In this document: positions 1 through 64,000 of the stretch, piece by piece
Numbering within the stretch: position 1 is the stretch's first letter
Layout: each line of letters begins with the position of its first letter
Assembly (NCBI RefSeq): GCF_020442045.1
Contig: NZ_JAGRLA010000104.1
Span: 1-64,000 of the forward strand
Reading direction: 5' to 3'
Origin: Bauldia sp.
Lineage (GTDB): Bacteria; Pseudomonadota; Alphaproteobacteria; Rhizobiales; Kaistiaceae
Length of the DNA: 64,000 nucleotides
Notes under the pieces: model-generated
The model's database searches: none
What the model saw: the letters and a program-made list of their open reading frames with translations, nothing else
What the model was told of the DNA's origin: nothing
Translations under genes and position numbers: made by a program

Positions 1-1
1 C

Positions 2-1612
2 GGCGACTGGGACCTCGCCGCCCGGCTGGCCGCGGCGCTCGATGCGATCCTCGGGCCGCTCCGCGACGCCCTCGCGGCGCCGCAGCCGGTCGCCTCGGCC
101 GGTATTGCCAGGAGCCTCCACGACGCGCTTGCCGCGGCGGTGACCGACCATGCCGGCGACGACGGCGGCTTCTGGTCCCGCCCTGGCGGCGAGGCGCTGG
201 CCCGGCTCCTCGCCGGGCTGACCGAAGGCCCCGACCTTTCGCTCCGGCCGATGGAATTCCCGCCCCTCCTCGCCACCCTGATGGGCGACGTCTCGGTGAG
301 CCGGCCGCCCGGCGCCGATCCCCGCATCCATATCTGGGGAACGCTGGAGGCGCGGCTGCAATCGGCCGACCTCCTGATCCTCGGCGGACTCGACGAAGGC
401 GTCTGGCCGGCCGAGACCCGGACCGATCCCTGGCTCTCCCGTTCGATGCGGGCCGAGATCGGCCTGCCGCCGCCGGAGCGGCGGATCGGCCTCGCCGCCC
501 ATGATTTCCTCCAGGGCTTCGCCGCGCCGCGGGTGATCGTCACCCGGGCCGAAAAACGCGGCGGCACGCCGACCGTCGCCTCGCGCTGGCTCCAGCGCCT
601 CGAAGCGCTGGTCGGCGAGGCGGCGAGCGAGCGGATCGAAAAGCGCGGCAGGCTCTATGTCGACCTGGCGCGGGACATCGACCGCTGGGGCGGGCACCCG
701 GCGCCGATCGGCCGGCCGGATCCGAAGCCGGCGGTCGACATCCGGCCGCGCCGGCTGTCGGTCACCGAGATCGAGCATCTGGTCCGCGACCCCTACACGA
801 TCTACGCCAAGCATGTGCTGCGGCTCGAACCCCTCGACCCGCTCGGCCAGGCGCCGGACTATGCGCTGCGCGGTTCGCTGATCCACGAGGCCCTCGGCGA
901 TTTCTCGAAAGACTGGAGCGGCGCCTATGACGAGCGCGCGCGGCGGCATCTCCTGGCGCTTGGCGAAGCGGCGCTGGATGAGATCGCGGCCTTCCCCGAC
1001 ATCCACGCGGTCTGGAAGATTCGCTTCGCCGAGATCGCCCGCTGGCTGGTCGGCTGGGAAGCGGCACGCGATCCGGATATCGCCGAGCGCCATGCCGAGA
1101 TCCCGGGCGAGATGGAGATCGCCGCCCCGGCGGGCATCTTCACCCTGCGCGGTCGCGCCGACCGCATCGACCTGCGCAGGGACGGGCGTGTCGAGGTGCT
1201 CGACTTCAAGACCGGCACGCCGCCCTCGGCACGGCAGGTGCTGGTCGGCTTCGCGCCGCAGCTCGCGCTCGAGGCGGCGATGGTCCGGGCCGGCGCCTTC
1301 CTCGCCGGCCTCGAGGGACGCGCGATCGCCGGTATCGGCTGGATCGCCCTCGGTCAGGTCTCGCGCGGCAACCCGATCCGTTCCGCGGTCGAGGACGGCT
1401 ACGACCCGGACGAGGTCGCCGCCGAGGCGCATCTTCGCCTCAACGCGCTGGTCGCCGCCTATGACGACCCGGAGCGCGGCTATGTCAGCCGCGCCCGGCC
1501 GATGTTCCAGCTCCGCTACGAGAGTCCCTACGACCATCTCGCCCGGGTCCGCGAATGGGCACTGGTCGAGAGCGAGGAGGATATCGATTGGCTGCCGCCG
1601 CGAAAGCCTTGA
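2..1612 (+). CDS. addB: AddB, double-strand break repair nuclease/helicase subunit (3' part only)
   Basis: This is the C-terminal 536 residues of AddB; the reading frame is open to the left edge, so the N-terminal part lies outside the window. AddB partners AddA in the RecBCD-like helicase-nuclease that resects DNA ends for RecA-dependent repair. Visible are the helicase-like stretch (ILGGLDEGVWPAETR, DPWLSRSMR) and a C-terminal PD-(D/E)XK nuclease: SVTEIEHLVRDPY, then RGSLIHEALGDF, then RGRADRID and the catalytic VEVLDFKTG. No Cys cluster for an iron-sulfur site is obvious in the visible part. addA follows on the same strand after a 223-bp gap that holds a repeat element. Identification is firm from the nuclease motifs and the adjacent addA. 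Confidence 0.93.
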   Translation, partial: GDWDLAARLAAALDAILGPLRDALAAPQPVASAGIARSLHDALAAAVTDHAGDDGGFWSRPGGEALARLLAGLTEGPDLSLRPMEFPPLLATLMGDVSVSRPPGADPRIHIWGTLEARLQSADLLILGGLDEGVWPAETRTDPWLSRSMRAEIGLPPPERRIGLAAHDFLQGFAAPRVIVTRAEKRGGTPTVASRWLQRLEALVGEAASERIEKRGRLYVDLARDIDRWGGHPAPIGRPDPKPAVDIRPRRLSVTEIEHLVRDPYTIYAKHVLRLEPLDPLGQAPDYALRGSLIHEALGDFSKDWSGAYDERARRHLLALGEAALDEIAAFPDIHAVWKIRFAEIARWLVGWEAARDPDIAERHAEIPGEMEIAAPAGIFTLRGRADRIDLRRDGRVEVLDFKTGTPPSARQVLVGFAPQLALEAAMVRAGAFLAGLEGRAIAGIGWIALGQVSRGNPIRSAVEDGYDPDEVAAEAHLRLNALVAAYDDPERGYVSRARPMFQLRYESPYDHLARVREWALVESEEDIDWLPPRKP

Positions 1613-1658
1613 CGCCCAACGTGGTGACGCGGCCTGCCCTGTCGATCGGGCCGTTCCG

Positions 1659-1770
1659 CCTCCCCCTTTGTAGGGGAGGCCGGATTTCCCCGATTTGCGC
1701 CAAGAGGCGAGGACGGCCGCAGGCCGGACAGGGAGACCGTCAGAGCAAATCGGTCCTGGAAATCCGGGAG
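1659..1770. repeat. Intergenic palindromic repeat element, copy A (between addB and addA)
   Basis: The gap between addB and addA contains a small hairpin, CCTCCCC...GGGGAGG (1659-1679). It is followed by CGGATTTCC-CCGATTTGC (1681-1698), which is repeated in inverted orientation at 1746-1766 as GCAAATCGG, four extra bases, then GGAAATCCG. The same hairpin type followed by the identical 14-mer TTTCCCCGATTTGC occurs at 27318-27357. The two copies therefore look like members of one dispersed family, of the kind of short mosaic repeats common between rhizobial genes. No coding signal is seen in it. Confidence 0.6.
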
Positions 1771-1835
1771 AGGGGTGTCCGGGCGAGGCGCCGGAAGGGG
1801 ACCGGATCGATGCCGGACGAACCGGGGATGCCGCC

Positions 1836-4800
1836 ATGAAGAAGGCGCTCGCCATCGACGACACGACCAGGAAGGCGCAGGCGGATGCCTCCAACCCGCG
1901 CGCCTCGGCCTGGGTGTCGGCCAATGCCGGCGCCGGCAAGACCTTCGTCCTGTCGCAGCGGGTGATCCGGCTGCTGCTCAACGGCGCCGACCCGGCCCGC
2001 ATCCTCTGCCTGACCTTCACCCGCGCCGCGGCGGCGGAGATGGCCAAGCGGGTCTTCGACCGGCTCAGCGCATGGACGACGCTGCCGGACAGCAAGCTCA
2101 AGGAGGAGATCAGGAAGGTCGAGGGACGGGCGCCGGACGCGGCGACGCTCGCCACCGCCCGCCGGCTTTTCGCCCGCGCGCTGGAGACGCCCGGCGGCCT
2201 CAAGATCCAGACCATCCACGCCTTCTGCGAACGCCTCCTCCACCAGTTCCCCTTCGAGGCGAATGTCGCCGGCCATTTCGAGGTGCTGGACGAGCGCGAC
2301 CAGGTCGCGCTGGGCGATACGGCGCGGCGGACGGTCCTGGAAAGGGCGGCGCGGGCGCCGGAGAGCGCGCTCGGGCGGGCGCTGGCCACCGTGCTCGCGG
2401 CGGCCAGCGACTTCGCCCAGGAGCTCGCGGTCAAGGAATTCGTCGACAGCCGCGACAAGGTCCGGGCATGGATCGTCCGCGCCGGCTCGCTCGACGCGGC
2501 GCTTGCCGGGCTCAGGGCCGAGCTCGGCCTTGGCCGGGACGAGACCGCGGCGGGCCTGCGCGCCGCGCTGCTCGACGACTGCCCGCTGGCGCCGCGGATG
2601 GCGGAGCTGGTCGCGGCGCTGGAAGAAGGCGGCAAGAATGACGGCAAGGCGGCGGTACGGCTGCGGCCGATCCTCGACGCCGAGACCGACGCCGCGCGCG
2701 CGGATGCCTATCTCGACTTCTGGCTGACCGGCGACGGCAAGCTCAGGGCGACCTCCACCCTGGTCAGCAAGGGTGTGAAGAACGCCTTGCCCGGCCTCGC
2801 CGGGTTCCTCGACGCGGAGAGCGAACGGCTGGCGGACCTGCTCGACCGGATCACCGCCGCCGAGTGCTGCGAATCCTCGGCGGCCATGCTTCGCATCGCC
2901 GACGCGGCGATCCAGGAATATGACCGCGTCAAGGTCGCCCGCGGCGTCCTCGATTTCGACGACCTGGTCAGCAGGACCGCCGCCCTCCTGTCCCGCGCTG
3001 ATGCCGCGAGCTGGGTCCACTACAAGCTCGATCGCGGCCTCGACCACATTCTCGTCGACGAGGCGCAGGACACCAGCCCGCGCCAGTGGCAGGTGATCCG
3101 GTCGCTGGTCGAGGAATTCTTCGCCGGCGATGGCGCGAGCGACCGCGACCGGACCCTCTTCGCGGTCGGTGACGAGAAGCAGTCGATCTATTCCTTCCAG
3201 GGCGCGGTCCCGGCCTGGTTCTCGCGGATGCGGGCTGAATTCGGCGACAGGGCGCGCGCGGCCGGCTTCGCCTGGACCGATCCCGAGCTCCACCTCTCCT
3301 TCCGCTCGACCGAGGCGGTGCTCACCGCCGTCGACGCGGTCTTCGCCCGCGAGGAGGCCTTTGACGGCCTCTCCGGCGATCCCGGACCGACCGTCCATGC
3401 CGCCGCGCGGCTCAACGCGCCGGGACAGGTCGTCTTCTGGCCGATGATCGAGCCGCCGGAAAAGCCGGAGCCGGCGGACTGGACCAGCCCGGTCGACCAT
3501 CTCGGCGACGAGAGCCCCGAGGTCCGCCTCGCCAATCGCATCGCCGGGACGATCGAGGGCTGGCTCAACCGCGAGGAACGGCTCGAGGCGACCGGCGACC
3601 CGATCCGGCCGGGCGGTATCCTGATCCTGACCCGCACCCGTGGCGCCCAGACCGACGCCATCAACCGCGCCCTGAAGACGAAGCGGATTCCGATCGCCGG
3701 CGCCGACCGGATCACCCTGACCGAGCATATCGCGGTCATGGACCTGATGGCGCTTGGCCGCGTGATGCTGCTGCCGGAGGACGACCTGTCGCTCGCGGCC
3801 CTGCTCAAGGGCCCGCTCGTCGGCCTCGATGAGGACCAGCTCTTCCGGATCGCCCATGGCCGCGGGAACCGGAGCCTGTGGCTCGCGCTCCGCGCCGCTG
3901 CCGAGGAGGACGGTGGCGCCATTGCCGGTGCCCTTGCCCTGATCGAAGGCTGGCGGGCGCGCGCCGACATTCGCGATCCACACGCCTTCTACGGCGAGGT
4001 CCTCGCCGATCCCGATCACGGCCGGCGGCAGTTCCTGCGCCGGCTCGGTCCCGAGGCCGAGGACGTGCTCGACGAATTCCTCGCCCAGGCGCTCGCCTAT
4101 GAGCAGGCGCATGTCCCGTCGCTGCAGGGCTTCCTCGCCTGGCTCGACGCCGCCGAGATCCAGGTCCGGCGCGACACCGACACGATCCGCAACGAGGTCC
4201 GGGTGATGACGGTCCATGGCGCCAAGGGGCTCGAGGCCGACATCGTCTTCCTGGTCGATATCGGCTCGAAGCCGGTCCATCCGAACCACGACCCGCGGGT
4301 CGTGGCGCTGGAGGATGACAGCGACGGCGAGGGCCACCCGCTGGTCTGGATGCGGAGCTACAAGGTGATGCCGGAGCGGGTCAGGGCGCGGGTCAAGGAA
4401 ATCCGTGCCGAGGCCGAGGAGGAGTATCGCCGCCTGCTCTATGTCGCGATGACCCGGGCCCGCGACCGCCTCTATATCTGCGGCACCCTGAAGCCGAGGG
4501 CGACCGACCCCGCCGGCGGCTGGCACGCGCTGATGACGACGGCGCTCGAGGCCGAGAGCGTGCGGGTCGAGCCCGAGGGCGAAGACGCCGCCTTCGAATG
4601 GCGGCCGCCGGCCGAGCGGGTTATCCCCGCCAAGGGCAAGCAGGAGGCGATGGCCTTCGCTCCGCCGAAACCGGCCTGGCTGACGCGAGACGCGCCGCCC
4701 GCGCCCCGTCCCATACGCCGGATCACCCCGTCCACGGCTGTCGCGGAAGCGTCCGAGGCCCTCCCGCGGCGTTCCAGAGGGCGATCCAGTGCCGGTGGCG

Positions 4801-5321
4801 ACGGCATGGATGCCGCCGAACGCGGCCGGCTGATCCACCGCCTCCTGCAGTCCCTTCCCGAGGCCGAACCCGCCGATCGGCGGGCGATCGGAACGCGTTT
4901 CCTCGACGCCGTCCTACCCGAATGGGAGCCGAAGGAGAGAACCGCCCTCCTCGATCAAGTGCTTGCAATCCTTGAGCTTCCCGACTTCGCCCCGGTCTTC
5001 GCGCCGGGCAGCCGGGCCGAGGTCGAGATCGCCGGCAAGCTCGGCGATGCGTTTCTGTCCGGCCGCATCGACCGTCTCGCGGTCGGCGACGATTCGGTGC
5101 TGATCGTCGATTACAAGACCGGCCAGCCACCGGCCGGGAGTGAGGCCATCCCACACGATTACGTGATCCAGCTTGCTCTCTATGCCGTTGTTCTGAAACG
5201 GCTTTATCCCAACAAGCGGCTGGTCGCCGCGATTCTTTGGACCGAAGTGCCGTCCCTCGTGGAAATTCCTGCCCCGCTTCTCGACGCCGCCGGAAAAGCC
5301 GCCGTTGAGACGGCCGCATGA
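1836..5321 (+). CDS. addA: AddA, double-strand break repair helicase-nuclease subunit
   Basis: AddA is an SF1 (UvrD-type) helicase with a C-terminal nuclease that acts with AddB on double-strand DNA ends. The 1161-residue product shows Walker A AGAGKT at residues 31-36, motif II LVDEAQDTSPRQW, motif III DEKQSIYSFQGA, motif V MTVHGAKGLEADIVFLVD and motif VI LYVAMTRARDRLY. The C-terminal PD-(D/E)XK block reads SGRIDRLAVG...VLIVDYKTG. I chose the ATG at 1836 because the protein then starts just ahead of the conserved Q-motif/Walker A region; the open frame runs 47 codons further upstream, but through the repeat element. trxA follows on the same strand 115 bp downstream behind its own promoter-like sequence. 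Confidence 0.95.
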   Translation: MKKALAIDDTTRKAQADASNPRASAWVSANAGAGKTFVLSQRVIRLLLNGADPARILCLTFTRAAAAEMAKRVFDRLSAWTTLPDSKLKEEIRKVEGRAPDAATLATARRLFARALETPGGLKIQTIHAFCERLLHQFPFEANVAGHFEVLDERDQVALGDTARRTVLERAARAPESALGRALATVLAAASDFAQELAVKEFVDSRDKVRAWIVRAGSLDAALAGLRAELGLGRDETAAGLRAALLDDCPLAPRMAELVAALEEGGKNDGKAAVRLRPILDAETDAARADAYLDFWLTGDGKLRATSTLVSKGVKNALPGLAGFLDAESERLADLLDRITAAECCESSAAMLRIADAAIQEYDRVKVARGVLDFDDLVSRTAALLSRADAASWVHYKLDRGLDHILVDEAQDTSPRQWQVIRSLVEEFFAGDGASDRDRTLFAVGDEKQSIYSFQGAVPAWFSRMRAEFGDRARAAGFAWTDPELHLSFRSTEAVLTAVDAVFAREEAFDGLSGDPGPTVHAAARLNAPGQVVFWPMIEPPEKPEPADWTSPVDHLGDESPEVRLANRIAGTIEGWLNREERLEATGDPIRPGGILILTRTRGAQTDAINRALKTKRIPIAGADRITLTEHIAVMDLMALGRVMLLPEDDLSLAALLKGPLVGLDEDQLFRIAHGRGNRSLWLALRAAAEEDGGAIAGALALIEGWRARADIRDPHAFYGEVLADPDHGRRQFLRRLGPEAEDVLDEFLAQALAYEQAHVPSLQGFLAWLDAAEIQVRRDTDTIRNEVRVMTVHGAKGLEADIVFLVDIGSKPVHPNHDPRVVALEDDSDGEGHPLVWMRSYKVMPERVRARVKEIRAEAEEEYRRLLYVAMTRARDRLYICGTLKPRATDPAGGWHALMTTALEAESVRVEPEGEDAAFEWRPPAERVIPAKGKQEAMAFAPPKPAWLTRDAPPAPRPIRRITPSTAVAEASEALPRRSRGRSSAGGDGMDAAERGRLIHRLLQSLPEAEPADRRAIGTRFLDAVLPEWEPKERTALLDQVLAILELPDFAPVFAPGSRAEVEIAGKLGDAFLSGRIDRLAVGDDSVLIVDYKTGQPPAGSEAIPHDYVIQLALYAVVLKRLYPNKRLVAAILWTEVPSLVEIPAPLLDAAGKAAVETAA

Positions 5322-5360
5322 TCCAAGTTCGGTGCGACAGGTTGGCCGCCGCGCGTCTCC

Positions 5361-5389
5361 TTGACGCTACGCCGGGCGCTACCTACCTT
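5361..5389 (+). promoter_or_regulatory. Candidate sigma-70-type promoter of trxA
   Basis: TTGACG (5361-5366) and TACCTT (5384-5389) are separated by 17 bp. This fits the relaxed alphaproteobacterial housekeeping consensus. The predicted transcript would start near 5396 and leave about 40 nt before the trxA start. Prediction only. Confidence 0.45.
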
Positions 5390-5436
5390 CGGTTTAACGC
5401 GTTGTCTCCCGAATCCTCCAGAAACCGAGGTATTTC

Positions 5437-5757
5437 ATGGCTCCCGTCGCAGTGACCGATTCGAATTTCGACTCGGATGTGCTTGGTTCGTCCGAACCGG
5501 TGGTGGTTGATTTCTGGGCCGAGTGGTGCGGCCCCTGCCGCTTCATCGCCCCTGCGCTCGAGGAAATCGCCACCGAGATGGGCGGCAAGGTCAAGATCGC
5601 CAAGCTCAACGTCGACGAGAATCCGAACATCATGATGCGCTACGGCGTCCGGTCGATTCCGACGCTGATCCTGTTCAAGGACGGCGAGCCGACCGCGATG
5701 CAGGTCGGCGCGGTTCCGAAGCAGAAGCTTTCGGACTGGATCCAGCAGTCGATCTGA
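5437..5757 (+). CDS. trxA: Thioredoxin
   Basis: Thioredoxin-1 is the cytoplasmic dithiol-disulfide oxidoreductase that reduces protein disulfides and is recharged by thioredoxin reductase. The 106-residue protein is the usual length for a single thioredoxin fold. It carries the active site WCGPC (Cys31 and Cys34), the preceding DFWAEW strand and the cis-proline loop SIPT (Pro75). A GAGG Shine-Dalgarno lies six bases ahead of the ATG. Position next to addA and facing folC across a terminator is a common alphaproteobacterial arrangement. It has no signal peptide, so it is cytosolic. Confidence 0.97.
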
Positions 5758-5780
5758 TTCGCCGCCGTTCCGCGACACGA

Positions 5781-5812
5781 AAAGGCCGCGCCTTGAAGGC
5801 GCGGCCTTTTTC
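5781..5812. terminator. Bidirectional rho-independent terminator between trxA and folC
   Basis: A near-perfect hairpin with the arms AAAAGGCCGCGCCTT and AAGGCGCGGCCTTTT has a very short loop. It is flanked by A-runs on one side and T-runs on the other, so it can terminate trxA on the plus strand and the trp-accD-folC operon on the minus strand. Confidence 0.9.
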
Positions 5813-5830
5813 GTTGCGCGGGATGCCCTT

Positions 5831-7150
5831 CTATCGCAAAGGCGTCCCGTTCTCGGCCAGCGTGGCGCCGGCGAGATACAGCGAACCGCATATCAGGATA
5901 CGGGGCGGCGCCTCGCCGGTCACTTCATCCCGGATACGATCGAGCGCATCGGCGACGCTGTCCGACGGCTCGGTGGACAGGCCGACATCGCCGGCAATGG
6001 CCGCGAGCTCGACCGGATCGCGCGCGGCCGGCGAGGACGGCACCGGCACGGTATAGACCCTGCGGGCAAGGCCGGCGAACGGCCGGAAGAAGCCGAGCGG
6101 GTCCTTGGTGTTGAGCATGCCGGTGATCAGGTAGAGCGGCCGCGAGACGCGTTCCTCGAGGTCGGCCATCGCTTCCGCCACGACGATGCCGGCGCCCGGA
6201 TTGTGGCCGCCATCGAGCCAGATCTCGGCTTCGTCGGGCGCCCGGGCGACGAGGCTGCCCGTGGTCAGGCGCTGCAGGCGCGCCGGCCATTCGACGTCGG
6301 CGAGGCCCGCCTCGATCGCCTGGGCGGATACGCCGAGCCCCGATTTCCTCAACGTCGCGATCGCCGTACCGGCATTGGTATATTGGTGCCGGCCGATCAG
6401 GCGCGGCGCCGGCAGGTCAAGCAGGCCGTCCTCGTCCTGGTAGACAAGACGGCCATGTTCGGGCGTCGCCACCCAGTCCTGGTTGGCGACGAAGAGCGGC
6501 GCCCGCCTGCGCGCCGCCTCGGCCTCGATGACGGCCATGGCTTCCGCGGGCTGAGGCGCGATGATCCCGGGCCGGCCGGGCTTGAGGATTCCCGCCTTTT
6601 CGCCGGCGATCCCGTCGATCGTCTCGCCGAGGAATTTCTCGTGGTCGACCGAAATCGGCGTGATCACCGAGGCAAGCGGCCGCTCGATGATATTGGTCGC
6701 ATCCAGCCGTCCGCCGAGGCCGACCTCGAGCAGCACGACATCCGCCGGGTTGCGCGCGAAGAGCAGGATGGCGGCCGCCGTGGTGATCTCGAACTGGGTG
6801 ATCGGCCGCTCGCCGTTGGCCTGTTCCACCTCGATCAGGGTATCGGCAAGCTCGTCCTCGTCGACGAAACGCCCGCCATCCGGCTCGGCGATCCGGATGC
6901 GCTCGTGGAACCTCACCAGATGCGGCGACGTGTAGACGTGGACGCCACGACCGGACGCTTCCAGCATGGCGCGCAGGAAAGCCGTGGTCGATCCCTTGCC
7001 GTTGGTTCCGGCGATCTGGACGACCGGCGGCAGGCGCCTGTCGGGGCTGCCGAGGTCGACCATCAGCCGCTCGATGCGATCGAGCGCCAGATCGATCTCG
7101 CGCGGATGCAGCCGGAGCAGCCGCTCCAATATGGCGTGCGAACGTTCCAT
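5831..7150 (-). CDS. folC: Bifunctional folylpolyglutamate synthase / dihydrofolate synthase
   Basis: FolC adds the glutamate to dihydropteroate and then polyglutamate tails to folates, using ATP. The 439-residue protein is of normal size. It has the Mur-ligase-type P-loop GTNGKGSTTAF (residues 48-58), the VVLLEVGLGGRLDATN signature of FolC, ITPISVDHEKFLG, and the C-terminal domain with WLDGGHNPGAG. It is the last gene of the trpF-trpB-trpA-accD-folC operon. The stop of accD is 12 bp upstream of its ATG and a terminator lies about 20 bp downstream of its stop. Confidence 0.96.
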   Translation of the reverse strand: MERSHAILERLLRLHPREIDLALDRIERLMVDLGSPDRRLPPVVQIAGTNGKGSTTAFLRAMLEASGRGVHVYTSPHLVRFHERIRIAEPDGGRFVDEDELADTLIEVEQANGERPITQFEITTAAAILLFARNPADVVLLEVGLGGRLDATNIIERPLASVITPISVDHEKFLGETIDGIAGEKAGILKPGRPGIIAPQPAEAMAVIEAEAARRRAPLFVANQDWVATPEHGRLVYQDEDGLLDLPAPRLIGRHQYTNAGTAIATLRKSGLGVSAQAIEAGLADVEWPARLQRLTTGSLVARAPDEAEIWLDGGHNPGAGIVVAEAMADLEERVSRPLYLITGMLNTKDPLGFFRPFAGLARRVYTVPVPSSPAARDPVELAAIAGDVGLSTEPSDSVADALDRIRDEVTGEAPPRILICGSLYLAGATLAENGTPLR

Positions 7151-7162
7151 GGCGTGGGGTCG

Positions 7163-8113
7163 CTAGGCGGTCTGGTCTTCCGGTTCGACAACGTCCGGAA
7201 GGTCGGAGGATGCCTCCTCGTCCACCGGCTCGAGTATCTCTGGCTCCGGTTCGGGTTCCGGCATCGGCGCCGCGCCGAGGACCCGGCACAGCCGGGCAAT
7301 GGTCTCGCGCAGCTGATGGCGGTGGACGACCAGATCGACCATGCCATGCTCGCGCAGATATTCCGAGCGCTGGAAGCCCTCCGGCAGCTTCTCTCGGATG
7401 GTCTGCTCGATGACACGCGGGCCTGCAAAGCCGATCAGCGCGCCCGGCTCGGCGATGTGGATATCGCCCAGCATCGCGTAGGAAGCGGTGACGCCGCCGG
7501 TGGTCGGGTTGGTCAGGACGACGATGTAGGGAAGCTTCTCCTCGCGGAAGGCCTCGACCGCGACCGTGGTCCGCGGCAGCTGCATCAGGGCGAGGACGCC
7601 TTCCTGCATCCGCGCGCCGCCGGAGGCGGCGAAGAGAACGAAGGGCCGGCGGCGCTCCTTGGCCGTGAGCAGGGCCGTGACCACCGCCTCGCCGGCGGCC
7701 ATGCCGAGCGAACCGCCCATGAAACTGAAATCCTGGACCGCGGCGACGACCGGAACCGACTCGACGTTGCCCGCGCCGACCATGACCGCGTCGGTCAGGC
7801 TGGTCTTGGCCCGGGCATCCTTGAGACGGTCGGTATATCGCCGCTCGTCGCGGAATTTCAGCGGATCGAGTGGCACGTCGGGCGTCGGGATGGTTTCCCA
7901 GCTCGAATCGTCGAAGAAGTGCTCGAAGCGCTGACGGCCGGTCATCCGCATGTGGTAGCCGGAGCCCGGAACGACGAAATGGTTGGCCTCCAGATCGCGA
8001 TGGAAGACCATCTCCCCGGTCTCGGGGCACTTGATCCAGAGGTTTTCCGGCACCTCCCGCTTGGCAAGGAGATTGCGGATCTTGGGGCGGACGACGTTGC
8101 TGATCCAGCTCAC
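7163..8113 (-). CDS. accD: Acetyl-CoA carboxylase carboxyltransferase subunit beta, lacking zinc-ribbon cysteines
   Basis: AccD forms the carboxyltransferase half of acetyl-CoA carboxylase with AccA, making malonyl-CoA for fatty acid synthesis. The crotonase-like core is clear: [45 protein letters not shown] and [11 protein letters not shown]. The N-terminal zinc ribbon is degenerate. By ungapped comparison with the E. coli protein only Cys29 remains; the other three ligand positions are Thr32, Val48 and Ser51. My recollection is that other rhizobial AccD proteins share this loss, so it is probably a lineage trait and not damage. The C-terminus has an acidic, proline-rich tail (EPEPEPEIL...). 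Gap to trpA upstream is 15 bp and to folC downstream 12 bp. Confidence 0.96.
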
Positions 8114-8128
8114 TTTGGTGCCTGTTCC

Positions 8129-8968
8129 CTATTCTGCCGCTTCGGCCCGCGCCGCACGCACCCCGGCGGCGAGTTCGGCAACCAGCGCGCTCACCGCCGG
8201 AACCGTCTGCTCGGTCGCGCGGCCATCCGCGTCGAGCGAGTCGCGCACGGCATTGACCAGCGCCGAGCCGACGACCACGCCGTCGGCGGTCCGGCCGATC
8301 GCCGCCGCCTGTTCGGCGGTCCTGACGCCGAATCCGACGGCTACCGGCAATATGGTGTGCCGTTTGATCCTTGTCACCGCCTCGGCGACTTTTGTCGTAT
8401 CCGGGGCCGCCGAGCCGGTCACGCCGAGGATCGAGACGTAGTAGACGAAACCCGAGGTATTGGCGAGCACCGCCGGCAGGCGCCTGTCATCGGTGGTCGG
8501 CGCCGCGAGGCGGATGAAGTTGATCCCGCGCGACATCGCCGGGATACAGAGCTCGTCGTCCGCCTCGGGCGGCAGGTCGACGATGATCAGGCCGTCGACC
8601 CCGGCTTCCCTGGCATCGTCGAGGAAGCTCTCGTTCCCCCAGGAATAGATCGGGTTGTAATAGCCCATCAGGATGATCGGCGTCTCGTCATCCTCCTCGC
8701 GGAAGGCGCGGACCATGGCCAGCGTCTTCTTCAGCGTCTGGCCGGCTCGCAGCGCGCGTTGGCCGGAAAGCTGGATCGACGGCCCGTCCGCCATCGGGTC
8801 GGAAAAGGGCATGCCGAGCTCGATCAGGTCGGCACCCGCCGCGGGCAGCGCCTTGACGATCGCCAGCGAGGTCTCGGTGTCGGGGTCGCCGGACATCAGG
8901 AAGGTCACCAGCGCCGGCCGGCCCTCGGCCCTGGTGGCGGCGAAACGGCGGTCGATGCGTGAGCTCAT
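8129..8968 (-). CDS. trpA: Tryptophan synthase alpha subunit
   Basis: TrpA cleaves indole-3-glycerol phosphate to indole, which is channelled to TrpB. The 279-residue TIM barrel shows the catalytic Glu50 and Asp61 within [16 protein letters not shown], the [10 protein letters not shown]-type strand ([14 protein letters not shown]) and the phosphate-binding GFGVRTAEQ and GVVVGSALV segments. The start chosen is the ATG whose first bases overlap the trpB stop (ATGA); the frame stays open far upstream, but antisense of trpB codons, not protein, fills it. Translational coupling to trpB is expected. Confidence 0.96.
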
Positions 8969-10182
8969 ATATCCATCCCCAGCGCGGAGGCGACGGTGAA
9001 GACATCCTTGTCGCCGCGGCCGCAGAGATTCATCAGGATGATCTGGTCCTTGTCCATCTGCGGGGCGAGCTTGATGACATGGGCGAGCGCATGCGCCGGC
9101 TCGAGCGCCGGGATGATCCCTTCCAGCCGGGTCAGCATCTGGAAGGCGTCCAGCGCCTCCCTGTCGGTCGCCGGCACATAGGTGACGCGGCCGGTATCGC
9201 GCAGCCAGGAATGCTCCGGCCCGACGCCCGGATAGTCGAGGCCGGCGGAGATCGAATGGCCTTCCAGGATCTGGCCGTCGTCGTCCTGGAGCAGGTAGGT
9301 ACGGTTGCCGTGGAGAACGCCCGGACGCCCGCCGGTCATCGATGCGGCGTGGCCGTTCTCGACATCGAGGCCATGGCCGCCGGCCTCGATCCCGTAGATC
9401 GCTACATCCTTGTCGTCGAGGAAAGGATGGAACAGGCCGATGGCGTTGGAGCCGCCGCCGATACAGGCGACGATAGCGTCGGGAAGCCTGCCCTCGGTGT
9501 CGAGCATCTGCTCCCGCGCCTCCGCGCCGATCACCGACTGGAAGTCGCGGACCATCTCCGGGTAGGGGTGCGGGCCCGCGGCCGTGCCGATCAGGTAATA
9601 GGTGTCCTCGACATTGGTCACCCAGTCGCGGAGCGCCTCGTTCATCGCGTCCTTGAGCGTCCCGGCGCCGGCGGTCACCGGCACGATCTCGGCGCCGAGG
9701 AGGCGCATCCGGAAGACGTTGGGCTTCTGCCGCTCGACGTCTGTGGCGCCCATGTAGACGACGCAGGGCAGGCCGAAACGCGCGGCGACGGTCGCGGTCG
9801 CGACGCCATGCTGGCCGGCGCCGGTCTCGGCGATGATCCGCGTCTTGCCCATCCGCCGGGCGAGCAGGATCTGGCCGAGGCAGTTGTTGATCTTGTGGCT
9901 GCCGGTGTGGTTGAGCTCGTCGCGCTTGAAATAGACCCTGGCGCCGCCGAGTTCCTCGGTCAGCCGCTCGGCGAAATAAAGCGGGCTCGGCCGTCCGGCA
10001 TAGTGGGTGTTGAGCGAATCGAGCTCGGCGCGATAGGCGGGATCGGCCTTGGCGGCCTCGTAGGCGGCCTCGAGCTCGAGGATCAAGGGCATCAGGGTCT
10101 CGGCGACGAAACGGCCGCCATAGAGCCCGAAGAAGCCGCGGTCGTCGGGACCGCCGCGCATGGTGTTGGGCAGGGCAGTCAT
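8965..10182 (-). CDS. trpB: Tryptophan synthase beta subunit
   Basis: TrpB condenses indole with serine using PLP to give tryptophan. The 405-residue protein has the PLP lysine Lys97 in HTGSHKINN, the AETGAGQHG loop, the phosphate-binding GGGSNAIG motif and [13 protein letters not shown]. It overlaps trpF upstream and trpA downstream by 4 bp each (ATGA), forming a tight trpF-trpB-trpA unit. Confidence 0.97.
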
Positions 10183-10853
10183 GACGCTTTCCTCGTTGCG
10201 GTGGCCGTGTTGCCGGTGCCCCGCGCCGCGGCGATGAAGGCGCGAATTTTCTCAGGATCCTTGCGGCCGGGTGCATTCTCGACCCCGGAGGACACGTCGA
10301 CGCCGGGCGCCCCGGTGATCCTCAGCGCTTCGGCGACATTCCCGGCATCGAGTCCGCCGGAGAGCAGCCAGTCGACCCGGGGCCGGATATCCTTCAACAG
10401 GGTCCAGTCGAACGGCTCGCCGTTGCCGCCGGGCCGGTCGCTGCCGGCCGGCGCCTTGGCGTCGAGCAGGATGCGGTCCGAAACCCCGGCAAAGTCGTCG
10501 ATCGCCGGCAGGTCGTCGCGGCCGCGGATTCCGAGCGCCTTGATCACCTTCTGCGGGAATTGCCCGCGGATCGCGGCAACCCGGTCGACGGGCTCGGTGC
10601 CGTGGAGCTGCAGCCAGTCCGGGCGCACGCGCTCGACGAGCGCCGACAGCTCGGCATCGTCGAGGTTGACCGTCAGCCCGACGATCGCCGCCCGGCCGCG
10701 GGCATGGTCGGCCAGCCCGGCCGCGTCTTCCATCGTCACGAAACGCGGGCTGCGGCCGAAAAAGACCAGGCCGATCATGTCGGCACCGGCGTCGATCGCG
10801 GCGTCCACGGTCTCGCGGCTCGACAGGCCGCAAATCTTGACGATCAGGCTCAT
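10179..10853 (-). CDS. trpF: Phosphoribosylanthranilate isomerase
   Basis: TrpF converts phosphoribosylanthranilate to CdRP in tryptophan synthesis. The 224-residue TIM barrel begins with the diagnostic VKICGL (catalytic Cys8), continues with [29 protein letters not shown] and ends with the [10 protein letters not shown] and DVSSGVE phosphate-site motifs that include the catalytic Asp. It is the first gene of the minus-strand operon and is divergent from the aldo/keto reductase gene, so its promoter should lie in the 118 bp between them. No Trp-rich leader peptide was found there. Confidence 0.95.
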
Positions 10854-10971
10854 GGGCGAGGATTTGGCACGAAAGCCGGCCAGAGTCCAATTGACATGAA
10901 GGGGCCGGAACGGTCAGCCTTGGAAGCCCTCCATATCCCGCCAAACCACGATCGAGAAGGACAAGAAAACC

Positions 10972-11913
10972 ATGGAAACCCGGGCCCTCGGCACCTCGGA
11001 CCTGCGCCTCTCGCTGATCGGCCTCGGCTGCAACAATTTCGGCGGCCGGATCGATCTCGAGGCCACCCGCAAGGTGGTCGACAAGGCGCTGGAGCTCGGC
11101 GTCACCCATCTCGATACCGCCGACATCTACGGCGGCGGCGGCACATCGGAGAGCTTCCTCGGCGAATGCCTGGAGGGGCGGCGCGACAAGGCCCTGCTCG
11201 CCACCAAGATCGGCAAGCCGATGGGCGACGGCGCGCCGACGAATCGCGGCTCCCGAGCCTATGTCACCGAGGCGCTGGACGCCTGCCTCAAACGGCTCCG
11301 CACCGACCGGATCGACCTCCTCTACATGCACGAGCCCGACCCCGGCACGCCGTTCGAGGAGACGCTCAGGGCGCTCCAGGACGCGGTCCGGGCCGGCAAG
11401 GTCCGCTACCTCGCGGGATCCAACTACACGGCCGGCGAGGTGACCGACGCGGTCGACACGGCGAAGCGGATCGGTGTCACCGGCTTCGTCGCCACCCAGG
11501 ACGAATACAGCCTGCTCGCACGAGGCATCGAAGACGCGCTGCTGCCGGTGCTGGAGACCCACCAACTGTCGCTCGTCCCCTATTTCCCGCTTGCCGGCGG
11601 TGCGCTGACCGGCAAGTACCGGCGCGGCAAGCCGATGCCGGAAGGCGCCCGGCTGACCGGAAACGAGCGCGGAGCCAATCGCTTCTTCGGCCCCGCCAAT
11701 CAGGACAAGATCGAAAAGCTCACGGCCTTCGCCGAGGCGCGCGGCCATACCCTGCTGGACCTTGCCCTCAACTGGCTGGCGCAGCGTCCGCAGGTCGTCT
11801 CGATCATCACCGGAGCGACCAAGCCGGAACAGCTCGAATCCAACGTCGCCGCGCTCGGCTGGAAGCTGACGGCGGAGGAAATGGACGAGGTCGACCGGCT
11901 GACGGGACGCTGA
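10972..11913 (+). CDS. Aldo/keto reductase
   Basis: A member of the NADPH-dependent aldo/keto reductase superfamily, 313 residues. The catalytic tetrad is complete: Asp48 and Tyr53 in LDTADIYGGG, Lys79 in LLATKIG and His120 in LLYMHEPD. The cofactor-binding end has ITGATKPEQLESNV. Substrate cannot be read from sequence; the closest overall look is to the YajO/YghZ-like, Kv-beta-type branch. An AGAAGGA Shine-Dalgarno precedes the ATG. The GFA-type gene follows 15 bp downstream on the same strand, so the two are probably co-transcribed and may share a role in aldehyde handling, which is inference. Confidence 0.9.
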   Translation: METRALGTSDLRLSLIGLGCNNFGGRIDLEATRKVVDKALELGVTHLDTADIYGGGGTSESFLGECLEGRRDKALLATKIGKPMGDGAPTNRGSRAYVTEALDACLKRLRTDRIDLLYMHEPDPGTPFEETLRALQDAVRAGKVRYLAGSNYTAGEVTDAVDTAKRIGVTGFVATQDEYSLLARGIEDALLPVLETHQLSLVPYFPLAGGALTGKYRRGKPMPEGARLTGNERGANRFFGPANQDKIEKLTAFAEARGHTLLDLALNWLAQRPQVVSIITGATKPEQLESNVAALGWKLTAEEMDEVDRLTGR

Positions 11914-11928
11914 CAAGGAGGCCCAGCG

Positions 11929-12393
11929 ATGGCGAACTACCCGATGGAGGGCGGCTGCCGCTGCGGCAAGGTCCGGCTGAGGATCAACGTGCCACCGATC
12001 CTCACCATGGCCTGCCACTGCCGGGGCTGCCAACGCATGACGTCGAGCGCGTTTTCGCTCAGCGCCGCCATTCCCACCGAGGGCTTCGCCGTCACCGCCG
12101 GCGAGCCGGTGATCGGCGGCCTGCATGGCGCGGCGCGCCACTACTTCTGCGGCCATTGCATGAGCTGGATGTTCACCCGTCCCGATGGCATCGACTTCTT
12201 CGTCAACCTCCGGCCGACGATGCTCGCCGATCCCGGCATCTTCAGCCCGTTCATCGAGACGTGGACCAGCGAGAAACTGCCGTGGGCGAAGACCCCGGCG
12301 GTGCACAGCTTCGAGGCTTTGCCGACGATGGAGGCCTACGAGGGACTGGCGAAGGAATACATGGAGCGCCGCGACAGCCTCGGAATCATGTAG
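11929..12393 (+). CDS. GFA (glutathione-dependent formaldehyde-activating) / CENP-V family zinc protein
   Basis: A 154-residue zinc-binding protein of the GFA family. The conserved cysteines are Cys10 and Cys12 (GGCRCGKVR), Cys29, Cys31 and Cys34 (ACHCRGCQ), and Cys74 and Cys77 (FCGHC). The founding member was described as glutathione-dependent formaldehyde-activating, but most relatives have no proven reaction, so the function here is open. A strong AAGGAGG Shine-Dalgarno sits ahead of the ATG. It lies directly behind the aldo/keto reductase gene. Confidence 0.9.
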   Translation: MANYPMEGGCRCGKVRLRINVPPILTMACHCRGCQRMTSSAFSLSAAIPTEGFAVTAGEPVIGGLHGAARHYFCGHCMSWMFTRPDGIDFFVNLRPTMLADPGIFSPFIETWTSEKLPWAKTPAVHSFEALPTMEAYEGLAKEYMERRDSLGIM

Positions 12394-12410
12394 ATCACGG
12401 GGCGGCCGCG

Positions 12411-13205
12411 TCAGGCGGCGTTGCGGTCGTCCTCGGTCAGCGGCATCGGGGTCCTTCCGGGCTCGGCTCCGATCGCGTGCAGACGGAGTCCCTCCCGGTT
12501 CAGCCAGGCGCGGGCCTGCTTGGTTTCCGGGCAGACCGATTCGACCAGATGCCAGAAACGGGGGCCGTGGTTCATCTCGTGGAGATGCGCCACCTCGTGG
12601 GCCGCTAGGTAGTCGAGGACGAAGGGCGGCGCCATGACCAGCCGCCAGGAGAAGGACAGGACGCCGCTGCTCGAACACGAGCCCCATCGGCTGGTCTGGT
12701 CACGAAGCCGGATCGCCTTGACCCTGACGCCGAGCATCATCGCGTGACGCATGACGGCGCGGTCGAGATCGCGGCGCGCTTCCTTCCTGAGGAAATCGAT
12801 CACCCGGCGACGAAGATGCTCCGCCTCACCCGAGACCAGCAGCAGCGGCCCCTCCTCGGCAGCCGCCACGCTTACCGCGCCACGCCGACCGGGCGTATGG
12901 CGGATGCGATGCGCGACGTCGCGGAACGGGATCGTCGCCCCGTCGACGATCGGCCGGGCCTTGGGAAGCCGGCCCATCTGGTTGATCAGCCAGCCGGCGT
13001 TGCGGTCGAGAAAGGCGCGCGCCTCGGCCAGCGAACCGCGGACCGGCATGGTGAGGACCGGAGAACCGGCCGGACTGCCGACCCGCAGCGTGTAGTTGCG
13101 GGCGCGGGGATGCCGGCGCAACGAAATCGCGACGACCCCGCGATCCGTCGCGAGGTCAAAATGCGTCGTCGATCTGCTCGGCAGCTTTCGTTCGAAAAAG
13201 GCCAT
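12411..13205 (-). CDS. YgjP-like zinc metallopeptidase (DUF45, M48-type)
   Basis: A 264-residue member of the YgjP/DUF45 family. The zinc-protease signature HEVAH is at residues 203-207 with the third ligand in MNHGPRFW (His213). The upstream conserved block SRWGSCSSSGVLSFSWRL is characteristic of this family. Cellular substrates are not established. It runs opposite to the GFA gene, with 17 bp between the stops, and its start faces an intergenic stretch with the DUF2852 terminator. Confidence 0.9.
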   Translation of the reverse strand: MAFFERKLPSRSTTHFDLATDRGVVAISLRRHPRARNYTLRVGSPAGSPVLTMPVRGSLAEARAFLDRNAGWLINQMGRLPKARPIVDGATIPFRDVAHRIRHTPGRRGAVSVAAAEEGPLLLVSGEAEHLRRRVIDFLRKEARRDLDRAVMRHAMMLGVRVKAIRLRDQTSRWGSCSSSGVLSFSWRLVMAPPFVLDYLAAHEVAHLHEMNHGPRFWHLVESVCPETKQARAWLNREGLRLHAIGAEPGRTPMPLTEDDRNAA

Positions 13206-13317
13206 GGCCAGTCAGCGCCCGCGGATTGCGAATCAATCGGCTCGAAGCATTCTGCGCGATTTGGGCGAAAGCCGGAATCCTTGACAAGGGCCAGGCGAAA
13301 CCGCCGGCCCCCCGAAT

Positions 13318-13344
13318 CAAAACGGCGGGGCCGAAACCCCGCCG
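13318..13344 (-). terminator. Rho-independent terminator after the DUF2852 gene
   Basis: CGGCGGGG and CCCCGCCG form a perfect 8-bp stem around a CCGAAA loop, followed on the minus strand by TTTT. It lies 28 bp beyond the stop of the DUF2852 gene. Confidence 0.75.
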
Positions 13345-13371
13345 CGGCAGCATCTTCTCGTCGGTCTCCGG

Positions 13372-13803
13372 CTAGAGATCGATCGTCTTCTCGTCGTCGC
13401 CATTCTTCCGCGCGGTATCGCGATCGCGCATGAAACGGTCGAACTCCTCCTGGTCGCGGGCGCGACGGAGGTTCTGCATGAACGTCTCGAACTCGCGACG
13501 TTCCTCCTCCAGCCTGCGACGCTCTTCCTCGAGACGCTTCATCTCGCGGGCACGATACTCGTCGAAGGCCGCGTTGCCGGTCCGCGCGTAGCCGCGACTG
13601 CGGCCGCCGCACCCCCGGAACTCGTGCGCGAAGTCGCGCTTCATTCCTTCGAAATGCCGCCTCACCTCGGGCATGCGATCGCCCCAGATGATGTAGGCAA
13701 GCATCGCCAGGCCGAGCGGCCAGAAGACGACGAAGCCGAGAACCATCAGGAAGATGGTAAGCGGCGTCCAAGCCGGACGCAGGGCATATGAGTTGACCAT
13801 CAT
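13372..13803 (-). CDS. DUF2852 family membrane protein with coiled-coil tail
   Basis: A small protein (143 residues) of the alphaproteobacterial DUF2852 family. The N-terminal NSYALRPAWTPLTI leads into one strongly hydrophobic segment (about residues 14-36, FLMVLGFVVFWPLGLAML) and then YIIWGDRMPEV. The C-terminal half is highly charged and helical (MKRLEEERRRLEEERREF), a likely coiled coil on the cytosolic face. Function is unknown. I start at the tandem ATGATG behind GGGGAGA; the open frame continues upstream without family similarity. It ends in a clear terminator. Confidence 0.85.
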   Translation of the reverse strand: MMVNSYALRPAWTPLTIFLMVLGFVVFWPLGLAMLAYIIWGDRMPEVRRHFEGMKRDFAHEFRGCGGRSRGYARTGNAAFDEYRAREMKRLEEERRRLEEERREFETFMQNLRRARDQEEFDRFMRDRDTARKNGDDEKTIDL

Positions 13804-13906
13804 TCTCCCCTGTTGCTGACAGGTTGAGACGTGGTGATGGCAAAAAGTCGTTTCAAGAAAAATCGGACGGACGCGGATTGCGACCGCCTCGCGGCGTCCG
13901 CGCAAG

Positions 13907-15424
13907 TTATTGTTTGTCCAAGGCTTTCGCTTGCGCCACCCATTTCTCCCGGGCGATCCGCCCGGGGAAGGCGAGCCTCGCCTCCAGCTTCCTGACGTCG
14001 CCGGCCTTGAACGCCGCGATCTGGGCGAAGGTCGTGATCCCCTCGCCGTTGAGGAGCTTCTCGATCTTCGGGCCGATGCCGGAGATGTCCTGCAGCCTGT
14101 CGGCGGCGCGGATGGCGGGCCTGGCTGCCGGCTTCGCCGCCGCGGGCGCGGACATCGTCCTGGCCGAACCGCTGCCGTTGCGGTAGGCGGTCCGATGCGT
14201 GGAGATGAAATCGCTGATCCGCGGTGCGATCTCGGAACGGAAGCGCGAGCCGTTGAACACGCCGTAGTGGCCGACGCCCGGCTGCATGTAATGCGCCCGC
14301 CGGTCCTCGGGGAGGCCGGTGCACAGGTCGTGCGCCGCCCGGGTCTGGCCGACGCCCGAGATGTCGTCCTTCTCGCCCTCGACCGTGAACAGCGCCACGG
14401 AGTGGATGGTCGACGGCCGGACCGGTTCGCCGCGATGCTCCATCGTACCCCTTGGCAGGGCGTGCTTGATGAAGACGGTATCGACCGTCTGCAGGTAGAA
14501 TTCGGCGGTCAGATCCATCACCGCCAGATACTCGTCATAGAAATCGCGATGCTTCTCCGCCGAGTCGCCGTCACCGTCGACAAGGTGGCGGAAGAAATCG
14601 CGATGCGCCTCGACATGGCGATCGAGATTCATGCTGAGGAAGCCGGAGATCTGGAGGAAGCCCGGATAGACGTTGCGCATGAAGCCCGGATGCGGGAACG
14701 GCACCTGCATGATGACGTTGCGGCGGAACCAGTCGAGGTCGTGGTTATGCGCAAGCGTGTTGACCGCCGTCGGGTTGATGCGGGTGTCGATCGGCCCGCC
14801 CATCAGCGTCATCGTCGCCGGCAGATACCGGTCGTCCCGGCCCTCCATCACCGCGACCGCGGCAAGCACCGGCACCGACGGCTGGCAGACGGCCATGATA
14901 TGTGCGTCGGGGCCGAGGTAGTGGAGCATCGAGATCAGGTAGTCGACATAGTCGTCGAGATCGAAGGCGCCGTCGGCGAGCGGGACCATGCGGGCGTCGA
15001 TCCAGTCGGTGATATAGACGTCATGGTCCGGCAGCATGGTCTCGACGGTTCCGCGCAGCAGCGTCGCATAGTGGCCGGACATCGGCGCGACGATCAGCAG
15101 CTTGGGCTGGGCGCCGCCGTTCTGGCCGGCGCGCTTCGCGAAATGGATGAGGTTGCAGAAGGGCCGCTTCCAGACGACATGCTCCTGGACCGGCACCCGC
15201 TGCCCGCGAACCAGCGTCGAGGTGATGCCGAATTCGGGCTTGGCGTAGCGCCGGGTCGTCCGCTCGAACAGCTCGGCGCTGGCCGCGACGCTCCGCCCCC
15301 ATGGCGTATGGGTCAGCGGATTGAGCGGGTTCTTGAAGTAGAGCCGGGTCGCATCGGCCGCCGCGCGCAGGGGGCTGAGGGCGGCATGGTTCATCTCGTA
15401 GAAGTGGTAATAAGGCAAAGCCAT
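13907..15424 (-). CDS. phaZ: Intracellular poly(3-hydroxybutyrate) depolymerase fused to a C-terminal helix-hairpin-helix domain
   Basis: PhaZ mobilises stored PHB granules to 3-hydroxybutyrate oligomers. The 505-residue product starts with the family-typical MALPYYHFYEMNHAAL. It has an alpha/beta-hydrolase core with the nucleophile Cys180 in MAVCQPSVPVLAAV (this family uses Cys, not Ser), the GGPIDTRINPTAVN block and the GVGHYGVFNGSRFR histidine motif. After an Ala/Pro-rich linker, residues 444-505 form a helix-hairpin-helix module (LQDISGIGPKIEKLLN...GRIAREKWVAQAKAL). That module is usually seen in alphaproteobacteria as a tail on NuoE or ribosomal protein L21, not on PhaZ. The gene is divergent from regB and has a palindromic operator candidate in its upstream region. 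Confidence 0.93.
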   Translation of the reverse strand: MALPYYHFYEMNHAALSPLRAAADATRLYFKNPLNPLTHTPWGRSVAASAELFERTTRRYAKPEFGITSTLVRGQRVPVQEHVVWKRPFCNLIHFAKRAGQNGGAQPKLLIVAPMSGHYATLLRGTVETMLPDHDVYITDWIDARMVPLADGAFDLDDYVDYLISMLHYLGPDAHIMAVCQPSVPVLAAVAVMEGRDDRYLPATMTLMGGPIDTRINPTAVNTLAHNHDLDWFRRNVIMQVPFPHPGFMRNVYPGFLQISGFLSMNLDRHVEAHRDFFRHLVDGDGDSAEKHRDFYDEYLAVMDLTAEFYLQTVDTVFIKHALPRGTMEHRGEPVRPSTIHSVALFTVEGEKDDISGVGQTRAAHDLCTGLPEDRRAHYMQPGVGHYGVFNGSRFRSEIAPRISDFISTHRTAYRNGSGSARTMSAPAAAKPAARPAIRAADRLQDISGIGPKIEKLLNGEGITTFAQIAAFKAGDVRKLEARLAFPGRIAREKWVAQAKALDKQ

Positions 15425-15457
15425 CGACCTATCCGCAAGCGTCTCGCTTTGCGGTCA

Positions 15458-15479
15458 ATTATCTTTTTGCACTGCAAAA
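15458..15479 (-). promoter_or_regulatory. PhaR-like operator overlapping a candidate phaZ promoter
   Basis: A perfect 15-bp palindrome TTTTGCA-C-TGCAAAA lies at 15465-15479, 41 bp ahead of the phaZ start. On the minus strand it is followed immediately by GATAAT (15463-15458), a candidate -10 element, so a bound repressor would cover the promoter spacer. The core TTGCACTGCAA matches what I recall of the motif for PhaR, the PHB-sensing repressor of alphaproteobacterial phasin and PHB genes. The repressor gene is not in the window. Confidence 0.6.
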
Positions 15480-15549
15480 TGATAAGACCTGGTCCGGTTT
15501 CGAGCAAGGAAAAGGTTCAACGGCCCCCAGCCGATGATATCGTGTGGCA

Positions 15550-16923
15550 ATGACCGCCCTGCCCCTGACTGCCAGCGATCTGACCGGGCACAGCTTGCGG
15601 CTGGAAACGCTCGTACGGTTACGCTGGCTTGCGGTGGCCGGCCAGACGGCGGCGGTGTTCTTTGCCCACCTCGTCCTCGGCTTTCCATTGCCTTTGGCCC
15701 TGTGCCTGGGCCTGATCGGCCTTTCGGCGCTCCTCAATATCGGCCTGGGATTGCGCTATCCGGCGAGCCAGCGACTGAGGGGCGGCGCGGCATTCTGGCT
15801 GCTGGCCTATGACATCCTCCAGCTCGGCGGCCTGCTGCTGCTGACCGGCGGTCTCGACAATCCCTTCGCCATTCTGCTGCTCGTCCCGGTGATCGTCTCG
15901 GCAACCACCCTGGCGCCAAGGCCGACCATGCTGCTCGGCGCCATGGTGATCGCGACCGCGACATTGCTGGCGGTCTGGCACTGGCCCCTGCCATGGTATC
16001 CGGGCGAAACGCTGGCCCTTCCGCCGATCTTCTCGGCCGGCGTCTGGATCGCTCTCGTCTCGGCTTGCGCCTTTACCGGAATCTACGCCTTCCGGGTCAC
16101 GGAGGAGGCGCGTCAGCTCGCACGGGCGCTCAACGAGACGGAGATGGTGCTGGCGCGTGAGCAGCATCTCAGCGCCCTCGACGGGCTCGCCGCGGCAGCG
16201 GCACACGAACTCGGCACGCCACTCGCCACGATCGCCCTGGTCGCCAAGGAGCTCGAGCGCGAGCTGCCCGCCGACAGCCCGCATGGCGAGGATATCAGCC
16301 TGCTCAAGAGCCAGGCCCAGCGTTGCCGCGACATCCTGACGAAGCTGACCTCGCTGTCGAGCGAACTCGACCACCCCCACACCCACCAGCCCCTCTCGCA
16401 TCTCATCGAGGAACTGGTCGAGCCCTATCGCGATTGCGCCGTGGAGATCGCGGTCGCGCCATCCTCCGGCGCCGGCACCGAGCCGGTCGGACGCAGGAAT
16501 CCGGCGATCATCCAGGGGCTTGCCAACCTGGTCGAGAACGCCATCGACTTCGCCAGCAAGCGGGTCGATATCGCGACGAAATGGACCCCGGACGACGTGA
16601 CCGTGACAATCGCCGACGACGGGCCCGGGTTCGCACCCGGTATTCTGGAACGAATCGGTGAACCCTATGTGACGACGCGAGGCAGATCGGTGGACAACCG
16701 CACGGACGAAAGAGCCGGAGGGCTCGGGCTGGGACTGTTCATCGCCAAGACCATCCTCGAGCGCACCGGAGCGCGCCTGACAATGGCCAATCGCGAACGG
16801 CCCGAAAGAGGAGCAATCGTCCGGATTACCTGGCCCCGGGCTCTCTTCGACGCACCGGCCGGCGATCCGGCGCCGGCTAAATCGGCGCGATCGACTTGGC
16901 GAGCCGAAATCGAATCCCTATAA
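15550..16923 (+). CDS. regB: RegB/PrrB/ActS-type redox-sensing histidine kinase
   Basis: RegB is a membrane histidine kinase that senses redox state through quinones and a reactive cysteine and phosphorylates RegA. The 457-residue protein has several N-terminal hydrophobic segments (about residues 25-182). It carries the quinone-site heptad GGLDNPF (residues 100-106), the H-box AAAHELGTPLATI with phospho-acceptor His219, the redox Cys259 in KSQAQRCRDIL, and ATP-binding boxes LVENAIDFA, DDGPGFAP and GGLGLGLFIAKT. I use the ATG; a GTG two codons earlier is also possible. regA follows after 57 bp and phaZ is divergent 119 bp away. Confidence 0.95.
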   Translation: MTALPLTASDLTGHSLRLETLVRLRWLAVAGQTAAVFFAHLVLGFPLPLALCLGLIGLSALLNIGLGLRYPASQRLRGGAAFWLLAYDILQLGGLLLLTGGLDNPFAILLLVPVIVSATTLAPRPTMLLGAMVIATATLLAVWHWPLPWYPGETLALPPIFSAGVWIALVSACAFTGIYAFRVTEEARQLARALNETEMVLAREQHLSALDGLAAAAAHELGTPLATIALVAKELERELPADSPHGEDISLLKSQAQRCRDILTKLTSLSSELDHPHTHQPLSHLIEELVEPYRDCAVEIAVAPSSGAGTEPVGRRNPAIIQGLANLVENAIDFASKRVDIATKWTPDDVTVTIADDGPGFAPGILERIGEPYVTTRGRSVDNRTDERAGGLGLGLFIAKTILERTGARLTMANRERPERGAIVRITWPRALFDAPAGDPAPAKSARSTWRAEIESL

Positions 16924-16933
16924 CCCTTCAAGT

Positions 16934-16961
16934 CCTTGCGGTGCGACACTATTTCGCAAGG
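16934..16961 (+). other. Intercistronic hairpin between regB and regA
   Basis: CCTTGCG (16934-16940) can pair with CGCAAGG (16955-16961) around a 14-nt loop. The 3' arm ends directly against the GAAGGGAGGG Shine-Dalgarno region of regA. It has no T-run, so it is more likely an RNA stability or translation element than a terminator. Confidence 0.4.
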
Positions 16962-16980
16962 AAGGGAGGGATGGCCCCTG

Positions 16981-17526
16981 ATGCCCGAACCCAAAGAGAA
17001 TGGTGAAATGTCACTGCTGATTGTCGATGACGACAAACCCTTCCTGCAGCGCCTCGCACGCGCGATGGAATCCCGAGGCTACAGCGTCGACACTGCCGAT
17101 AGCGTCGCCGATGGCCTGCGCAAGGCCGAATCCACCCCGCCGACCTATGCCGTCGTCGATATGCGTCTCGAGGACGGCAATGGTCTCGATGTCGTCGAGC
17201 TGATCCGGAAGCGCCGTCCCGATTCGCGCATCGTCGTGCTGACCGGATACGGCAATATCGCCACCGCGGTCACCGCGGTAAAGCTCGGTGCCTTCGACTA
17301 TCTCGCCAAGCCGGCCGATGCCGACGACGTGCATTTCGCCCTGACCCGCGACCCTTCCGAGAAGGCCGCGCCCCCGGAAAACCCGATGTCGGCCGACCGG
17401 GTACGCTGGGAGCACATCCAGCGGGTCTATGAGCTCTGCGATCGGAATGTCTCGGAAACCGCGCGGCGCCTGAACATGCACCGCCGTACCCTTCAGCGGA
17501 TCCTCGCCAAGCGCGCCCCGCGCTGA
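16981..17526 (+). CDS. regA: RegA/PrrA/ActR-type response regulator
   Basis: RegA is the DNA-binding partner of RegB and controls redox-dependent genes (respiration, nitrogen and carbon metabolism in relatives). The 181-residue protein has a receiver domain with the acidic pocket VDDD (residues 15-18), phospho-acceptor Asp60 in VVDMRLEDGNGLD, Thr/Lys switch residues in VLTGYGNIATAV and YLAKPAD. It ends in a Fis-type helix-turn-helix NVSETARRLNMHRRTLQRIL, which is nearly invariant in this family. The ATG chosen removes a non-conserved 15-codon upstream extension. Confidence 0.96.
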   Translation: MPEPKENGEMSLLIVDDDKPFLQRLARAMESRGYSVDTADSVADGLRKAESTPPTYAVVDMRLEDGNGLDVVELIRKRRPDSRIVVLTGYGNIATAVTAVKLGAFDYLAKPADADDVHFALTRDPSEKAAPPENPMSADRVRWEHIQRVYELCDRNVSETARRLNMHRRTLQRILAKRAPR

Positions 17527-17541
17527 CGCCCCACCGAAAGG

Positions 17542-18024
17542 TCAGAATGCCAGCCGTCCGGCCTCCGGGTCGACGAGCCCGTGCAGCCGGTATGCGGCGG
17601 CCTGGGCGAAACGGACGAGCATCGCCTTGCGCGTCGCCGCGGCGAGCCGGTGCTCCGGCGCCTCCCGCAGCATCTCGCCGCCATAGGCGTCGGCGAGGAT
17701 CAGCCCGGTCCCCGCCGGAAAGATATCGAGCGGCACCGCCTCGTGGGTGGCGAAGAACAGCCGATCGCAGGAGAGCCGGTAATCCTCCCATTTGTGATCG
17801 GCGCGGAAATCCTCGACCGAGGACTTGATCTCGACGATCCACAGGTCGCCCGACGGCCCGAGCGCGACGACGTCGGCGCGGCGGCCGGTCGCCAGCGGCA
17901 GTTCGGCGATGACGGCGAAGCCTCGGGCCCGCAACAGCCGTCCGACGCCACGCTGGATGGCCGCGGCGCGTTCCGACTGGCGCCCGTCGACCGGCGCCTC
18001 GACTCGTTCAAGGTCGTTGAGCAT
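17542..18024 (-). CDS. mmcB: MmcB family putative DNA-repair endonuclease
   Basis: MmcB is a small alphaproteobacterial protein known from Caulobacter work as part of the SOS response to DNA damage. The 160-residue protein has a PD-(D/E)XK-like core: Asp51 in GRRADVVALGP and Glu66-Ile-Lys68 in LWIVEIKSS, followed by DFRADHKWEDYRLSCDRLFF and GLILADAYGGE. I use the ATG giving MLNDLE; a TTG six codons upstream is in frame. It converges with regA (15 bp apart) and lies 63 bp downstream of lpxXL on the same strand. Confidence 0.88.
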   Translation of the reverse strand: MLNDLERVEAPVDGRQSERAAAIQRGVGRLLRARGFAVIAELPLATGRRADVVALGPSGDLWIVEIKSSVEDFRADHKWEDYRLSCDRLFFATHEAVPLDIFPAGTGLILADAYGGEMLREAPEHRLAAATRKAMLVRFAQAAAYRLHGLVDPEAGRLAF

Positions 18025-18087
18025 GGAACAAAGGTGGCACAAACCGGCCGATGAAGGGAAGGCCGGAGTGCATCTGGGGATCGAATG

Positions 18088-19209
18088 CTAGTCGCGCTTG
18101 AAGCGCTTGTTGTGCTTGCGCCGGCCATAGCGCCAGCGATCGTGCAGCCACAGCCACTGGCCGGGCGTCTCGCGGATCCAGTCCTCGACCATGCCATGGA
18201 CCATGACATTGGTGGCTTCCGCATCGACGCGGCCGCTCGCGTCCCGCGGCAAATCGAGCCGCGGTGTCATGGTCAGCCGGAAACGCCCGTCGGGAAGCCG
18301 GACCGAATAGGAGCCGTGGACCGGGCAATCGAACAGCCGCGCCATGACCCCGACGACCGGATTGCTCAGCGACTTCCGCCCGAAAAAGCGGATGACCTGC
18401 CCCTCGGCGATGCGCTGGTCCACCAGGATGCCAAGGTGATGGCCCTTAGCCAGAGCGCGCGCGATCCGCCGCGCGATGCCTTCGCCCGGAGCGATCAGGT
18501 CGCTGGCGAAGATGCTGCGCCGCTTCGCCAGTTCCTCGGCGATATAGGGGTTGGCCGGCGGCCGATACGGCGCCGTCACCGGCAGGCCGAGCCTGTCGCC
18601 GATCGCCGCGACGAGCTCCCAGTTGCCGATATGGGCGCCGAAAATGACGCCGGCCCTGCCGCTGTCGCGCAGGGCGTGGATGTGCTCGATGCCGACGACC
18701 TCGACCGGGCCATCCTCCATATGCTCCGGGTCGAAGGCGTCGATCATGTCCTTGAGGAAGGCATATTCGATCGACTGGCGGGCAAGATTGTCCCACACCT
18801 CGGCGAGGATCCCGGCCCGCTCGGCCTCGCTCTTCTCCGGGAAGGCGGCGGCGATGTTGGCGGCGCCGAGCTTGTTTTCCCTGACGAAGCGCCCGCCGAA
18901 CCGCGTGACCCTCGCGGCGATGTTCGACGCCCGGACACGGCCGACCGCCTGTGCCCAGTCGAAAAGGAAGCGCATCATCCCGGCTGCGCGGCGCTGCAGG
19001 AAATCCGCCGATTTCGACGTCGGACGGGTTTCCTCCTTCGTCTTGCGCCTGGCTTGCTGACGGGCGGCGCGCCGCGCTTCCTTCTCCGCGAGCCGCGCCC
19101 GGCGCCTCGCCCTTCGCTCGCGACGCGCCCGGCGTTCCTCCCCGGTGAGGGGCGCCTTGTGCTTCGCAGTCGCGGGGTTCCTGTGCTTCCTGTTCGACCC
19201 GTCGCTCAC
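18088..19209 (-). CDS. lpxXL: LpxXL-type lipid A acyltransferase, with a highly basic N-terminal extension
   Basis: LpxXL transfers a very-long-chain hydroxy fatty acid from AcpXL onto lipid A at the inner membrane. The 373-residue product has the LpxL-family active site HIGNWE in VIFGAHIGNWELV, the AEGQVIRFFGRK region and the PGQWLWLHDRWR C-terminal motif. The first 60 residues are extremely rich in Arg, Lys and Glu (RRARRERRARRRARLAEKEA) and precede the hydrophobic anchor RFLFDWAQAVG; such an extension is unusual for the family. The GTG start overlaps the stop of the upstream dehydrogenase gene (GTGA), supporting the long form. Last gene of the VLCFA cluster. Confidence 0.92.
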   Translation of the reverse strand: MSDGSNRKHRNPATAKHKAPLTGEERRARRERRARRRARLAEKEARRAARQQARRKTKEETRPTSKSADFLQRRAAGMMRFLFDWAQAVGRVRASNIAARVTRFGGRFVRENKLGAANIAAAFPEKSEAERAGILAEVWDNLARQSIEYAFLKDMIDAFDPEHMEDGPVEVVGIEHIHALRDSGRAGVIFGAHIGNWELVAAIGDRLGLPVTAPYRPPANPYIAEELAKRRSIFASDLIAPGEGIARRIARALAKGHHLGILVDQRIAEGQVIRFFGRKSLSNPVVGVMARLFDCPVHGSYSVRLPDGRFRLTMTPRLDLPRDASGRVDAEATNVMVHGMVEDWIRETPGQWLWLHDRWRYGRRKHNKRFKRD

Positions 19210-20231
19210 AGCGTCACGATGATCTTGCCGAAGACCTGTCGCGATTCCATGCGGCTGAGGGCGGTGTCGATGCCGTCGAGGTCGATCATCGAATCGACCA
19301 CCGGCCTGACCACACCCGCCGCGATCTTGTCCAGCGTCTCCCTGAGGTTGCGGACCGAACAGCCGAAGCTGCCGATCAGCCGGAGCTGCTGCTGGTAGAG
19401 CTGGAAGAGGTTGATCTCGCAGTTGATTCCGGTGGTCGATCCGCAGGTCACCAGCGTTCCGCCGCGCTTCAGGCAGAACATGCTCTTGGCGAAGGTGTCG
19501 ACGCCGACATGCTCGAAGACGACATCGACGCCGCGCTTGCTGGTCAGCTTGCGGACGACGCTCTCGAACCGGTCCTCGCGATAGTTGATGACGTGGTCGG
19601 CGCCGAGCGCCCTGGCCTTCTCGATCTTGTCGTCGCTGCCGACCGTGGTGATCACCGTCGCGCCGACCGCCTTGGCAAGCTGGATCGCGGCCGTGCCGAT
19701 GCCGCTGCCACCGGCCTGGATGAGGACGGTCTGGCCCTCCTTCAGTCCGGCATTGTCGAACAGCATATGCTGCGGCGTGCCTATGGTGACCGGGGCGCAG
19801 GAAGCGGCAATGACGTCGACGCCCTCGGGCGCGGGAATCGCCAGCCGGGAGGGCAGGTTGACCAGCTCGCGGGCGAGCCCGTCGATATGGAAGCCACGGA
19901 TGCCCCCGACATTCTCGCAGAGATTCTCGCGCCCCTCGCGGCAGGCCTCGCAGGTGCCGCAGGTCTCCGCGCCGAAGATCGCCACGACCTGGCCGGGGGC
20001 GAGCCCTTCGACCCCTTCGCCGATCGCGGCGACGGTACCCGCCGCCTCGACTCCGACGACGATCGGCAGCTTGCGCCTGGCGAAGGCCATGCCGCGCCAG
20101 CCCCAGACGTCGATATGGTTGAGCGCCACCGCACCGATGCGGACCTGGACCTCGCCGGGTCCGGGCGGCGGCGGATCGGGGAGGTCGACGGCCGCGAGCT
20201 GGCGGCTGTCGAGGAGTTGGAGGGCACGCAC
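19206..20231 (-). CDS. Zinc-binding alcohol dehydrogenase/reductase of the VLCFA cluster
   Basis: A medium-chain dehydrogenase/reductase of 341 residues with GRIG-type N-terminal fold, structural zinc cysteines in ETCGTCEACREGRENLC, and the NAD(P) site AGGSGIGTAAIQLAK. Its position between fabF1 and lpxXL matches the conserved adh2XL of rhizobial clusters, where the product is thought to help make the very-long-chain hydroxy acyl chain, perhaps as the reductase step; the exact reaction is not proven. The GTG start is 33 bp after the fabF1 stop. Its stop overlaps the lpxXL start by 4 bp. Confidence 0.9.
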   Translation of the reverse strand: MRALQLLDSRQLAAVDLPDPPPPGPGEVQVRIGAVALNHIDVWGWRGMAFARRKLPIVVGVEAAGTVAAIGEGVEGLAPGQVVAIFGAETCGTCEACREGRENLCENVGGIRGFHIDGLARELVNLPSRLAIPAPEGVDVIAASCAPVTIGTPQHMLFDNAGLKEGQTVLIQAGGSGIGTAAIQLAKAVGATVITTVGSDDKIEKARALGADHVINYREDRFESVVRKLTSKRGVDVVFEHVGVDTFAKSMFCLKRGGTLVTCGSTTGINCEINLFQLYQQQLRLIGSFGCSVRNLRETLDKIAAGVVRPVVDSMIDLDGIDTALSRMESRQVFGKIIVTL

Positions 20232-20264
20232 GCGAACTCTCGACCGTTTGCTGGTGGTTTCTGC

Positions 20265-21536
20265 TTATGCGGGCTCGGCCGCGATGATCAGGCAGGCATT
20301 CTGGCCGCCGAAGCCGAAGGAATTCGACAGCACGACCGAGACCTCCTGCTCCCGCGCCGTGTTCGGCACGACATCCAGCGTGATGTCGGGGTCGGGGACC
20401 TTGTAGTTGATGGTCGGCGGGATCACGCCGGCATGCATGGTCTGGATCGAGAAGACCGCCTCGAGTGCGCCCGACGAGGTCAGCGTGTGGCCGACCATCG
20501 ACTTGTTCGAGCTGATCGGCACGCCGCGCAGGCGCTCGCCGAATACCTTGTCAAGCGAGAAGTGCTCCATCTTGTCATTCTCGGGCGTGCCGGTGCCATG
20601 GGCGTTGATGTAGTTGATCTCGTCGGGATGCATGGCGGCATCGTCGAAGGTGGCGCGCAGGGCGCCGATCACCGCCGAGCCATCGGGCTTGGAGCGGGTA
20701 CGGTGGAAGTCGTCATTCTTGTCGGCGGCGCCGCGGATCACCGCGAGGATACGGGCGCCGCGCGCCCTGGCGACGTCGTAGTCCTCCAGCACCAGCGCCG
20801 CCGAGCCCTCGGCGATGACGAAGCCGTCGCGGTTCTTGGAGAAGGGCTTGGCGGCTTCCTCGGGCGGCCCCTTGAAGGAAGACAGCGCCGAAAGCAGCGA
20901 GAAGCGGACGATCTCTTCCGCCGTCACCGAGCAGTCGGTGCCGACGCAAAGCGCCGCCTCGGTCTCGCCGCGGCGGATCGCCTCGACCCCGAGCTGGACC
21001 GCGGTGGCGCCCGAGGCGCAGGCCGTGGTCAGCGAGATCGGCGCGCCGCGCGTGCCGAAACGGTCGGCAAGCTTCTCCGAGACATAGCCATACATCGAAT
21101 GCTCGAATTCCTCGCGGTCGTTGGCGAGGCCGGCCGCCCGGCACATGCGGTCATAGGCATCCTCATCGGCCTCCGGCGCGACCGCCTCGTAGAGGCGGCG
21201 GCGGGCCGGCCAGCCGAGCTCGACCGGCGGAATGGCGGTGAAGAGGGGACCGGGAAAATCCCCCGGCGAGCCGATTCCGGACATGCGGACCGCCTCGTCG
21301 ATGGCAAGCTCGCCGATGGTCAGCTTGAGGTCGCGGAGATCGACATTCGGCAGGTCGACCGTGCCGGCGAAGGTGGTGCGCAGGTGGGTCGTCGGAAAGC
21401 GGGTGATCTCCTTGATGCCGGAGCGGCCGGCGACCAGCGCCTCCCAATTCTCCTCAAGCCCGGTACCGAGCGAGGATACGACGCCCATGCCGGTGACGGC
21501 GACGACGGGGCGGTTACGCTTGTCACGAAGAGCCAT
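20265..21536 (-). CDS. fabF1XL: Beta-ketoacyl-ACP synthase FabF1XL, catalytically intact
   Basis: A condensing enzyme that elongates acyl chains on AcpXL. The 423-residue protein has the full KAS II active site: Cys173 in TTACASGA, His313 in INAHGTGTPEND, and Lys345 with His350 in SSNKSMVGHTLTSSG. It ends in NSFGFGGQNA. A GGAGGT Shine-Dalgarno precedes the ATG (MALRDKRNRPVVAVTG); the frame is open upstream without family similarity. It lies 74 bp behind fabF2XL, which lacks all three catalytic residues, so the two may work as a pair. Confidence 0.95.
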   Translation of the reverse strand: MALRDKRNRPVVAVTGMGVVSSLGTGLEENWEALVAGRSGIKEITRFPTTHLRTTFAGTVDLPNVDLRDLKLTIGELAIDEAVRMSGIGSPGDFPGPLFTAIPPVELGWPARRRLYEAVAPEADEDAYDRMCRAAGLANDREEFEHSMYGYVSEKLADRFGTRGAPISLTTACASGATAVQLGVEAIRRGETEAALCVGTDCSVTAEEIVRFSLLSALSSFKGPPEEAAKPFSKNRDGFVIAEGSAALVLEDYDVARARGARILAVIRGAADKNDDFHRTRSKPDGSAVIGALRATFDDAAMHPDEINYINAHGTGTPENDKMEHFSLDKVFGERLRGVPISSNKSMVGHTLTSSGALEAVFSIQTMHAGVIPPTINYKVPDPDITLDVVPNTAREQEVSVVLSNSFGFGGQNACLIIAAEPA

Positions 21537-21610
21537 CTCAACCTCCGTATGCCTTAAACGCCTTCCGGCTCCGTGCGCGGACACGGATATCCGGATAGTC
21601 AACGCGCCCC

Positions 21611-22819
21611 CTAGTCGATCGCCTCGACCAGCCCCATGCCTTCGCCACGCCAGTTCCCCCAGGAATTGACCGCGATCGCGGTCGGCGTGGTCTTCACCGC
21701 GGTCTCGAAACCGGTTTCGTCGGCCGGACGGTAGAACCCCTTGCGGGAGAGAGCCAGCGCCGCCAGGCCGACCATTGACGGGAAGGTCGCCTCGACGCTG
21801 GTGCCGAGCATGTTCGGCGTCGCCCGTACCGTATCCAGCTCGCCGCGGTCGATCAATCCGGAGAGGAAGTCCTGCTCCTCGATGGTCAGCGGCGAGAGGC
21901 CCGATGCGCTGGTCAGCATGGCGAGCGGACGGTCGCCGGCCTCCTTGCGGATCTCGGCGAATTGCCTGGCGGCGGTCGCGGCCGCCTGTCCCGGCTCGCG
22001 CCGGCTGCGTCCCGACAGCACCGTGCCGAGCCGCGCATAGGGCCTGGCACCGCGCGCCTCGGCATGCTCGCGCGCCTCCAGAACCAGGAAGGCCCCGACG
22101 GATCCGAGGATGATCCCGCCGCCCCGCGCCGGTCGCGCCCAGACCGAGACGGGCTCCTCCGTCCAGGCCCAGCCGGCGCCGGACATGACCAGCAGCACAT
22201 CCTTGCGCTCGGCGATGATCGCGCCGCCGGCAAGGAAGATGTCGCCCTGGTCGGCGCGGATGCGGCGGGCGGCGATCTCGACGGCGCTGACGCTGGCCAG
22301 CTCCTCCCCCATGAAGGTCCGGGACGAGCCGGTCACCTTGTGGACGATGGCGATGTTGCCGGCGACCAGGTTGGGAAGCTGGGCGAGGAAAAGCGTCGGG
22401 CGGAGATCGTTCGACAGCCGCTCGTTGATGAATTCCTCGGGCGATTCCGCCGCGGCGACGCCTTCGAGGATGGTCTGGTCGACCGCGAGGTCGCGTTCGC
22501 CGCCGGCGGCCGCGACCACCATATTGGTATTGGAAAGCAGCTCGAGATTGCCGGCGATGCCCGCGTCATCGAGGGCGAGGCCCGCCGTGTAGGTGCCGAC
22601 CCGCTGCCAGTTCTCCATCTGGCGGCGATCGCCACCCTTCGGGATCTGGAGCGAGAAGTCGAGCGGCACCATCGGATGGACCGGATAGGGCGCGAAGGAG
22701 GTCGTATCGATGACCGGACGCGGATTCTCCGCTTCAGCCATCGCCTGCCAATGCGCGTCGAGCCCCTCGCCGAGGCTCGAGGTCATCCCGATGCCGGTGA
22801 TCCAGACCTCGCGCGTCAT
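21611..22819 (-). CDS. fabF2XL: FabF2XL, ketosynthase homologue without catalytic residues (chain-length-factor-like)
   Basis: A 402-residue ketosynthase-fold protein (MTREVWITGIGMTSSLGEGLD at the start, VNSWGNWRGEG near the end). Compared with the neighbouring FabF1, the nucleophile Cys is replaced by Glu173 (MGEELASVSAVE against TTACASGATAVQ). The HGTGTP histidine block reads SASGLSP and the NKSMVGHT block reads TPNMLGTS. It should therefore be unable to condense by itself. This recalls the KS/chain-length-factor pairs of polyketide synthases. It is required alongside fabF1XL in rhizobial clusters by gene conservation; the heterodimer idea is inference. The ATG lies 46 bp after the fabZ stop. 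Confidence 0.92.
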   Translation of the reverse strand: MTREVWITGIGMTSSLGEGLDAHWQAMAEAENPRPVIDTTSFAPYPVHPMVPLDFSLQIPKGGDRRQMENWQRVGTYTAGLALDDAGIAGNLELLSNTNMVVAAAGGERDLAVDQTILEGVAAAESPEEFINERLSNDLRPTLFLAQLPNLVAGNIAIVHKVTGSSRTFMGEELASVSAVEIAARRIRADQGDIFLAGGAIIAERKDVLLVMSGAGWAWTEEPVSVWARPARGGGIILGSVGAFLVLEAREHAEARGARPYARLGTVLSGRSRREPGQAAATAARQFAEIRKEAGDRPLAMLTSASGLSPLTIEEQDFLSGLIDRGELDTVRATPNMLGTSVEATFPSMVGLAALALSRKGFYRPADETGFETAVKTTPTAIAVNSWGNWRGEGMGLVEAID

Positions 22820-22865
22820 CGCCGGTTCCCCCGCGACCACCGTCCTGCCGGGCGCCGTTCCAAGG

Positions 22866-23333
22866 TCAAGTCAGCGTCCCCAGCTCGACACCGTGCTGGC
22901 GGGCCCGTTCGCGCACCAGCACCGGCAGCTCCGGACTCGGGAAATCCATGACCATCATGGTCAACTCGGCGTCCGCGATCAGCTTGCCGTCGACCCTGAT
23001 CTCGTTGCGGGTGATGCAGAAACCGGAACCGTCATGGACGAGGTCGCAGACCGATTTCATCAGCATGCCCGGCAGCGCGAAGCTGCGGATCTTCACCTTC
23101 TTGGCTCCGGCGAAGAAGGGAAGCCGGCCAAAATTGTTGAGACCGAGAAGCAGATAGCCGGCGGTGTGGTTCATCATCTCCAGCAGGAGAACCCCCGGCA
23201 TCACCGGATAGCCCGGGAAATGCCCCTCGAAGACCGGGCTTTCCTCGGGAATCGTCGAACTGGCCTCGACATGGCCGTTCTCGAGGTCGAAGACGTCGAC
23301 GGTGTCGATGATGTCGAAATATTCGAGCCGCAT
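22866..23333 (-). CDS. fabZXL: 3-hydroxyacyl-ACP dehydratase of the VLCFA cluster
   Basis: A hot-dog-fold dehydratase of 155 residues that removes water from 3-hydroxyacyl-AcpXL during chain elongation. The active site is EGHFPGYPVMPGVLLLEMM, with catalytic His38 and Glu52 on the family pattern. The C-terminal RNEIRVDGKLIADAELTMMV strand matches the FabZ/FabA-like group. I start at the ATG of MRLEYFDI; the longer open frame upstream runs into acpXL. It starts 11 bp after the acpXL stop. Confidence 0.92.
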   Translation of the reverse strand: MRLEYFDIIDTVDVFDLENGHVEASSTIPEESPVFEGHFPGYPVMPGVLLLEMMNHTAGYLLLGLNNFGRLPFFAGAKKVKIRSFALPGMLMKSVCDLVHDGSGFCITRNEIRVDGKLIADAELTMMVMDFPSPELPVLVRERARQHGVELGTLT

Positions 23334-23344
23334 GGGAGCTTCGG

Positions 23345-23626
23345 TCAGGCGTCCTTCGCAGCGACGAGCTCGTCGATCCGGGCGCAGAGATTCTTGAGGA
23401 CGAAATAGTCTTCCACCGAAGCGCGGCCCTCGTTGACCTCCTCGGTCCACGATTCGAGCGGAATCTTGATGCCGAATTTCTTGTCGAGGGCGAAGACAAT
23501 ATCGAGGAAATCGAGGCTATCGATGCCCAGATCGTCGATGGCGTGCGATTCCGGCGTTATCTGATCCAGTGGAATCTCGCTGGTCTCGGAAATAACCTGC
23601 GAAACCACATCGAATGTCGAGGACAT
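23345..23626 (-). CDS. acpXL: Specialised acyl carrier protein AcpXL
   Basis: AcpXL carries the growing 27-hydroxyoctacosanoate-type chain used for lipid A in rhizobia and relatives. The 93-residue acidic protein has the phosphopantetheine site at Ser37 in [20 protein letters not shown]. The DxxSLD context is typical for ACPs, and its length and C-terminal tail differ from housekeeping AcpP. It is the first gene of the minus-strand acpXL-fabZ-fabF2-fabF1-adh-lpxXL cluster, so the cluster promoter should lie in the roughly 250 bp upstream; I saw no convincing -35/-10 pair there. Confidence 0.94.
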
Positions 23627-23948
23627 GTGACTTTGACGATCCCTTAGCTGATTCAGGCCATGTAACGCCGCGCGCCGGCGAATCCAAGCATAAAAAGCCC
23701 GCTTTTGGCCGCTCCCCTCGACAGGGCGTGGCCATGACGGCTCACTCCGGCACGGCTTAGCAGAGGTTGATCGTGGACTGTCCGACGCCGTTTTTCAACG
23801 CACCGGCCAGCGCCCGCCCCCGTGAGCATGGCAATGCCGGAAAGGGCAATACCGTCCTTCCCCGCTTCTGTCCACCGCGACGCGCATGCCAGTTGCGCCG
23901 GCGGGGGTCCTCGCGAGACAATACGGGCAGTCAGACGAGGCGAGTTTC

Positions 23949-24947
23949 GTGGTTGCAGTGACCGGATCCGAGGCCGCGGGGCCCTCCCGCCGATTCGTCG
24001 CGATCGACGTGGCGAAAGGCATCGCGATCCTGGCGATGGTCGTCTACCACTTCAGTTGGGACCTCTCCGACAACCGCCTGATCGCCGTCGATGTCTCGGT
24101 CAATCCCGGGTGGATCGTCTTCGCCCGGCTGATTGCCGGCACCTTCCTCGCGCTGGTCGGCGTCAATCTGGTCATGGCGATGCGGAAGGGCTTCCGTGCC
24201 GGTCCCTATTTCCGCCGGCTGGCAATCATTGCGGCAGCCGCTGTCATAGTCACCCTCGCCACGCTCAAGTTCGAGCCGCGGGCCTTCATCTTCTTCGGCG
24301 TCCTGCACTGCATCGTTGCGGCAAGCGTGCTGGCCCTGCCTCTGCTCCGGGCACCAGCCTGGCTGACGGCGGTCGTCGCCGCCTTCTTTCTCGCCGGCCC
24401 GCATTTCCTCGCCAATCCATTCTTCGATTCCTACTGGTGGTACTGGCTCGGCCTCTCCACCGACCCGCCGATCACCGTCGACTACGTGCCGATCTTCCCA
24501 TGGTTCGGCGTGGTTCTTTTCGGCGTGATCGCCGGGCGGTTCTTCCTCGATCACGGCGACTGGGGGCTCTGGCAATGGCGCGGCGAGGGCCTCGTGGCGC
24601 GCTTCCTCGCCGCGGCGGGGCGATGGAGCCTCGCCATCTACCTGATCCACCAGCCGATCCTGGTCGGCATCCTGTTCGTGGTCGCGCCGTTGATCGGCCC
24701 GAGCGAAGCCGCGCTCGCTGAGCAGGTCAGGTCCGAATACGACGCGAGCTGCGCGGTGGCCGGCTACGATCAGGAGGACTGCGACGCCTATTCCCGCTGC
24801 ATCATAGCCGGGCTCAGCGCGGAGCCCGGCATCCTCGTCGCCGCCAGCCGCCACGACCTCAGCGACGCGCAGGTCGAACGCTGGCAGACGATCGACGCCG
24901 AATGCTGGGCGCGGACCCTGCCTTCCGGTTCGACCAACGGTGCCTAG
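23949..24947 (+). CDS. Heparan-alpha-glucosaminide N-acetyltransferase-like membrane protein (DUF1624)
   Basis: An integral membrane protein of 332 residues with about seven hydrophobic segments. The N-terminal RFVAIDVAKGIAILAMVVYHFSWD is the hallmark of the DUF1624/HGSNAT-type acetyltransferase family, and HQPILVGILFVVAP forms the last helix. In this family a transmembrane His moves acetyl groups onto sugars; the bacterial substrate is unknown. After the last helix is an unusual soluble tail of about 75 residues with four cysteines. The GTG chosen has a GAGG motif ahead; an ATG 21 codons upstream is in frame. It converges with the lactonase gene, 8 bp between stops. Confidence 0.85.
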   Translation: MVAVTGSEAAGPSRRFVAIDVAKGIAILAMVVYHFSWDLSDNRLIAVDVSVNPGWIVFARLIAGTFLALVGVNLVMAMRKGFRAGPYFRRLAIIAAAAVIVTLATLKFEPRAFIFFGVLHCIVAASVLALPLLRAPAWLTAVVAAFFLAGPHFLANPFFDSYWWYWLGLSTDPPITVDYVPIFPWFGVVLFGVIAGRFFLDHGDWGLWQWRGEGLVARFLAAAGRWSLAIYLIHQPILVGILFVVAPLIGPSEAALAEQVRSEYDASCAVAGYDQEDCDAYSRCIIAGLSAEPGILVAASRHDLSDAQVERWQTIDAECWARTLPSGSTNGA

Positions 24948-24955
24948 ACCGGGAC

Positions 24956-25882
24956 TCAGGGCACCTGGACGCCGGTCGCGGTGACATAGACCGAATAGAG
25001 CTCGTGGGTGCAGGTGACGAAAAGCCGGTTGCGCTTCGGTCCGCCAAAGACAAGGTTCGAGACGCCCTGCGGGAAATTGATCCGGCCGAGCACATCGCCT
25101 TCCCTGGCGAAGACGTCGATGCCGGCGCCGGCGCTGGTCCAGACGTTGCCGTCGGTATCGACGCGGAAGCCGTCCGGGAAGCCCTGCTTCAGCACGAAGC
25201 GCGCCTCGCCGCCCGAGAGCGTGTTGTCGGCATTGACCTTGAAGGCGCGGATGTGGCGGGGCTTGTCGGCCTCGTGGGCGGCGGCGGAATCGGCGATATA
25301 GAGCTCCTTCTCGTCCGGCGAGAAGGCGAGCCCGTTGGGCTTGTCGAAATCGTCGCAGACCACGGCGAGCTCGCCCGACTTCGGATCGAAGCGGAAGACG
25401 TAGCGGCCGCCGTATTCGACCTCGCCCTTGTGGCCCTCATAGTCGCTCATGATCCCGTAGTCGGGGTCGGTGAACCAGATCGTGCCGTCCGACTTGACGA
25501 CGACGTCGTTGGGCGAGTTGAGGCGCTTGCCGTTGTAGCTGTCGGCGATCACGGTGATCGAGCCGTCGGGCTCGGTCCGGGTCACGCGACGGGCGCCATG
25601 CTCGCAGGTCACCAGCCGGCCCTCGCGATCGCGGGTATTGCCGTTGGAATAGTTGGACTCGGTGCGGAAGACGCTGACGCTGCCGGTAATGCCGTTCGGC
25701 ACCCAGCGCATCATCCGGTTGTTGGGGATGTCGCTCCAGACGAGATAGTTGCCGTCCTGGAACCAGACCGGCCCCTCGGACCAGCGGCAGCCGTCGTAGA
25801 GCAGCTCCTTCTGGCAGGTGCCGTTGATCAGCCAGACGAAGCGCTTGTCGTAGTGTTCGGCGTCAGGTCCAACGAGTGCCAT
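24956..25882 (-). CDS. SMP-30/gluconolactonase/LRE family lactonase
   Basis: A six-bladed beta-propeller of 308 residues that hydrolyses sugar lactones in characterised relatives. Family signatures include the metal-ligand Glu in CRWSEGPVWF, the LNSPNDVVVKSDGTIWFTDPDYG loop with ligand Asn and substrate residues, and KPNGLAFSPDEKELYIADS with ligand Asn/Asp. No signal peptide is seen. The ATG is backed by AAGGAGGATACGACTT, a good Shine-Dalgarno. It is oriented away from the LgoD-like dehydrogenase gene, with 384 bp between their starts. Together with the two oxidoreductases downstream it may open a lactone in a sugar-acid route. Confidence 0.9.
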   Translation of the reverse strand: MALVGPDAEHYDKRFVWLINGTCQKELLYDGCRWSEGPVWFQDGNYLVWSDIPNNRMMRWVPNGITGSVSVFRTESNYSNGNTRDREGRLVTCEHGARRVTRTEPDGSITVIADSYNGKRLNSPNDVVVKSDGTIWFTDPDYGIMSDYEGHKGEVEYGGRYVFRFDPKSGELAVVCDDFDKPNGLAFSPDEKELYIADSAAAHEADKPRHIRAFKVNADNTLSGGEARFVLKQGFPDGFRVDTDGNVWTSAGAGIDVFAREGDVLGRINFPQGVSNLVFGGPKRNRLFVTCTHELYSVYVTATGVQVP

Positions 25883-26266
25883 AAGTCGTATCCTCCTTGT
25901 GAATATGCGCCCTGGCGGGCCGTCTTCTGTCCGCCGGCGGCGTTGACGACGCCGACGATGATCAATCCGGTCAGGAGCAGCCAATACCCGCGCCGGAGAC
26001 GCAGATCAGGAACCGACGCGGTCGGGGTTGATGGCGGCGAGGCTGGCGGCGCGCATGTTCTGCCGATGGCGGTCACCGAGCGGCCCTTCCCGGACCAGCT
26101 TCACGTCCTCCCCCTCCAGACGACACCCAGACCCGCCACGCCATGACAGGGGCGGTGTCCATAAGCGGCAAAAGCTCATATTAGTCTAGAGCGGAAGTCG
26201 CAAGCCGAACAAGGTGGCCGGTTCCGCCAGCCGCCGATCCGGACGAAGCAGAAAGGGAAGAAGAGA
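25883..26266. other. Intergenic region between divergent lactonase and LgoD-like genes
   Basis: A 384-bp stretch between two divergent starts, so it should hold both promoters. On the minus strand a short open frame (26076-25828) encodes a hydrophobic segment RRGYWLLLTGLIIVGVVNAAGG, but it has no evident Shine-Dalgarno and overlaps the start of the lactonase gene. It could be a small membrane protein or a leftover of a permease. I could not assign operators or a terminator. Confidence 0.35.
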
Positions 26267-27277
26267 ATGCGAGCCGTTGTCTGCACCGAACCCGGAACGC
26301 TCGAACGTATCGAAGTCCCGCCGCCCGATCCCGTCCCGGGCATGGTCGCGGTGGACATCAAGGCGATCGGGATCTGCGGCACCGACTTCCATATCTTCAA
26401 GGGCCTGCATCCGTTCCTCGAATATCCGCGGATCATGGGGCACGAGCTTTCCGGCGTGGTCGCCGAGGGCGCGCGCGGCGACGCGCTGAAGCCCGGGACG
26501 CCCGTCGTCATCAATCCCTACTTCTCCTGCGGCACCTGCATTGCCTGCCGCAAGGGCAAGACCAATTGCTGTGCAACACTGAAAGTGCTCGGCGTCCATA
26601 TCGATGGCGGAATGTGCGAACGAATCCTGGTGCCGGAGGAGAATCTCTACCCCGCCGGCGATCTCAACCTGCGCGACGCGGCGATGATCGAGTTCCTCGC
26701 GATCGGTGCCCACGCGGTCCGCCGCTCGGACCTCGAGCCCGGCGCCCGCGTCCTCGTCGTCGGCGCCGGGCCGATCGGCCTCGGCACCGCCGCCTTCGCC
26801 AGGCTTGCCGGCGGCGAGGTGACGGTGATGGACGTGTCGTCCCGGCGGCTCGCCGCGGTCCGCGACACCCTCGGTTTCGGCCAGACGATCGAGGCGGGCG
26901 AGTCGGCGCTCGCCGAGGTCGACCGGCTGACCGGCGGGGACCGCTACGACCTGGTGTTCGACGCCACCGGCAACGCCCGGGCGATGGAGCGCTCCTTCGA
27001 CTTCATCGCCAGCGGCGGAGGCATCGTCATGGTCGGTGTCCTCAAGGCGTCGATCACCTTCGACGATCCGGAATTCCACCGACGCGAGCTGACCATCCGC
27101 GCCACCCGCAACGCCACCAGGCAGGATTTCGAGACCGTGATGAGCGCGGTGGCGGGCAGCCATATCCCGATGGACGCCATCAACACCCACCGCGACCACC
27201 TCGACGCGCTGCCGGACGCGATGCCGGCCTGGCTCGCCTCCGACGACCCGCCGATCAAGGCGATCGTGACGCTGTAA
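26267..27277 (+). CDS. Zinc-dependent dehydrogenase, L-galactonate 5-dehydrogenase (LgoD)-like
   Basis: A 336-residue medium-chain zinc dehydrogenase. The catalytic zinc site is Cys37 (GICGTD), His59-Glu60 (MGHELSG). The structural zinc cysteines are in SCGTCIACRKGKTNCC and the NAD site is VVGAGPIGLG. The VLGVHIDGGMCE, IGAHAVRRSDLEPG and DPEFHRRELTIRATRNAT segments closely resemble what I recall of E. coli LgoD, which oxidises L-galactonate to D-tagaturonate. That specificity is inferred from similarity and from the tagaturonate-reductase-like gene next door. An AGGGAAGAAGAGA purine stretch precedes the ATG. Confidence 0.85.
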   Translation: MRAVVCTEPGTLERIEVPPPDPVPGMVAVDIKAIGICGTDFHIFKGLHPFLEYPRIMGHELSGVVAEGARGDALKPGTPVVINPYFSCGTCIACRKGKTNCCATLKVLGVHIDGGMCERILVPEENLYPAGDLNLRDAAMIEFLAIGAHAVRRSDLEPGARVLVVGAGPIGLGTAAFARLAGGEVTVMDVSSRRLAAVRDTLGFGQTIEAGESALAEVDRLTGGDRYDLVFDATGNARAMERSFDFIASGGGIVMVGVLKASITFDDPEFHRRELTIRATRNATRQDFETVMSAVAGSHIPMDAINTHRDHLDALPDAMPAWLASDDPPIKAIVTL

Positions 27278-27317
27278 GCAATGACGTCTTTTAGCTCCGG
27301 CTCTCCGCATTTCGTTA

Positions 27318-27486
27318 CCTCCCCCCATGTGCGGGAGGTCGGGTTTCCCCGATTTGCTCCTTGCATATCGGCGCCGGAGATCCGGGAGAGCGGTACGCCA
27401 CCGGACCGGCGCACATCCCTCCCTAGCTTCGCTGGCGCCCGGCTCCGCCGACCGAAGCGTCGCTGTCTCCCCCACGAGGGGGGAGA
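27318..27486. repeat. Intergenic palindromic repeat element, copy B
   Basis: The 263-bp gap between the two oxidoreductase genes starts with the hairpin CCTCCCCC...CGGGAGG (27318-27338). Next comes TTTCCCCGATTTGC (27344-27357), identical to copy A near 1685, and AGATCCGGGAGAG (27378-27390), similar to the right side of copy A. It ends in a second hairpin TCTCCCCC-ACGAG-GGGGGAGA (27466-27486). The whole looks like a non-coding mosaic repeat. Confidence 0.6.
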
Positions 27487-27540
27487 GGAAGCCTCCGCGC
27501 GGGTTCGGCGTGCGATCTCCTCGGAATGCGGGAGCACCGA

Positions 27541-28653
27541 ATGAAGACCCCGATCATCCAGTTCGGCACCAGCCGCTTCCTGCAGGCGCATGCCGATCTT
27601 TTCATCTCCGACGCAATGCGGGAGGGGCAGGGCCTCGGGCCGGTGACGGTGGTCCAGACCACCGGCTCGGCCGACCGCGCCGGCCGGCTTGCGGCTTTCG
27701 ACGGCAGGCCGCTGCCGATCGTCGTCCGCGGGCTGGAAAAGGGCGTGCCGGTCGAGCGGACCGAATACACCACCTGCCTGGTGCGCGGCCTTTCCGCTGC
27801 CGGCGCCTGGGCCGAGGTCGAGCGGGTCTTCATCGAGGCCGACCAGGTGATCTCGAATACCGGCGACAGCGGCTACCAGATGCCGCCCGGCGAGATCCTC
27901 GGCGATGACATCCCGGTCTCCTTCCCGGCGAAGCTGACGCGGCTGCTGGCGGCGCGCTGGCGGGCCGACGGCGGGCCGCTCACCCTCTTCCCGACCGAGC
28001 TGGTGACCGACAACGGCACGGTGCTTGCCGGCCTCTGCGAGGGGGTCGCGCGGCGGTCGGGCCTGCCGGATACCTTCGTCGACTGGATGCGCGGCGACTG
28101 CGTCTGGGCGAACAGCCTCGTCGACCGCATCGTCTCCGACGCGCTGGAGCCGGCCGGCGCGGTGACCGAGCCCTACGCGCTCTGGGCGATCGAGACGCAG
28201 GATGGCCTCCATATCCCGCTCACCCATCCCGCCATCAAGCCGGTCGACGACCTGACCGTCACCGCGCGGCTGAAGCTCTTTATCCTCAATCTCGGCCACT
28301 CCTGCCTCGCCGAGCGCTGGCTCGCCGACCGGCGGCCGGCGGAGGAGAATGTCCGCGCCATGCTTTCCGATCCGGCGATCCGCGCCTGGCTCGACACCAT
28401 CTACGATACCGAGATCCTGCCGGTCTTCGCCGCCGCCGGCATCGCGGAAGCGCCGGACTATCGCGCCGGGGTGATGCAGCGCTTCCTCAATCCCTTCCTC
28501 GACCACAGGATGGCCGATATCGCCATGAACCACGCGGCCAAGAAGGCGCGGCGGATCGGCGGGCTCCTCGACATGGCGAACGAATCGGCGCCCGGTCATC
28601 CGGCGCCGACCCTGATCGCCATCCGCGATTCGGGGCTGGAAGGCTTCCGCTAG
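27541..28653 (+). CDS. Mannitol dehydrogenase family oxidoreductase (tagaturonate/fructuronate reductase-like)
   Basis: A 370-residue polyol/uronate dehydrogenase. The N-terminal IQFGTSRFLQAHADLFISDA is the Rossmann entry typical of UxaB/UxuB/MtlD proteins. VISNTGDSGY, LFPTELVTDNG and the C-terminal domain with LKLFILNLGHSCLAE and RFLNPFLDHRMADIAMNHA follow; Lys-rich KKARRIG completes it. It is shorter than E. coli UxaB (about 480). Next to the LgoD-like enzyme, reduction of tagaturonate to altronate is a reasonable guess, not established. The ATG has GGGAG eight bases upstream. Confidence 0.85.
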   Translation: MKTPIIQFGTSRFLQAHADLFISDAMREGQGLGPVTVVQTTGSADRAGRLAAFDGRPLPIVVRGLEKGVPVERTEYTTCLVRGLSAAGAWAEVERVFIEADQVISNTGDSGYQMPPGEILGDDIPVSFPAKLTRLLAARWRADGGPLTLFPTELVTDNGTVLAGLCEGVARRSGLPDTFVDWMRGDCVWANSLVDRIVSDALEPAGAVTEPYALWAIETQDGLHIPLTHPAIKPVDDLTVTARLKLFILNLGHSCLAERWLADRRPAEENVRAMLSDPAIRAWLDTIYDTEILPVFAAAGIAEAPDYRAGVMQRFLNPFLDHRMADIAMNHAAKKARRIGGLLDMANESAPGHPAPTLIAIRDSGLEGFR

Positions 28654-28768
28654 GAATGGCCGGGCTTGGGACGCCGGGTCCGGCCAGCGACATTGCCGCT
28701 CCCCGCCGAGACTCGGGAGGGAATCGGGCATATGCTCGGGCCACATCGGCAATCCCGGAGGTCGAACG

Positions 28769-29350
28769 ATGCGGATGCGGCTTGAGGCGTTGGGCGTCGC
28801 GGCGGTTCTGTCCGCCGTCTCGATAGGCTCCGCGGCGGCGGCCTCGGACAGCGACCTCGCCCTCTTCGGCCGGGATCCGGGCAACGACCGGGTCTTCGCC
28901 TGCTACACCCGGCATTATGACGCGGTCCACCTTGCCGGGCATCCCAAGCAGAACGTCACCGACATGACGCTTTTCGTCGCCAGCTATATCGAGCCCGATG
29001 CCGGCCGCCAGTATGTCCTCTCGATGGGCGTCCAGTTCCGGACGGCCAAGACCCAGTTCCAGGTCTCGGGTGCCTGCGGCGTGCCGGCCGACGGCAGCGC
29101 GGCCCTGGGCTGCGGTATCGAATGCGACGGCGGCCACATCGGCATCCGGATCAAGAATGCCGAATCGATCCTCGTCGACATCCCCTACGGTGCCCGCACC
29201 TGGGATCCGGCATCGGAGGAGGAGCCGCCCGAGGACGCGCGCTTTGGTCTCGACGACAAGCTGTTCCGGCTCGACCGGACGGCGCTTCCGGACTGCGCAC
29301 CGCTGATCTGGGACGATGCGGACCGGGCGACGGTGCTCGGCGGGAGCTGA
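28769..29350 (+). CDS. Exported cysteine-containing protein of unknown function
   Basis: A 193-residue protein with a clear Sec signal peptide (about residues 1-25, LGVAAVLSAVSIGSAAAAS). The mature part has five cysteines (FACYT, SGACG, LGCGIECDGG, PDCAP) that may form disulfides in the periplasm. A recognisable block is RHYDAVHLAGHPKQNVTDMT followed by beta-strand-like segments, but I do not know a family function. A CGGAGG Shine-Dalgarno is present. The Tat-exported DsrE-like gene begins 9 bp after the stop, so the two are probably one operon. Confidence 0.75.
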   Translation: MRMRLEALGVAAVLSAVSIGSAAAASDSDLALFGRDPGNDRVFACYTRHYDAVHLAGHPKQNVTDMTLFVASYIEPDAGRQYVLSMGVQFRTAKTQFQVSGACGVPADGSAALGCGIECDGGHIGIRIKNAESILVDIPYGARTWDPASEEEPPEDARFGLDDKLFRLDRTALPDCAPLIWDDADRATVLGGS

Positions 29351-29359
29351 GGAACGGCG

Positions 29360-29812
29360 ATGCTGCCAAGCCGCAGAGCGATCTTCTCCCGCCTGGCGGC
29401 ACTGGCCGGCGGCGCGGCGCTGTGGCGGAGCCCGGCGGAAGCGGCGGAAGCCGAGCCGGGTGTGCCGAAGGTCGCCTATCACCTCTGCGATCTCGACAAG
29501 GTCGCCTTCGTCATCGGCAATATCGAAAACCACATCGCCGGCATGGGCGGCCCCGACAAGGTGACGATCGTCCTGGTGGTCCACGGACCGGCGCTGGCGC
29601 TCTTCCGGATGAACAAGGCCAATCCCGACATTGCCCGTCGCGTCGCCGGAATCGCGGCGGCCGGCGTCGGGCTCGCTGCCTGCGGCAACACGCTTGCCGC
29701 GCAGGACATCGACCTCGGCGACCTGCTGCCGGGCTTCGTCCGCGTCGACGAGGGCGGCGTGACCCGCCTCGCCCGGCTCCAGGCCGAGGGCTACGCCTAC
29801 CTCAGGCCCTGA
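29360..29812 (+). CDS. Exported DsrE/DsrF-like family protein
   Basis: A 150-residue DsrE-like fold protein. The N-terminus PSRRAIFSRLAALAGGAALW has a twin-arginine-like signal with a cleavage region around AEAAEAE, so export is likely by Tat. The core shows VAYHLCDLDKVAFVIGNIENHI, KVTIVLVVHGPALALF and LAACGNTLA, the pattern of periplasmic DsrE-like proteins linked to sulfur or redox chemistry. The exact role is unknown. It sits behind an exported Cys-containing protein and converges on the E2 gene with 31 bp between stops. Confidence 0.8.
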   Translation: MLPSRRAIFSRLAALAGGAALWRSPAEAAEAEPGVPKVAYHLCDLDKVAFVIGNIENHIAGMGGPDKVTIVLVVHGPALALFRMNKANPDIARRVAGIAAAGVGLAACGNTLAAQDIDLGDLLPGFVRVDEGGVTRLARLQAEGYAYLRP

Positions 29813-29843
29813 TCCTCGGAGCCATGGCCGGAAAAGCGCCGGC

Positions 29844-30953
29844 CTAGCTGGCGCCGGTGATCACCTTGTTGACCTCGCCGGCCTTTTCCATGTGGACGAT
29901 ATGGCCGGCGCCGGGGATGACCGTGACGGTCACGTTGTCGGGAAGGCCCTCGGCATGGCTTGCCGGGAGCACGCGGTCCGCCTCGCCCCACACGACATGG
30001 ACCGGGACGCCAATTCCGCCGAGCCGGTCGCGGAGCGATACGCGCTGCGTATTCTCGTCGAAATTCGCCGCCGCGATCGCCTGCAGGGCGGCGAGGGCGC
30101 CGTCGAGCCGCTTGAACTTCAACACGTCCTCGACCATGTCGGCGGTGACGAGGTCCGGATCGGCGACCAGCATCTCGAGATAGGGACGGAGCTTGCGGGC
30201 ACGGCTTTCCTTGATGAAGCCGGCGATGAAGTCGCCGGATATCTCGGGCCCCAGCCCGGCCGGGGCAACCAGCGTCAGGCCGGAGACGCGGTCGGGCGCC
30301 TCGAGGGCGATCGTCGCGGCGATCGCGGCACCCAGCGAATGGCCGACCAGATGGGCGGTGTCGAGCCCTTCGGCATCCATATAGGCGAGGACCGCCCGGG
30401 CGAGCACCTCGACGCTGCCGTCGCCCACCTCCTTCCCCGAGCCGCCATGGCCGGGAAGGTCGATGGCATGGACCGGACGCTCCTCGGCGAGCGGTGCCTG
30501 GTTCAGCATCCAGGTCGAGAGATCCGCGCCGAAGCCATGGATGAAGACGATCGGCTCGCCGGATTCGGAGCCCGCCTTGAGACGGCGGATGCGACGGCCG
30601 CCGGCCTCGACTGTCTCCGGCACCGGCCCGCCCGCTTCGCCGCTTTCCTCGGGGGTGAAGTTTTCGAGGAAGGCATTGACGAAATCGTCGACCGCCTCGT
30701 CGGTGACGTCGGGACCGGCGACGACCCCGAGCAACGCGCCGACCGGGACCGTATCCCCGTCATCCACGACGCGGCGGCGCAGGACGCCGGCGACCGGACT
30801 CTCGAAGACGTTGGCGATCTTGGTCGTCTCGATGTCCATGATCTCCTGGCCGAGCTCGATCGCCGCGCCGACATCGACCGTCCAGCGGGCGAGCATGCCC
30901 TCCTCCATGGCAAGTCCCCATTTCGGCATGGTGATCGGCTGGATGTCGGCCAT
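29844..30953 (-). CDS. acoC: Acetoin dehydrogenase E2-like protein: lipoyl domain plus alpha/beta hydrolase
   Basis: A 369-residue protein combining an N-terminal lipoyl domain (TMPKWGLAMEEGMLARW, lipoyl Lys45 in DIETTKIANVFES) with an alpha/beta-hydrolase domain (VGHSLGAA nucleophile Ser206, His351 in GAGHIVHMEK). This is the architecture of AcoC from acetoin dehydrogenase complexes, not the usual E2 acyltransferase catalytic domain with HxxxDG. The ATG follows GAGGAGGACATC; a longer in-frame start exists upstream but overlaps the E1beta stop. Third gene of an E1alpha-E1beta-E2 operon; no E3 gene is adjacent. Confidence 0.88.
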   Translation of the reverse strand: MADIQPITMPKWGLAMEEGMLARWTVDVGAAIELGQEIMDIETTKIANVFESPVAGVLRRRVVDDGDTVPVGALLGVVAGPDVTDEAVDDFVNAFLENFTPEESGEAGGPVPETVEAGGRRIRRLKAGSESGEPIVFIHGFGADLSTWMLNQAPLAEERPVHAIDLPGHGGSGKEVGDGSVEVLARAVLAYMDAEGLDTAHLVGHSLGAAIAATIALEAPDRVSGLTLVAPAGLGPEISGDFIAGFIKESRARKLRPYLEMLVADPDLVTADMVEDVLKFKRLDGALAALQAIAAANFDENTQRVSLRDRLGGIGVPVHVVWGEADRVLPASHAEGLPDNVTVTVIPGAGHIVHMEKAGEVNKVITGAS

Positions 30954-31045
30954 GATGTCCTCCTCACTCCTGGATGCTGGCTTGTCGGTGCTGTCCTCCT
31001 CGTCCCACCAGTTGGGGATTCGCTGCGGACGCCGGCCCTCGTCGG

Positions 31046-32074
31046 TCATTCAGCCGCCACCTTGCGGTCGTGTTCGACAACCGCGCGGACCGCTTCCTCG
31101 ATCCTGGCGACGCCCGGGATGTAGATATCCTCGAGCACCGGCGAGAAGGGAACCGGCGCATGCGGCGCGGTAACCAGCTTGATCGGCGCCTTCAGCGAGT
31201 CGAAGGCGCGCTCGGCGACGAGGCCGGCAATGTCGCCCGCCATGCCGCACCGCGGATGCGCCTCGTCGACGACGACGAGCCGCCCGGTCTCCTCGACCGT
31301 TTCGAGGATCGTCTCGGTGTCGAGCGGCGAAGTTGTCCGCGGATCGACGACCGTGCAGGTGATGCCGTGCTTGGCGAGCGAGTCCGCCGCCTGGTTGGCA
31401 AAGTTCACCATACGGCCGAAGGCGACGATGGTGACGTCGTCGCCCTCGCGGGTGACGTTCGCCTCGCCGAAGGGGATGGCATAGGGCTCGTCCGGAACCT
31501 CCATCTCCTCGTCGTACATCGCCTTGTGCTCGAAGAAGATCACCGGGTCGTCGTCGCGGATCGCCTGGGTCAGCAGGCCCTTGGCCTCGTAGGCGTTGGA
31601 CGGCAGCGCGACCTTCAGCCCGGGGATATGGGTGAAGACCGGATAGAGGCATTGCGAATGCTGCGAGGCGGCGCGGAAGCCGGCGCCGTACATGGTGCGG
31701 ATGACGAGGGGGGTGACCGCCTTGCCGCCGAACATGTAGCGGAACTTCGCCGCCTGGTTGAAGATCTGGTCGAAGCAGACCCCCATGAAGTCGACGAACA
31801 TCAGCTCGACCACCGGCCTGAGGCCGGTCAGCGCGGCGCCGGCGGCGGCGCCGACGAAGGAGATTTCGGCGAGATGGGTATCGAGGACGCGATCACCGCC
31901 GAATTGCGGGCGCAGCCCCTTGGTGACGCCCATCGGGCCGCCCCAGGCATCCTGGTCGCCCGCGGCTCCGGTGCCGCCGGCGATGTCCTCGCCCATGATG
32001 ATGACCCGCTCGTCGCGCTCCATCTCCTGGCGGAGCGCTTCGTTGATCGCCTGGCGATAGCTCTTCTTCGACAT
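31046..32074 (-). CDS. acoB: 2-oxo acid/acetoin dehydrogenase E1 beta subunit
   Basis: Pairs with the E1alpha product to decarboxylate a 2-oxo acid or cleave acetoin with thiamine diphosphate. The 342-residue transketolase-type protein starts with SYRQAINEALRQEMERD and shows IIMGEDIAGGTG, LRPVVELMFVDF, and the C-terminal VVDPRTTSPLDTETIL and VVVDEAHPRCGMAGDIA motifs. The gene is 13 bp downstream of E1alpha. Acetoin is the favoured substrate because the E2 partner has the AcoC architecture, but this is inferred. Confidence 0.92.
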   Translation of the reverse strand: MSKKSYRQAINEALRQEMERDERVIIMGEDIAGGTGAAGDQDAWGGPMGVTKGLRPQFGGDRVLDTHLAEISFVGAAAGAALTGLRPVVELMFVDFMGVCFDQIFNQAAKFRYMFGGKAVTPLVIRTMYGAGFRAASQHSQCLYPVFTHIPGLKVALPSNAYEAKGLLTQAIRDDDPVIFFEHKAMYDEEMEVPDEPYAIPFGEANVTREGDDVTIVAFGRMVNFANQAADSLAKHGITCTVVDPRTTSPLDTETILETVEETGRLVVVDEAHPRCGMAGDIAGLVAERAFDSLKAPIKLVTAPHAPVPFSPVLEDIYIPGVARIEEAVRAVVEHDRKVAAE

Positions 32075-32087
32075 GGTCGCGCTCCCC

Positions 32088-33062
32088 TCAATACGTCACG
32101 TAGATGTCGGTCATCAGGTCGGCCTCGGTCGGCATCGGCGCGGCCTTGGCCGCCGCGAGGCAATCCCTGATCTCGGCGGAGATTTCCCTGTCCGCCGCGT
32201 CGAGCTCTTCGGCGCTGAGCAGCGAAGCCTCGATCACCCGCTGCCGGAAAAGCTCGATCGGATCGTTCTTGCGCGCCGCCTCGACCTCCTCGGGCAGGCG
32301 ATAGGTGCCGGCATCGCCCTCGAAGTGGCCGTAGAAGCGGTTGAGCCTGACATGGAGCAGCGACGGTCCCTCGCCTCGCCGCGCCCGCTCGATCGCCTCG
32401 CCGGCCGCTTCGTAGACACCGAAGAAATCCGCCCCGTCGACCTCACGGGAGGGAATGCCGAAGCCGGTGCCGCGGCCGGTCTGGCTGCCGCCGACCGACC
32501 AGCTCGACGCCGTCGATTCGGCATAACCGTTATCCTCGGCGACGAAGACCACCGGCAGGTCCCAGATCTTGGCGAGATTGTAGCTCTCCAGAACCGCGCC
32601 CTGGTTGGAGGCACCATCGCCGTAGAAGCAGACCGCGACGCCGCCGGTCTTCAGCGTCTTGGCGGTCAGCGCCGCGCCGCAGACCAGCGGCGCGCCGGCG
32701 CCGACGATGCCGTTCGCACCGAGCATGCCCTTCGACAGGTCGGCGATATGCATCGAGCCGCCCTTGCCGCCGCATAATCCGTCCTTGCGGCCGAAGATCT
32801 CATGCATCATCGGCCCGACCTCGACACCCTTGGCGATGCAGTGTCCGTGGCCGCGATGGGTCGAGGCGATGGCGTCGCGCTCGTCGAGATGCATGCAGAC
32901 GCCGACGCCGGACGCCTCCTCGCCCGCATAAAGATGCACGAAACCCGGTATTGCACCCGCGGAGAATTCGGCGTGGACCGCATCCTCGAATTCCCGGATG
33001 GTCCGCATCCGGCGGTATACCGCGCCCAATTCCTCGCGCGACAGCTGCAGGCCGCTCGCCAT
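32088..33062 (-). CDS. acoA: 2-oxo acid/acetoin dehydrogenase E1 alpha subunit
   Basis: The 324-residue thiamine-diphosphate subunit of the complex. It has the E1alpha N-terminal MRTIREFEDAVHAEF, HLYAGEEASGVGV, RGHGHCIAKG, GKGGSMHIADL, and the ThDP/Mg motif YGDGASNQGAVLESYNLA with DNGYAES. GGGAGGA lies seven bases before the ATG. An in-frame open stretch upstream crosses into the next gene's region and is not coding. First gene of the acoABC-like operon. Confidence 0.93.
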   Translation of the reverse strand: MASGLQLSREELGAVYRRMRTIREFEDAVHAEFSAGAIPGFVHLYAGEEASGVGVCMHLDERDAIASTHRGHGHCIAKGVEVGPMMHEIFGRKDGLCGGKGGSMHIADLSKGMLGANGIVGAGAPLVCGAALTAKTLKTGGVAVCFYGDGASNQGAVLESYNLAKIWDLPVVFVAEDNGYAESTASSWSVGGSQTGRGTGFGIPSREVDGADFFGVYEAAGEAIERARRGEGPSLLHVRLNRFYGHFEGDAGTYRLPEEVEAARKNDPIELFRQRVIEASLLSAEELDAADREISAEIRDCLAAAKAAPMPTEADLMTDIYVTY

Positions 33063-33103
33063 TGCCAATCCTCCCGGTTTCAATCGTCTTGTCGTTGCAC
33101 CCG

Positions 33104-33131
33104 ATGATATGCGCTTGCCGGGCGCTGGCAA
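33104..33131 (-). promoter_or_regulatory. Candidate promoter of the acoABC-like operon
   Basis: On the minus strand TTGCCA (33131-33126) and TATCAT (33109-33104) are 16 bp apart, and the predicted start lies about 35 bp ahead of the E1alpha ATG. Moderate match only. Confidence 0.35.
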
Positions 33132-33175
33132 GTCCGCGTCCTGCCTTTTGCGGATGGCTACCGCAAGAAAGCCGG

Positions 33176-33667
33176 TCAGCCGCCGAGCCCGAAGAAGCTG
33201 CGGATCCTGCGCGCCAGCTCGCCGCCTGAAAACCGGCCGCCCGCGCCATAGGCGAGATCGAGCTCGGACTGGCGGCGCTTCAGCATCGCCGCGAAGCGAT
33301 CGACCAGCACCGGAGAGGTGGCAAGGATCGGTTCGAGCGCCGACTTGGTGATCTCGAGTGCCGTGACCTCGGTCGAGGCGGTGACATTGGCGCTGCGCCT
33401 CGCGCCGGTCATCAGCGACATCTCGCCGACGACGGTGCCGGCCCCGCCCGTCGCGATGTGCTTGCCGGTCTGGCGGTCGCCGGTGTCGATCGTGACCTCG
33501 CCGCTGACGACAATGAACAGCGAGCCGCCGACATCGTCCTCCCGAATCAGCCTGTCGCCGCTCGCGAAACGACGCTGTCTGGCCCGCTCGGCGAGCGAAT
33601 CGAGCTCGGCCGGCGACAATGCGTCGGCGAAAAAGGAATCCGTGGCGAGAACGTCGCGGGCCTGCAT
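33176..33667 (-). CDS. Single-domain cyclic-nucleotide-binding (CNB/CRP-like) protein, copy 1
   Basis: A 163-residue protein made almost entirely of one CNB domain: FASGDRLIREDDVGGSLFIVVSGEVTI, then GAGTVVGEMSLMTGARRSANVTA, the phosphate-binding cassette region. There is no C-terminal helix-turn-helix, so it is not a CRP transcription factor. A related protein lies 900 bp away on the other side of the pyrophosphatase gene. Whether it binds cAMP, cGMP or another ligand is unknown. It lies upstream of the acetoin-type operon on the same strand. Confidence 0.85.
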   Translation of the reverse strand: MQARDVLATDSFFADALSPAELDSLAERARQRRFASGDRLIREDDVGGSLFIVVSGEVTIDTGDRQTGKHIATGGAGTVVGEMSLMTGARRSANVTASTEVTALEITKSALEPILATSPVLVDRFAAMLKRRQSELDLAYGAGGRFSGGELARRIRSFFGLGG

Positions 33668-33835
33668 TCTGGGGCGCTCCTCCGGGTCGGCGGACTTTCC
33701 ACGTCGCCGAACCGGGGGTCAAGCCTTCGAAAAGGTTGGCATGGCGTCCACTATGTGTCTCTAAGAGGGGAGCCGATGCCGGCGCGTCGTGTCGCCGGCC
33801 GGCAGACCCGAACCACTGCTTGAGGAGCGACATCC

Positions 33836-34375
33836 GTGCGGATCGACGCCATACCCATCGGCAACAAGCCGCCCGAGGACGTCAACGTGATCATCGAGGT
33901 TCCGGTTGGCGGCGAGCCGATCAAATACGAACTCGACAAGTCGTCGGGGGCGATGTTCGTCGACCGGTTCCTCTATACGCCGATGCGCTATCCGGGGAAT
34001 TATGGCTTCGTCCCCCATACCCTTTCGGACGACGGCGACCCGATCGATGTCGTGGTCACCAACACGCGGGCCATCATGCCTGGCGCGGTGATGAATGTCC
34101 GTCCGATCGGCGTGCTTCTGATGTCCGACGAATCGGGAAGCGACGAGAAGATCATCGCCGTTCCGACCACCCGGCTCACCATGCGCTACCACTCGATCCA
34201 GACGGTTTCGCAGCTGCCGCAGATCACCCTCGCCCAGGTCCAGCATTTCTTCGAGCACTACAAGGACCTCGAGCCCGACAAATGGGTCAAGGTCCTGCGC
34301 TGGGGCGACGCCGACGAGGCGAAGGCGCTGATCACGGAGGCGATGGAGCGGGCGAAGGAGGCCGGGTCCGGCTGA
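33836..34375 (+). CDS. ppa: Inorganic pyrophosphatase
   Basis: Cytosolic Family I pyrophosphatase that hydrolyses PPi and drives biosynthesis. The 179-residue protein has the signatures [37 protein letters not shown], and the metal-binding DGDPIDVVV with its aspartates, then [10 protein letters not shown]. The start is GTG with GAGGAG upstream. It stands alone on the plus strand between two minus-strand CNB-protein genes. Confidence 0.96.
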
Positions 34376-34550
34376 CGGGCGGCGAACCGCGCCGGAACCG
34401 CAAGAGCCCGCTGGCGCCCGCCGCGCCGGCGGGTCGGTCCGGCGTCGTGCAACGCCCGGATTTGCGCCGGCAAGGGGCTCGTCCTCCACCACGATTTCTT
34501 CGTGACCTGCGAGCGGGATCGGGAGTGGACGGCCCTGCCGCCTGGACTTG

Positions 34551-35051
34551 CTAGCCGGAATAGAAGCTCGTCATCCGCGCCGCGATCTGTTCGCGGCCGA
34601 CACCGACGCTGACCCAGTGCCGCGCTTCCTTGTTGCGGCTGGCCAGTTCGCTGCTGCGTTGCTCGATGACGGCGCCGAAGCGCTCGGCGAGCTTCGGCTC
34701 GGCGGCCAGCAGCGGCGCCAGCGCCTCCTTGCCGATCTCGATCGCCGTGGCCTTGCCCTTGGCCTTCACCGTGGCGCTGCGGCGGTCGCCGGTGATGACC
34801 GCCATCTCGCCGAACACCTCGCCCGGCGCCAGCGTCGCGACAACTCTTTCGCCGCCCGGCTCGTGGACGCTGACGACGACCTTGCCGTCGGTCAGCGCGT
34901 ACATCACCGCGCCCATCTCGCCCTGACGCATGATGACCTCGCCGCGTCCGAACCTGACCTCGCGGGCCGCCGCGGCAAGCGCGTCGAGCTGCCCGGCGTC
35001 GAGCACGACGTTGAAGAACGCGGTCGAATTGAGGATGCCCCTGATGTCCAC
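34551..35051 (-). CDS. Single-domain cyclic-nucleotide-binding protein, copy 2
   Basis: A 166-residue CNB-domain protein: REVRFGRGEVIMRQGEMGAVMYALTDGKVVV, LAPGEVFGEMAVITGDRRSATVKA, and a helical C-terminal tail ending MTSFYSG. No DNA-binding domain. It is paralogous in design to the protein on the other side of ppa. The GTG start giving VDIRGILNSTAFFN has a GGGGGCGAG purine stretch ahead; the frame is open further upstream without similarity. Function unknown; such proteins may respond to nucleotide second messengers. Confidence 0.8.
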   Translation of the reverse strand: MDIRGILNSTAFFNVVLDAGQLDALAAAAREVRFGRGEVIMRQGEMGAVMYALTDGKVVVSVHEPGGERVVATLAPGEVFGEMAVITGDRRSATVKAKGKATAIEIGKEALAPLLAAEPKLAERFGAVIEQRSSELASRNKEARHWVSVGVGREQIAARMTSFYSG

Positions 35052-35110
35052 CTGACTCGCCCCCGGGCGCAATGTTGACCGTGATACTGTCCGCCGGTGC
35101 GGCGGAACCG

Positions 35111-35668
35111 TCAACCCGTCCGCTGCCACCGGGTCACGGAGACGCCCGCCGCCGCGTCGAGGACTTCCGGCGGCGCGGGACGGAGACCGTGCGCGGCGAG
35201 ACTCCCGGCGGCGCTCCGGCCTTCGGACACCGACGAGAATATCGGGATGCCACCGGCTATCCGGACGCCGGCAACGCGCGCGAGATCGAATCGGTCGAAC
35301 CCCGTTTCCAGGAAGAAATCAAAGACCTCCCGGCCACCGGGAATGGCCGCGACGCCACCCTCCGGCGCGACCTCGGCCAGCGCCTTCCCGATGCTCATGC
35401 CGGCCGGATTCCACCACCAGCCGTCGTCGTGCCGTTCGAGGCCGGCGACGGAGCGCGACATCACGAGGCGCCGTCGCCGCTTCGGATTGGGATTAACCTC
35501 GTGGCCGAGCCGTCCGAGAATCGTCACCGCCGCCGTATCAAGCGCCGACTGGAATCGCCGCCAGTCGGCCTCGTTGCGCAACGAGTCGGGGGTCAGTCCG
35601 TCGGCGCCGGCGATCCGGTCGTCCTCGGAGACGATGGCGTGGCCGTGAAAGGTCCAGCGGCCGATCAC
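35111..35668 (-). CDS. Dihydrofolate reductase-like fold protein
   Basis: A 185-residue protein with weak but consistent DHFR/RibD-C features: [12 protein letters not shown] at the first strand, [13 protein letters not shown] in place of the usual GRxT motif, RRRLVMSRS, and [15 protein letters not shown] as the second nucleotide-binding GG motif. Substrate is unknown; it is not a close match to FolA. Its ATG overlaps the pheT stop by 4 bp (ATGA), making it the last gene of the pheS-exonuclease-pheT chain and probably translationally coupled to it. Confidence 0.75.
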
Positions 35669-38088
35669 GTCCTGAGCGTGCCGCCGGTCACCTTCTCGAC
35701 CGCCGCGACGATCTTCGCCGATGTCGCGTCGATCTCCTCGTCGGTCAGCGTCTTCTCGGTCGGCTGAAGCACGACCTCGATGGCCAGCGACTTGCGGTCG
35801 GCGCCGATCGCCTCGCTCTCGAAGACGTCGAAGACCGAGACATCGGAGATCAGCTTCCTGTCGGCGCCTTTCGCCGCCCGCATCACCGCCGCCGCGGCGA
35901 CCGAGCGGTCGAGCAGGAAGGCGAAGTCGCGGCGCACCGGCTGGAGATCGGAGAGGGCGAGCGGCGGGCGCGTCCTGGTGGCGCGCGCCTTGGGCTCCGG
36001 AATCGCCTCGAGGATGATCTCGAATCCGGCAAGCGGCCCCGAAACGTCGAGCTCCTCAAGGACCGCCGGGTGGAACTCGCCGAACCAGCCGATCACCGTC
36101 TTCGGTCCCTGCCGGATCGTCCCGGAGCGGCCGGGATGGAACCAGGCCGGCGCGTCGGTGGTGATCTGGACCTTGTCGGCCGAGAGGCCTAGCGCCTCGA
36201 TCAGGGCGATGGCGTCGGCCTTGGCATCGAAGGCCGAGACCGCCGCCGCGGAGCCCGACCAGTGCCGGCCGCCGCCATCCACGCCGGCCGTCCCGCGGCG
36301 GACGCCGGTCGCCGCGGTGCGCTGGTCGTCGGGCCGGTCGCCGCCGTAGACCTGGCCGACCTCGAACAGGGCGAGATCGTCGAAGCCGCGGTCGGCGTTG
36401 CGCTGGGTCGCGGCGATCAGGCCGGGCAGCAGGCTCGGCCGCATGTCGGACATGTCGGCGGCGATCGGATTGGCGAGGATGAGCTCGGGCTGGCCGCCGC
36501 CGAAGGCCTCGGTCTGGCGCGAGGAGATGAACGACCAGGTCACCGCCTCGACCATGCCGCGTGCCGCGAGCGCCCGCTTGGCGGCGCGCGTCCGTGTCTG
36601 GAGCGTGGTCAGCACCGGCTTGAGGCTGCCCGGATCGCGCCGCAGCGGCGTCACCGGCACGCGGTCGACGCCGATGATCCGCACCACCTCCTCGACGAGA
36701 TCGGCCTTGATCGCGACATCCGGCCGCCATGACGGCACGCTGACCACGATGCTGCCCTCCGTCCGGTGCGGCCTGCAACCGAATCCGAGGTCTTCGAGGA
36801 TGCGGGTAGCGTCGCTGACCGAAGGATCGATGCCGGTGAGCCGCTTGATCTCGGCCACCGGGAAATCGATCACGGTCGCGGGTTCCGGCACCTCGCCCGC
36901 GATGAATAGGTCGCTTGGGCTTCCGCCGCAAAGCTCCATCACCATGCGGGTCGCCATCTCCAGCCCGGGAATCATGAAGGCAGGGTCGACGCCGCGCTCG
37001 AAACGGTGGCGCGCGTCGGACTGGACGCCGAGCCGGCGTCCGGTCTGGGCGATGTTCAGCGGCTCCCAGAGCGCCGATTCGATCAGCACGTCGACGGTGT
37101 CCTCGGTGCAGCCGGAATCCTCGCCACCCATGATGCCGGCGAGCGACTCGACGCCGCGATCGTCGGCGATGACGCACATCTCCGGATCGAGCGCATAGGT
37201 CTTGCCGTCGAGCGCGAGGATTTCCTCGCCGTCGCGGGCGCGGCGGACGACGAGGCTGCCGAAGACCTTGGCCGCGTCGAAGACATGCAGCGGCCGGCAG
37301 CGGTCATGGGTGATGAAATTGGTGATATCGACCAGCACGTTGATCGGGCGGAGGCCGATCGAGCGGAGCCGCTGCTGCAGCCATTCCGGCGACGGGCCGT
37401 TCTTCACGCCGCGCACCAGCCGCAGCCCGAAGGCCGGGCAGAGCGACGGCGCGTCGCCGAAATCGAGCGCCACCGAGACCGGGCAGGGTCCGTCTCCCTT
37501 GACCGGCTCGACCGGCCGCAGGATAGCCCTGCCCTCGCCCGCCGCCGCGAGGTCACGGGCGATGCCGGTGACGCCGAGCGCGTCGGGCCGGTTCGGGGTG
37601 ATGGCGACATCGAAGACCGGATCGTCGAGGCCGGCATAATCGGCATAGGGCGTGCCGACCGGCGCGTCCTCGGGCAGGTCGACGATGCCGGTATGGTCGT
37701 CGGAGAGGCCGAGCTCGCGCTCCGACAGCAGCATGCCGTTCGATTCGACGCCGCGGATCACGCCCTTCTTGAGGTCGACGCCGGTGCCGGGAACACGGGT
37801 GCCGGCCGGGGCGAAGACGCCCTTCATCCCGGCCCGCGCATTCGGCGCGCCGCAGACCACCTGGACCTCGCTGCCGTCGCCGGGATCGACGACGCAGACC
37901 CGCAGCCGGTCGGCATTCGGGTGTGGCTCGGCCGAGACCACCCGGGCGATGCGGAACGGCGCGAAGTCCTTGGTCAGATCCTCGACGCCTTCGACCTCGA
38001 GGCCGATCATCGTCAGCTTGTCGGCGATCCCGTCGACGGTGGCGATGGTGTCGAGATGCTCCTTGAGCCAGGACAGGGTGAATTTCAT
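35665..38088 (-). CDS. pheT: Phenylalanyl-tRNA synthetase beta subunit
   Basis: The beta subunit of the alpha2-beta2 enzyme that charges tRNA-Phe; it binds tRNA and edits mischarged Tyr. The 807-residue protein begins [14 protein letters not shown]. It then has the EMAP-like tRNA-binding domain ([31 protein letters not shown]) and the B3/4 editing domain ([24 protein letters not shown]). The B5 domain follows ([21 protein letters not shown]) and the FDX-ACB domain closes it ([16 protein letters not shown]). The ATG overlaps the stop of the exonuclease gene (ATGA). Confidence 0.96.
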
Positions 38089-38702
38089 GACATTGCGCTT
38101 TCGGTCTTGCGGGCGGCCGCCATATCGAGAAGGCGGGCGAGGACATTGGCGTAGCCGAGCGCGTCGTCGATCGCCCGGTGGGTATGGGGCACGTTGCCGA
38201 GCCACTCGGCGTCGAAGGGCTTGCCCATCATCGTCACCTGATCGAGCCCGGTGACCGCGGCGGCGAAGGAGGCGATGTCGAGGCCGACGCCGGAAAAGAG
38301 CGGCGTTCCCGCGCCCGGCATGGTCATGATCCGCTTGCCGGCGAAGACATCGAGATAGTGGTCGATCCACACCCCGTCGAGCATCAGCGGCCGGGCGGCG
38401 AAAACCCGCGGCACCGGCAGGCTTTCCAGCCACGCGACGTAGCGTGGCATGATCGTTTCCGGCGGCTCCGGGTCGCGGGTTGCCTCGGCATGGGCCTCCG
38501 GGTGGGTGGCCCACCAGGCCGTGGTCCGTTCGTCCGGGCCATGGCCGGCGCGCGGCGTGAGCACCGCCTCGAACTGGTCGAGCACCGCGCCGCGCCCGTC
38601 GATCGCCACCGAGGCGAAGCTCAGCATCGAATTGCGGAGCGGGCTCGGCCCGTCGAGCTCGACGTCGGTGACGACGAAGGTCGTACCCTCGGCCGGTGTC
38701 AC
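38085..38702 (-). CDS. DEDDh-family 3'-5' exonuclease-like protein embedded between pheS and pheT
   Basis: A 205-residue RNase H-fold exonuclease-like protein. Asp13 and Glu15 in [12 protein letters not shown] give the DxE motif, [21 protein letters not shown] supplies the next Asp, and [20 protein letters not shown] supplies the His/Asp of motif III, so a DEDDh active site looks complete. The substrate could be RNA or DNA. The GTG start overlaps the pheS stop (GTGA) and the stop overlaps the pheT start (ATGA). Synthesis is therefore likely coupled to both synthetase subunits. Confidence 0.82.
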
Positions 38703-39796
38703 GACGACAGCCCCCTTGCCAGCGACGGCAGGTCGAGCGGACGGAAGCCGTAGTGGTTCAGCCAGCGCACGTCGGCGTCGAAGAAGGCGCGGAGGTCCGG
38801 CATGCCGTATTTCAGCATGGCGATGCGGTCGATCCCCATCCCCCAGGCAAAGCCCTGGACCTTGTCGGGATCGAGCCCGCCATAGCGGATGACGTTCGGG
38901 TGGACCATGCCGCAGCCGAGGATCTCCATCCAGTCGTCGCCGGTGCCGAAACGGACCTCCGAACCCGAGCGGTCGCACTGGATATCGACCTCCATCGACG
39001 GCTCGGTGAAGGGGAAGAAGGACGGGCGGAACCGCATGTTGATCCGGTCGACCTCGAAGAAGGCCTTGCAGAATTCCTCCAGCACCCATTTCAGCGTGCC
39101 GATGGTCGATTCTTCATCGAGCACCAGCCCCTCGATCTGATGGAACATCGGGGTGTGGGTCTGGTCGGAATCGAAGCGGTAGGTGCGGCCGGGGATGACG
39201 ACACGGATCGGCGGTGTCTCGGTCTCCATCGTCCTGATCTGGACCGGCGAGGTGTGGGTGCGCAGCAGCATGCGCGAGCCGTCCTCCTTCGGATTGAAGA
39301 AGAAGGTGTCGTGCATCTCGCGCGCCGGATGCCCCTCGGGGAAGTTCAGCGCCGTGAAATTGTAATAGTCGGATTCGATATCCGGCCCCTCGGCGATGGC
39401 GAAGCCGAGATCGGCGAAGATCGCGGTGATCTCGTCGATCACCTGGCTGACCGGATGGATGCGGCCGGTCTCCAGCCCCGAGGGGCGGACCGGCAGCGTG
39501 ACGTCTACCCGCTCCTCCTCGAGGCGGCGGACGAGCTCGGCCTCCTTCAGCACCTCGCGGCGGGCGGCGATCGCCTGGTTGATACGGTCCTTCAGGCCGT
39601 TCAGCGCCGGCCCCATCACCTTCCGCTCGTCCGGGGTCATGGCGCCGAGGCCCTTGAGGAGCTCCGACACCGCGCCCTTCTTGCCGAGCGCCGCTACCCG
39701 CTCCGCCTCCAGCGCCGTCTCGTCGGCGGCAGCCGCGATGCGGTGAAGCAGGTCCTTCTCGAGCGCCTGGAGATCGGTATTGGCCACAGTATTCAT
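38699..39796 (-). CDS. pheS: Phenylalanyl-tRNA synthetase alpha subunit
   Basis: Catalytic subunit of PheRS. The 365-residue protein has the N-terminal coiled coil (residues 1-100). The class II motifs are motif 1 [20 protein letters not shown], motif 2 [15 protein letters not shown] with [20 protein letters not shown], and motif 3 [20 protein letters not shown] near the C-terminus. It starts 10 bp after the stop of a Rieske oxygenase gene, which separates it from rplT, and is followed by the overlapping exonuclease gene. Confidence 0.96.
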
Positions 39797-39806
39797 CGGA
39801 AAGTCC

Positions 39807-40862
39807 TCAGCTCATCCAGCGCAGCGTTCGCGGCTTCAGCGGGTTCTCGAAGGCGCGGCCTTCCCTCGCCGCGTTCGCCCATTCGTCCTTGACGTGCATC
39901 CACCAGCGCGCCTGGGTATCGGCGTCGTTGATCAGCATCACCTTCGGCGCCGTCATCAGGCCCTCGCGCTGGCGGATGACGACGACACGGTCCTGGTCGA
40001 GGAAGACCCGCATCAGGTGGCGGGCGAGCGGCGCCAACGGCCTCACCCAGCCCGGCGTCGTCCAGAACATCTGGTGTACCTCGGTCGCCTCGTCGGTGAT
40101 CGGGGTGATGGCGGTCAGCCCCACCACCGCATGCCTGTCGCCGCGGATCTCCTCGATGCGCAGCCCCGGCAGCCGGTAGGTGATCTCGGTCGAGACATTC
40201 TTGCCGAGCAGCTTGTAGACGAGGTTCTGCGGCGGCAGGTCGTGGCGCACCATCTTCCAGCCGAGGTCCGACGGCTCGAAGGCCTTCTCCTTGGGGCGGA
40301 GCTTGCGCGCCTGGCGCTTGAACCACCAGGAGGTATGGACATAGGCGGCGTGGGTCGGGTCCATCAGGCCGAAGGCGGCGTGGTCGGCCGAACAGGCGAA
40401 ATGCATCTGGATCGCCAGCGTCGGCCCGACGTCATCGGCGAAGACCGGCAGCGCCGGCGGCGTCGCCTCGTCTCCCGAGGGCTGCTCCTCGCCTTGCGCG
40501 AAATAGACCCAGATCAGGCCCTGGCGCTCGACGCAAGGGTAGGCGTTGGTGCGGATCTTCGAGATATCGGCCTGCTGGCCCTCGCGCAGCGACGGGATCG
40601 CCCGGCAGGCGCCGTCGCGGCCGAAGCGCCAGCCGTGATAGGCGCATTCGATGGTCTCGCCATCGAACCTGCCGTAGCGCAGCGGGATGCCGCGATGCGG
40701 ACAGATGTCGCGGATGGCAAAGACCGAGCCGTCGGCGGCGCGGCCGATCAGCACCGGTTCGCCGAGCATGGCGACCGGAACGGTGGTGCCGCGCCGGACT
40801 TTTGCGCCCGGCATCGCGACGTACCACAGACCGCGGAGCAGCTCCGCCTTCAGGCCTTGCAT
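39807..40862 (-). CDS. Rieske non-heme iron oxygenase (ring-hydroxylating type)
   Basis: A 351-residue Rieske oxygenase. The [2Fe-2S] ligands are Cys54 and His56 (CPHRG) and Cys73 and His76 (CAYHGW). The catalytic non-heme iron ligands fit Asp168, His171 and His176 in [11 protein letters not shown]. No ferredoxin or reductase partner gene is nearby. The substrate is unknown; shape and length recall VanA/phenylpropionate-type or choline/betaine demethylase-like oxygenases. It lies 74 bp behind rplT and 10 bp ahead of pheS, inside a normally all-translation operon. Confidence 0.88.
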
Positions 40863-40936
40863 TGATGTCTATCCCGCGAGCGCGCCGTCCGCCCTGTTCT
40901 CGGAGCGGCGTTCGCCGGAAGGCTTTGGCGCGCGGC

Positions 40937-41293
40937 TTACTGGAGCGCGCCCTGGGCCTTTGCGACGAGCGCCTGGAAGGCAGCCGGCTCACGGACGGCG
41001 AGGTCGGCCAGCACCTTCCGGTCTACTTCGACCCCGGCCTTGCCGAGGCCGTCGATAAATCGGCCGTAGGTCAGACCATGCTCGCGCGCAGCCGCGTTGA
41101 TGCGCTGGATCCACAGCGCGCGGAACGAGCGCTTGCGGTTCTTGCGGTCGCGATAGGAATATTGCGCGGCCTTGTCGACCGCCGCCTTGGCGGTGCGGAT
41201 GGTGTTCTTGCGCCGGCCGTAATAGCCCTTCGCGCGGGCGAGGACCTTCTTGTGCCGGGCATGGGCGGTGACGCCGCGTTTGACGCGTGACAT
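40937..41293 (-). CDS. rplT: 50S ribosomal protein L20
   Basis: L20, 118 residues, binds 23S rRNA early in 50S assembly. It is strongly basic with the signature [21 protein letters not shown], followed by [20 protein letters not shown]. The gene follows rpmI by 24 bp in the infC-rpmI-rplT order. Confidence 0.98.
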
Positions 41294-41317
41294 GAGGATT
41301 CTCCGGTAAGGCTGGGT

Positions 41318-41518
41318 TCAGGCGTTCGGCAGGAAGTGCTTCTTGATGATGCGGGCATCCTGGTCGGAAAGGACCATCGTCCCCCGCGCCTGACGAATGA
41401 ACTTGTTGGTGCGCTTGATCATGCCATGCCGCTTGCCGGCCTGCGCGACCATAACCTTGCCGGTTCCGGTCACCTTGAATCGCTTCTTGGCGCCCGATTT
41501 GGTCTTCATCTTGGGCAT
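41318..41518 (-). CDS. rpmI: 50S ribosomal protein L35
   Basis: L35, 66 residues, very basic: [37 protein letters not shown], and the C-terminal [10 protein letters not shown]. The start at MPKMKTKSG is the conserved one; ten in-frame codons upstream are not conserved. It lies 220 bp after infC, a larger gap than usual. Confidence 0.97.
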
Positions 41519-41706
41519 TTGGCTCTCCATGCAGCCTGTCGCGGACAACGATGCCGCCGGCCAGTTAGACGTTCATCTGAGCATTCGAGCCGCCACGGCA
41601 TGCCCTTTTGAGGCCGGGCGGCTCGGAACCGCGGGGTTATACAGACTGGACGGACGCCGCACAAGCGTGCCCACGGCCAAAAATCGCCGCGCCCGCCACT
41701 GCCGGT

Positions 41707-41728
41707 CCGGCCCGTTCAAGCGGGCCGG
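41707..41728 (-). other. Stable hairpin just downstream of infC
   Basis: CCGGCCCG and CGGGCCGG form a perfect 8-bp stem around a 6-nt loop, 10 bp after the infC stop on the minus strand. No T-run follows, so it is more likely an attenuation or RNA-processing element between infC and rpmI than a full terminator. Confidence 0.5.
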
Positions 41729-41738
41729 CCACTGGGCT

Positions 41739-42284
41739 TCAGCGCGGCGCCAGCACCATGGTCATCTGGCGTCCCTCGAGACGGGGCTCGGACTCGACCT
41801 TGGCGAAATCCGCCGTCTCGTCCTTGACCCGGTCGAGCAACCTGACACCGAGTTCCTGGTGGGCCATCTCGCGGCCGCGAAAGCGGAGGGTCACCTTGAC
41901 CTTGTCGCCTTCCTCGAAGAAGCGTTTCACAGAGCGCATCTTCACCTCATAGTCATGGGTGTCGATGTTCGGCCGCATCTTTATCTCTTTGATTTCGACC
42001 GTCTTCTGCTTCTTGCGGGCTTCCGCCGCCTTCTTCTGGGCCTGGTACTTATACCGGCCGAAATCGAGGGCCTTGCAGACCGGCGGAACGGAATTCGGGG
42101 CTATCTCGACAAGGTCGAGACCCGCCTCGGCCGCCAGTTCCAGGGCGCGCTCGATCGGTACGGTGCCCAGATTGGCACCTTCGGCATCGATATACTGAAC
42201 TTCGCTGACGCGAATCTCCTCATTGACCCGGGGGCCTTCCTTGGCCGCCGTCGGGGGGGCTCTATGGGGCCTGCGAATGGCCAT
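41739..42284 (-). CDS. infC: Translation initiation factor IF-3
   Basis: IF-3 binds the 30S subunit and proofreads start-codon/initiator-tRNA pairing. The 181-residue protein has the N-domain [20 protein letters not shown], the linker [19 protein letters not shown] and the C-domain [19 protein letters not shown] lies almost against the ATG; the first 15 residues (RRPHRAPPT...) are less conserved, so the start is less certain than the rest. It heads the infC-rpmI-rplT block and is divergent from the hydrolase gene. Confidence 0.96.
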
Positions 42285-42465
42285 TCTCCTCTAGAATTGT
42301 ACACAATAGCCCGCATCCCGCCCGATATCGCACGGCCGGTGCAGACAGCGAAGGATTCCTGCAAAGCCGACGGGAAGTCAACCAATTCGATCCGGGACGG
42401 GTTCCACCGGCAAGGAACGCGATATAGGCATTCGGAACCCCGTTCGCCAGCCGGAGGATGCGAGA

Positions 42466-43251
42466 ATGACCGAAGCCAGCCCCGAGGAGATCACCGCCGG
42501 CAGTGGCGAAGACGCCCGGCGGATCGCCGTATTGTCACGGCCCGGCGGGGAGCCGGGCATCTTCTGGCTCGGCGGCTTCGCCTCCGACATGGCCGGCACC
42601 AAGGCCGAAGCGCTGGACTCTTTCGCGGCCGCCCGCGGCCTCGCGATGACCCGCTTCGACTATTCCGGCCACGGTCGGTCGGGGGGCCGTTTCGAGGATG
42701 GCACCATCTCGCTGTGGCTGGAGGAATCGCTCGCCGTCTTTGACCGGACCGCCGGCCCGCAGATCGTCGTCGGCTCGTCGATGGGCGGATGGTTGGCACT
42801 GCTCCTCGCCGAGGCGCACCGCGAAAAGGTCGGCGCAAAGGGGAGCCGGCTCGCCGGCCTCGTCCTCATCGCCCCCGCCGTCGACATGACCCGGGCGCTG
42901 ATGTGGGAGACGATGAGCAAGCGCGACCGCAAGGAACTCACCGAAACCGGAATGTTTCGCGCCCCGAGCGACTATTCCGACAGCGGCTACGTCATCACCC
43001 GGAAACTGATCGAGGACGGCGACCGGCATCTTTTCGGCGACCGGCTGATCGAGACCGGCTGCCCGGTGCATATCCTCCAGGGGATACGCGACACGGATGT
43101 GCCCTGGCGCCACGCCACCGGCCTCGTCTCGCGGCTTGCCAGCGACGACGTGGTGCTGACCCTCGTCAAGGACGGCGACCACCGCCTATCGCGGCCCGAG
43201 GATCTCGAACGCCTCGAAGCGGCGATCGCCGGCATCATCGATGGCGACTAG
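42466..43251 (+). CDS. Alpha/beta hydrolase (esterase/acylase type, ABHD10-like)
   Basis: A 261-residue alpha/beta-fold hydrolase. The nucleophile elbow GSSMGGW gives Ser105; Asp209 or Asp211 (GIRDTDVPW) and His239 (KDGDHRLS) complete the triad. The early FDYSGHGRSGG and WLGGFASDM segments resemble ABHD10-type esterases and dipeptidyl-peptidase-like hydrolases. Natural substrate unknown. Its stop overlaps the stop of the oppositely oriented epimerase-like gene by 4 bp. Confidence 0.88.
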   Translation: MTEASPEEITAGSGEDARRIAVLSRPGGEPGIFWLGGFASDMAGTKAEALDSFAAARGLAMTRFDYSGHGRSGGRFEDGTISLWLEESLAVFDRTAGPQIVVGSSMGGWLALLLAEAHREKVGAKGSRLAGLVLIAPAVDMTRALMWETMSKRDRKELTETGMFRAPSDYSDSGYVITRKLIEDGDRHLFGDRLIETGCPVHILQGIRDTDVPWRHATGLVSRLASDDVVLTLVKDGDHRLSRPEDLERLEAAIAGIIDGD

Positions 43252-44126
43252 CCTTCGCCTTTCCAGTTTCCCTCACGCCACAGCGCACCAAGACCCTCAC
43301 GATAGGTCGGATGGCGGAGCGTGACCCCAAGCTCGTCCTTGATACGACGGTTCGAAACCCGCTTGTTCTCGCCATAGAAGGAGCGGGCCATCGGCGAGAG
43401 CTCCGCTTCGTCAAAGGGGATCGCCGACGGCGCCGCGACGCCCATCAGCCCCGCGGCATAGGCGACCACATCCTGCGGCGGCGCCGGCTCGTCATCGGCG
43501 AGGTTGTAGATGCGGGTCGCCGGCCGGGCGGCGGCGGCGGCGAGCGTCGTCGCGATGTCGGCGACGTGGATGCGGTTGAAGACCTGGCCGGGCTTGACCA
43601 GCCGCCGCGCCTTGCCTTCTGCGAGGTTGGCGAGCGCGTTACGGCCCGGCCCGTAGATGCCGGCGATGCGGAAGATGCCGAGCGGGACGCCCTGCTCGCC
43701 CGCGAGGCCAGCCCACTCCTGCTCCGCCTCGAGCCGCGCTTCGGATCGGCCGCGGCGCGGCCGGGGCGTCGTCTCCTCGTCGATCCAGGCGCCGCCATGG
43801 TCGCCATAGACGCCGACGGTCGAGAGGTAGCCGACCCAGGCGAGCTTCCGGGCCGCGCGGATATCGCCGCGATGATGGCGGAGGACGCGGTCGCCCTCCT
43901 CTCCCGGCGCGATCGAGACGAGGAGGTGGGTCGCCTCGCCCAACGCTTCCGCGACGCCATCGCCGGGCCGCGTGCCGTCGAAGGCCAGCGTCGTGATGCC
44001 GTCGGCCCGGAGCGCCGCCGCCTTCTCGGGGCCGCGCACCGTGCCGCCGATCGTCTCGGCCCGATCGCGAACCGCCGCGACGAAGGCGGTCGCGCTGTAG
44101 CCGAGGCCGAGGACAAAGAGCCGCAT
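43248..44126 (-). CDS. NAD-dependent epimerase/dehydratase-like protein (YeeZ-type SDR)
   Basis: A 292-residue extended SDR-like protein with an N-terminal Rossmann motif FVLGLGYSATAF, VGYLSTVGVYGDHGG, FRIAGIYGPGRNAL and FNRIHVADIA. The usual YxxxK is not obvious, as in YeeZ homologues, so catalysis is uncertain. It starts 25 bp after the stop of the small repeat protein and shares the strand with queG and GST genes. Confidence 0.82.
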   Translation of the reverse strand: MRLFVLGLGYSATAFVAAVRDRAETIGGTVRGPEKAAALRADGITTLAFDGTRPGDGVAEALGEATHLLVSIAPGEEGDRVLRHHRGDIRAARKLAWVGYLSTVGVYGDHGGAWIDEETTPRPRRGRSEARLEAEQEWAGLAGEQGVPLGIFRIAGIYGPGRNALANLAEGKARRLVKPGQVFNRIHVADIATTLAAAAARPATRIYNLADDEPAPPQDVVAYAAGLMGVAAPSAIPFDEAELSPMARSFYGENKRVSNRRIKDELGVTLRHPTYREGLGALWREGNWKGEG

Positions 44127-44151
44127 CAGGCGTCCCGCGTGCCGGCTGGAA

Positions 44152-44508
44152 TCACCGTCGCCGCCGGCCGCTCCCGTCGTCCGGCCTTTCGATTTCCCGG
44201 ACCTCGCCCAGTTCCAGCGTCCCGATCCTGAGCCGGTCGAACCGCGCTTCCTTTGTCGTCAGCCGGCCGATGGCGAGACGCCCGATGGCCAGCGCACCAA
44301 TCGCCAGGGCGCCGATCGCGAAAGCCCCCGCCGCGACGGCGCCGAATGAGCCGGCTCCGACCGCCTGGCGGCCGACGGCCTGGGCGCGGAGCGCCTGCGC
44401 GCGCAGCCGGTCCTCGTGAAGCGCGGCGTGGTCCTTCGAGCCCGGGGGCACCAGTTCACCTTCCGGCGCGTCGGCCGTCGCCGGTGTCTTGCCTTCAGTC
44501 GATATCAT
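44152..44508 (-). CDS. Small protein with AIGxL pentad repeats, function unknown
   Basis: A 118-residue protein. The N-terminal 50 residues are polar and charged; then come consecutive five-residue units [30 protein letters not shown], followed by [15 protein letters not shown]. The period of five suggests a pentapeptide-like beta-helix or a glycine-zipper membrane segment. I do not recognise a named family function. The ATG lies inside the end of queG (14-bp overlap), so it is probably co-translated with it, and an epimerase-like gene follows after 25 bp. Confidence 0.7.
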
Positions 44509-45598
44509 GCCATTCCTCCAGGACCTGCTGGTCGGTTTCGGTTCCGATCCGCCGCGCCTTTTCCTCGCGCGCCGCCGCCGGATCGAGACGGCCGAGCGCC
44601 CAGACCGCGGCGCCGCGCACCAGCGGCGCGGCATCGTCAAGGAGATTCATGGCGGTTGGTCTCAGCTCCGTCATGCCGGAATTGCCGATCGCGATCATCA
44701 CGTTGCGAACGAAACGGTCGCGGCCGATCCGCTTGACCGGCGATCCCGAGAAGCGGGCGCGGAAAGCGGCGTCGTCGAGCGCCGCGAACTCGGCCAGCGG
44801 CGGCCCATCGAGGTCGTCGCGGGCGGCGAGCTTCGCCTCGCTGGTGACCCGCGCGAACTTGTTCCACGGACAGACCGCCAGGCAATCGTCGCAGCCGTAG
44901 ATGCGGTTGCCCATCGCCGCGCGGAATTCGCGGGGGATCGGCCCCTTGTTCTCTATGGTCAGGTAGGAGATGCAGCGCCGCGCATCGAGCCGGTAGGGGG
45001 CCGGGAAGGCCGCCGTCGGGCAGATGTCGAGGCAGGCCCGGCAGGATCCGCAATGGTCGATCTCCGCCGCGTCGGCCGGCAGCTCGCAATCGGTGAGGAT
45101 GGCGCCGAGAAAAAGCCACGAGCCGAAGTCGCGGCTGACGAGGTTGGTATGCTTGCCCTGCCAGCCGATGCCGGCGGCGGCGGCAAGCGGCTTCTCCATC
45201 AGCGGCGCGGTGTCGACGAAGACCTTGACCTCGGCCCCGGTCCGAGCCGCGAAACGTCCCGCGACCTGCTTCAGCTTGCCCTTGATCAGGTCGTGGTAGT
45301 CGCGGTTGCGGGCATAGACCGAGATGGTCGCCCGGTCCTTGCGGCCGAGACCGGAGAGCGGGTCGCGGTCCGGTCCGTAATTCATGCCGAGCATGATCAC
45401 GGAGCGCGCGGCGGGCCAAAGCGTTCGGGGCGCCGCGCGGCGCTCGGCCGTTTCCGCCATCCAGGCCATGTCGCCATGCAGGCCCTCGTCAAGGAACTGG
45501 CGGAGCCGCGGCACGGTCTCGGGCACCGCGTCCGGGCGCGCCACCCCGACGACGTCGAAGCCCTCCGCCAGCGCGTCGGCGACCAGCCGCTCCTTCAG
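44495..45598 (-). CDS. queG: Epoxyqueuosine reductase
   Basis: QueG reduces epoxyqueuosine to queuosine in tRNA, using cobalamin and two [4Fe-4S] clusters. Family motifs include [11 protein letters not shown] near the start, [20 protein letters not shown], and the ferredoxin-like cysteines [14 protein letters not shown] and [13 protein letters not shown], then a HEAT-like tail. The N-terminus is uncertain. Conserved sequence begins at [15 protein letters not shown] with no ATG, GTG or TTG in place; a CTG there overlaps the GST stop (CTGA) and would give 367 residues, the normal length. The alternative is the ATG at 45697, giving 400 residues. Confidence 0.9.
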
Positions 45599-46287
45599 AA
45601 GTCGAGATCGGCGTAATGGGTCGCCGGCAGGGCCCCGCGCAACGAATCGGCGAGGATCTCGCGGAAGCTCGGACGCGACTTGACGCGCGCGTACCATTGC
45701 TTCGCCGTCGCGTCTTCCTCCCATGGCACCTCGCCGAGGTAATCCGCACATGACAATTCGGCCGCCGCGGCAAGATCGGCGAAGGTCAGCTCACGCCCCG
45801 CCAGACAGTCCCGCCGCGCGACCAGATACCCGATATAGCGCAGATGATAGCGGATGTTGCTGCGCGCGGCGCGAATCGCGGCGGCATCCGGCGATCCGCC
45901 GCCATTGGCCGACGGCGCCAGCCGCTTCAGCACCTTCTCGGTGACCAGATAGCCGACGACCTCGTCGTCGAGCTTGTCCAGCGCCCAGGAGACGAGGCGC
46001 CGCACCTCCGCCCTGTCGACCGGGCCGGTCGGCATCAGGGTGCTTTCGCCGACCCGCGAGCCGCGGGTTTCCGCCAGGTATTCGGCGATCACCGTCGCGC
46101 CGATGATCGGCCCGTCGGTCTCGTCGACGAAGATCGGCACGGTGCCGGCCGGATTGAGCGCGAGGAGCTGCTCGCTCCGCTCCCAGGGCACGGTTTCGAC
46201 AAGCTCAACCGCCTCGCCGTATTCGGCAAGGATCAGGCGCACATAGCGGCAGCCCGCTGACAGTGGGTGGTGGTACAGGACTGACAT
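45595..46287 (-). CDS. Glutathione S-transferase family protein
   Basis: A 230-residue GST-fold protein: N-terminal thioredoxin-like domain [21 protein letters not shown], then [27 protein letters not shown] (cis-Pro motif and GSH-binding Glu-Ser-like site), and the all-helical C-terminal domain with [14 protein letters not shown]. The active residue is likely Ser in PLSAGCR. Substrate unknown. Its stop overlaps the probable queG start. The start is divergent from uppP, 119 bp away. Confidence 0.88.
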
Positions 46288-46406
46288 CAGGTGGGAGTAA
46301 GGGAGGAGGCCCCGATCACTTCTTCCTCTCGCGATTCGGCATCGGGTATAGAGACCACCTGCGGCCGGAACAAGGCGATTCGGCATCCTGCATAGGGGGA
46401 AATCCG

Positions 46407-47213
46407 TTGGACGGCACTTCGATCATCGACGCACTGATCCTCGGGGTCATCGAAGGCCTGACCGAATTCATCCCGGTCTCGTCGACCGCCCATATCCTGC
46501 TCGCCGGACGGGCGCTTGGTTTCGAGAATCCGGGCAAGATGTTCGAGGTGCTGATCCAGCTCGGCGCGATCCTCGCCATCCTCGCGGTCTATGCCGGGCG
46601 CCTGATCCAGCTGGTGCGGACCCTGCCAAGCGATCCGAAGTCCCGCCGCTTCGTTGCCGCCGTCTTCCTTGCCTTCCTGCCGGCCGCCGTGCTCGGCGTC
46701 CTCGGCCACCGGATCATCAAGGAGGTCTTCTTCGAATCGCCCCTTCTGATCTGCACGACGCTGATCGTCGGCGGGGTGATCCTGCTGATCGTCGATCGTA
46801 TCAGGTTCGAGCCGCGCTACCACGACGTGATGGATTTCCCGTTGTGGCTGGCGCTCCGCATCGGCTTCTTCCAATGCCTGGCGCTGGTGCCGGGCGTATC
46901 GCGATCGGGGGCGACGATCGTCGGCTCGCTGCTGATGGGCACCGACAAGCGCTCGGCCGCCGAATTCTCCTTCTACCTGGCGATGCCGACCATGGCGGGC
47001 GCCTTCGCCTATGACCTCTACCAGAACCGCGCGCTGGTCACCGGCGACGAGATCGCCCTGGTGGCAATCGGCTTCGCCGCCGCCTTCGTCGCCGCCCTGC
47101 TGGTCGTGCGCTCGCTGCTCGATTTCGTCAGCCGCCACGGCTATTCGCTGTTCGGCTGGTGGCGGATCGCGGTCGGTGCCGCCGGTCTCTACTTCTTCGT
47201 CTATCGCGGCTGA
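46407..47213 (+). CDS. uppP: Undecaprenyl-diphosphatase
   Basis: UppP (BacA) dephosphorylates undecaprenyl pyrophosphate so the lipid carrier can be reused in peptidoglycan and polysaccharide synthesis; overproduction gives bacitracin resistance. The 268-residue polytopic protein has the signatures [17 protein letters not shown] (Glu16, Glu20, His29) and [17 protein letters not shown] with the catalytic Arg, plus about seven further hydrophobic segments. The start is TTG, preceded by AGGGGGA; earlier in-frame codons are not conserved. Confidence 0.95.
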
Positions 47214-47227
47214 TCGAACGCCCCCGC

Positions 47228-48202
47228 TCAGGCGGGGCGGCTCTCGTATTCGCCATGCGGGCGGAAGCGGGTGAGATAGGCCGGCAGCATGGCGGCGAGG
47301 CTGGTCGGCCTGATGCCGAAGCTCCCGATCGTCCGCCCCTCGGCGATCGCCGCCTCCGAGACGACGTTGTCGCGCCGGAGCTGGCGGACCTGGTCGAGGG
47401 TCAGCGGCTTGCCCGGCAGATGCTGGCCGATACGGCCCATGAGCCCGGCGACGCCCCATGGCACGGGCACCAGCAGGCGCTTCCGGTCGATTTCACGCAG
47501 CATCATCGTCATGCAGTCGCGGAAGGTCTCGATCTCCGGCCCGCCGAGTTCGTAGGTCGTGCCCGCCCGCGCCTTGCCCTCGACCGAATCGGCGATCGCC
47601 GCGGCGACGTCGCCGACGAAGACCGGCTGGAAGCGCGTTCCGCCGCCGCCGATCAGCGGCAGGCAGAGCGACATCCGCGCCATGGCCGCGAAGCGGTTGA
47701 AGAAATGATCCTCGGGCCCGAACATGATCGACGGCCGCATGATGACCGAGTCGGGCAGCGTCTCGAGCACCGCCTGCTCGCCCCCGGCCTTGGTCCGCGC
47801 ATAGTCGGAATCGGATTCGGGGTCGGCACCGATCGCCGAGACGTGGGTGATCGACGTCAATCCGGCGGCGCGGGCGGCCTCGGCGATGGCACGGGCGCCG
47901 AAGACATGCACCGTCTCGAAGGTCTGGCGTCCGGATGGCGCGAGGATCGCGACGAGGTTGACCACAGCGTCGGCCCCCTCCACCGCCCGGTCGACCGACC
48001 AGCGGTAGCGGAGATTCGCCTGCACCGGCTGGACCCAGCCGACCATGCCGAGCGGCTGGAGATGACCGGCAAGGTCGGGCCGGCGTACCGCCGCCCGGAC
48101 CCGCCAGCCGCGCTTCAGCAGCGCGCGGACGACATGCCGGCCGAGGAAGCCGGATCCGCCGAAGACCGTCACCAGCCCCTTGTCCGCAACCGCGATCGCC
48201 AT
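47228..48202 (-). CDS. NAD(P)-binding protein, complex I NDUFA9-like
   Basis: A 324-residue atypical SDR related to the complex I accessory subunit NDUFA9 of mitochondria. The Rossmann motif FGGSGFLGRHVV is at residues 14-25; further marks are ADAVVNLVAIL, THVSAIGADPESDSDYARTKAGGE (which keeps a YxxxK), MRPSIMFGPEDHF and FQPVFVGDVAAAI. Bacterial relatives may bind NADPH and assist respiratory complex I or ubiquinone metabolism; this is not shown. Converges with uppP, 14 bp apart. Confidence 0.88.
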   Translation of the reverse strand: MAIAVADKGLVTVFGGSGFLGRHVVRALLKRGWRVRAAVRRPDLAGHLQPLGMVGWVQPVQANLRYRWSVDRAVEGADAVVNLVAILAPSGRQTFETVHVFGARAIAEAARAAGLTSITHVSAIGADPESDSDYARTKAGGEQAVLETLPDSVIMRPSIMFGPEDHFFNRFAAMARMSLCLPLIGGGGTRFQPVFVGDVAAAIADSVEGKARAGTTYELGGPEIETFRDCMTMMLREIDRKRLLVPVPWGVAGLMGRIGQHLPGKPLTLDQVRQLRRDNVVSEAAIAEGRTIGSFGIRPTSLAAMLPAYLTRFRPHGEYESRPA

Positions 48203-48318
48203 CCTTTCAGCCTCCGAAAGCCATGCGCCCGAAAAGCGCGCCCAGATGCTAGCCTGTGTATTCGCCCGAGCGCCCGCGGGCAAGCCTGCCGGGGCCTCGG
48301 ACAGCCATCGGCAGCGGC

Positions 48319-49203
48319 TCAGCCGGAATGCACCTGCTGGCGCCCCCAGCCGAGAGCGGGTCCGCCGAAGTCGTCGGCGCAACGCCGCAACTCGTCGTGG
48401 AAGTAGATTTCCAGGGCAAGCCGTATCTCTTCGGTCAGATCATACCGCTTCTGGTTTCGTTTGCTGTCGCGGCCCGAATCAATGTCTTCACCCAGGCTTC
48501 GGTCGTCGAGGCCGAGGAAGTTCAGGATCTTCTTCCGCAGGCCATGGGCATTCGCCCGCAACTCGTCGAAGAAGAAGACGCCGACCTGCTCCGGCGGGAA
48601 GAACCTGCGCCAGCCGCTCACGATCCGCGACGGGAATGAACGCCTCACGACCTCCGGAAGCGACGCGAAAGCGATGACGGCGCCGGGATCGACGATGACC
48701 GGCGTCTGGTCCTTGCGCATCAGCATCGAATATTGCGACCACAGCCGCTCGACCGGATCGCGGGCGATGAAGACAATCTTCAGGTCCGGAAGCCGCCGGC
48801 CGAGCCTTGCGATCAAGTCCGGCTCCAGGGTCGAATAGGCCGGCGTTATGTCCCCGGCGACCGCATCGCCCTTGCCGTCGAACAAGGCGCAATAACGCTC
48901 GATATCGACGACGGGGGGCATGTCGACGAGCTTGACCAGAAAGTCGATGTCGCGCGGCTCGACGGGCGGCCGGTGCTTCCGGCGTTGCTTTTCATTGTAT
49001 CGCGCCGGATTCCGGGCCAGTCGATGCAGTATATCCGCGGCCTTCTCGGCCTGCTTGTCCGGCTCGTCCAGGCAATGCAGCTCCTTGATCGGCGGCATCC
49101 AGACGCGCGGATGCCAGGCGAGTTGATCATAGAGCCATTGGGTGCCGGCTTTCTGGGCGCCGATGCAGACGAAATCCGGCCCGACGCCTCGGTGGGACTT
49201 CAT
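48319..49203 (-). CDS. Sulfotransferase family protein
   Basis: A 294-residue PAPS-dependent sulfotransferase. The 5'-phosphosulfate loop is CIGAQKAGTQWLYDQL (residues 13-28) and the 3'-phosphate site is IVFIARDPVERLWSQYSMLM; ITPAYSTLEPDLI completes the core. It resembles heparan-sulfate/NodH-like carbohydrate sulfotransferases, so a surface polysaccharide, glycolipid or tyrosine acceptor is possible. It stands alone without glycosyltransferases, next to tRNA-Leu. The Shine-Dalgarno is weak, so the start at MKSHRGVGPDF is inferred from the domain. Confidence 0.85.
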   Translation of the reverse strand: MKSHRGVGPDFVCIGAQKAGTQWLYDQLAWHPRVWMPPIKELHCLDEPDKQAEKAADILHRLARNPARYNEKQRRKHRPPVEPRDIDFLVKLVDMPPVVDIERYCALFDGKGDAVAGDITPAYSTLEPDLIARLGRRLPDLKIVFIARDPVERLWSQYSMLMRKDQTPVIVDPGAVIAFASLPEVVRRSFPSRIVSGWRRFFPPEQVGVFFFDELRANAHGLRKKILNFLGLDDRSLGEDIDSGRDSKRNQKRYDLTEEIRLALEIYFHDELRRCADDFGGPALGWGRQQVHSG

Positions 49204-49441
49204 CGGGATCCGGTGATCCGCAGACGGGGTGAGGCCACCGAAACGCCGCCCGGCATGGGGACAAGGCCCAACGTCGCCGGCAACGACGGGACTACGGCGA
49301 GAGGCGGTCTGGTCATGCCTCACAGGTATTGCCCGCGACTCCCGCGGTCAATCCCGCCCGCCGAAAGACCCTCAGCGGCAGCCGGCGCGTCTCCGGACGG
49401 GCGCCGGCATTCAGGTTCGACGGACGACATGCGATGCGAAT

Positions 49442-49526
49442 TGGTGCCCAGGAGAGGACTCGAACCTCCACGCCTTGCGGCACACGGACCTGAACCGTGC
49501 GCGTCTACCAGTTCCGCCACCTGGGC
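49442..49526 (-). tRNA. tRNA-Leu (CAG anticodon)
   Basis: An 85-nt tRNA with encoded CCA end. The acceptor pairs GCCCAGG with CCTGGGC. The D-arm GGCGGAACTGGTAGACGC, anticodon stem CACGG/CCGTG with loop TTCAGGT (anticodon CAG), long variable arm TGCCGCAAGGCG and T-arm with TTCGAGT are all present. The long variable arm marks the Leu class. It reads CUG codons, the main Leu codon in this GC-rich genome. Confidence 0.96.
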
Positions 49527-49839
49527 ACGGCGGCGATAGGTAAGGGCGCGCCGAAACCTTGTCAACGATGCGCTTGATCCGATGCATCGAAGCGCGGGCG
49601 GAGGGCGTCGTTCCAACCGCCGCCTCCGGCGCCGGCCATCCGACTTGCCCGGCGCTCGGCAAGGGCCGGGTGGCCAGGAGTCCCGCGCGCAAACCCGAGC
49701 GATCGTCCCGGTCCCGAACCCGCCGGAGCGGGATCACCGGCGCTTCGTGGCTTGACGGCCGCCCCTGTGGCGGCGTGCCCCGTCTTCCGGCATAACGTCG
49801 GAGATCGCGTTCGGGTCGACGCGCGGGGGGAGGAATGCC
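49527..49839. other. Intergenic region between tRNA-Leu and the zinc dehydrogenase gene
   Basis: A 313-bp stretch. It holds the tRNA-Leu promoter at its left end and a GGGGGGAGG Shine-Dalgarno for the dehydrogenase at its right end. I see no gene, no direct repeat of the tRNA end and no terminator in between. Confidence 0.5.
49537..49565 (-). promoter_or_regulatory. Promoter of tRNA-Leu
   Basis: On the minus strand TTGACA (49565-49560) and TACCTA (49542-49537) are separated by exactly 17 bp, and the mature tRNA begins 10 bp after the -10. A strong match to the housekeeping promoter. Confidence 0.65.
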
Positions 49840-50874
49840 TTGAGACAGATCAGCGTGAAGGGACCGCACACGGTGGCGGTGGAGGATGTGCCGACACCCG
49901 AGACCGGTCCGGACGACGTCCTCATCCGCGTCCTGGCGACCGGCATCTGCGGCACCGACGTCGAGATCGTCCACGGCACCATGCCCTATTACACGCGGGG
50001 CATGGCGAGCTATCCGGTCACGCCGGGCCATGAGTGGGTCGGCGAGGTCGTTTCCCTCGGCGGGAAAGTCAGGGGCTTTGCCGTCGGCGACCGCGTCGTC
50101 GGCGAGTGCAGCATCGGCTGCATGGCCTGCGACCGCTGCCTCAGCGGCAACTATCATCGCTGCCTCGCCCGCGATGAGACGGGAATCCTCCGACGGGCCG
50201 GCGGCTTCGCCGAGTTCATCGCCTTTCCCGCGCTCTTCCTGCACAAGATCACCAGGGATATCGACGTCACCGCCGCCGCCCTGGTCGAACCGACCGCGGT
50301 CGCCTTCAACGGCGTCAAGGCGGCCGGCGTCGGCCCGCGCGACTATCTCGCCATCCATGGCGACGGGCCGATCGGACTCCTGCTGCTGATGGTCGCCAGG
50401 GCCTTCGGCGCCAAGAGGATCGCCATGGTCGGCATGATGCCGGCGCGGCTGAAGGTGGCGGAGACGCTCGGCGCCGACATCGTCATCCAGGCCGACAAGG
50501 AAGACGTCGCCGACGCCCTCGCCCGCGGCGGCGATGGCGCCTTTCCCGATGTCGCGATCGAGGCGACCGGCGTGCCGGCGGCCTCGGCAATGGCGATCAA
50601 CACGGTTTCGCCCGGCGGGCGCGTCGTCCTCCAGGGGATGTGCGGCGGGCAGAAGCTGCCGGATTTCGACCTCGACCAGATCGTCATCAACGACATCTCG
50701 GTAAAGGGCGCGCTCGGCAGCCCCAACATCTGGCCTGACGTCATCGCCCTGATCGAATCGCGACGAGTCGATCCGACCGCGATCGTCACCCACACCCTGC
50801 CGCTCGACCAGTTCGAGAATGGCCTCGGCCTGGTCACCGGGCGCGAGGGGATCAAGGTCGTTATCGCCCAGTAG
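49840..50874 (+). CDS. Zinc-binding medium-chain dehydrogenase (threonine/sorbitol dehydrogenase type)
   Basis: A 344-residue zinc dehydrogenase. Cys37 (GICGTD) and His64-Glu65 (PGHEWVGEV) form the catalytic zinc site, structural cysteines lie in CSIGCMACDRCLSGNYHRC, and the cofactor site is HGDGPIGLLLLMVAR. Substrate is likely a polyol or sugar but cannot be told. The start is TTG behind GGGGGGAGGAATGCC; the nearby ATG is out of frame. It is not obviously part of an operon. Confidence 0.86.
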   Translation: MRQISVKGPHTVAVEDVPTPETGPDDVLIRVLATGICGTDVEIVHGTMPYYTRGMASYPVTPGHEWVGEVVSLGGKVRGFAVGDRVVGECSIGCMACDRCLSGNYHRCLARDETGILRRAGGFAEFIAFPALFLHKITRDIDVTAAALVEPTAVAFNGVKAAGVGPRDYLAIHGDGPIGLLLLMVARAFGAKRIAMVGMMPARLKVAETLGADIVIQADKEDVADALARGGDGAFPDVAIEATGVPAASAMAINTVSPGGRVVLQGMCGGQKLPDFDLDQIVINDISVKGALGSPNIWPDVIALIESRRVDPTAIVTHTLPLDQFENGLGLVTGREGIKVVIAQ

Positions 50875-51022
50875 CGACCCGCCCGGCGGGGGCGGACCGG
50901 CCGGGCGCCGTACCGGTGCCGTCCGGGCCGGGCGGTTCCGTTGTCGGTCCATTAAGGGTATTCCCGGTCAATAGGGCGGCCCGGCAGGGTCCGCGCCGGC
51001 GCGACGATACCGAAAGGACGAT

Positions 51023-51634
51023 ATGACCATCCGCTTCCACAAGGGCGACCTGCCCGATCTTTCGCGATACAGCGGCAGCGTCGCTATCGATACCGAGACG
51101 CTCGGGCTCGATCCCCACCGCGACCGGCTGTGCCTGGTGCAGTTGTCGCCGGGCGACGGCAGCGCCGATCTCGTCCAGATCGCCCGCGGCCAGGCGGAAG
51201 CCCCCAATCTCAGGGCGCTCCTCGAAGACCCGGATATCACCAAGATATTCCACTATGCGCGGTTCGATATCGCGGTTCTTTTCAAGGCCTTCGGCGTGAT
51301 GGCGGGGCCGATCTACTGCACCAAGATCGCCTCGAAGCTGACGCGTACCTACACCGACCGCCACGGCCTCAAGGACCTGGTGAAGGAATTGCTCGACATC
51401 GACATCTCGAAACAGGCCCAGAGCTCCGACTGGGGCGCGGACCAGTTGACCGATGCCCAGCTCGCCTATGCCGCCTCGGACGTTCTCCATCTCCATGCCC
51501 TGAAGGAGAAGCTCGACGAGCGCCTCGCCCGGGAAAGGCGGAGCGAGCTCGCCGCGGCCTGCTTCATGTTCCTGCCGGCCCGCGCCCTGCTCGATCTCGC
51601 CGGCTGGGCGGAAGAGGATATATTTGCCCATTGA
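51023..51634 (+). CDS. rnd: Ribonuclease D-type 3'-5' exonuclease
   Basis: A 203-residue DEDDy exonuclease, only the nuclease domain without the HRDC domains of E. coli RNase D. Asp23 and Glu25 in AIDTETLGL, Asp82 in HYARFDIAVLF, and Tyr149 with Asp153 in LAYAASDVLHL form the active site. In alphaproteobacteria this short form regularly heads the lptC-lptA-lptB-rpoN group. AAAGGACGAT serves as Shine-Dalgarno. The lptC start is 85 bp downstream. Confidence 0.93.
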   Translation: MTIRFHKGDLPDLSRYSGSVAIDTETLGLDPHRDRLCLVQLSPGDGSADLVQIARGQAEAPNLRALLEDPDITKIFHYARFDIAVLFKAFGVMAGPIYCTKIASKLTRTYTDRHGLKDLVKELLDIDISKQAQSSDWGADQLTDAQLAYAASDVLHLHALKEKLDERLARERRSELAAACFMFLPARALLDLAGWAEEDIFAH

Positions 51635-51719
51635 CCGGCGGCGGTTGACGGCGATTGCCGTTCCGCCACCTTAAGTCCACAATGTAGTTGGCATATCTCG
51701 CCTCGATCCGGCAGAAGCC

Positions 51720-52952
51720 ATGACCGATTATTATTATCAGGCGCGATACGACGATCCGTCCGAGGAGGACGATCTTTCCGGGGAAGACCGGCGCCGTCGG
51801 CCACGGCCGGACCCGGCTTACGAATTCCCGGCCGATCGCGACTTCTTCGCGCGGAGGCGGGATTTGCTCGACCTCGTCCCGGCGAGGGACAACCGGCCCG
51901 CTGGCGAAGCGCCCGACGACAGCGACGCCGGCTTTCGCGGGGACGCCGCCGATCCCCGGCTCCCGGCGGTCTATGATCCGGACGCCTCCGCCTACCATGA
52001 CGACGGCTACGTCGCGCGCGACGGGCCCGCCTATGACGCGGCGGGATACGGGGAGACCGAAGCCGCGGACCAATACGACCCGCCCGACTATGACGATGAG
52101 CCGGACTCCGGCCAATCCGGGGATCGCTGGGACGAGCCGGACGTCGACGCCGGCAGCGAGCCCTATGTCCCGCCACCGATGGCCCCTGACCGCGTATCGG
52201 TCGCAGACGCCGGCAGGCAGGCGGCCCGCCGTATCCGCTTCGATCCGACCCAGGAGCGCGGCGCCGGCCACTATTCCGCCGCCCATCGCCACAGCCGGCT
52301 GGTTCGGACGCTCAAATTCGCCCTTCCCGGCATTGCGCTCGCCGGCATCCTCGCCTTCCTTGCCTTCATCCAGTTCGCGCCGGCCCCCGACGACGCGATC
52401 ATCACGCTGTCCGGAATCAACGTCGAATCCGAAAGCGTCACCATGCAGACGCCGCATATCTCGGGCTTCGACGGGACCAAGCGCGCCTACGAGGTCCGCG
52501 CCGCCCACGCGATCCAGGATCTCAGCAATCCCAAAATCGTCACGATGGAAGACATCAATGCACACCTGAGGATGGACGACGGCGAGACGGCGCATCTTCG
52601 AGCGACCACAGGCACGTATAACGACGACACCAAGAAGATGGTGCTCTCGAAGGGCATCTCGCTCGAGACGACCAACGGCTACAAGGCGACCCTCGAGGAC
52701 GCCCAGGTCGACGTCGGCACCAGCCAGATGGCCTCGTCGAACCCGGTAACGATCGTGACCGAGCAGGCGACGGTCAAGGCCAATGCAATGGAATTGAGGG
52801 ATAGCGGCAAGTACATCATGTTCAAGAATGGAGTCACGGTGTTCTTCACACCGCCGCCCGAAAAAGCCGCGGACGACCAGCAGACCGACGCGCCGGCACC
52901 GGCTGCCGAGACACCGGCGGACCCGGCCGCGACGACCGGCGGTTCCACATGA
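51720..52952 (+). CDS. lptC: LptC, LPS export inner-membrane/periplasmic protein with a long acidic N-terminal extension
   Basis: LptC links the LptBFG transporter to periplasmic LptA in LPS export. The C-terminal half is normal: basic HRHSRLVRTLKF, a transmembrane segment (about 200-220, ALPGIALAGILAFLAFI) and the beta-jellyroll with SGFDGTKRAYEVRAAHAIQD. The first 190 residues are unusual: an acidic Tyr/Asp/Pro-rich, low-complexity region (EEDDLSGEDRRRRPRPDPAY, YDPPDYDDEPDSG) on the cytosolic side, doubling the family length. A later ATG (residue 154) would give about 257 residues, still longer than usual. Stop overlaps the lptA start (ATGA). Confidence 0.9.
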   Translation: MTDYYYQARYDDPSEEDDLSGEDRRRRPRPDPAYEFPADRDFFARRRDLLDLVPARDNRPAGEAPDDSDAGFRGDAADPRLPAVYDPDASAYHDDGYVARDGPAYDAAGYGETEAADQYDPPDYDDEPDSGQSGDRWDEPDVDAGSEPYVPPPMAPDRVSVADAGRQAARRIRFDPTQERGAGHYSAAHRHSRLVRTLKFALPGIALAGILAFLAFIQFAPAPDDAIITLSGINVESESVTMQTPHISGFDGTKRAYEVRAAHAIQDLSNPKIVTMEDINAHLRMDDGETAHLRATTGTYNDDTKKMVLSKGISLETTNGYKATLEDAQVDVGTSQMASSNPVTIVTEQATVKANAMELRDSGKYIMFKNGVTVFFTPPPEKAADDQQTDAPAPAAETPADPAATTGGST

Positions 52953-53512
52953 CCGCGTCTCTCATGCGCCATCTCGGCCGCCTCGTCTGCGGCGTCATCC
53001 TCGCCACCGCGCTCGCCCTGCCGGCGGCGGCGCAGTCGACCGACATCTTCAAGGGTTTCTCGGCCAAGGCGAAAGGCGGCCCGATCCAGGTCGATGCCGA
53101 GACGCTGGAAATCGTCGAGCAAGGCAACGAACGGATTTCCACCTTCGCCGGCGGGGTCACCGTCACCCGCGGCAACACGACCATGAAGGCGGCGACGATC
53201 AAGCTCCATTCCGACAAGGACGGAAAGGATCCGAACGGCTTCACGCTGATGGAGGCGACCGGTACGGTCTACGTCAATTCCGGGGACCAGACGGTGACCG
53301 GCCAGCGCGCGGTGGTCGACAACAAGGCGCAGACCATCACCCTTGTCGGCAACGTGGTGCTGAGCCAGGGAAAGAACGTGATCGTCGGCGAGCGGCTGGT
53401 GATCGACATGGCGACCGGCCGCGCACGCGTCGAACAGACGCCCGGCAAGCGCATCCAGGGCGTCTTCTCGCCAGGCGGCATCAAGAAGAACGCGAATTCG
53501 GGCAACCAGTAG
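52949..53512 (+). CDS. lptA: LptA, periplasmic LPS-transport bridge protein
   Basis: LptA forms the periplasmic bridge that passes LPS from LptC to LptD. The 187-residue precursor has a signal peptide (about residues 1-28, LVCGVILATALALPAAA). The OstA beta-jellyroll shows IQVDAETLEIVEQGN, FAGGVTVTRGNTTMKAATIKLH and NVVLSQGKNVIVGERLVIDM. The start overlaps the lptC stop by 4 bp. Confidence 0.94.
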   Translation: MTASLMRHLGRLVCGVILATALALPAAAQSTDIFKGFSAKAKGGPIQVDAETLEIVEQGNERISTFAGGVTVTRGNTTMKAATIKLHSDKDGKDPNGFTLMEATGTVYVNSGDQTVTGQRAVVDNKAQTITLVGNVVLSQGKNVIVGERLVIDMATGRARVEQTPGKRIQGVFSPGGIKKNANSGNQ

Positions 53513-53531
53513 CCTGCCCTCGCCGTCACCG

Positions 53532-54434
53532 ATGATCTCGACAGACGGCCCGGGACCGCTTATCTCCGACTTAACCGCAGAAGGAAGTTTTCGCGCGTTG
53601 AATCGGATCTTGTCCTTCGGGCGCAAAGCGCCTCCGGAATCGGCAAACGGGTCCGGAAGGCGCCGTCGCGGCGAGACGCCGCCCTCGCGGCTGGTCCGGG
53701 ATGCCGGAGGACGGGGGTGGCTGGTCGCCCATGCGCTCGCCAAGTCGTATCGCGGGCGCCGGGTGGTCCACGAGGCGAGCCTCGCGGTCGCGCGGGGCGA
53801 GTCGGTCGGCCTGCTCGGCTCCAACGGCGCCGGCAAGACGACGATCTTCTACATGATCACCGGGCTGGTGAAGGCCGACGAAGGCACCATCGAGCTCGAC
53901 GGCCACGACGTGACAGGCATGCCGATGTATCGCCGCGCCCGGCTCGGCATCGGCTATCTGCCGCAGGAGGCCTCGATCTTCCGCGGCCTCTCGGTCGAGG
54001 CCAATATCCGCGCCGTGCTCGAGGTCGTCGAGCCGGACAAGGCGCAGCGGGAGGACCAGCTCGATGCGCTCCTCGACGAGTTCCACATCACTCATCTCCG
54101 CAAGGCGCAGGCCATGTCGCTGTCGGGCGGCGAGCGGCGGCGCTGCGAGATCGCCAGGGCGCTGGCCAGCCGGCCGGCCTTCATGCTGCTCGACGAGCCC
54201 TTCACCGGCGTCGACCCGATCGCGGTCGGCGACATCCAGGCTCTGGTCCGGCACCTGACCAGCCTCGGGATCGGCGTCCTGATAACCGACCACAATGTCC
54301 GCGAGACGCTTGGCCTCATCGACCGCGCCTATATCATCCATTCCGGCGAGGTGCTGTTCGAAGGCAGGCCGGACGAGATCGTCGAAAGCCCCGATGTCCG
54401 CCGGCTTTACCTTGGTGAGCAATTCAGCCTTTAA
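53532..54434 (+). CDS. lptB: LptB, ATPase of the LPS export ABC transporter, with N-terminal extension
   Basis: LptB powers LPS extraction by LptFG. The nucleotide-binding domain is complete: Walker A GSNGAGKTT (96-104), Q-loop YLPQEASIFRGLSVE (typical of LptB), signature LSGGERRRCEIARAL, Walker B FMLLDEPFTGVDP, and the H-loop ITDHNVRETL. The protein (300 residues) carries about 60 extra N-terminal residues rich in Arg and Pro before the domain begins at WLVAHALAKSY; an internal start cannot be excluded. lptF/lptG are not in the window. Confidence 0.94.
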   Translation: MISTDGPGPLISDLTAEGSFRALNRILSFGRKAPPESANGSGRRRRGETPPSRLVRDAGGRGWLVAHALAKSYRGRRVVHEASLAVARGESVGLLGSNGAGKTTIFYMITGLVKADEGTIELDGHDVTGMPMYRRARLGIGYLPQEASIFRGLSVEANIRAVLEVVEPDKAQREDQLDALLDEFHITHLRKAQAMSLSGGERRRCEIARALASRPAFMLLDEPFTGVDPIAVGDIQALVRHLTSLGIGVLITDHNVRETLGLIDRAYIIHSGEVLFEGRPDEIVESPDVRRLYLGEQFSL

Positions 54435-54514
54435 CCGCGCGCCGGGATAAGCTACGACTGATCCGGTGAAGCAATTATTGGACCAGTTTCGGCTCCGGCA
54501 AGTTCGCGCGTGAA

Positions 54515-56053
54515 ATGGCACTTTCGCAGAAGTTAGAGTTCCGTCAAAGCCAGCTGCTGGTGATGACACCGCAGCTGATGCAGGCGATCAAGCTGCTCCA
54601 GCTCTCGAATCTCGATCTTGTCGCCTATGTCGAAGCGGAGCTCGAGCGCAATCCGCTTCTCGACCGCGCGCCGGAAGAGGACGGGACGCCGCCGGCGGAG
54701 AATCGCGGCGAAGAGGAACCGTCCGGCGCCGACCGCGACGCGTCCGGCGACGGGGATGGCGGCGACTGGCTCGAAACCGGCCTCGATGGCACCGGCGAAG
54801 CCGGCGAGCCCAAGCTCGACACCGATCTCGCCAATGTCTTCCCCGACGACAACAGCCAGGCGGCCGCCGAGACCGCGCCGGCCCTGCCGGCCGAATCCTG
54901 GTCGGTCGCGCCGAGCCGCCAGCCGGTCAGCTCCGACGACTACAATCTCGAGGCCTTCGTCGCCGGTGAGACGACGCTCGCCGACCATCTCGCCAACCAG
55001 CTCGGCCTGGCGGTCTGCGACCCGACGCTCAGGCTGATCGGCGGCGCCATCATCAGCGAAATCGACGAAGCCGGCTATTTCCGCGCCGATATCGAGGCGC
55101 TGGCCGAACAACTCGGCGCCGGGGCCGATCAGGCCCGCCAGGTGCTGAGCATCGTCCAGGGCTTCGAGCCCTCGGGCGTCGGGGCGCGCGACCTGGCCGA
55201 GTGCCTTGCGATCCAGCTGCGCGAGCGCGACCGGCTGGATCCGGCGATGGCGGCCCTGGTCGGGAATCTCGACCTGGTGGCGCGGCGCGACCTCAACACG
55301 CTGATGAAGCTCTGCGGCGTCGACGGCGAGGATCTCGTCGAGATGATCGCCGAGCTGAGGGCCCTCAATCCCAAGCCGGGCAACGCTTTCGGCGACGCGG
55401 TCGTGCAGCCGGTGGTTCCCGACGTGATGGTGCGGCCGGCCAACGACGGCGGCTGGCATGTCGAGCTCAATACCGCGACGCTGCCCCGCGTCCTCTTCGA
55501 CCAGACCTACTATGCCAGGGTCTCGAAGGGACGGCACAGCGAGAAGGACGACGCCTTCCTCACCGAATGCATGCAGACCGCCAAATGGCTGGTGAAGAGC
55601 CTCGACCAGCGGGCGCGGACGATCCTCAAGGTGGCGACCGAGATCGTGCGTCAGCAGGACGCCTTCCTCGCCCACGGCGTCCAGCACCTGCGCCCGCTCA
55701 ACCTCAAGACCGTCGCCGAGGCGATCGGCATGCACGAATCGACGGTTTCGCGGGTCACCTCGAACAAATACATGGCCACCACCCGTGGCGTCTTCGAGCT
55801 GAAATACTTCTTCACCGCGGCGATCGCCTCCTCGGAAGGCGGCGTCTCCCATTCCGCCGAGGCGGTGCGCCACCGGATCAAGCGACTGATCGACGAGGAG
55901 CCGGCCGATACCATCCTGTCCGACGACGCGATCGTGCGGACGTTGCGCGACTCGGGCATCGACATCGCGCGGCGCACCGTGGCGAAATACCGCGAGGCGC
56001 TGCGTATTCCGTCATCCGTCCAGCGTCGCCGCGAAAAGCAGGCCGCGCTTTGA
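54515..56053 (+). CDS. rpoN: RNA polymerase sigma-54 factor
   Basis: RpoN directs transcription from -24/-12 promoters with AAA+ activators, for nitrogen and other functions. The 512-residue protein has region I LEFRQSQLLVMTPQLMQAIKLLQ at the N-terminus, an acidic region II, the core-binding domain, the HTH region LKTVAEAIGMHESTVSRVTSNKYM and the RpoN box ARRTVAKYRE (485-494). It follows lptB by 80 bp and precedes hpf and ptsN, the classical rpoN neighbourhood. Confidence 0.97.
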   Translation: MALSQKLEFRQSQLLVMTPQLMQAIKLLQLSNLDLVAYVEAELERNPLLDRAPEEDGTPPAENRGEEEPSGADRDASGDGDGGDWLETGLDGTGEAGEPKLDTDLANVFPDDNSQAAAETAPALPAESWSVAPSRQPVSSDDYNLEAFVAGETTLADHLANQLGLAVCDPTLRLIGGAIISEIDEAGYFRADIEALAEQLGAGADQARQVLSIVQGFEPSGVGARDLAECLAIQLRERDRLDPAMAALVGNLDLVARRDLNTLMKLCGVDGEDLVEMIAELRALNPKPGNAFGDAVVQPVVPDVMVRPANDGGWHVELNTATLPRVLFDQTYYARVSKGRHSEKDDAFLTECMQTAKWLVKSLDQRARTILKVATEIVRQQDAFLAHGVQHLRPLNLKTVAEAIGMHESTVSRVTSNKYMATTRGVFELKYFFTAAIASSEGGVSHSAEAVRHRIKRLIDEEPADTILSDDAIVRTLRDSGIDIARRTVAKYREALRIPSSVQRRREKQAAL

Positions 56054-56293
56054 GCCCGGCGGCCAGGCGTCCGTCTCCCTCCGTATCGCGTCTTTTCCAC
56101 TCGGGGGGTGTCGGTTGACTTGTGCCGCCGTCGTCAATAGAAGGTGCGCCCATCGTCGAGCCGGGGGGCGCGGCGAGCTTCCTTGAAGCTCTCGGATCGT
56201 CCCGGCGCGGCAACGCAGAGTCGGGCCACGAGCCGCAACCGCAGCCGCTTGAAAGCGACAAAGCCGGAACAACGGAGAAGGTTCGAAGCCCCG

Positions 56294-56881
56294 ATGGGTC
56301 TGCAGATTTCCGGAAAGAACATGGATATCGGCGAGGCGCTCCGCGCGCATGTCGAAGCCCGCGTCTCGGACGCGCTCGAAAAGTATTTCGATGGCGGATT
56401 CACCGGTCACGTCACGGTGGAGCCGGAAGGCTCCGGCTATGCGTCGGACTGCACCATCCACCTCGACACAGGCATCCTCCTTCAGGCGCATGGCCGGTCG
56501 CAGGATGTCTATCAGAGCTTCGACATCGCCGCCGACCGCATCGAGAAGCGCCTGCGGCGCTACAAGCGGCGCCTCAAGGACCACCACGTCAACCGGCGCG
56601 AGAGCGCCGAGCCGGCGGCCAGCTACGTGCTCGCCGCTCCGGGCGAAAACGAGGAGGTGGCGGCCGATTACAGCCCCACCGTCATCGCCGAGGAGACCAC
56701 CAATCTCGTCACAATGACGGTCGGCGACGCAGTGGTCGCACTGGATTTCACCGAGGCACCCGCACTGGTTTTCCGTAACGCCGCCCATGGCGGCATCAAT
56801 GTCGTCTATCGGCGGGTCGACGGCCATATCGGCTGGCTCGACCCCTCGCTGAAGACGGCTGGTCCCAAAGCCGGCGACTGA
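56294..56881 (+). CDS. hpf: Ribosome hibernation promoting factor, long form
   Basis: HPF binds the 30S decoding region in stationary phase and, in its long form, dimerises 70S ribosomes into inactive 100S particles. The 195-residue protein has the S30AE domain (MGLQISGKNMDIGEALRAHV, YKRRLKDHH) and the C-terminal dimerisation domain with VVYRRVDGHIGWLDP. The ATG at MGLQISGK is the conserved start; the open frame extends upstream without similarity. Located between rpoN and ptsN. Confidence 0.95.
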   Translation: MGLQISGKNMDIGEALRAHVEARVSDALEKYFDGGFTGHVTVEPEGSGYASDCTIHLDTGILLQAHGRSQDVYQSFDIAADRIEKRLRRYKRRLKDHHVNRRESAEPAASYVLAAPGENEEVAADYSPTVIAEETTNLVTMTVGDAVVALDFTEAPALVFRNAAHGGINVVYRRVDGHIGWLDPSLKTAGPKAGD

Positions 56882-56946
56882 TCCAACCGGCGCCGGCGAT
56901 TCACCGGACCTGGCGCCAGAGAGGAATGCATCGTGGACCTTTGGCT

Positions 56947-57411
56947 ATGGATCTAGGCGACCTTATCGGACCCGACGCGGTCATCGGCTCGCTGAAGGCC
57001 AACAGCAAGAAGCAGGTGATCCAGGCAATCGCCGAGAAGGCGGCGGCCCGGACCGGGATCCCGGAACGGGAAATCTTCGAGACCCTGCTGCAGCGCGAGA
57101 AGCTCGGCTCCACCGGAGTCGGTGGCGGTATCGCCATCCCGCACGGCAAGCTGCCGGGGCTCGACGAGATCTTCGGGCTCTTCGCCCGCCTGCCCAAGCC
57201 GATTGATTTCGAAGCACTCGACGACCAGCCGGTCGACCTCGTCTTTCTGCTGCTGGCGCCCGAAGGCGCTGGCGCCGACCATCTCAAGGCGTTGGCGCGG
57301 ATTGCCCGCCACCTCCGCAAGGCGGGCGTGGCGAACAAGCTCCGCGCCTCGACCGACAAGGCCGCGCTTCACGCCGTGCTGACCGAAGAGGCGACGCCGA
57401 ACGCCGCCTGA
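56947..57411 (+). CDS. ptsN: PtsN, nitrogen-PTS EIIA protein
   Basis: PtsN is the final phospho-acceptor of the regulatory PTS-Ntr chain and controls potassium transport and other regulation in relatives. The 154-residue EIIA(fructose)-type domain has phospho-acceptor His66 in GIAIPHGKLP, preceded by LLQREKLGSTGVGGG and followed by VDLVFLLLAPEGAGADHLKALA. I chose the conserved MDLGDLI start; an ATG seven codons earlier has a better-looking purine stretch. Converges with the DUF1150 gene, 47 bp apart. Confidence 0.95.
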   Translation: MDLGDLIGPDAVIGSLKANSKKQVIQAIAEKAAARTGIPEREIFETLLQREKLGSTGVGGGIAIPHGKLPGLDEIFGLFARLPKPIDFEALDDQPVDLVFLLLAPEGAGADHLKALARIARHLRKAGVANKLRASTDKAALHAVLTEEATPNAA

Positions 57412-57458
57412 TCCGCGGGCGGGATCATTCACCGGCCGGCCGGTATGGTGCCTGCCCG

Positions 57459-57713
57459 TCAGTGGATACTGACCATCTCCAGATCGTGCTCATGCGCGTT
57501 CATGACCACCGCGTCGCGGTTGTCGGCAAGCATGATCGGCGTGCCGTCGGCGCCGAGCAGCGCCCAGAGCTCCAGATCCGGAGCGACCGGCGGCAGGCCG
57601 GGAAACAGGCTCTTGGCCTGGTCGGACTTGAGGGAACGGACATAGGCGACCTTGCCGCCACCGAGGCCGGCGAAAGTCTCGGCAGTCATGATCTGCCTGT
57701 CATTGTTTTCCAT
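57459..57713 (-). CDS. DUF1150 family protein
   Basis: A small protein of 84 residues typical of alphaproteobacteria: GGGKVAYVRSLKSDQ, then LWALLGADGTPIMLADNRD and a C-terminal HEHDLEMVSIH. Function unknown. It lies 25 bp downstream of the hsp20 gene on the same strand; this pairing is conserved in my recollection, so it is likely heat-induced together with it. GGAG precedes the ATG. Confidence 0.88.
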   Translation of the reverse strand: MENNDRQIMTAETFAGLGGGKVAYVRSLKSDQAKSLFPGLPPVAPDLELWALLGADGTPIMLADNRDAVVMNAHEHDLEMVSIH

Positions 57714-57738
57714 AACGCACCACTCCTTTGGGCCGGCT

Positions 57739-58170
57739 TCAGCCGCGCCCGTTGATTTCGATCCTGCGAACCAGTTTGTCCGTGGACGGGCGCGCGAGAT
57801 CGACAGAGAGAAGGCCGTCGGCCAGGTCGGCGCCGACGACTTCGATGCCGTCGGCAAGGACGAAGACCTTGCGGAACTGCCGTGCGGCAATCCCGCGGTG
57901 GAGGTAGATGCGGGATCCGCTATCCTCCACCTGGCGACCGCAGATGACGAGTTCGTTGTCTTCCACCGAGACGTCGAGTTCGTCGGCGGAGAAACCGGCG
58001 ACGGCCAGCGTGATCCGCAGCATGTCGCCCCTCGCTTCCGAGCCCGGCAGCCGCTCTATGTTATAGGGCGGATAACCGTCGCCCGCGGCCTTTGAGAGCC
58101 GTTCGAGCGCGCGCTCCACCTCGTCGAAACCGAGCAGGAGCGGACTAGAAAACGCAGAGATGCGCGTCAT
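57739..58170 (-). CDS. Small heat shock protein, Hsp20 family
   Basis: A 143-residue alpha-crystallin-type chaperone that holds unfolding proteins. The N-terminal LLLGFDEVERALERLSKA and YPPYNIERL, the crystallin domain LRITLAVAGFSADELDVSVEDNELVI and the conserved YLHRGIAARQFRKVFVLADG are those of the IbpA class A family. The start ATG has GAGGA seven bases upstream, and this site lies in a foldable leader behind a heat-shock-type promoter. DUF1150 follows. Confidence 0.94.
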   Translation of the reverse strand: MTRISAFSSPLLLGFDEVERALERLSKAAGDGYPPYNIERLPGSEARGDMLRITLAVAGFSADELDVSVEDNELVICGRQVEDSGSRIYLHRGIAARQFRKVFVLADGIEVVGADLADGLLSVDLARPSTDKLVRRIEINGRG

Positions 58171-58231
58171 TCCGGGGTCCTCATTTTGCCAAGCGACCTT
58201 CCCGCCGGACCCATTCAGAGGCATCCGACAC
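58171..58231 (-). promoter_or_regulatory. hsp20 leader, candidate RNA thermometer
   Basis: The predicted 5' leader is about 60 nt. GGTC (58198-58195) can pair with GACC (58179-58176), which includes the last bases of the GAGGA ribosome site (58182-58178). A TCGCT (58196-58192), the U-Y-G-C-U type motif seen in rhizobial ROSE elements, overlaps the pairing. The stem is short, so this is only suggestive. Confidence 0.3.
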
Positions 58232-58237
58232 TGCGGC

Positions 58238-58266
58238 ATATGGGGACAATCGTTGTCTTGTTCAAG
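58238..58266 (-). promoter_or_regulatory. RpoH (sigma-32) type heat-shock promoter of hsp20
   Basis: On the minus strand CTTGAA (58266-58261) and CCCCATAT (58245-58238) are separated by 15 bp, matching the sigma-32 consensus CTTGAA...CCCCATnT. The predicted start is about 60 bp ahead of the hsp20 ATG. Confidence 0.75.
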
Positions 58267-58287
58267 CCGGCTTCGGGCGCCGCGGCG

Positions 58288-59259
58288 CTATGCCAGCCCC
58301 TCGAAAAGCGCCGTCGAAAGGTAGCGCTCGGCAAAGGACGGGATCACCACGACGATGGTCCTTCCGGCCATCTCGGGGCGGCGGCCGACCTTGACCGCCG
58401 CGGCGATCGCCGCGCCCGAGGATATGCCCACCGGAATGCCTTCGATCCGCGCCGCGAGCCGGGCATGGTCGAAGGCATCGTCGTTGCTGACGGTGACGAC
58501 TTCATCATAGACGCCGGTATCGAGGATCGCCGGAACGAAGCCGGCGCCGATCCCCTGGATCTTGTGCGGGCCCGGATTGCCGCCCGAAAGGACCTGGCTC
58601 GCCTCGGGTTCGACGGCGACGACGCGGATGCCCGGCTTGCGTTCCTTCAAGACCTGGCCGACGCCGGTAATCGTGCCGCCGGTACCGACGCCCGAGATGA
58701 GGACGTCGACCGCCCCGTCGGTGTCGTTCCAGATCTCTTCCGCCGTGGTGCGCCGGTGGATCTCCGGATTGGCAGGATTCTGGAACTGCTGGGGAATGAC
58801 CGCGTCGGGAATCTCCTTCAACAATTCGTCGGTCCGCGCCAGCGCCCCGCGCATGCCGAGCGCGCCGTCGGTCAGCACCAGCTCGGCGCCGAGGAGCTGG
58901 AGCATCTTGCGGCGCTCCACCGACATCGTCTCCGGCATCACCAGAATCAGCCGGTAGCCGCGCGCCGCCGCGACGAAGGCAAGGGCGATGCCGGTATTGC
59001 CCGAGGTCGGCTCGATCAGCGTCGTCACGCCCGGGCGGATACGGCCCTCCGCCTCCAGCGCGTCGATCATCGCCACGCCGATACGATCCTTGACGCTGCC
59101 GATCGGGTTGAAGAATTCGAGCTTGGCGAGCAGCGAGGCGCCCACCTGCTTGACGGCGGCGATCCGGTCGAGCCGGACGAGCGGCGTATCGCCGATCGTG
59201 TCGGTGATCGAGTCGTAGATCCTGCCCCGCCCCGGCTTCTTCTTTGCGTCGTTCGCCAT
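58288..59259 (-). CDS. cysK: Cysteine synthase A (O-acetylserine sulfhydrylase)
   Basis: CysK makes cysteine from O-acetylserine and sulfide with PLP. The 323-residue protein has the PLP Lys57 in [13 protein letters not shown], the substrate loop [12 protein letters not shown], the phosphate-binding [10 protein letters not shown] and the C-terminal [12 protein letters not shown]. It follows dut by 40 bp on the same strand, so it may be read from the upstream ubiE-ubiB-coaBC-dut unit. The intervening gap shows no strong promoter. Confidence 0.96.
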
Positions 59260-59299
59260 ATTTCACCCGTCCTGCCGCGCCGTTGATCTTCCGACGATC

Positions 59300-59773
59300 C
59301 TAACCCGACAGCCCGGTCGAACCGAAGCCGCCCGCGCCGCGGGCCGTCTCGTCCAGCGTCTCGACCTCCGATACCGCGACGCCGGCCACCGGCGCGACCA
59401 CCAGCTGGGCGATCCGCATGCCGCGGATGACGGTGAATGCCTCATCGCCGAAATTGACCAGCAGCACCTTCACCTCGCCGCGATAATCGGCGTCGATCGT
59501 GCCCGGAGCATTCAGGACGGTGACGCCATGCTTGGCGGCGAGCCCGGACCGCGGCCTCACCTGGCCTTCGTGACCCGCGGGAAGCGCGATCGCGAAGCCG
59601 GTCGGCACCAGCGCCCGACCGCCGGGAACAATGGTCAGGGGCGCGTCGTCCGCGACCGCGGCGGGAAGGTCCATGCCGGCCGCCCCCGTCGAGCGAGGCT
59701 CCGGCAGCGGCAGCCCGAGGCCATTGCCGAGACGGCGGATCACGAGGCGGATGCTGGAGGCGGTGTCGGGCAC
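59300..59773 (-). CDS. dut: dUTP diphosphatase
   Basis: Dut hydrolyses dUTP to dUMP and keeps uracil out of DNA. The 157-residue trimeric-type enzyme has motif 1 [11 protein letters not shown], motif 2 [11 protein letters not shown], motif 3 [19 protein letters not shown], motif 4 RIAQLVV and the C-terminal arm [10 protein letters not shown] (motif 5). I use the GTG start ([14 protein letters not shown]) with GGGA upstream, which gives the usual family length; an ATG 22 codons upstream is in frame. Confidence 0.95.
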
Positions 59774-59866
59774 TGGGTAAATCCCGGTTGGACGGCTTTC
59801 GGCATTCTCCGGTTTCCCTTGGAACGAACCGCGCCGCAAGCACGGAACCTCAGGACGCTGTGGATA

Positions 59867-61099
59867 TCAGCGGCGCCCGCTGCCCATCGCCGCCGCGATG
59901 CGCTCGACCAGCCGGGCCGCGACCTCGGCCTTGGTCATTGTCGGCCAGGTCTCGATACCGGTCGCGGTAACGAGATGGATGGTGTTGTCGTCGCCGCCCA
60001 TGACGCCGGTCTCCGGCGAGACGTCGTTGGCGAGGATCCAGTCGGCGCCCTTCGCCTTCAGCTTCGCCTTGGCATGCTTCTTGAGATCGTCGGTCTCGGC
60101 GGCGAAGCCGATGACCATGTCGGGGCGGAGCGTATGGTGACGGCCGACCGTCGCCAGGATATCCGGATTCTCGATCAGCGGCAGCGGCGGGACTTTGCCA
60201 GAACCATCCTTCTTGATCTTTCCGGCCGCGGTCTCGGCGGCGCGCCAGTCCGCGACCGCCGCGGCCATGATCGCGATGTCTGCCGGCAGCGCCTGCTCGA
60301 CCGCCTCGAGCATCTCGCGTGCCGTCTCGACATGGACCGTCGTGACGCCAGCGGGATCGGGAATCGAGACCGGACCCGATACCAGCGTCACCTTCGCGCC
60401 GGCCGCGGCCGCGGCCGCGGCGATGGCGTGGCCCTGCTTGCCGGAGGAGCGGTTGGCGATGTAGCGGACCGGGTCGATCGGCTCATGGGTCGGCCCGGAG
60501 GTGATCAGCACATGATGGCCGGCGAGTGGCTTTGCGCCGGGTGCAAGCAACGCCTCGATCGCCGAGACGATCTCCAGCGGTTCGGCCATCCGGCCGAGGC
60601 CCGCCTCGCCGCCCTCGGCCATCTCGCCGCTGTTCGGCCCGACGAAACGGATGCCGTCGGCGGCGAGCCGGGCCGCATTCCGCCGGGTCGCTGGGTGGGC
60701 CCACATATGCGGGTTCATCGCCGGCGCGACCAGCAGCGGCCGGTCGGTGGCGAGCAGGATCGCCGAGGCGAGGTCGTCGGCATGGCCGTTCGCCATCTTG
60801 GCGATCAGGTCGGCGGTCGCCGGCGCCACGACGATCGCGTCGGCCTCGCGCGCCAGCCGGATATGGCCGATGTCGAATTCCTCGTCGCGGCTGAAGAGAT
60901 CGCTATGGACCTTGCCGCCGGTCAGCGCGCCGACCGCGAGCGGGGTCACGAACTCCCCGGCCGCGCGGGTCATCACCGCCCGCACGGCGAAGCCGCGCTC
61001 GCCGAGCCGCCGGATCAGGTCGAGCGACTTGTAGGCGGCGATGCCGCCGGAAATGATCAGGAGGATATGACGAACGGACGGGGCCGACTTTTTGGCCAT
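59867..61099 (-). CDS. coaBC: Bifunctional phosphopantothenoylcysteine decarboxylase / phosphopantothenate-cysteine ligase
   Basis: CoaBC makes 4'-phosphopantetheine for coenzyme A in two steps. The 410-residue protein has the flavin-binding CoaC half (ILLIISGGIAAYKSLDLIRRL, catalytic His in DIGHIRLAREAD, PAMNPHMWAHPA) and the CoaB half (LITSGPTHEPIDPVRYIANRSSGKQG, AAAVADWR). Essential. Its ATG is 9 bp after the higA stop, so it is probably transcribed with the toxin-antitoxin genes and with ubiE-ubiB. Confidence 0.96.
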   Translation of the reverse strand: MAKKSAPSVRHILLIISGGIAAYKSLDLIRRLGERGFAVRAVMTRAAGEFVTPLAVGALTGGKVHSDLFSRDEEFDIGHIRLAREADAIVVAPATADLIAKMANGHADDLASAILLATDRPLLVAPAMNPHMWAHPATRRNAARLAADGIRFVGPNSGEMAEGGEAGLGRMAEPLEIVSAIEALLAPGAKPLAGHHVLITSGPTHEPIDPVRYIANRSSGKQGHAIAAAAAAAGAKVTLVSGPVSIPDPAGVTTVHVETAREMLEAVEQALPADIAIMAAAVADWRAAETAAGKIKKDGSGKVPPLPLIENPDILATVGRHHTLRPDMVIGFAAETDDLKKHAKAKLKAKGADWILANDVSPETGVMGGDDNTIHLVTATGIETWPTMTKAEVAARLVERIAAAMGSGRR

Positions 61100-61108
61100 G
61101 GCGGAACC

Positions 61109-61435
61109 CTACTCTGCCGCCTCCGGTGGCGCGGCAAGCGTTGGTATCTTTGACACGTCGACCTTCCGTTCCGCATGCCAGAGGTCATAGGCCGCCTGCA
61201 TATCGACCCACAGACGCGGACCATTGCCGCAGAGCTTGCCGAGCCGCACGGCAACTTCTGGTGTTACCGGCGCCTTTTCGTTGACAATCGAATAGAGGAG
61301 TTGTCGCGAGATGCCCAACGAGCGCGCAATCTCGGTCATCGGCCGATCGAGATCGGGAAGCACGAAATCTCTGAGCAAAGCCCCGGGGTGCGACGGCTCG
61401 TGACTCGCATGGCGGGGGACAGGACGCTTACGCAT
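61109..61435 (-). CDS. higA: HigA-type antitoxin (helix-turn-helix)
   Basis: Antitoxin and autorepressor of a type II toxin-antitoxin pair. The 108-residue protein has an Xre/HigA (VapI) HTH: PMTEIARSLGISRQLLYSIV, then PVTPEVAVRLGKLCGNGPRLW and a C-terminal QAAYDLWHAERK. N-terminal HASHEPSHPGALLRDFVLPDL is the family signature. It is the second gene of the pair, 32 bp after higB, as is typical for higBA. Confidence 0.9.
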   Translation of the reverse strand: MRKRPVPRHASHEPSHPGALLRDFVLPDLDRPMTEIARSLGISRQLLYSIVNEKAPVTPEVAVRLGKLCGNGPRLWVDMQAAYDLWHAERKVDVSKIPTLAAPPEAAE

Positions 61436-61467
61436 GGCACACACCAAAGGGGACAACCGCAACGTCC

Positions 61468-61740
61468 CTAGTGATAGTCCTCCAGATCGATGTCAATTGC
61501 GCCGTCTTCGTTCCAACCGAACGTAAGCCGCCAGTTCTTGTTGACCGAAAGGGCATGGCGCGGTGGCTTGCCTCGCAGCGCATGGTACCTTGCGACCCCT
61601 TGAAGATCGTCCGGCTCACGGGCTGCGTCGATCGCCGATAGCAGAATTCGGATATGCCCAACAAGGTCCGGACGAAGGCCACGGCGATCTCCTTCCGCCC
61701 AGAACCGCCGCAGCGCCTTGCTGCGGAATGAGGCGATCAT
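61468..61740 (-). CDS. higB: HigB-type toxin (RelE/ParE superfamily)
   Basis: A 90-residue mRNA-interferase-type toxin of the RelE/HigB fold. It shows MIASFRSKALRRFW, then LRGKPPRHALSVNKNWRLTFGW and the C-terminal IDIDLEDYH, the standard HigB ends; the basic residues and the terminal DYH form the usual active region. GGAG lies ahead of the chosen ATG. It comes before its antitoxin in the operon, and the palindromic operator lies about 130 bp upstream. Confidence 0.9.
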   Translation of the reverse strand: MIASFRSKALRRFWAEGDRRGLRPDLVGHIRILLSAIDAAREPDDLQGVARYHALRGKPPRHALSVNKNWRLTFGWNEDGAIDIDLEDYH

Positions 61741-61847
61741 TGCGGGCTCCAAGGTTCCGGAGCGCGGACCCTTCCGGTCCAGCTGGCCATATCTGCCCGT
61801 CGTAGCACTTCCAACCTTGGCCGGGCTCTTGCGGCCCGTTGCCTGAA

Positions 61848-61889
61848 GAGTTACGCGATCCTTGTTCGTTTGTCAAGTATCACTTGACA
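61848..61889 (-). promoter_or_regulatory. higBA promoter and palindromic operator
   Basis: TGTCAAG-TATCA-CTTGACA is a perfect 7-bp inverted repeat (61871-61889). On the minus strand its right half supplies TTGACA (61876-61871), and TAACTC (61853-61848) follows after exactly 17 bp. The HigA repressor is the obvious candidate to bind. The site abuts the ubiB stop. Confidence 0.7.
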
Positions 61890-63470
61890 CTAGGACAGCC
61901 ATTTCAGCCCCGCCAGCACCGCCACCACGGCGATCACCCAGAGCGCGACGCGGCCCCAGCGCGAGGCATGCGCCTCGGAGCGGCCGATGCCGGCGACGGT
62001 CTCCGGGTCGAGACGCAGGCCATGCTCGCTCATCCGGTCGATCTCGGCCGAGAGCCGCCCGGCGCGCTCCGCCAGCCGCGGCAGCTCGGTCGCCAGCCGT
62101 CCGATGGCGCCGGCGCCCTCGGCGGCGAGCTCGAGCTGGCCCGAGGGCCCGAGATAGCGTTCGATCCATTCCCGCACCACCGGCTCGGCCGACGCCCACA
62201 TGTCAAAGTCGGGATCGAGGGTGCGCGCCACCCCCTCGACCACGACCATCGTCTTCTGGACGAGGAGCAGCTCAGGCCGGGTCTGCATGTCGAAAATCTC
62301 GGTCACCTCGAAGAGCAGCGACAGCAGCCGCGCCATCGAGATCTCGCTTGCCCGCTGGCCGTGGATCGGCTCGCCGATCGCCCGCAGCGCCTGGGCGAAG
62401 TCGTCGACGCTGTGCTCGCCGGGCACGTAGCCCGCCTCGAAATGGACCTCGGCGATCCGCCGGTAGTCGCGGCGGATGAAACCGAACAGGATCTCGGCCA
62501 GGAAGCGCCGCTGGTCGCGATCGAGCCGTCCCATGATGCCGTAATCGACGGCGACGATGTCGCCGGCCTCGTCGACGAAGAGATTGCCCTGGTGCATGTC
62601 GGCATGGAAGAAGCCGTCGCGCAGCGCCTGGCGGAGGAAGGCCTGCATCAGCCGCCGCGCGAGGACCACCAGGTCGTGGCCGGCGGCGCGAAGCGCGGCG
62701 ATGTCCGACAGCTTGATGCCGTCGATCCATTCGAGGGTCAGCACGTCGCGCGCGGTGCGGTCCCATTCGACCACCGGAACGCGGAAGCCGGGGTCGTCGG
62801 CCGAGGCCTCGGCCATCTCGGACAGCGCCGCGGCCTCGAGCCTCAGGTCCATCTCGATGGTTACCGACCGCGCCAGCGTGTCGACCACCGCGACCGGACG
62901 CAGCCGCCGCGAGGCGGGATCGACCCGCTCGACCAGCCGCGCGCCCTCGTAGAAGGTGTCGAGGTCGCGGCGGAAACGTTGGCGGATGCCGGGGCGGAGC
63001 ACCTTGACGGCAACCGTGCGCGTACCGAGGTCGTCGGTGACCTCGGCCTTGTGGACCTGGGCGATGGAAGCGGCGGCGACCGGCGGCGAGAAGGAGGAAA
63101 ACAGCTCGTCGACCGGCCTTCCGAGCGCCCTTTCGACAGCCGCGCGCGCCGCCTCTTCCGGAAAGGGGTCGATCTCGTCGCGGAGCCGGCCGAGCGCGTC
63201 GGCGCCTTCGCGGCCAACGAGGTCAGGCCGCGTCGCCAGGAACTGGCCGAGCTTGATATAGGAGGGGCCTAGCCTGTTCAGCGCGGCGGTCAGCCGTTCC
63301 GAGCGCGCCTCCTCGGTCACGCCGCGCCGGGCGAGGGCGCGGGCGATCCTCGCCGCCATCCGCGGCCCCGACGGCAGCTCCTCCGGATCGACCAGGGTGA
63401 AGGCGCCTTCGCGGGCGAGCACCCAGCCGGCCCCGGCCATCCGGAAAAGCGCTGCCACGCTCGCTGCCAT
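61890..63470 (-). CDS. ubiB: UbiB, ABC1/ADCK-family protein of ubiquinone biosynthesis
   Basis: UbiB is an atypical kinase-like protein needed for ubiquinone synthesis. The 526-residue protein has the KxGQ motif SYIKLGQFLATRPDLVG, the A-rich loop AAASIAQVHKAEV, the VAVKVLRPG lysine strand and catalytic-type HADMHQGNLFVDE and VDYGIMGRLD. It ends in two hydrophobic segments (ALWVIAVVAVLAGLKWL). The ATG at MAASVAALFRMAG is the conserved start. It begins 4 bp after the ubiE stop. Confidence 0.95.
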   Translation of the reverse strand: MAASVAALFRMAGAGWVLAREGAFTLVDPEELPSGPRMAARIARALARRGVTEEARSERLTAALNRLGPSYIKLGQFLATRPDLVGREGADALGRLRDEIDPFPEEAARAAVERALGRPVDELFSSFSPPVAAASIAQVHKAEVTDDLGTRTVAVKVLRPGIRQRFRRDLDTFYEGARLVERVDPASRRLRPVAVVDTLARSVTIEMDLRLEAAALSEMAEASADDPGFRVPVVEWDRTARDVLTLEWIDGIKLSDIAALRAAGHDLVVLARRLMQAFLRQALRDGFFHADMHQGNLFVDEAGDIVAVDYGIMGRLDRDQRRFLAEILFGFIRRDYRRIAEVHFEAGYVPGEHSVDDFAQALRAIGEPIHGQRASEISMARLLSLLFEVTEIFDMQTRPELLLVQKTMVVVEGVARTLDPDFDMWASAEPVVREWIERYLGPSGQLELAAEGAGAIGRLATELPRLAERAGRLSAEIDRMSEHGLRLDPETVAGIGRSEAHASRWGRVALWVIAVVAVLAGLKWLS

Positions 63471-63474
63471 CGGA

Positions 63475-63999
63475 TCAGAGCTTCCAGCCGGAATGGATCG
63501 CCGCGATGCCGCCCGAGAGGTTCCGGTAGTCGACCCGGGAGAAGCCGGCATCGGCGATCATCGCGGCGAAGCGGGCCTGGTTGGGGAACTGGCGGATCGA
63601 CTCGACCAGATAGCTGTAGGAGTCGCGATCGCCGGCGACCATCTCGCCAAGCGCCGGGATGACGTTGAAGGAGAAGAGGTCGTAGAGCCGGTCGAGACCG
63701 GCGACGTCGACGGTCGAGAATTCGAGGCAGAGGAAGCGGCCGCCCGGCTTGAGGACCCGGAAGGCCTCGGAAAGCGCCAGCGGGATCCGCGGCACGTTGC
63801 GGATGCCGAAGGCGATCGTGACGGCATCGAATCGATTGTCCGGAAAGGCGAGCTTCTCGGCGTTGCATTCGGCGAAGGTGACGCGGTCGGCGAGGCCCTT
63901 CCGCACGGCGCGCTCGCGGCCGACCTTGAGCATCTCGCCGTTGATGTCGGCGACGATCACATTTGCGCCTTCCGACCGGGAGGCGATGCGGAAGGCGAT
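63475..63999 (-). CDS. ubiE: UbiE, ubiquinone/menaquinone C-methyltransferase (5' end outside window)
   Basis: C-terminal 174 residues of the SAM-dependent C-methyltransferase of ubiquinone synthesis; the frame stays open to the right edge. Visible motifs are [54 protein letters not shown] and [23 protein letters not shown] with the UbiE C-terminal signature. The usual neighbours ubiB and coaBC follow. Confidence 0.95.
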
Positions 64000-64000
64000 G

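Follow-up and report, generated by a model that had tools for sequence, protein, structure and literature searches.

In type II polyketide synthesis, an intact ketosynthase (KS) forms a heterodimer with a chain-length factor (CLF), a dead partner of the KS fold that has Gln or Glu in place of the catalytic Cys and is encoded by an adjacent gene, as in the actinorhodin system (1tqy) and at the Streptomyces loci L121, L126 and L129. In the PUFA synthase, the KS and the CLF are joined as a didomain in the single polypeptide PfaC (6riw), which also belongs to a long-chain lipid pathway. Heterodimers with a dead partner have been described outside the classic aromatic polyketide synthases as well, among highly reducing or Gram-negative systems; ApeO-ApeC (PMC8358021) and AmcF-AmcG (PMC10698177) are KS-partner pairs of this kind, and Iga11-Iga12 and AntD-AntE are counted with them (PMC8358021, PMC10698177).

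The rhizobial acpXL-lpxXL cluster for very-long-chain fatty acids (VLCFA) contains two KS-family genes, fabF2XL and fabF1XL. Databases and papers give FabF2XL the name beta-ketoacyl-ACP synthase or 3-oxoacyl-ACP synthase II, and published work describes it as a synthase or an elongation protein (PMC11901934, PMC5613085). Two ordinary ketosynthases do not explain the C26-C30 lipid A fatty acids of alphaproteobacteria, while a CLF-like pair would help account for the building of this 26-30-carbon outer-membrane fatty acid. The original prediction for the locus analyzed here was such a KS/CLF pair, in a gene cluster rightly said to be known already. In the open-access literature we found no publication that assigns a chain-length-factor role to FabF2XL; acpXL together with 'chain length factor' gave no match there, and acpXL together with 'ketosynthase' gave one mupirocin paper only.

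Results

The window, a 64,000-nucleotide stretch of Bauldia sp. DNA, carries the genes acpXL-fabZXL-fabF2XL-fabF1XL-adh2XL-lpxXL in this order on the minus strand, on which all features given below lie. The dedicated acyl carrier protein is encoded by acpXL (23345..23626; NF005079, 168.6 bits) and a 3-hydroxyacyl-ACP dehydratase homologue by fabZXL (22866..23333), which matched PF07977 and scored below the FabZ equivalog cut-off. Next come fabF2XL (21611..22819), for a KS homologue of 402 aa that appears to be non-catalytic, and fabF1XL (20265..21536), for a catalytically intact KS of 423 aa that belongs to NF005076 (PRK06501; 651 bits, cut-off 629). The cluster is completed by the zinc-binding dehydrogenase gene adh2XL (19206..20231; PF08240, PF00107) and by lpxXL (18088..19209), which encodes a lipid A VLCFA acyltransferase homologue (NF005120, 317.6 bits). 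FabF2 passed the curated cut-off of NF005084 (PRK06519) with 505 against 320 bits, and its gene adjoins fabF1XL inside the acpXL-lpxXL cluster, as expected for PRK06519. The locus thus resembles the rhizobial cluster in family membership and gene order, and also in the Glu that the Sinorhizobium meliloti orthologue carries at the nucleophile position. Pfam recognized both KS domains in FabF1 and the N-terminal KS domain alone in FabF2, as it did in 39/39 scanned FabF2 relatives. The nearest named relative is Bauldia litoralis, whose FabF2 is 93% identical. The LpxXL of the window has an Arg/Ala-rich N-terminal extension of ~65 residues ahead of the family match, and a comparable extension is seen in B. 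litoralis (L037).

We read the residue columns from one joint alignment of 95 FabF2XL and 92 FabF1XL sequences. In this alignment C173, H313, K345 and H350 of the window FabF1 correspond to E173, S306, P335 and T340 of FabF2. FabF1 therefore retains all four residues (codons at 21018..21020, 20598..20600, 20502..20504 and 20487..20489, respectively), as had been predicted, and its Cys is found in 92/92 sequences. The Cys-His-His triad of FabF/KAS II is absent from FabF2. Its Glu173 (22301..22303) is conserved in 95/95 orthologues, and since the same column holds Cys in every FabF1XL, the exchange of Cys for Glu is not a matter of chance. Pro335 (21815..21817) stands at the position of the catalytic Lys, which is absent in 95/95 orthologues, and Thr340 (21800..21802) at that of the second His. 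These three replacements agree with the original prediction; the first His had been given as replaced by Ala and is in fact replaced by Ser306 (21902..21904), as the AHG and ASG motifs are in register and the Ala precedes Ser306. Most relatives have Thr at this position, and S, T, C or N accounts for all 95. Orthologues with the catalytic Cys/His/His were sought as evidence against the predicted pair, and in the joint alignment 0/95 FabF2XL retained the Cys or the first His. The claim that every catalytic residue has been lost holds for the window and its Bauldia/Kaistia relatives, in which the Cys, both His and the Lys are all missing, and not for the family, in which the second His persists in 79/95 sequences. 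The rhizobial protein differs from that of the window lineage in this second His; the S. meliloti FabF2XL has Glu, Ser, Gly and His at the four positions. In two other KS-family genes of the same genome that were included in the tree (L001, L002), the triad and the Lys are all present.

The two genes are kept side by side, as predicted. In 93/95 FabF2XL loci the next gene downstream, on the same strand, is fabF1XL, with a median gap of 26 bases, and the remaining two (L020, L072) stop at contig edges. Among 289 genomes of the class, FabF1XL was found in 14, all of which also have FabF2XL; the fifteenth FabF2XL in this set sits at a contig edge. The identity matrices of the two families were strongly correlated over 56 non-redundant pairs (r=0.93, Mantel p=0.0005), a correlation that partly reflects shared species history, and the two subtrees were largely concordant. 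Relative to B. litoralis, dN/dS was 0.075 for FabF2 and 0.078 for FabF1, so purifying selection acts on FabF2 as strongly as on FabF1, and FabF2 is not decaying.

Published genetics also ties fabF2XL to VLCFA synthesis. In Agrobacterium fabrum, lipid A contains no VLCFA at all when fabF2XL is disrupted by an insertion, and supplying the gene in trans restores VLCFA in part (PMC11901934). Normal VLCFA synthesis without fabF2, which would have spoken against the original prediction, is contradicted by this phenotype; the insertion lies within the operon and a polar effect is possible. In Bradyrhizobium ORS278, attempts to disrupt either fabF gene were unsuccessful (PMC5613085).

For a structural model of the pair we used B. 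litoralis, whose two proteins are 93-94% identical to those of the window, because the two genes of the window are in different frames. The modeled chain was a read-through FabF2-FabF1 fusion, with stops read through, predicted by AlphaFold2 from 40 paired rows. The model, made for that pair alone, had a pTM of 0.90, and the linker residues 404-442 were disordered (pLDDT ~30); with a disordered linker and this pTM, the predicted placement of the two halves relative to each other appears confident. In a Foldseek search the fusion matched the PfaC KS-CLF didomain (6riw) over both halves and 988 columns with a query TM of 0.70, while single KS chains reached 0.42-0.44. The heterodimer that had been proposed is thus confidently predicted in the arrangement of PfaC KS-CLF, with the caveat that AlphaFold2 may assemble any pair of KS-fold domains in the manner of a KS dimer. 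PfaC differs from the Bauldia pair in being a single polypeptide, in its low identity (14%) and in its product. FabF2 alone was predicted to have a full KS fold (pLDDT 91.7). Its Z scores against FabF, FabB and ishigamide KS chains were level at 45-46. Since FabF2 is equally close to all of these, the fold cannot separate a synthase from a CLF.

Comparison with known partners gave likenesses and differences. In Streptomyces fungicidicus, a gene that carries the annotation ketosynthase chain-length factor (L121) also has Glu at the Cys position; Gln is found there in the Streptomyces CLFs L126 and L129, and Ala in two CLF-like partners from highly reducing clusters. The alignment proposed earlier, with rhizobial fabF2XL and CLFs, therefore showed a Glu shared with S. 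meliloti and one CLF; on the other hand, the catalytic Lys, present in 5/5 CLF and CLF-like sequences compared, is absent from 95/95 FabF2XL. The locus also departs from the type II polyketide systems in the order of genes within the operon, with fabF2XL ahead of fabF1, and in a pathway that is fully reducing and saturated. ApeC consists of only one thiolase-fold domain, unlike FabF2XL, and the Escherichia coli protein (240 aa) was excluded from the trees as too short and too divergent; FabF2XL further differs from ApeC and the partners in the Iga, Ant and Amc pairs in that its own partner acts on AcpXL for lipid A. In the trees FabF2XL formed a long stem branch. The branch uniting it with CLFs had a support of 88/95, or 70/94 after more CLFs were added, and a sister grouping with FabF1XL was not rejected (AU p 0.12 and 0.33). 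These comparisons allow FabF2XL to be described as CLF-like in its probable function but not to be placed within the polyketide CLF clade.

Discussion

FabF2XL is probably an obligate partner of FabF1, with which it would form a heterodimer as the non-catalytic half, much like a CLF. We observed that every relative examined lacks catalytic residues, that the pairing is obligate and that FabF2 is under purifying selection; together with the invariant Glu, the co-occurrence, the correlated divergence and the fused model, these findings point to a catalytically silent partner of FabF1XL that would not itself be a ketosynthase. FabF1XL and FabF2XL would form a KS-fold heterodimer in which Cys173, His313 and His350 of FabF1 carry out every malonyl condensation on AcpXL. 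FabF2 would complete the dimer and may shape an acyl tunnel across the interface that could accommodate chains of ~C26-C30, a CLF-like function within a fully reducing fatty-acid pathway. Of the KS/CLF pair first proposed, the dead partner kept beside an intact KS therefore stands; we infer the setting of chain length by FabF2 and consider it about as probable as its opposite.

The region around the acyl pocket bears on where chain length is decided. In E. coli FabF the gating residue is Ile108 (PMC7138838). The F2-specific invariant motif GGERD (FabF2 residues 106-110, 22490..22504) aligns with the GSGIGG/Ile108 gate stretch of FabF, and R109, D110 and D114, invariant in 95/95 FabF2XL, fall within this stretch. 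FabF1XL has its own conserved loop near the gate, AIPPVELGW in the window (residues 101-109, 21210..21236), in which A101, P104 and W109 are found in 92/92 sequences and E106 in 91/92; its register is uncertain, as the loop is too different for the gate residues of FabF to be mapped onto it with certainty. Since conserved residues specific to each protein occur in the gate region, both partners seem to have diverged around the acyl pocket, as would be expected of a dedicated long-chain enzyme. The FabF1XL loop would equally suit a heterodimer in which FabF2 stabilizes FabF1 or recruits AcpXL, with length coming from the FabF1 pocket or from the selectivity of LpxXL. There is a precedent in the dead partner AmcG, which is insoluble without AmcF and has been proposed to act as a cyclisation factor instead of a chain-length determinant (PMC10698177). 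Nothing stands directly against such a role, although F2-specific invariants also lie in the gate stretch, and we regard it as possible.

About a dozen charged residues, among them R109, D110, D114, R167, E172, E173, R205, R229 and R274, are invariant in 95/95 FabF2XL and absent from FabF1XL. This is more than a passive partner would obviously need, and could indicate a FabF2 homodimer with a new activity at a rebuilt site (GERD, RT.MGEE and invariant Arg residues). We find this doubtful, because FabF2XL is strictly paired with FabF1XL and the heterodimer was predicted with confidence. The same residues (E172, E173, R167, R109, D110, R205, R229 and R274) might instead line the dead site as a charged chamber that takes the omega-1-hydroxylated far end of the chain from FabF1 across the interface and acts as a ruler and hydroxyl sensor for C26-C30; we think this elaboration of the heterodimer unlikely.

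In KSQ domains, Gln replaces the Cys and both His residues are retained, and decarboxylation requires these His residues. An acidic Glu is close to the KSQ Gln, and the original prediction had raised a kinship with these domains on that ground; FabF2 would then be a malonyl-ACP decarboxylase that provides the starter. The Glu is no pointer to KSQ, since the annotated Streptomyces CLF shares it. Moreover, the first His is missing in 95/95 orthologues and the second is also missing in the window, and we rejected decarboxylation as the best reading and hold it to be very improbable. That FabF2 is a decaying paralogue retained through operon linkage, as the lost catalytic residues and the long stem branch might suggest, is scarcely credible in view of a dN/dS equal to that of FabF1, the many invariant F2-specific residues, the need for fabF2XL in VLCFA synthesis (PMC11901934) and the retention of the pair even where acpXL and fabZXL were not found nearby; a pseudogene was rejected by the dN/dS and conservation.

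If FabF2XL is CLF-like, a widespread cluster of rhizobia and their relatives carries a wrong functional annotation, and KS-partner heterodimers reach into the fully reducing biosynthesis of lipid A. Chain-length control would then be testable by the swap of one gene.

The composition of the cluster varies among the loci. FabF2 and FabF1 occur together at L057, L060 and L101, near which acpXL and fabZXL were not found. Hyphomicrobium sp. CSMAG_2141 carries the FabF2-FabF1 pair twice, at L055 alongside acpXL and at L101 without it. We saw adh2XL near 42/93 pairs, a count that includes some loci too short to show it, and it is missing from most Bradyrhizobium-type loci. One FabF2XL cluster (L045), 51% identical, occurs in a metagenome-assembled genome labelled Chromatiaceae (Gammaproteobacteria).
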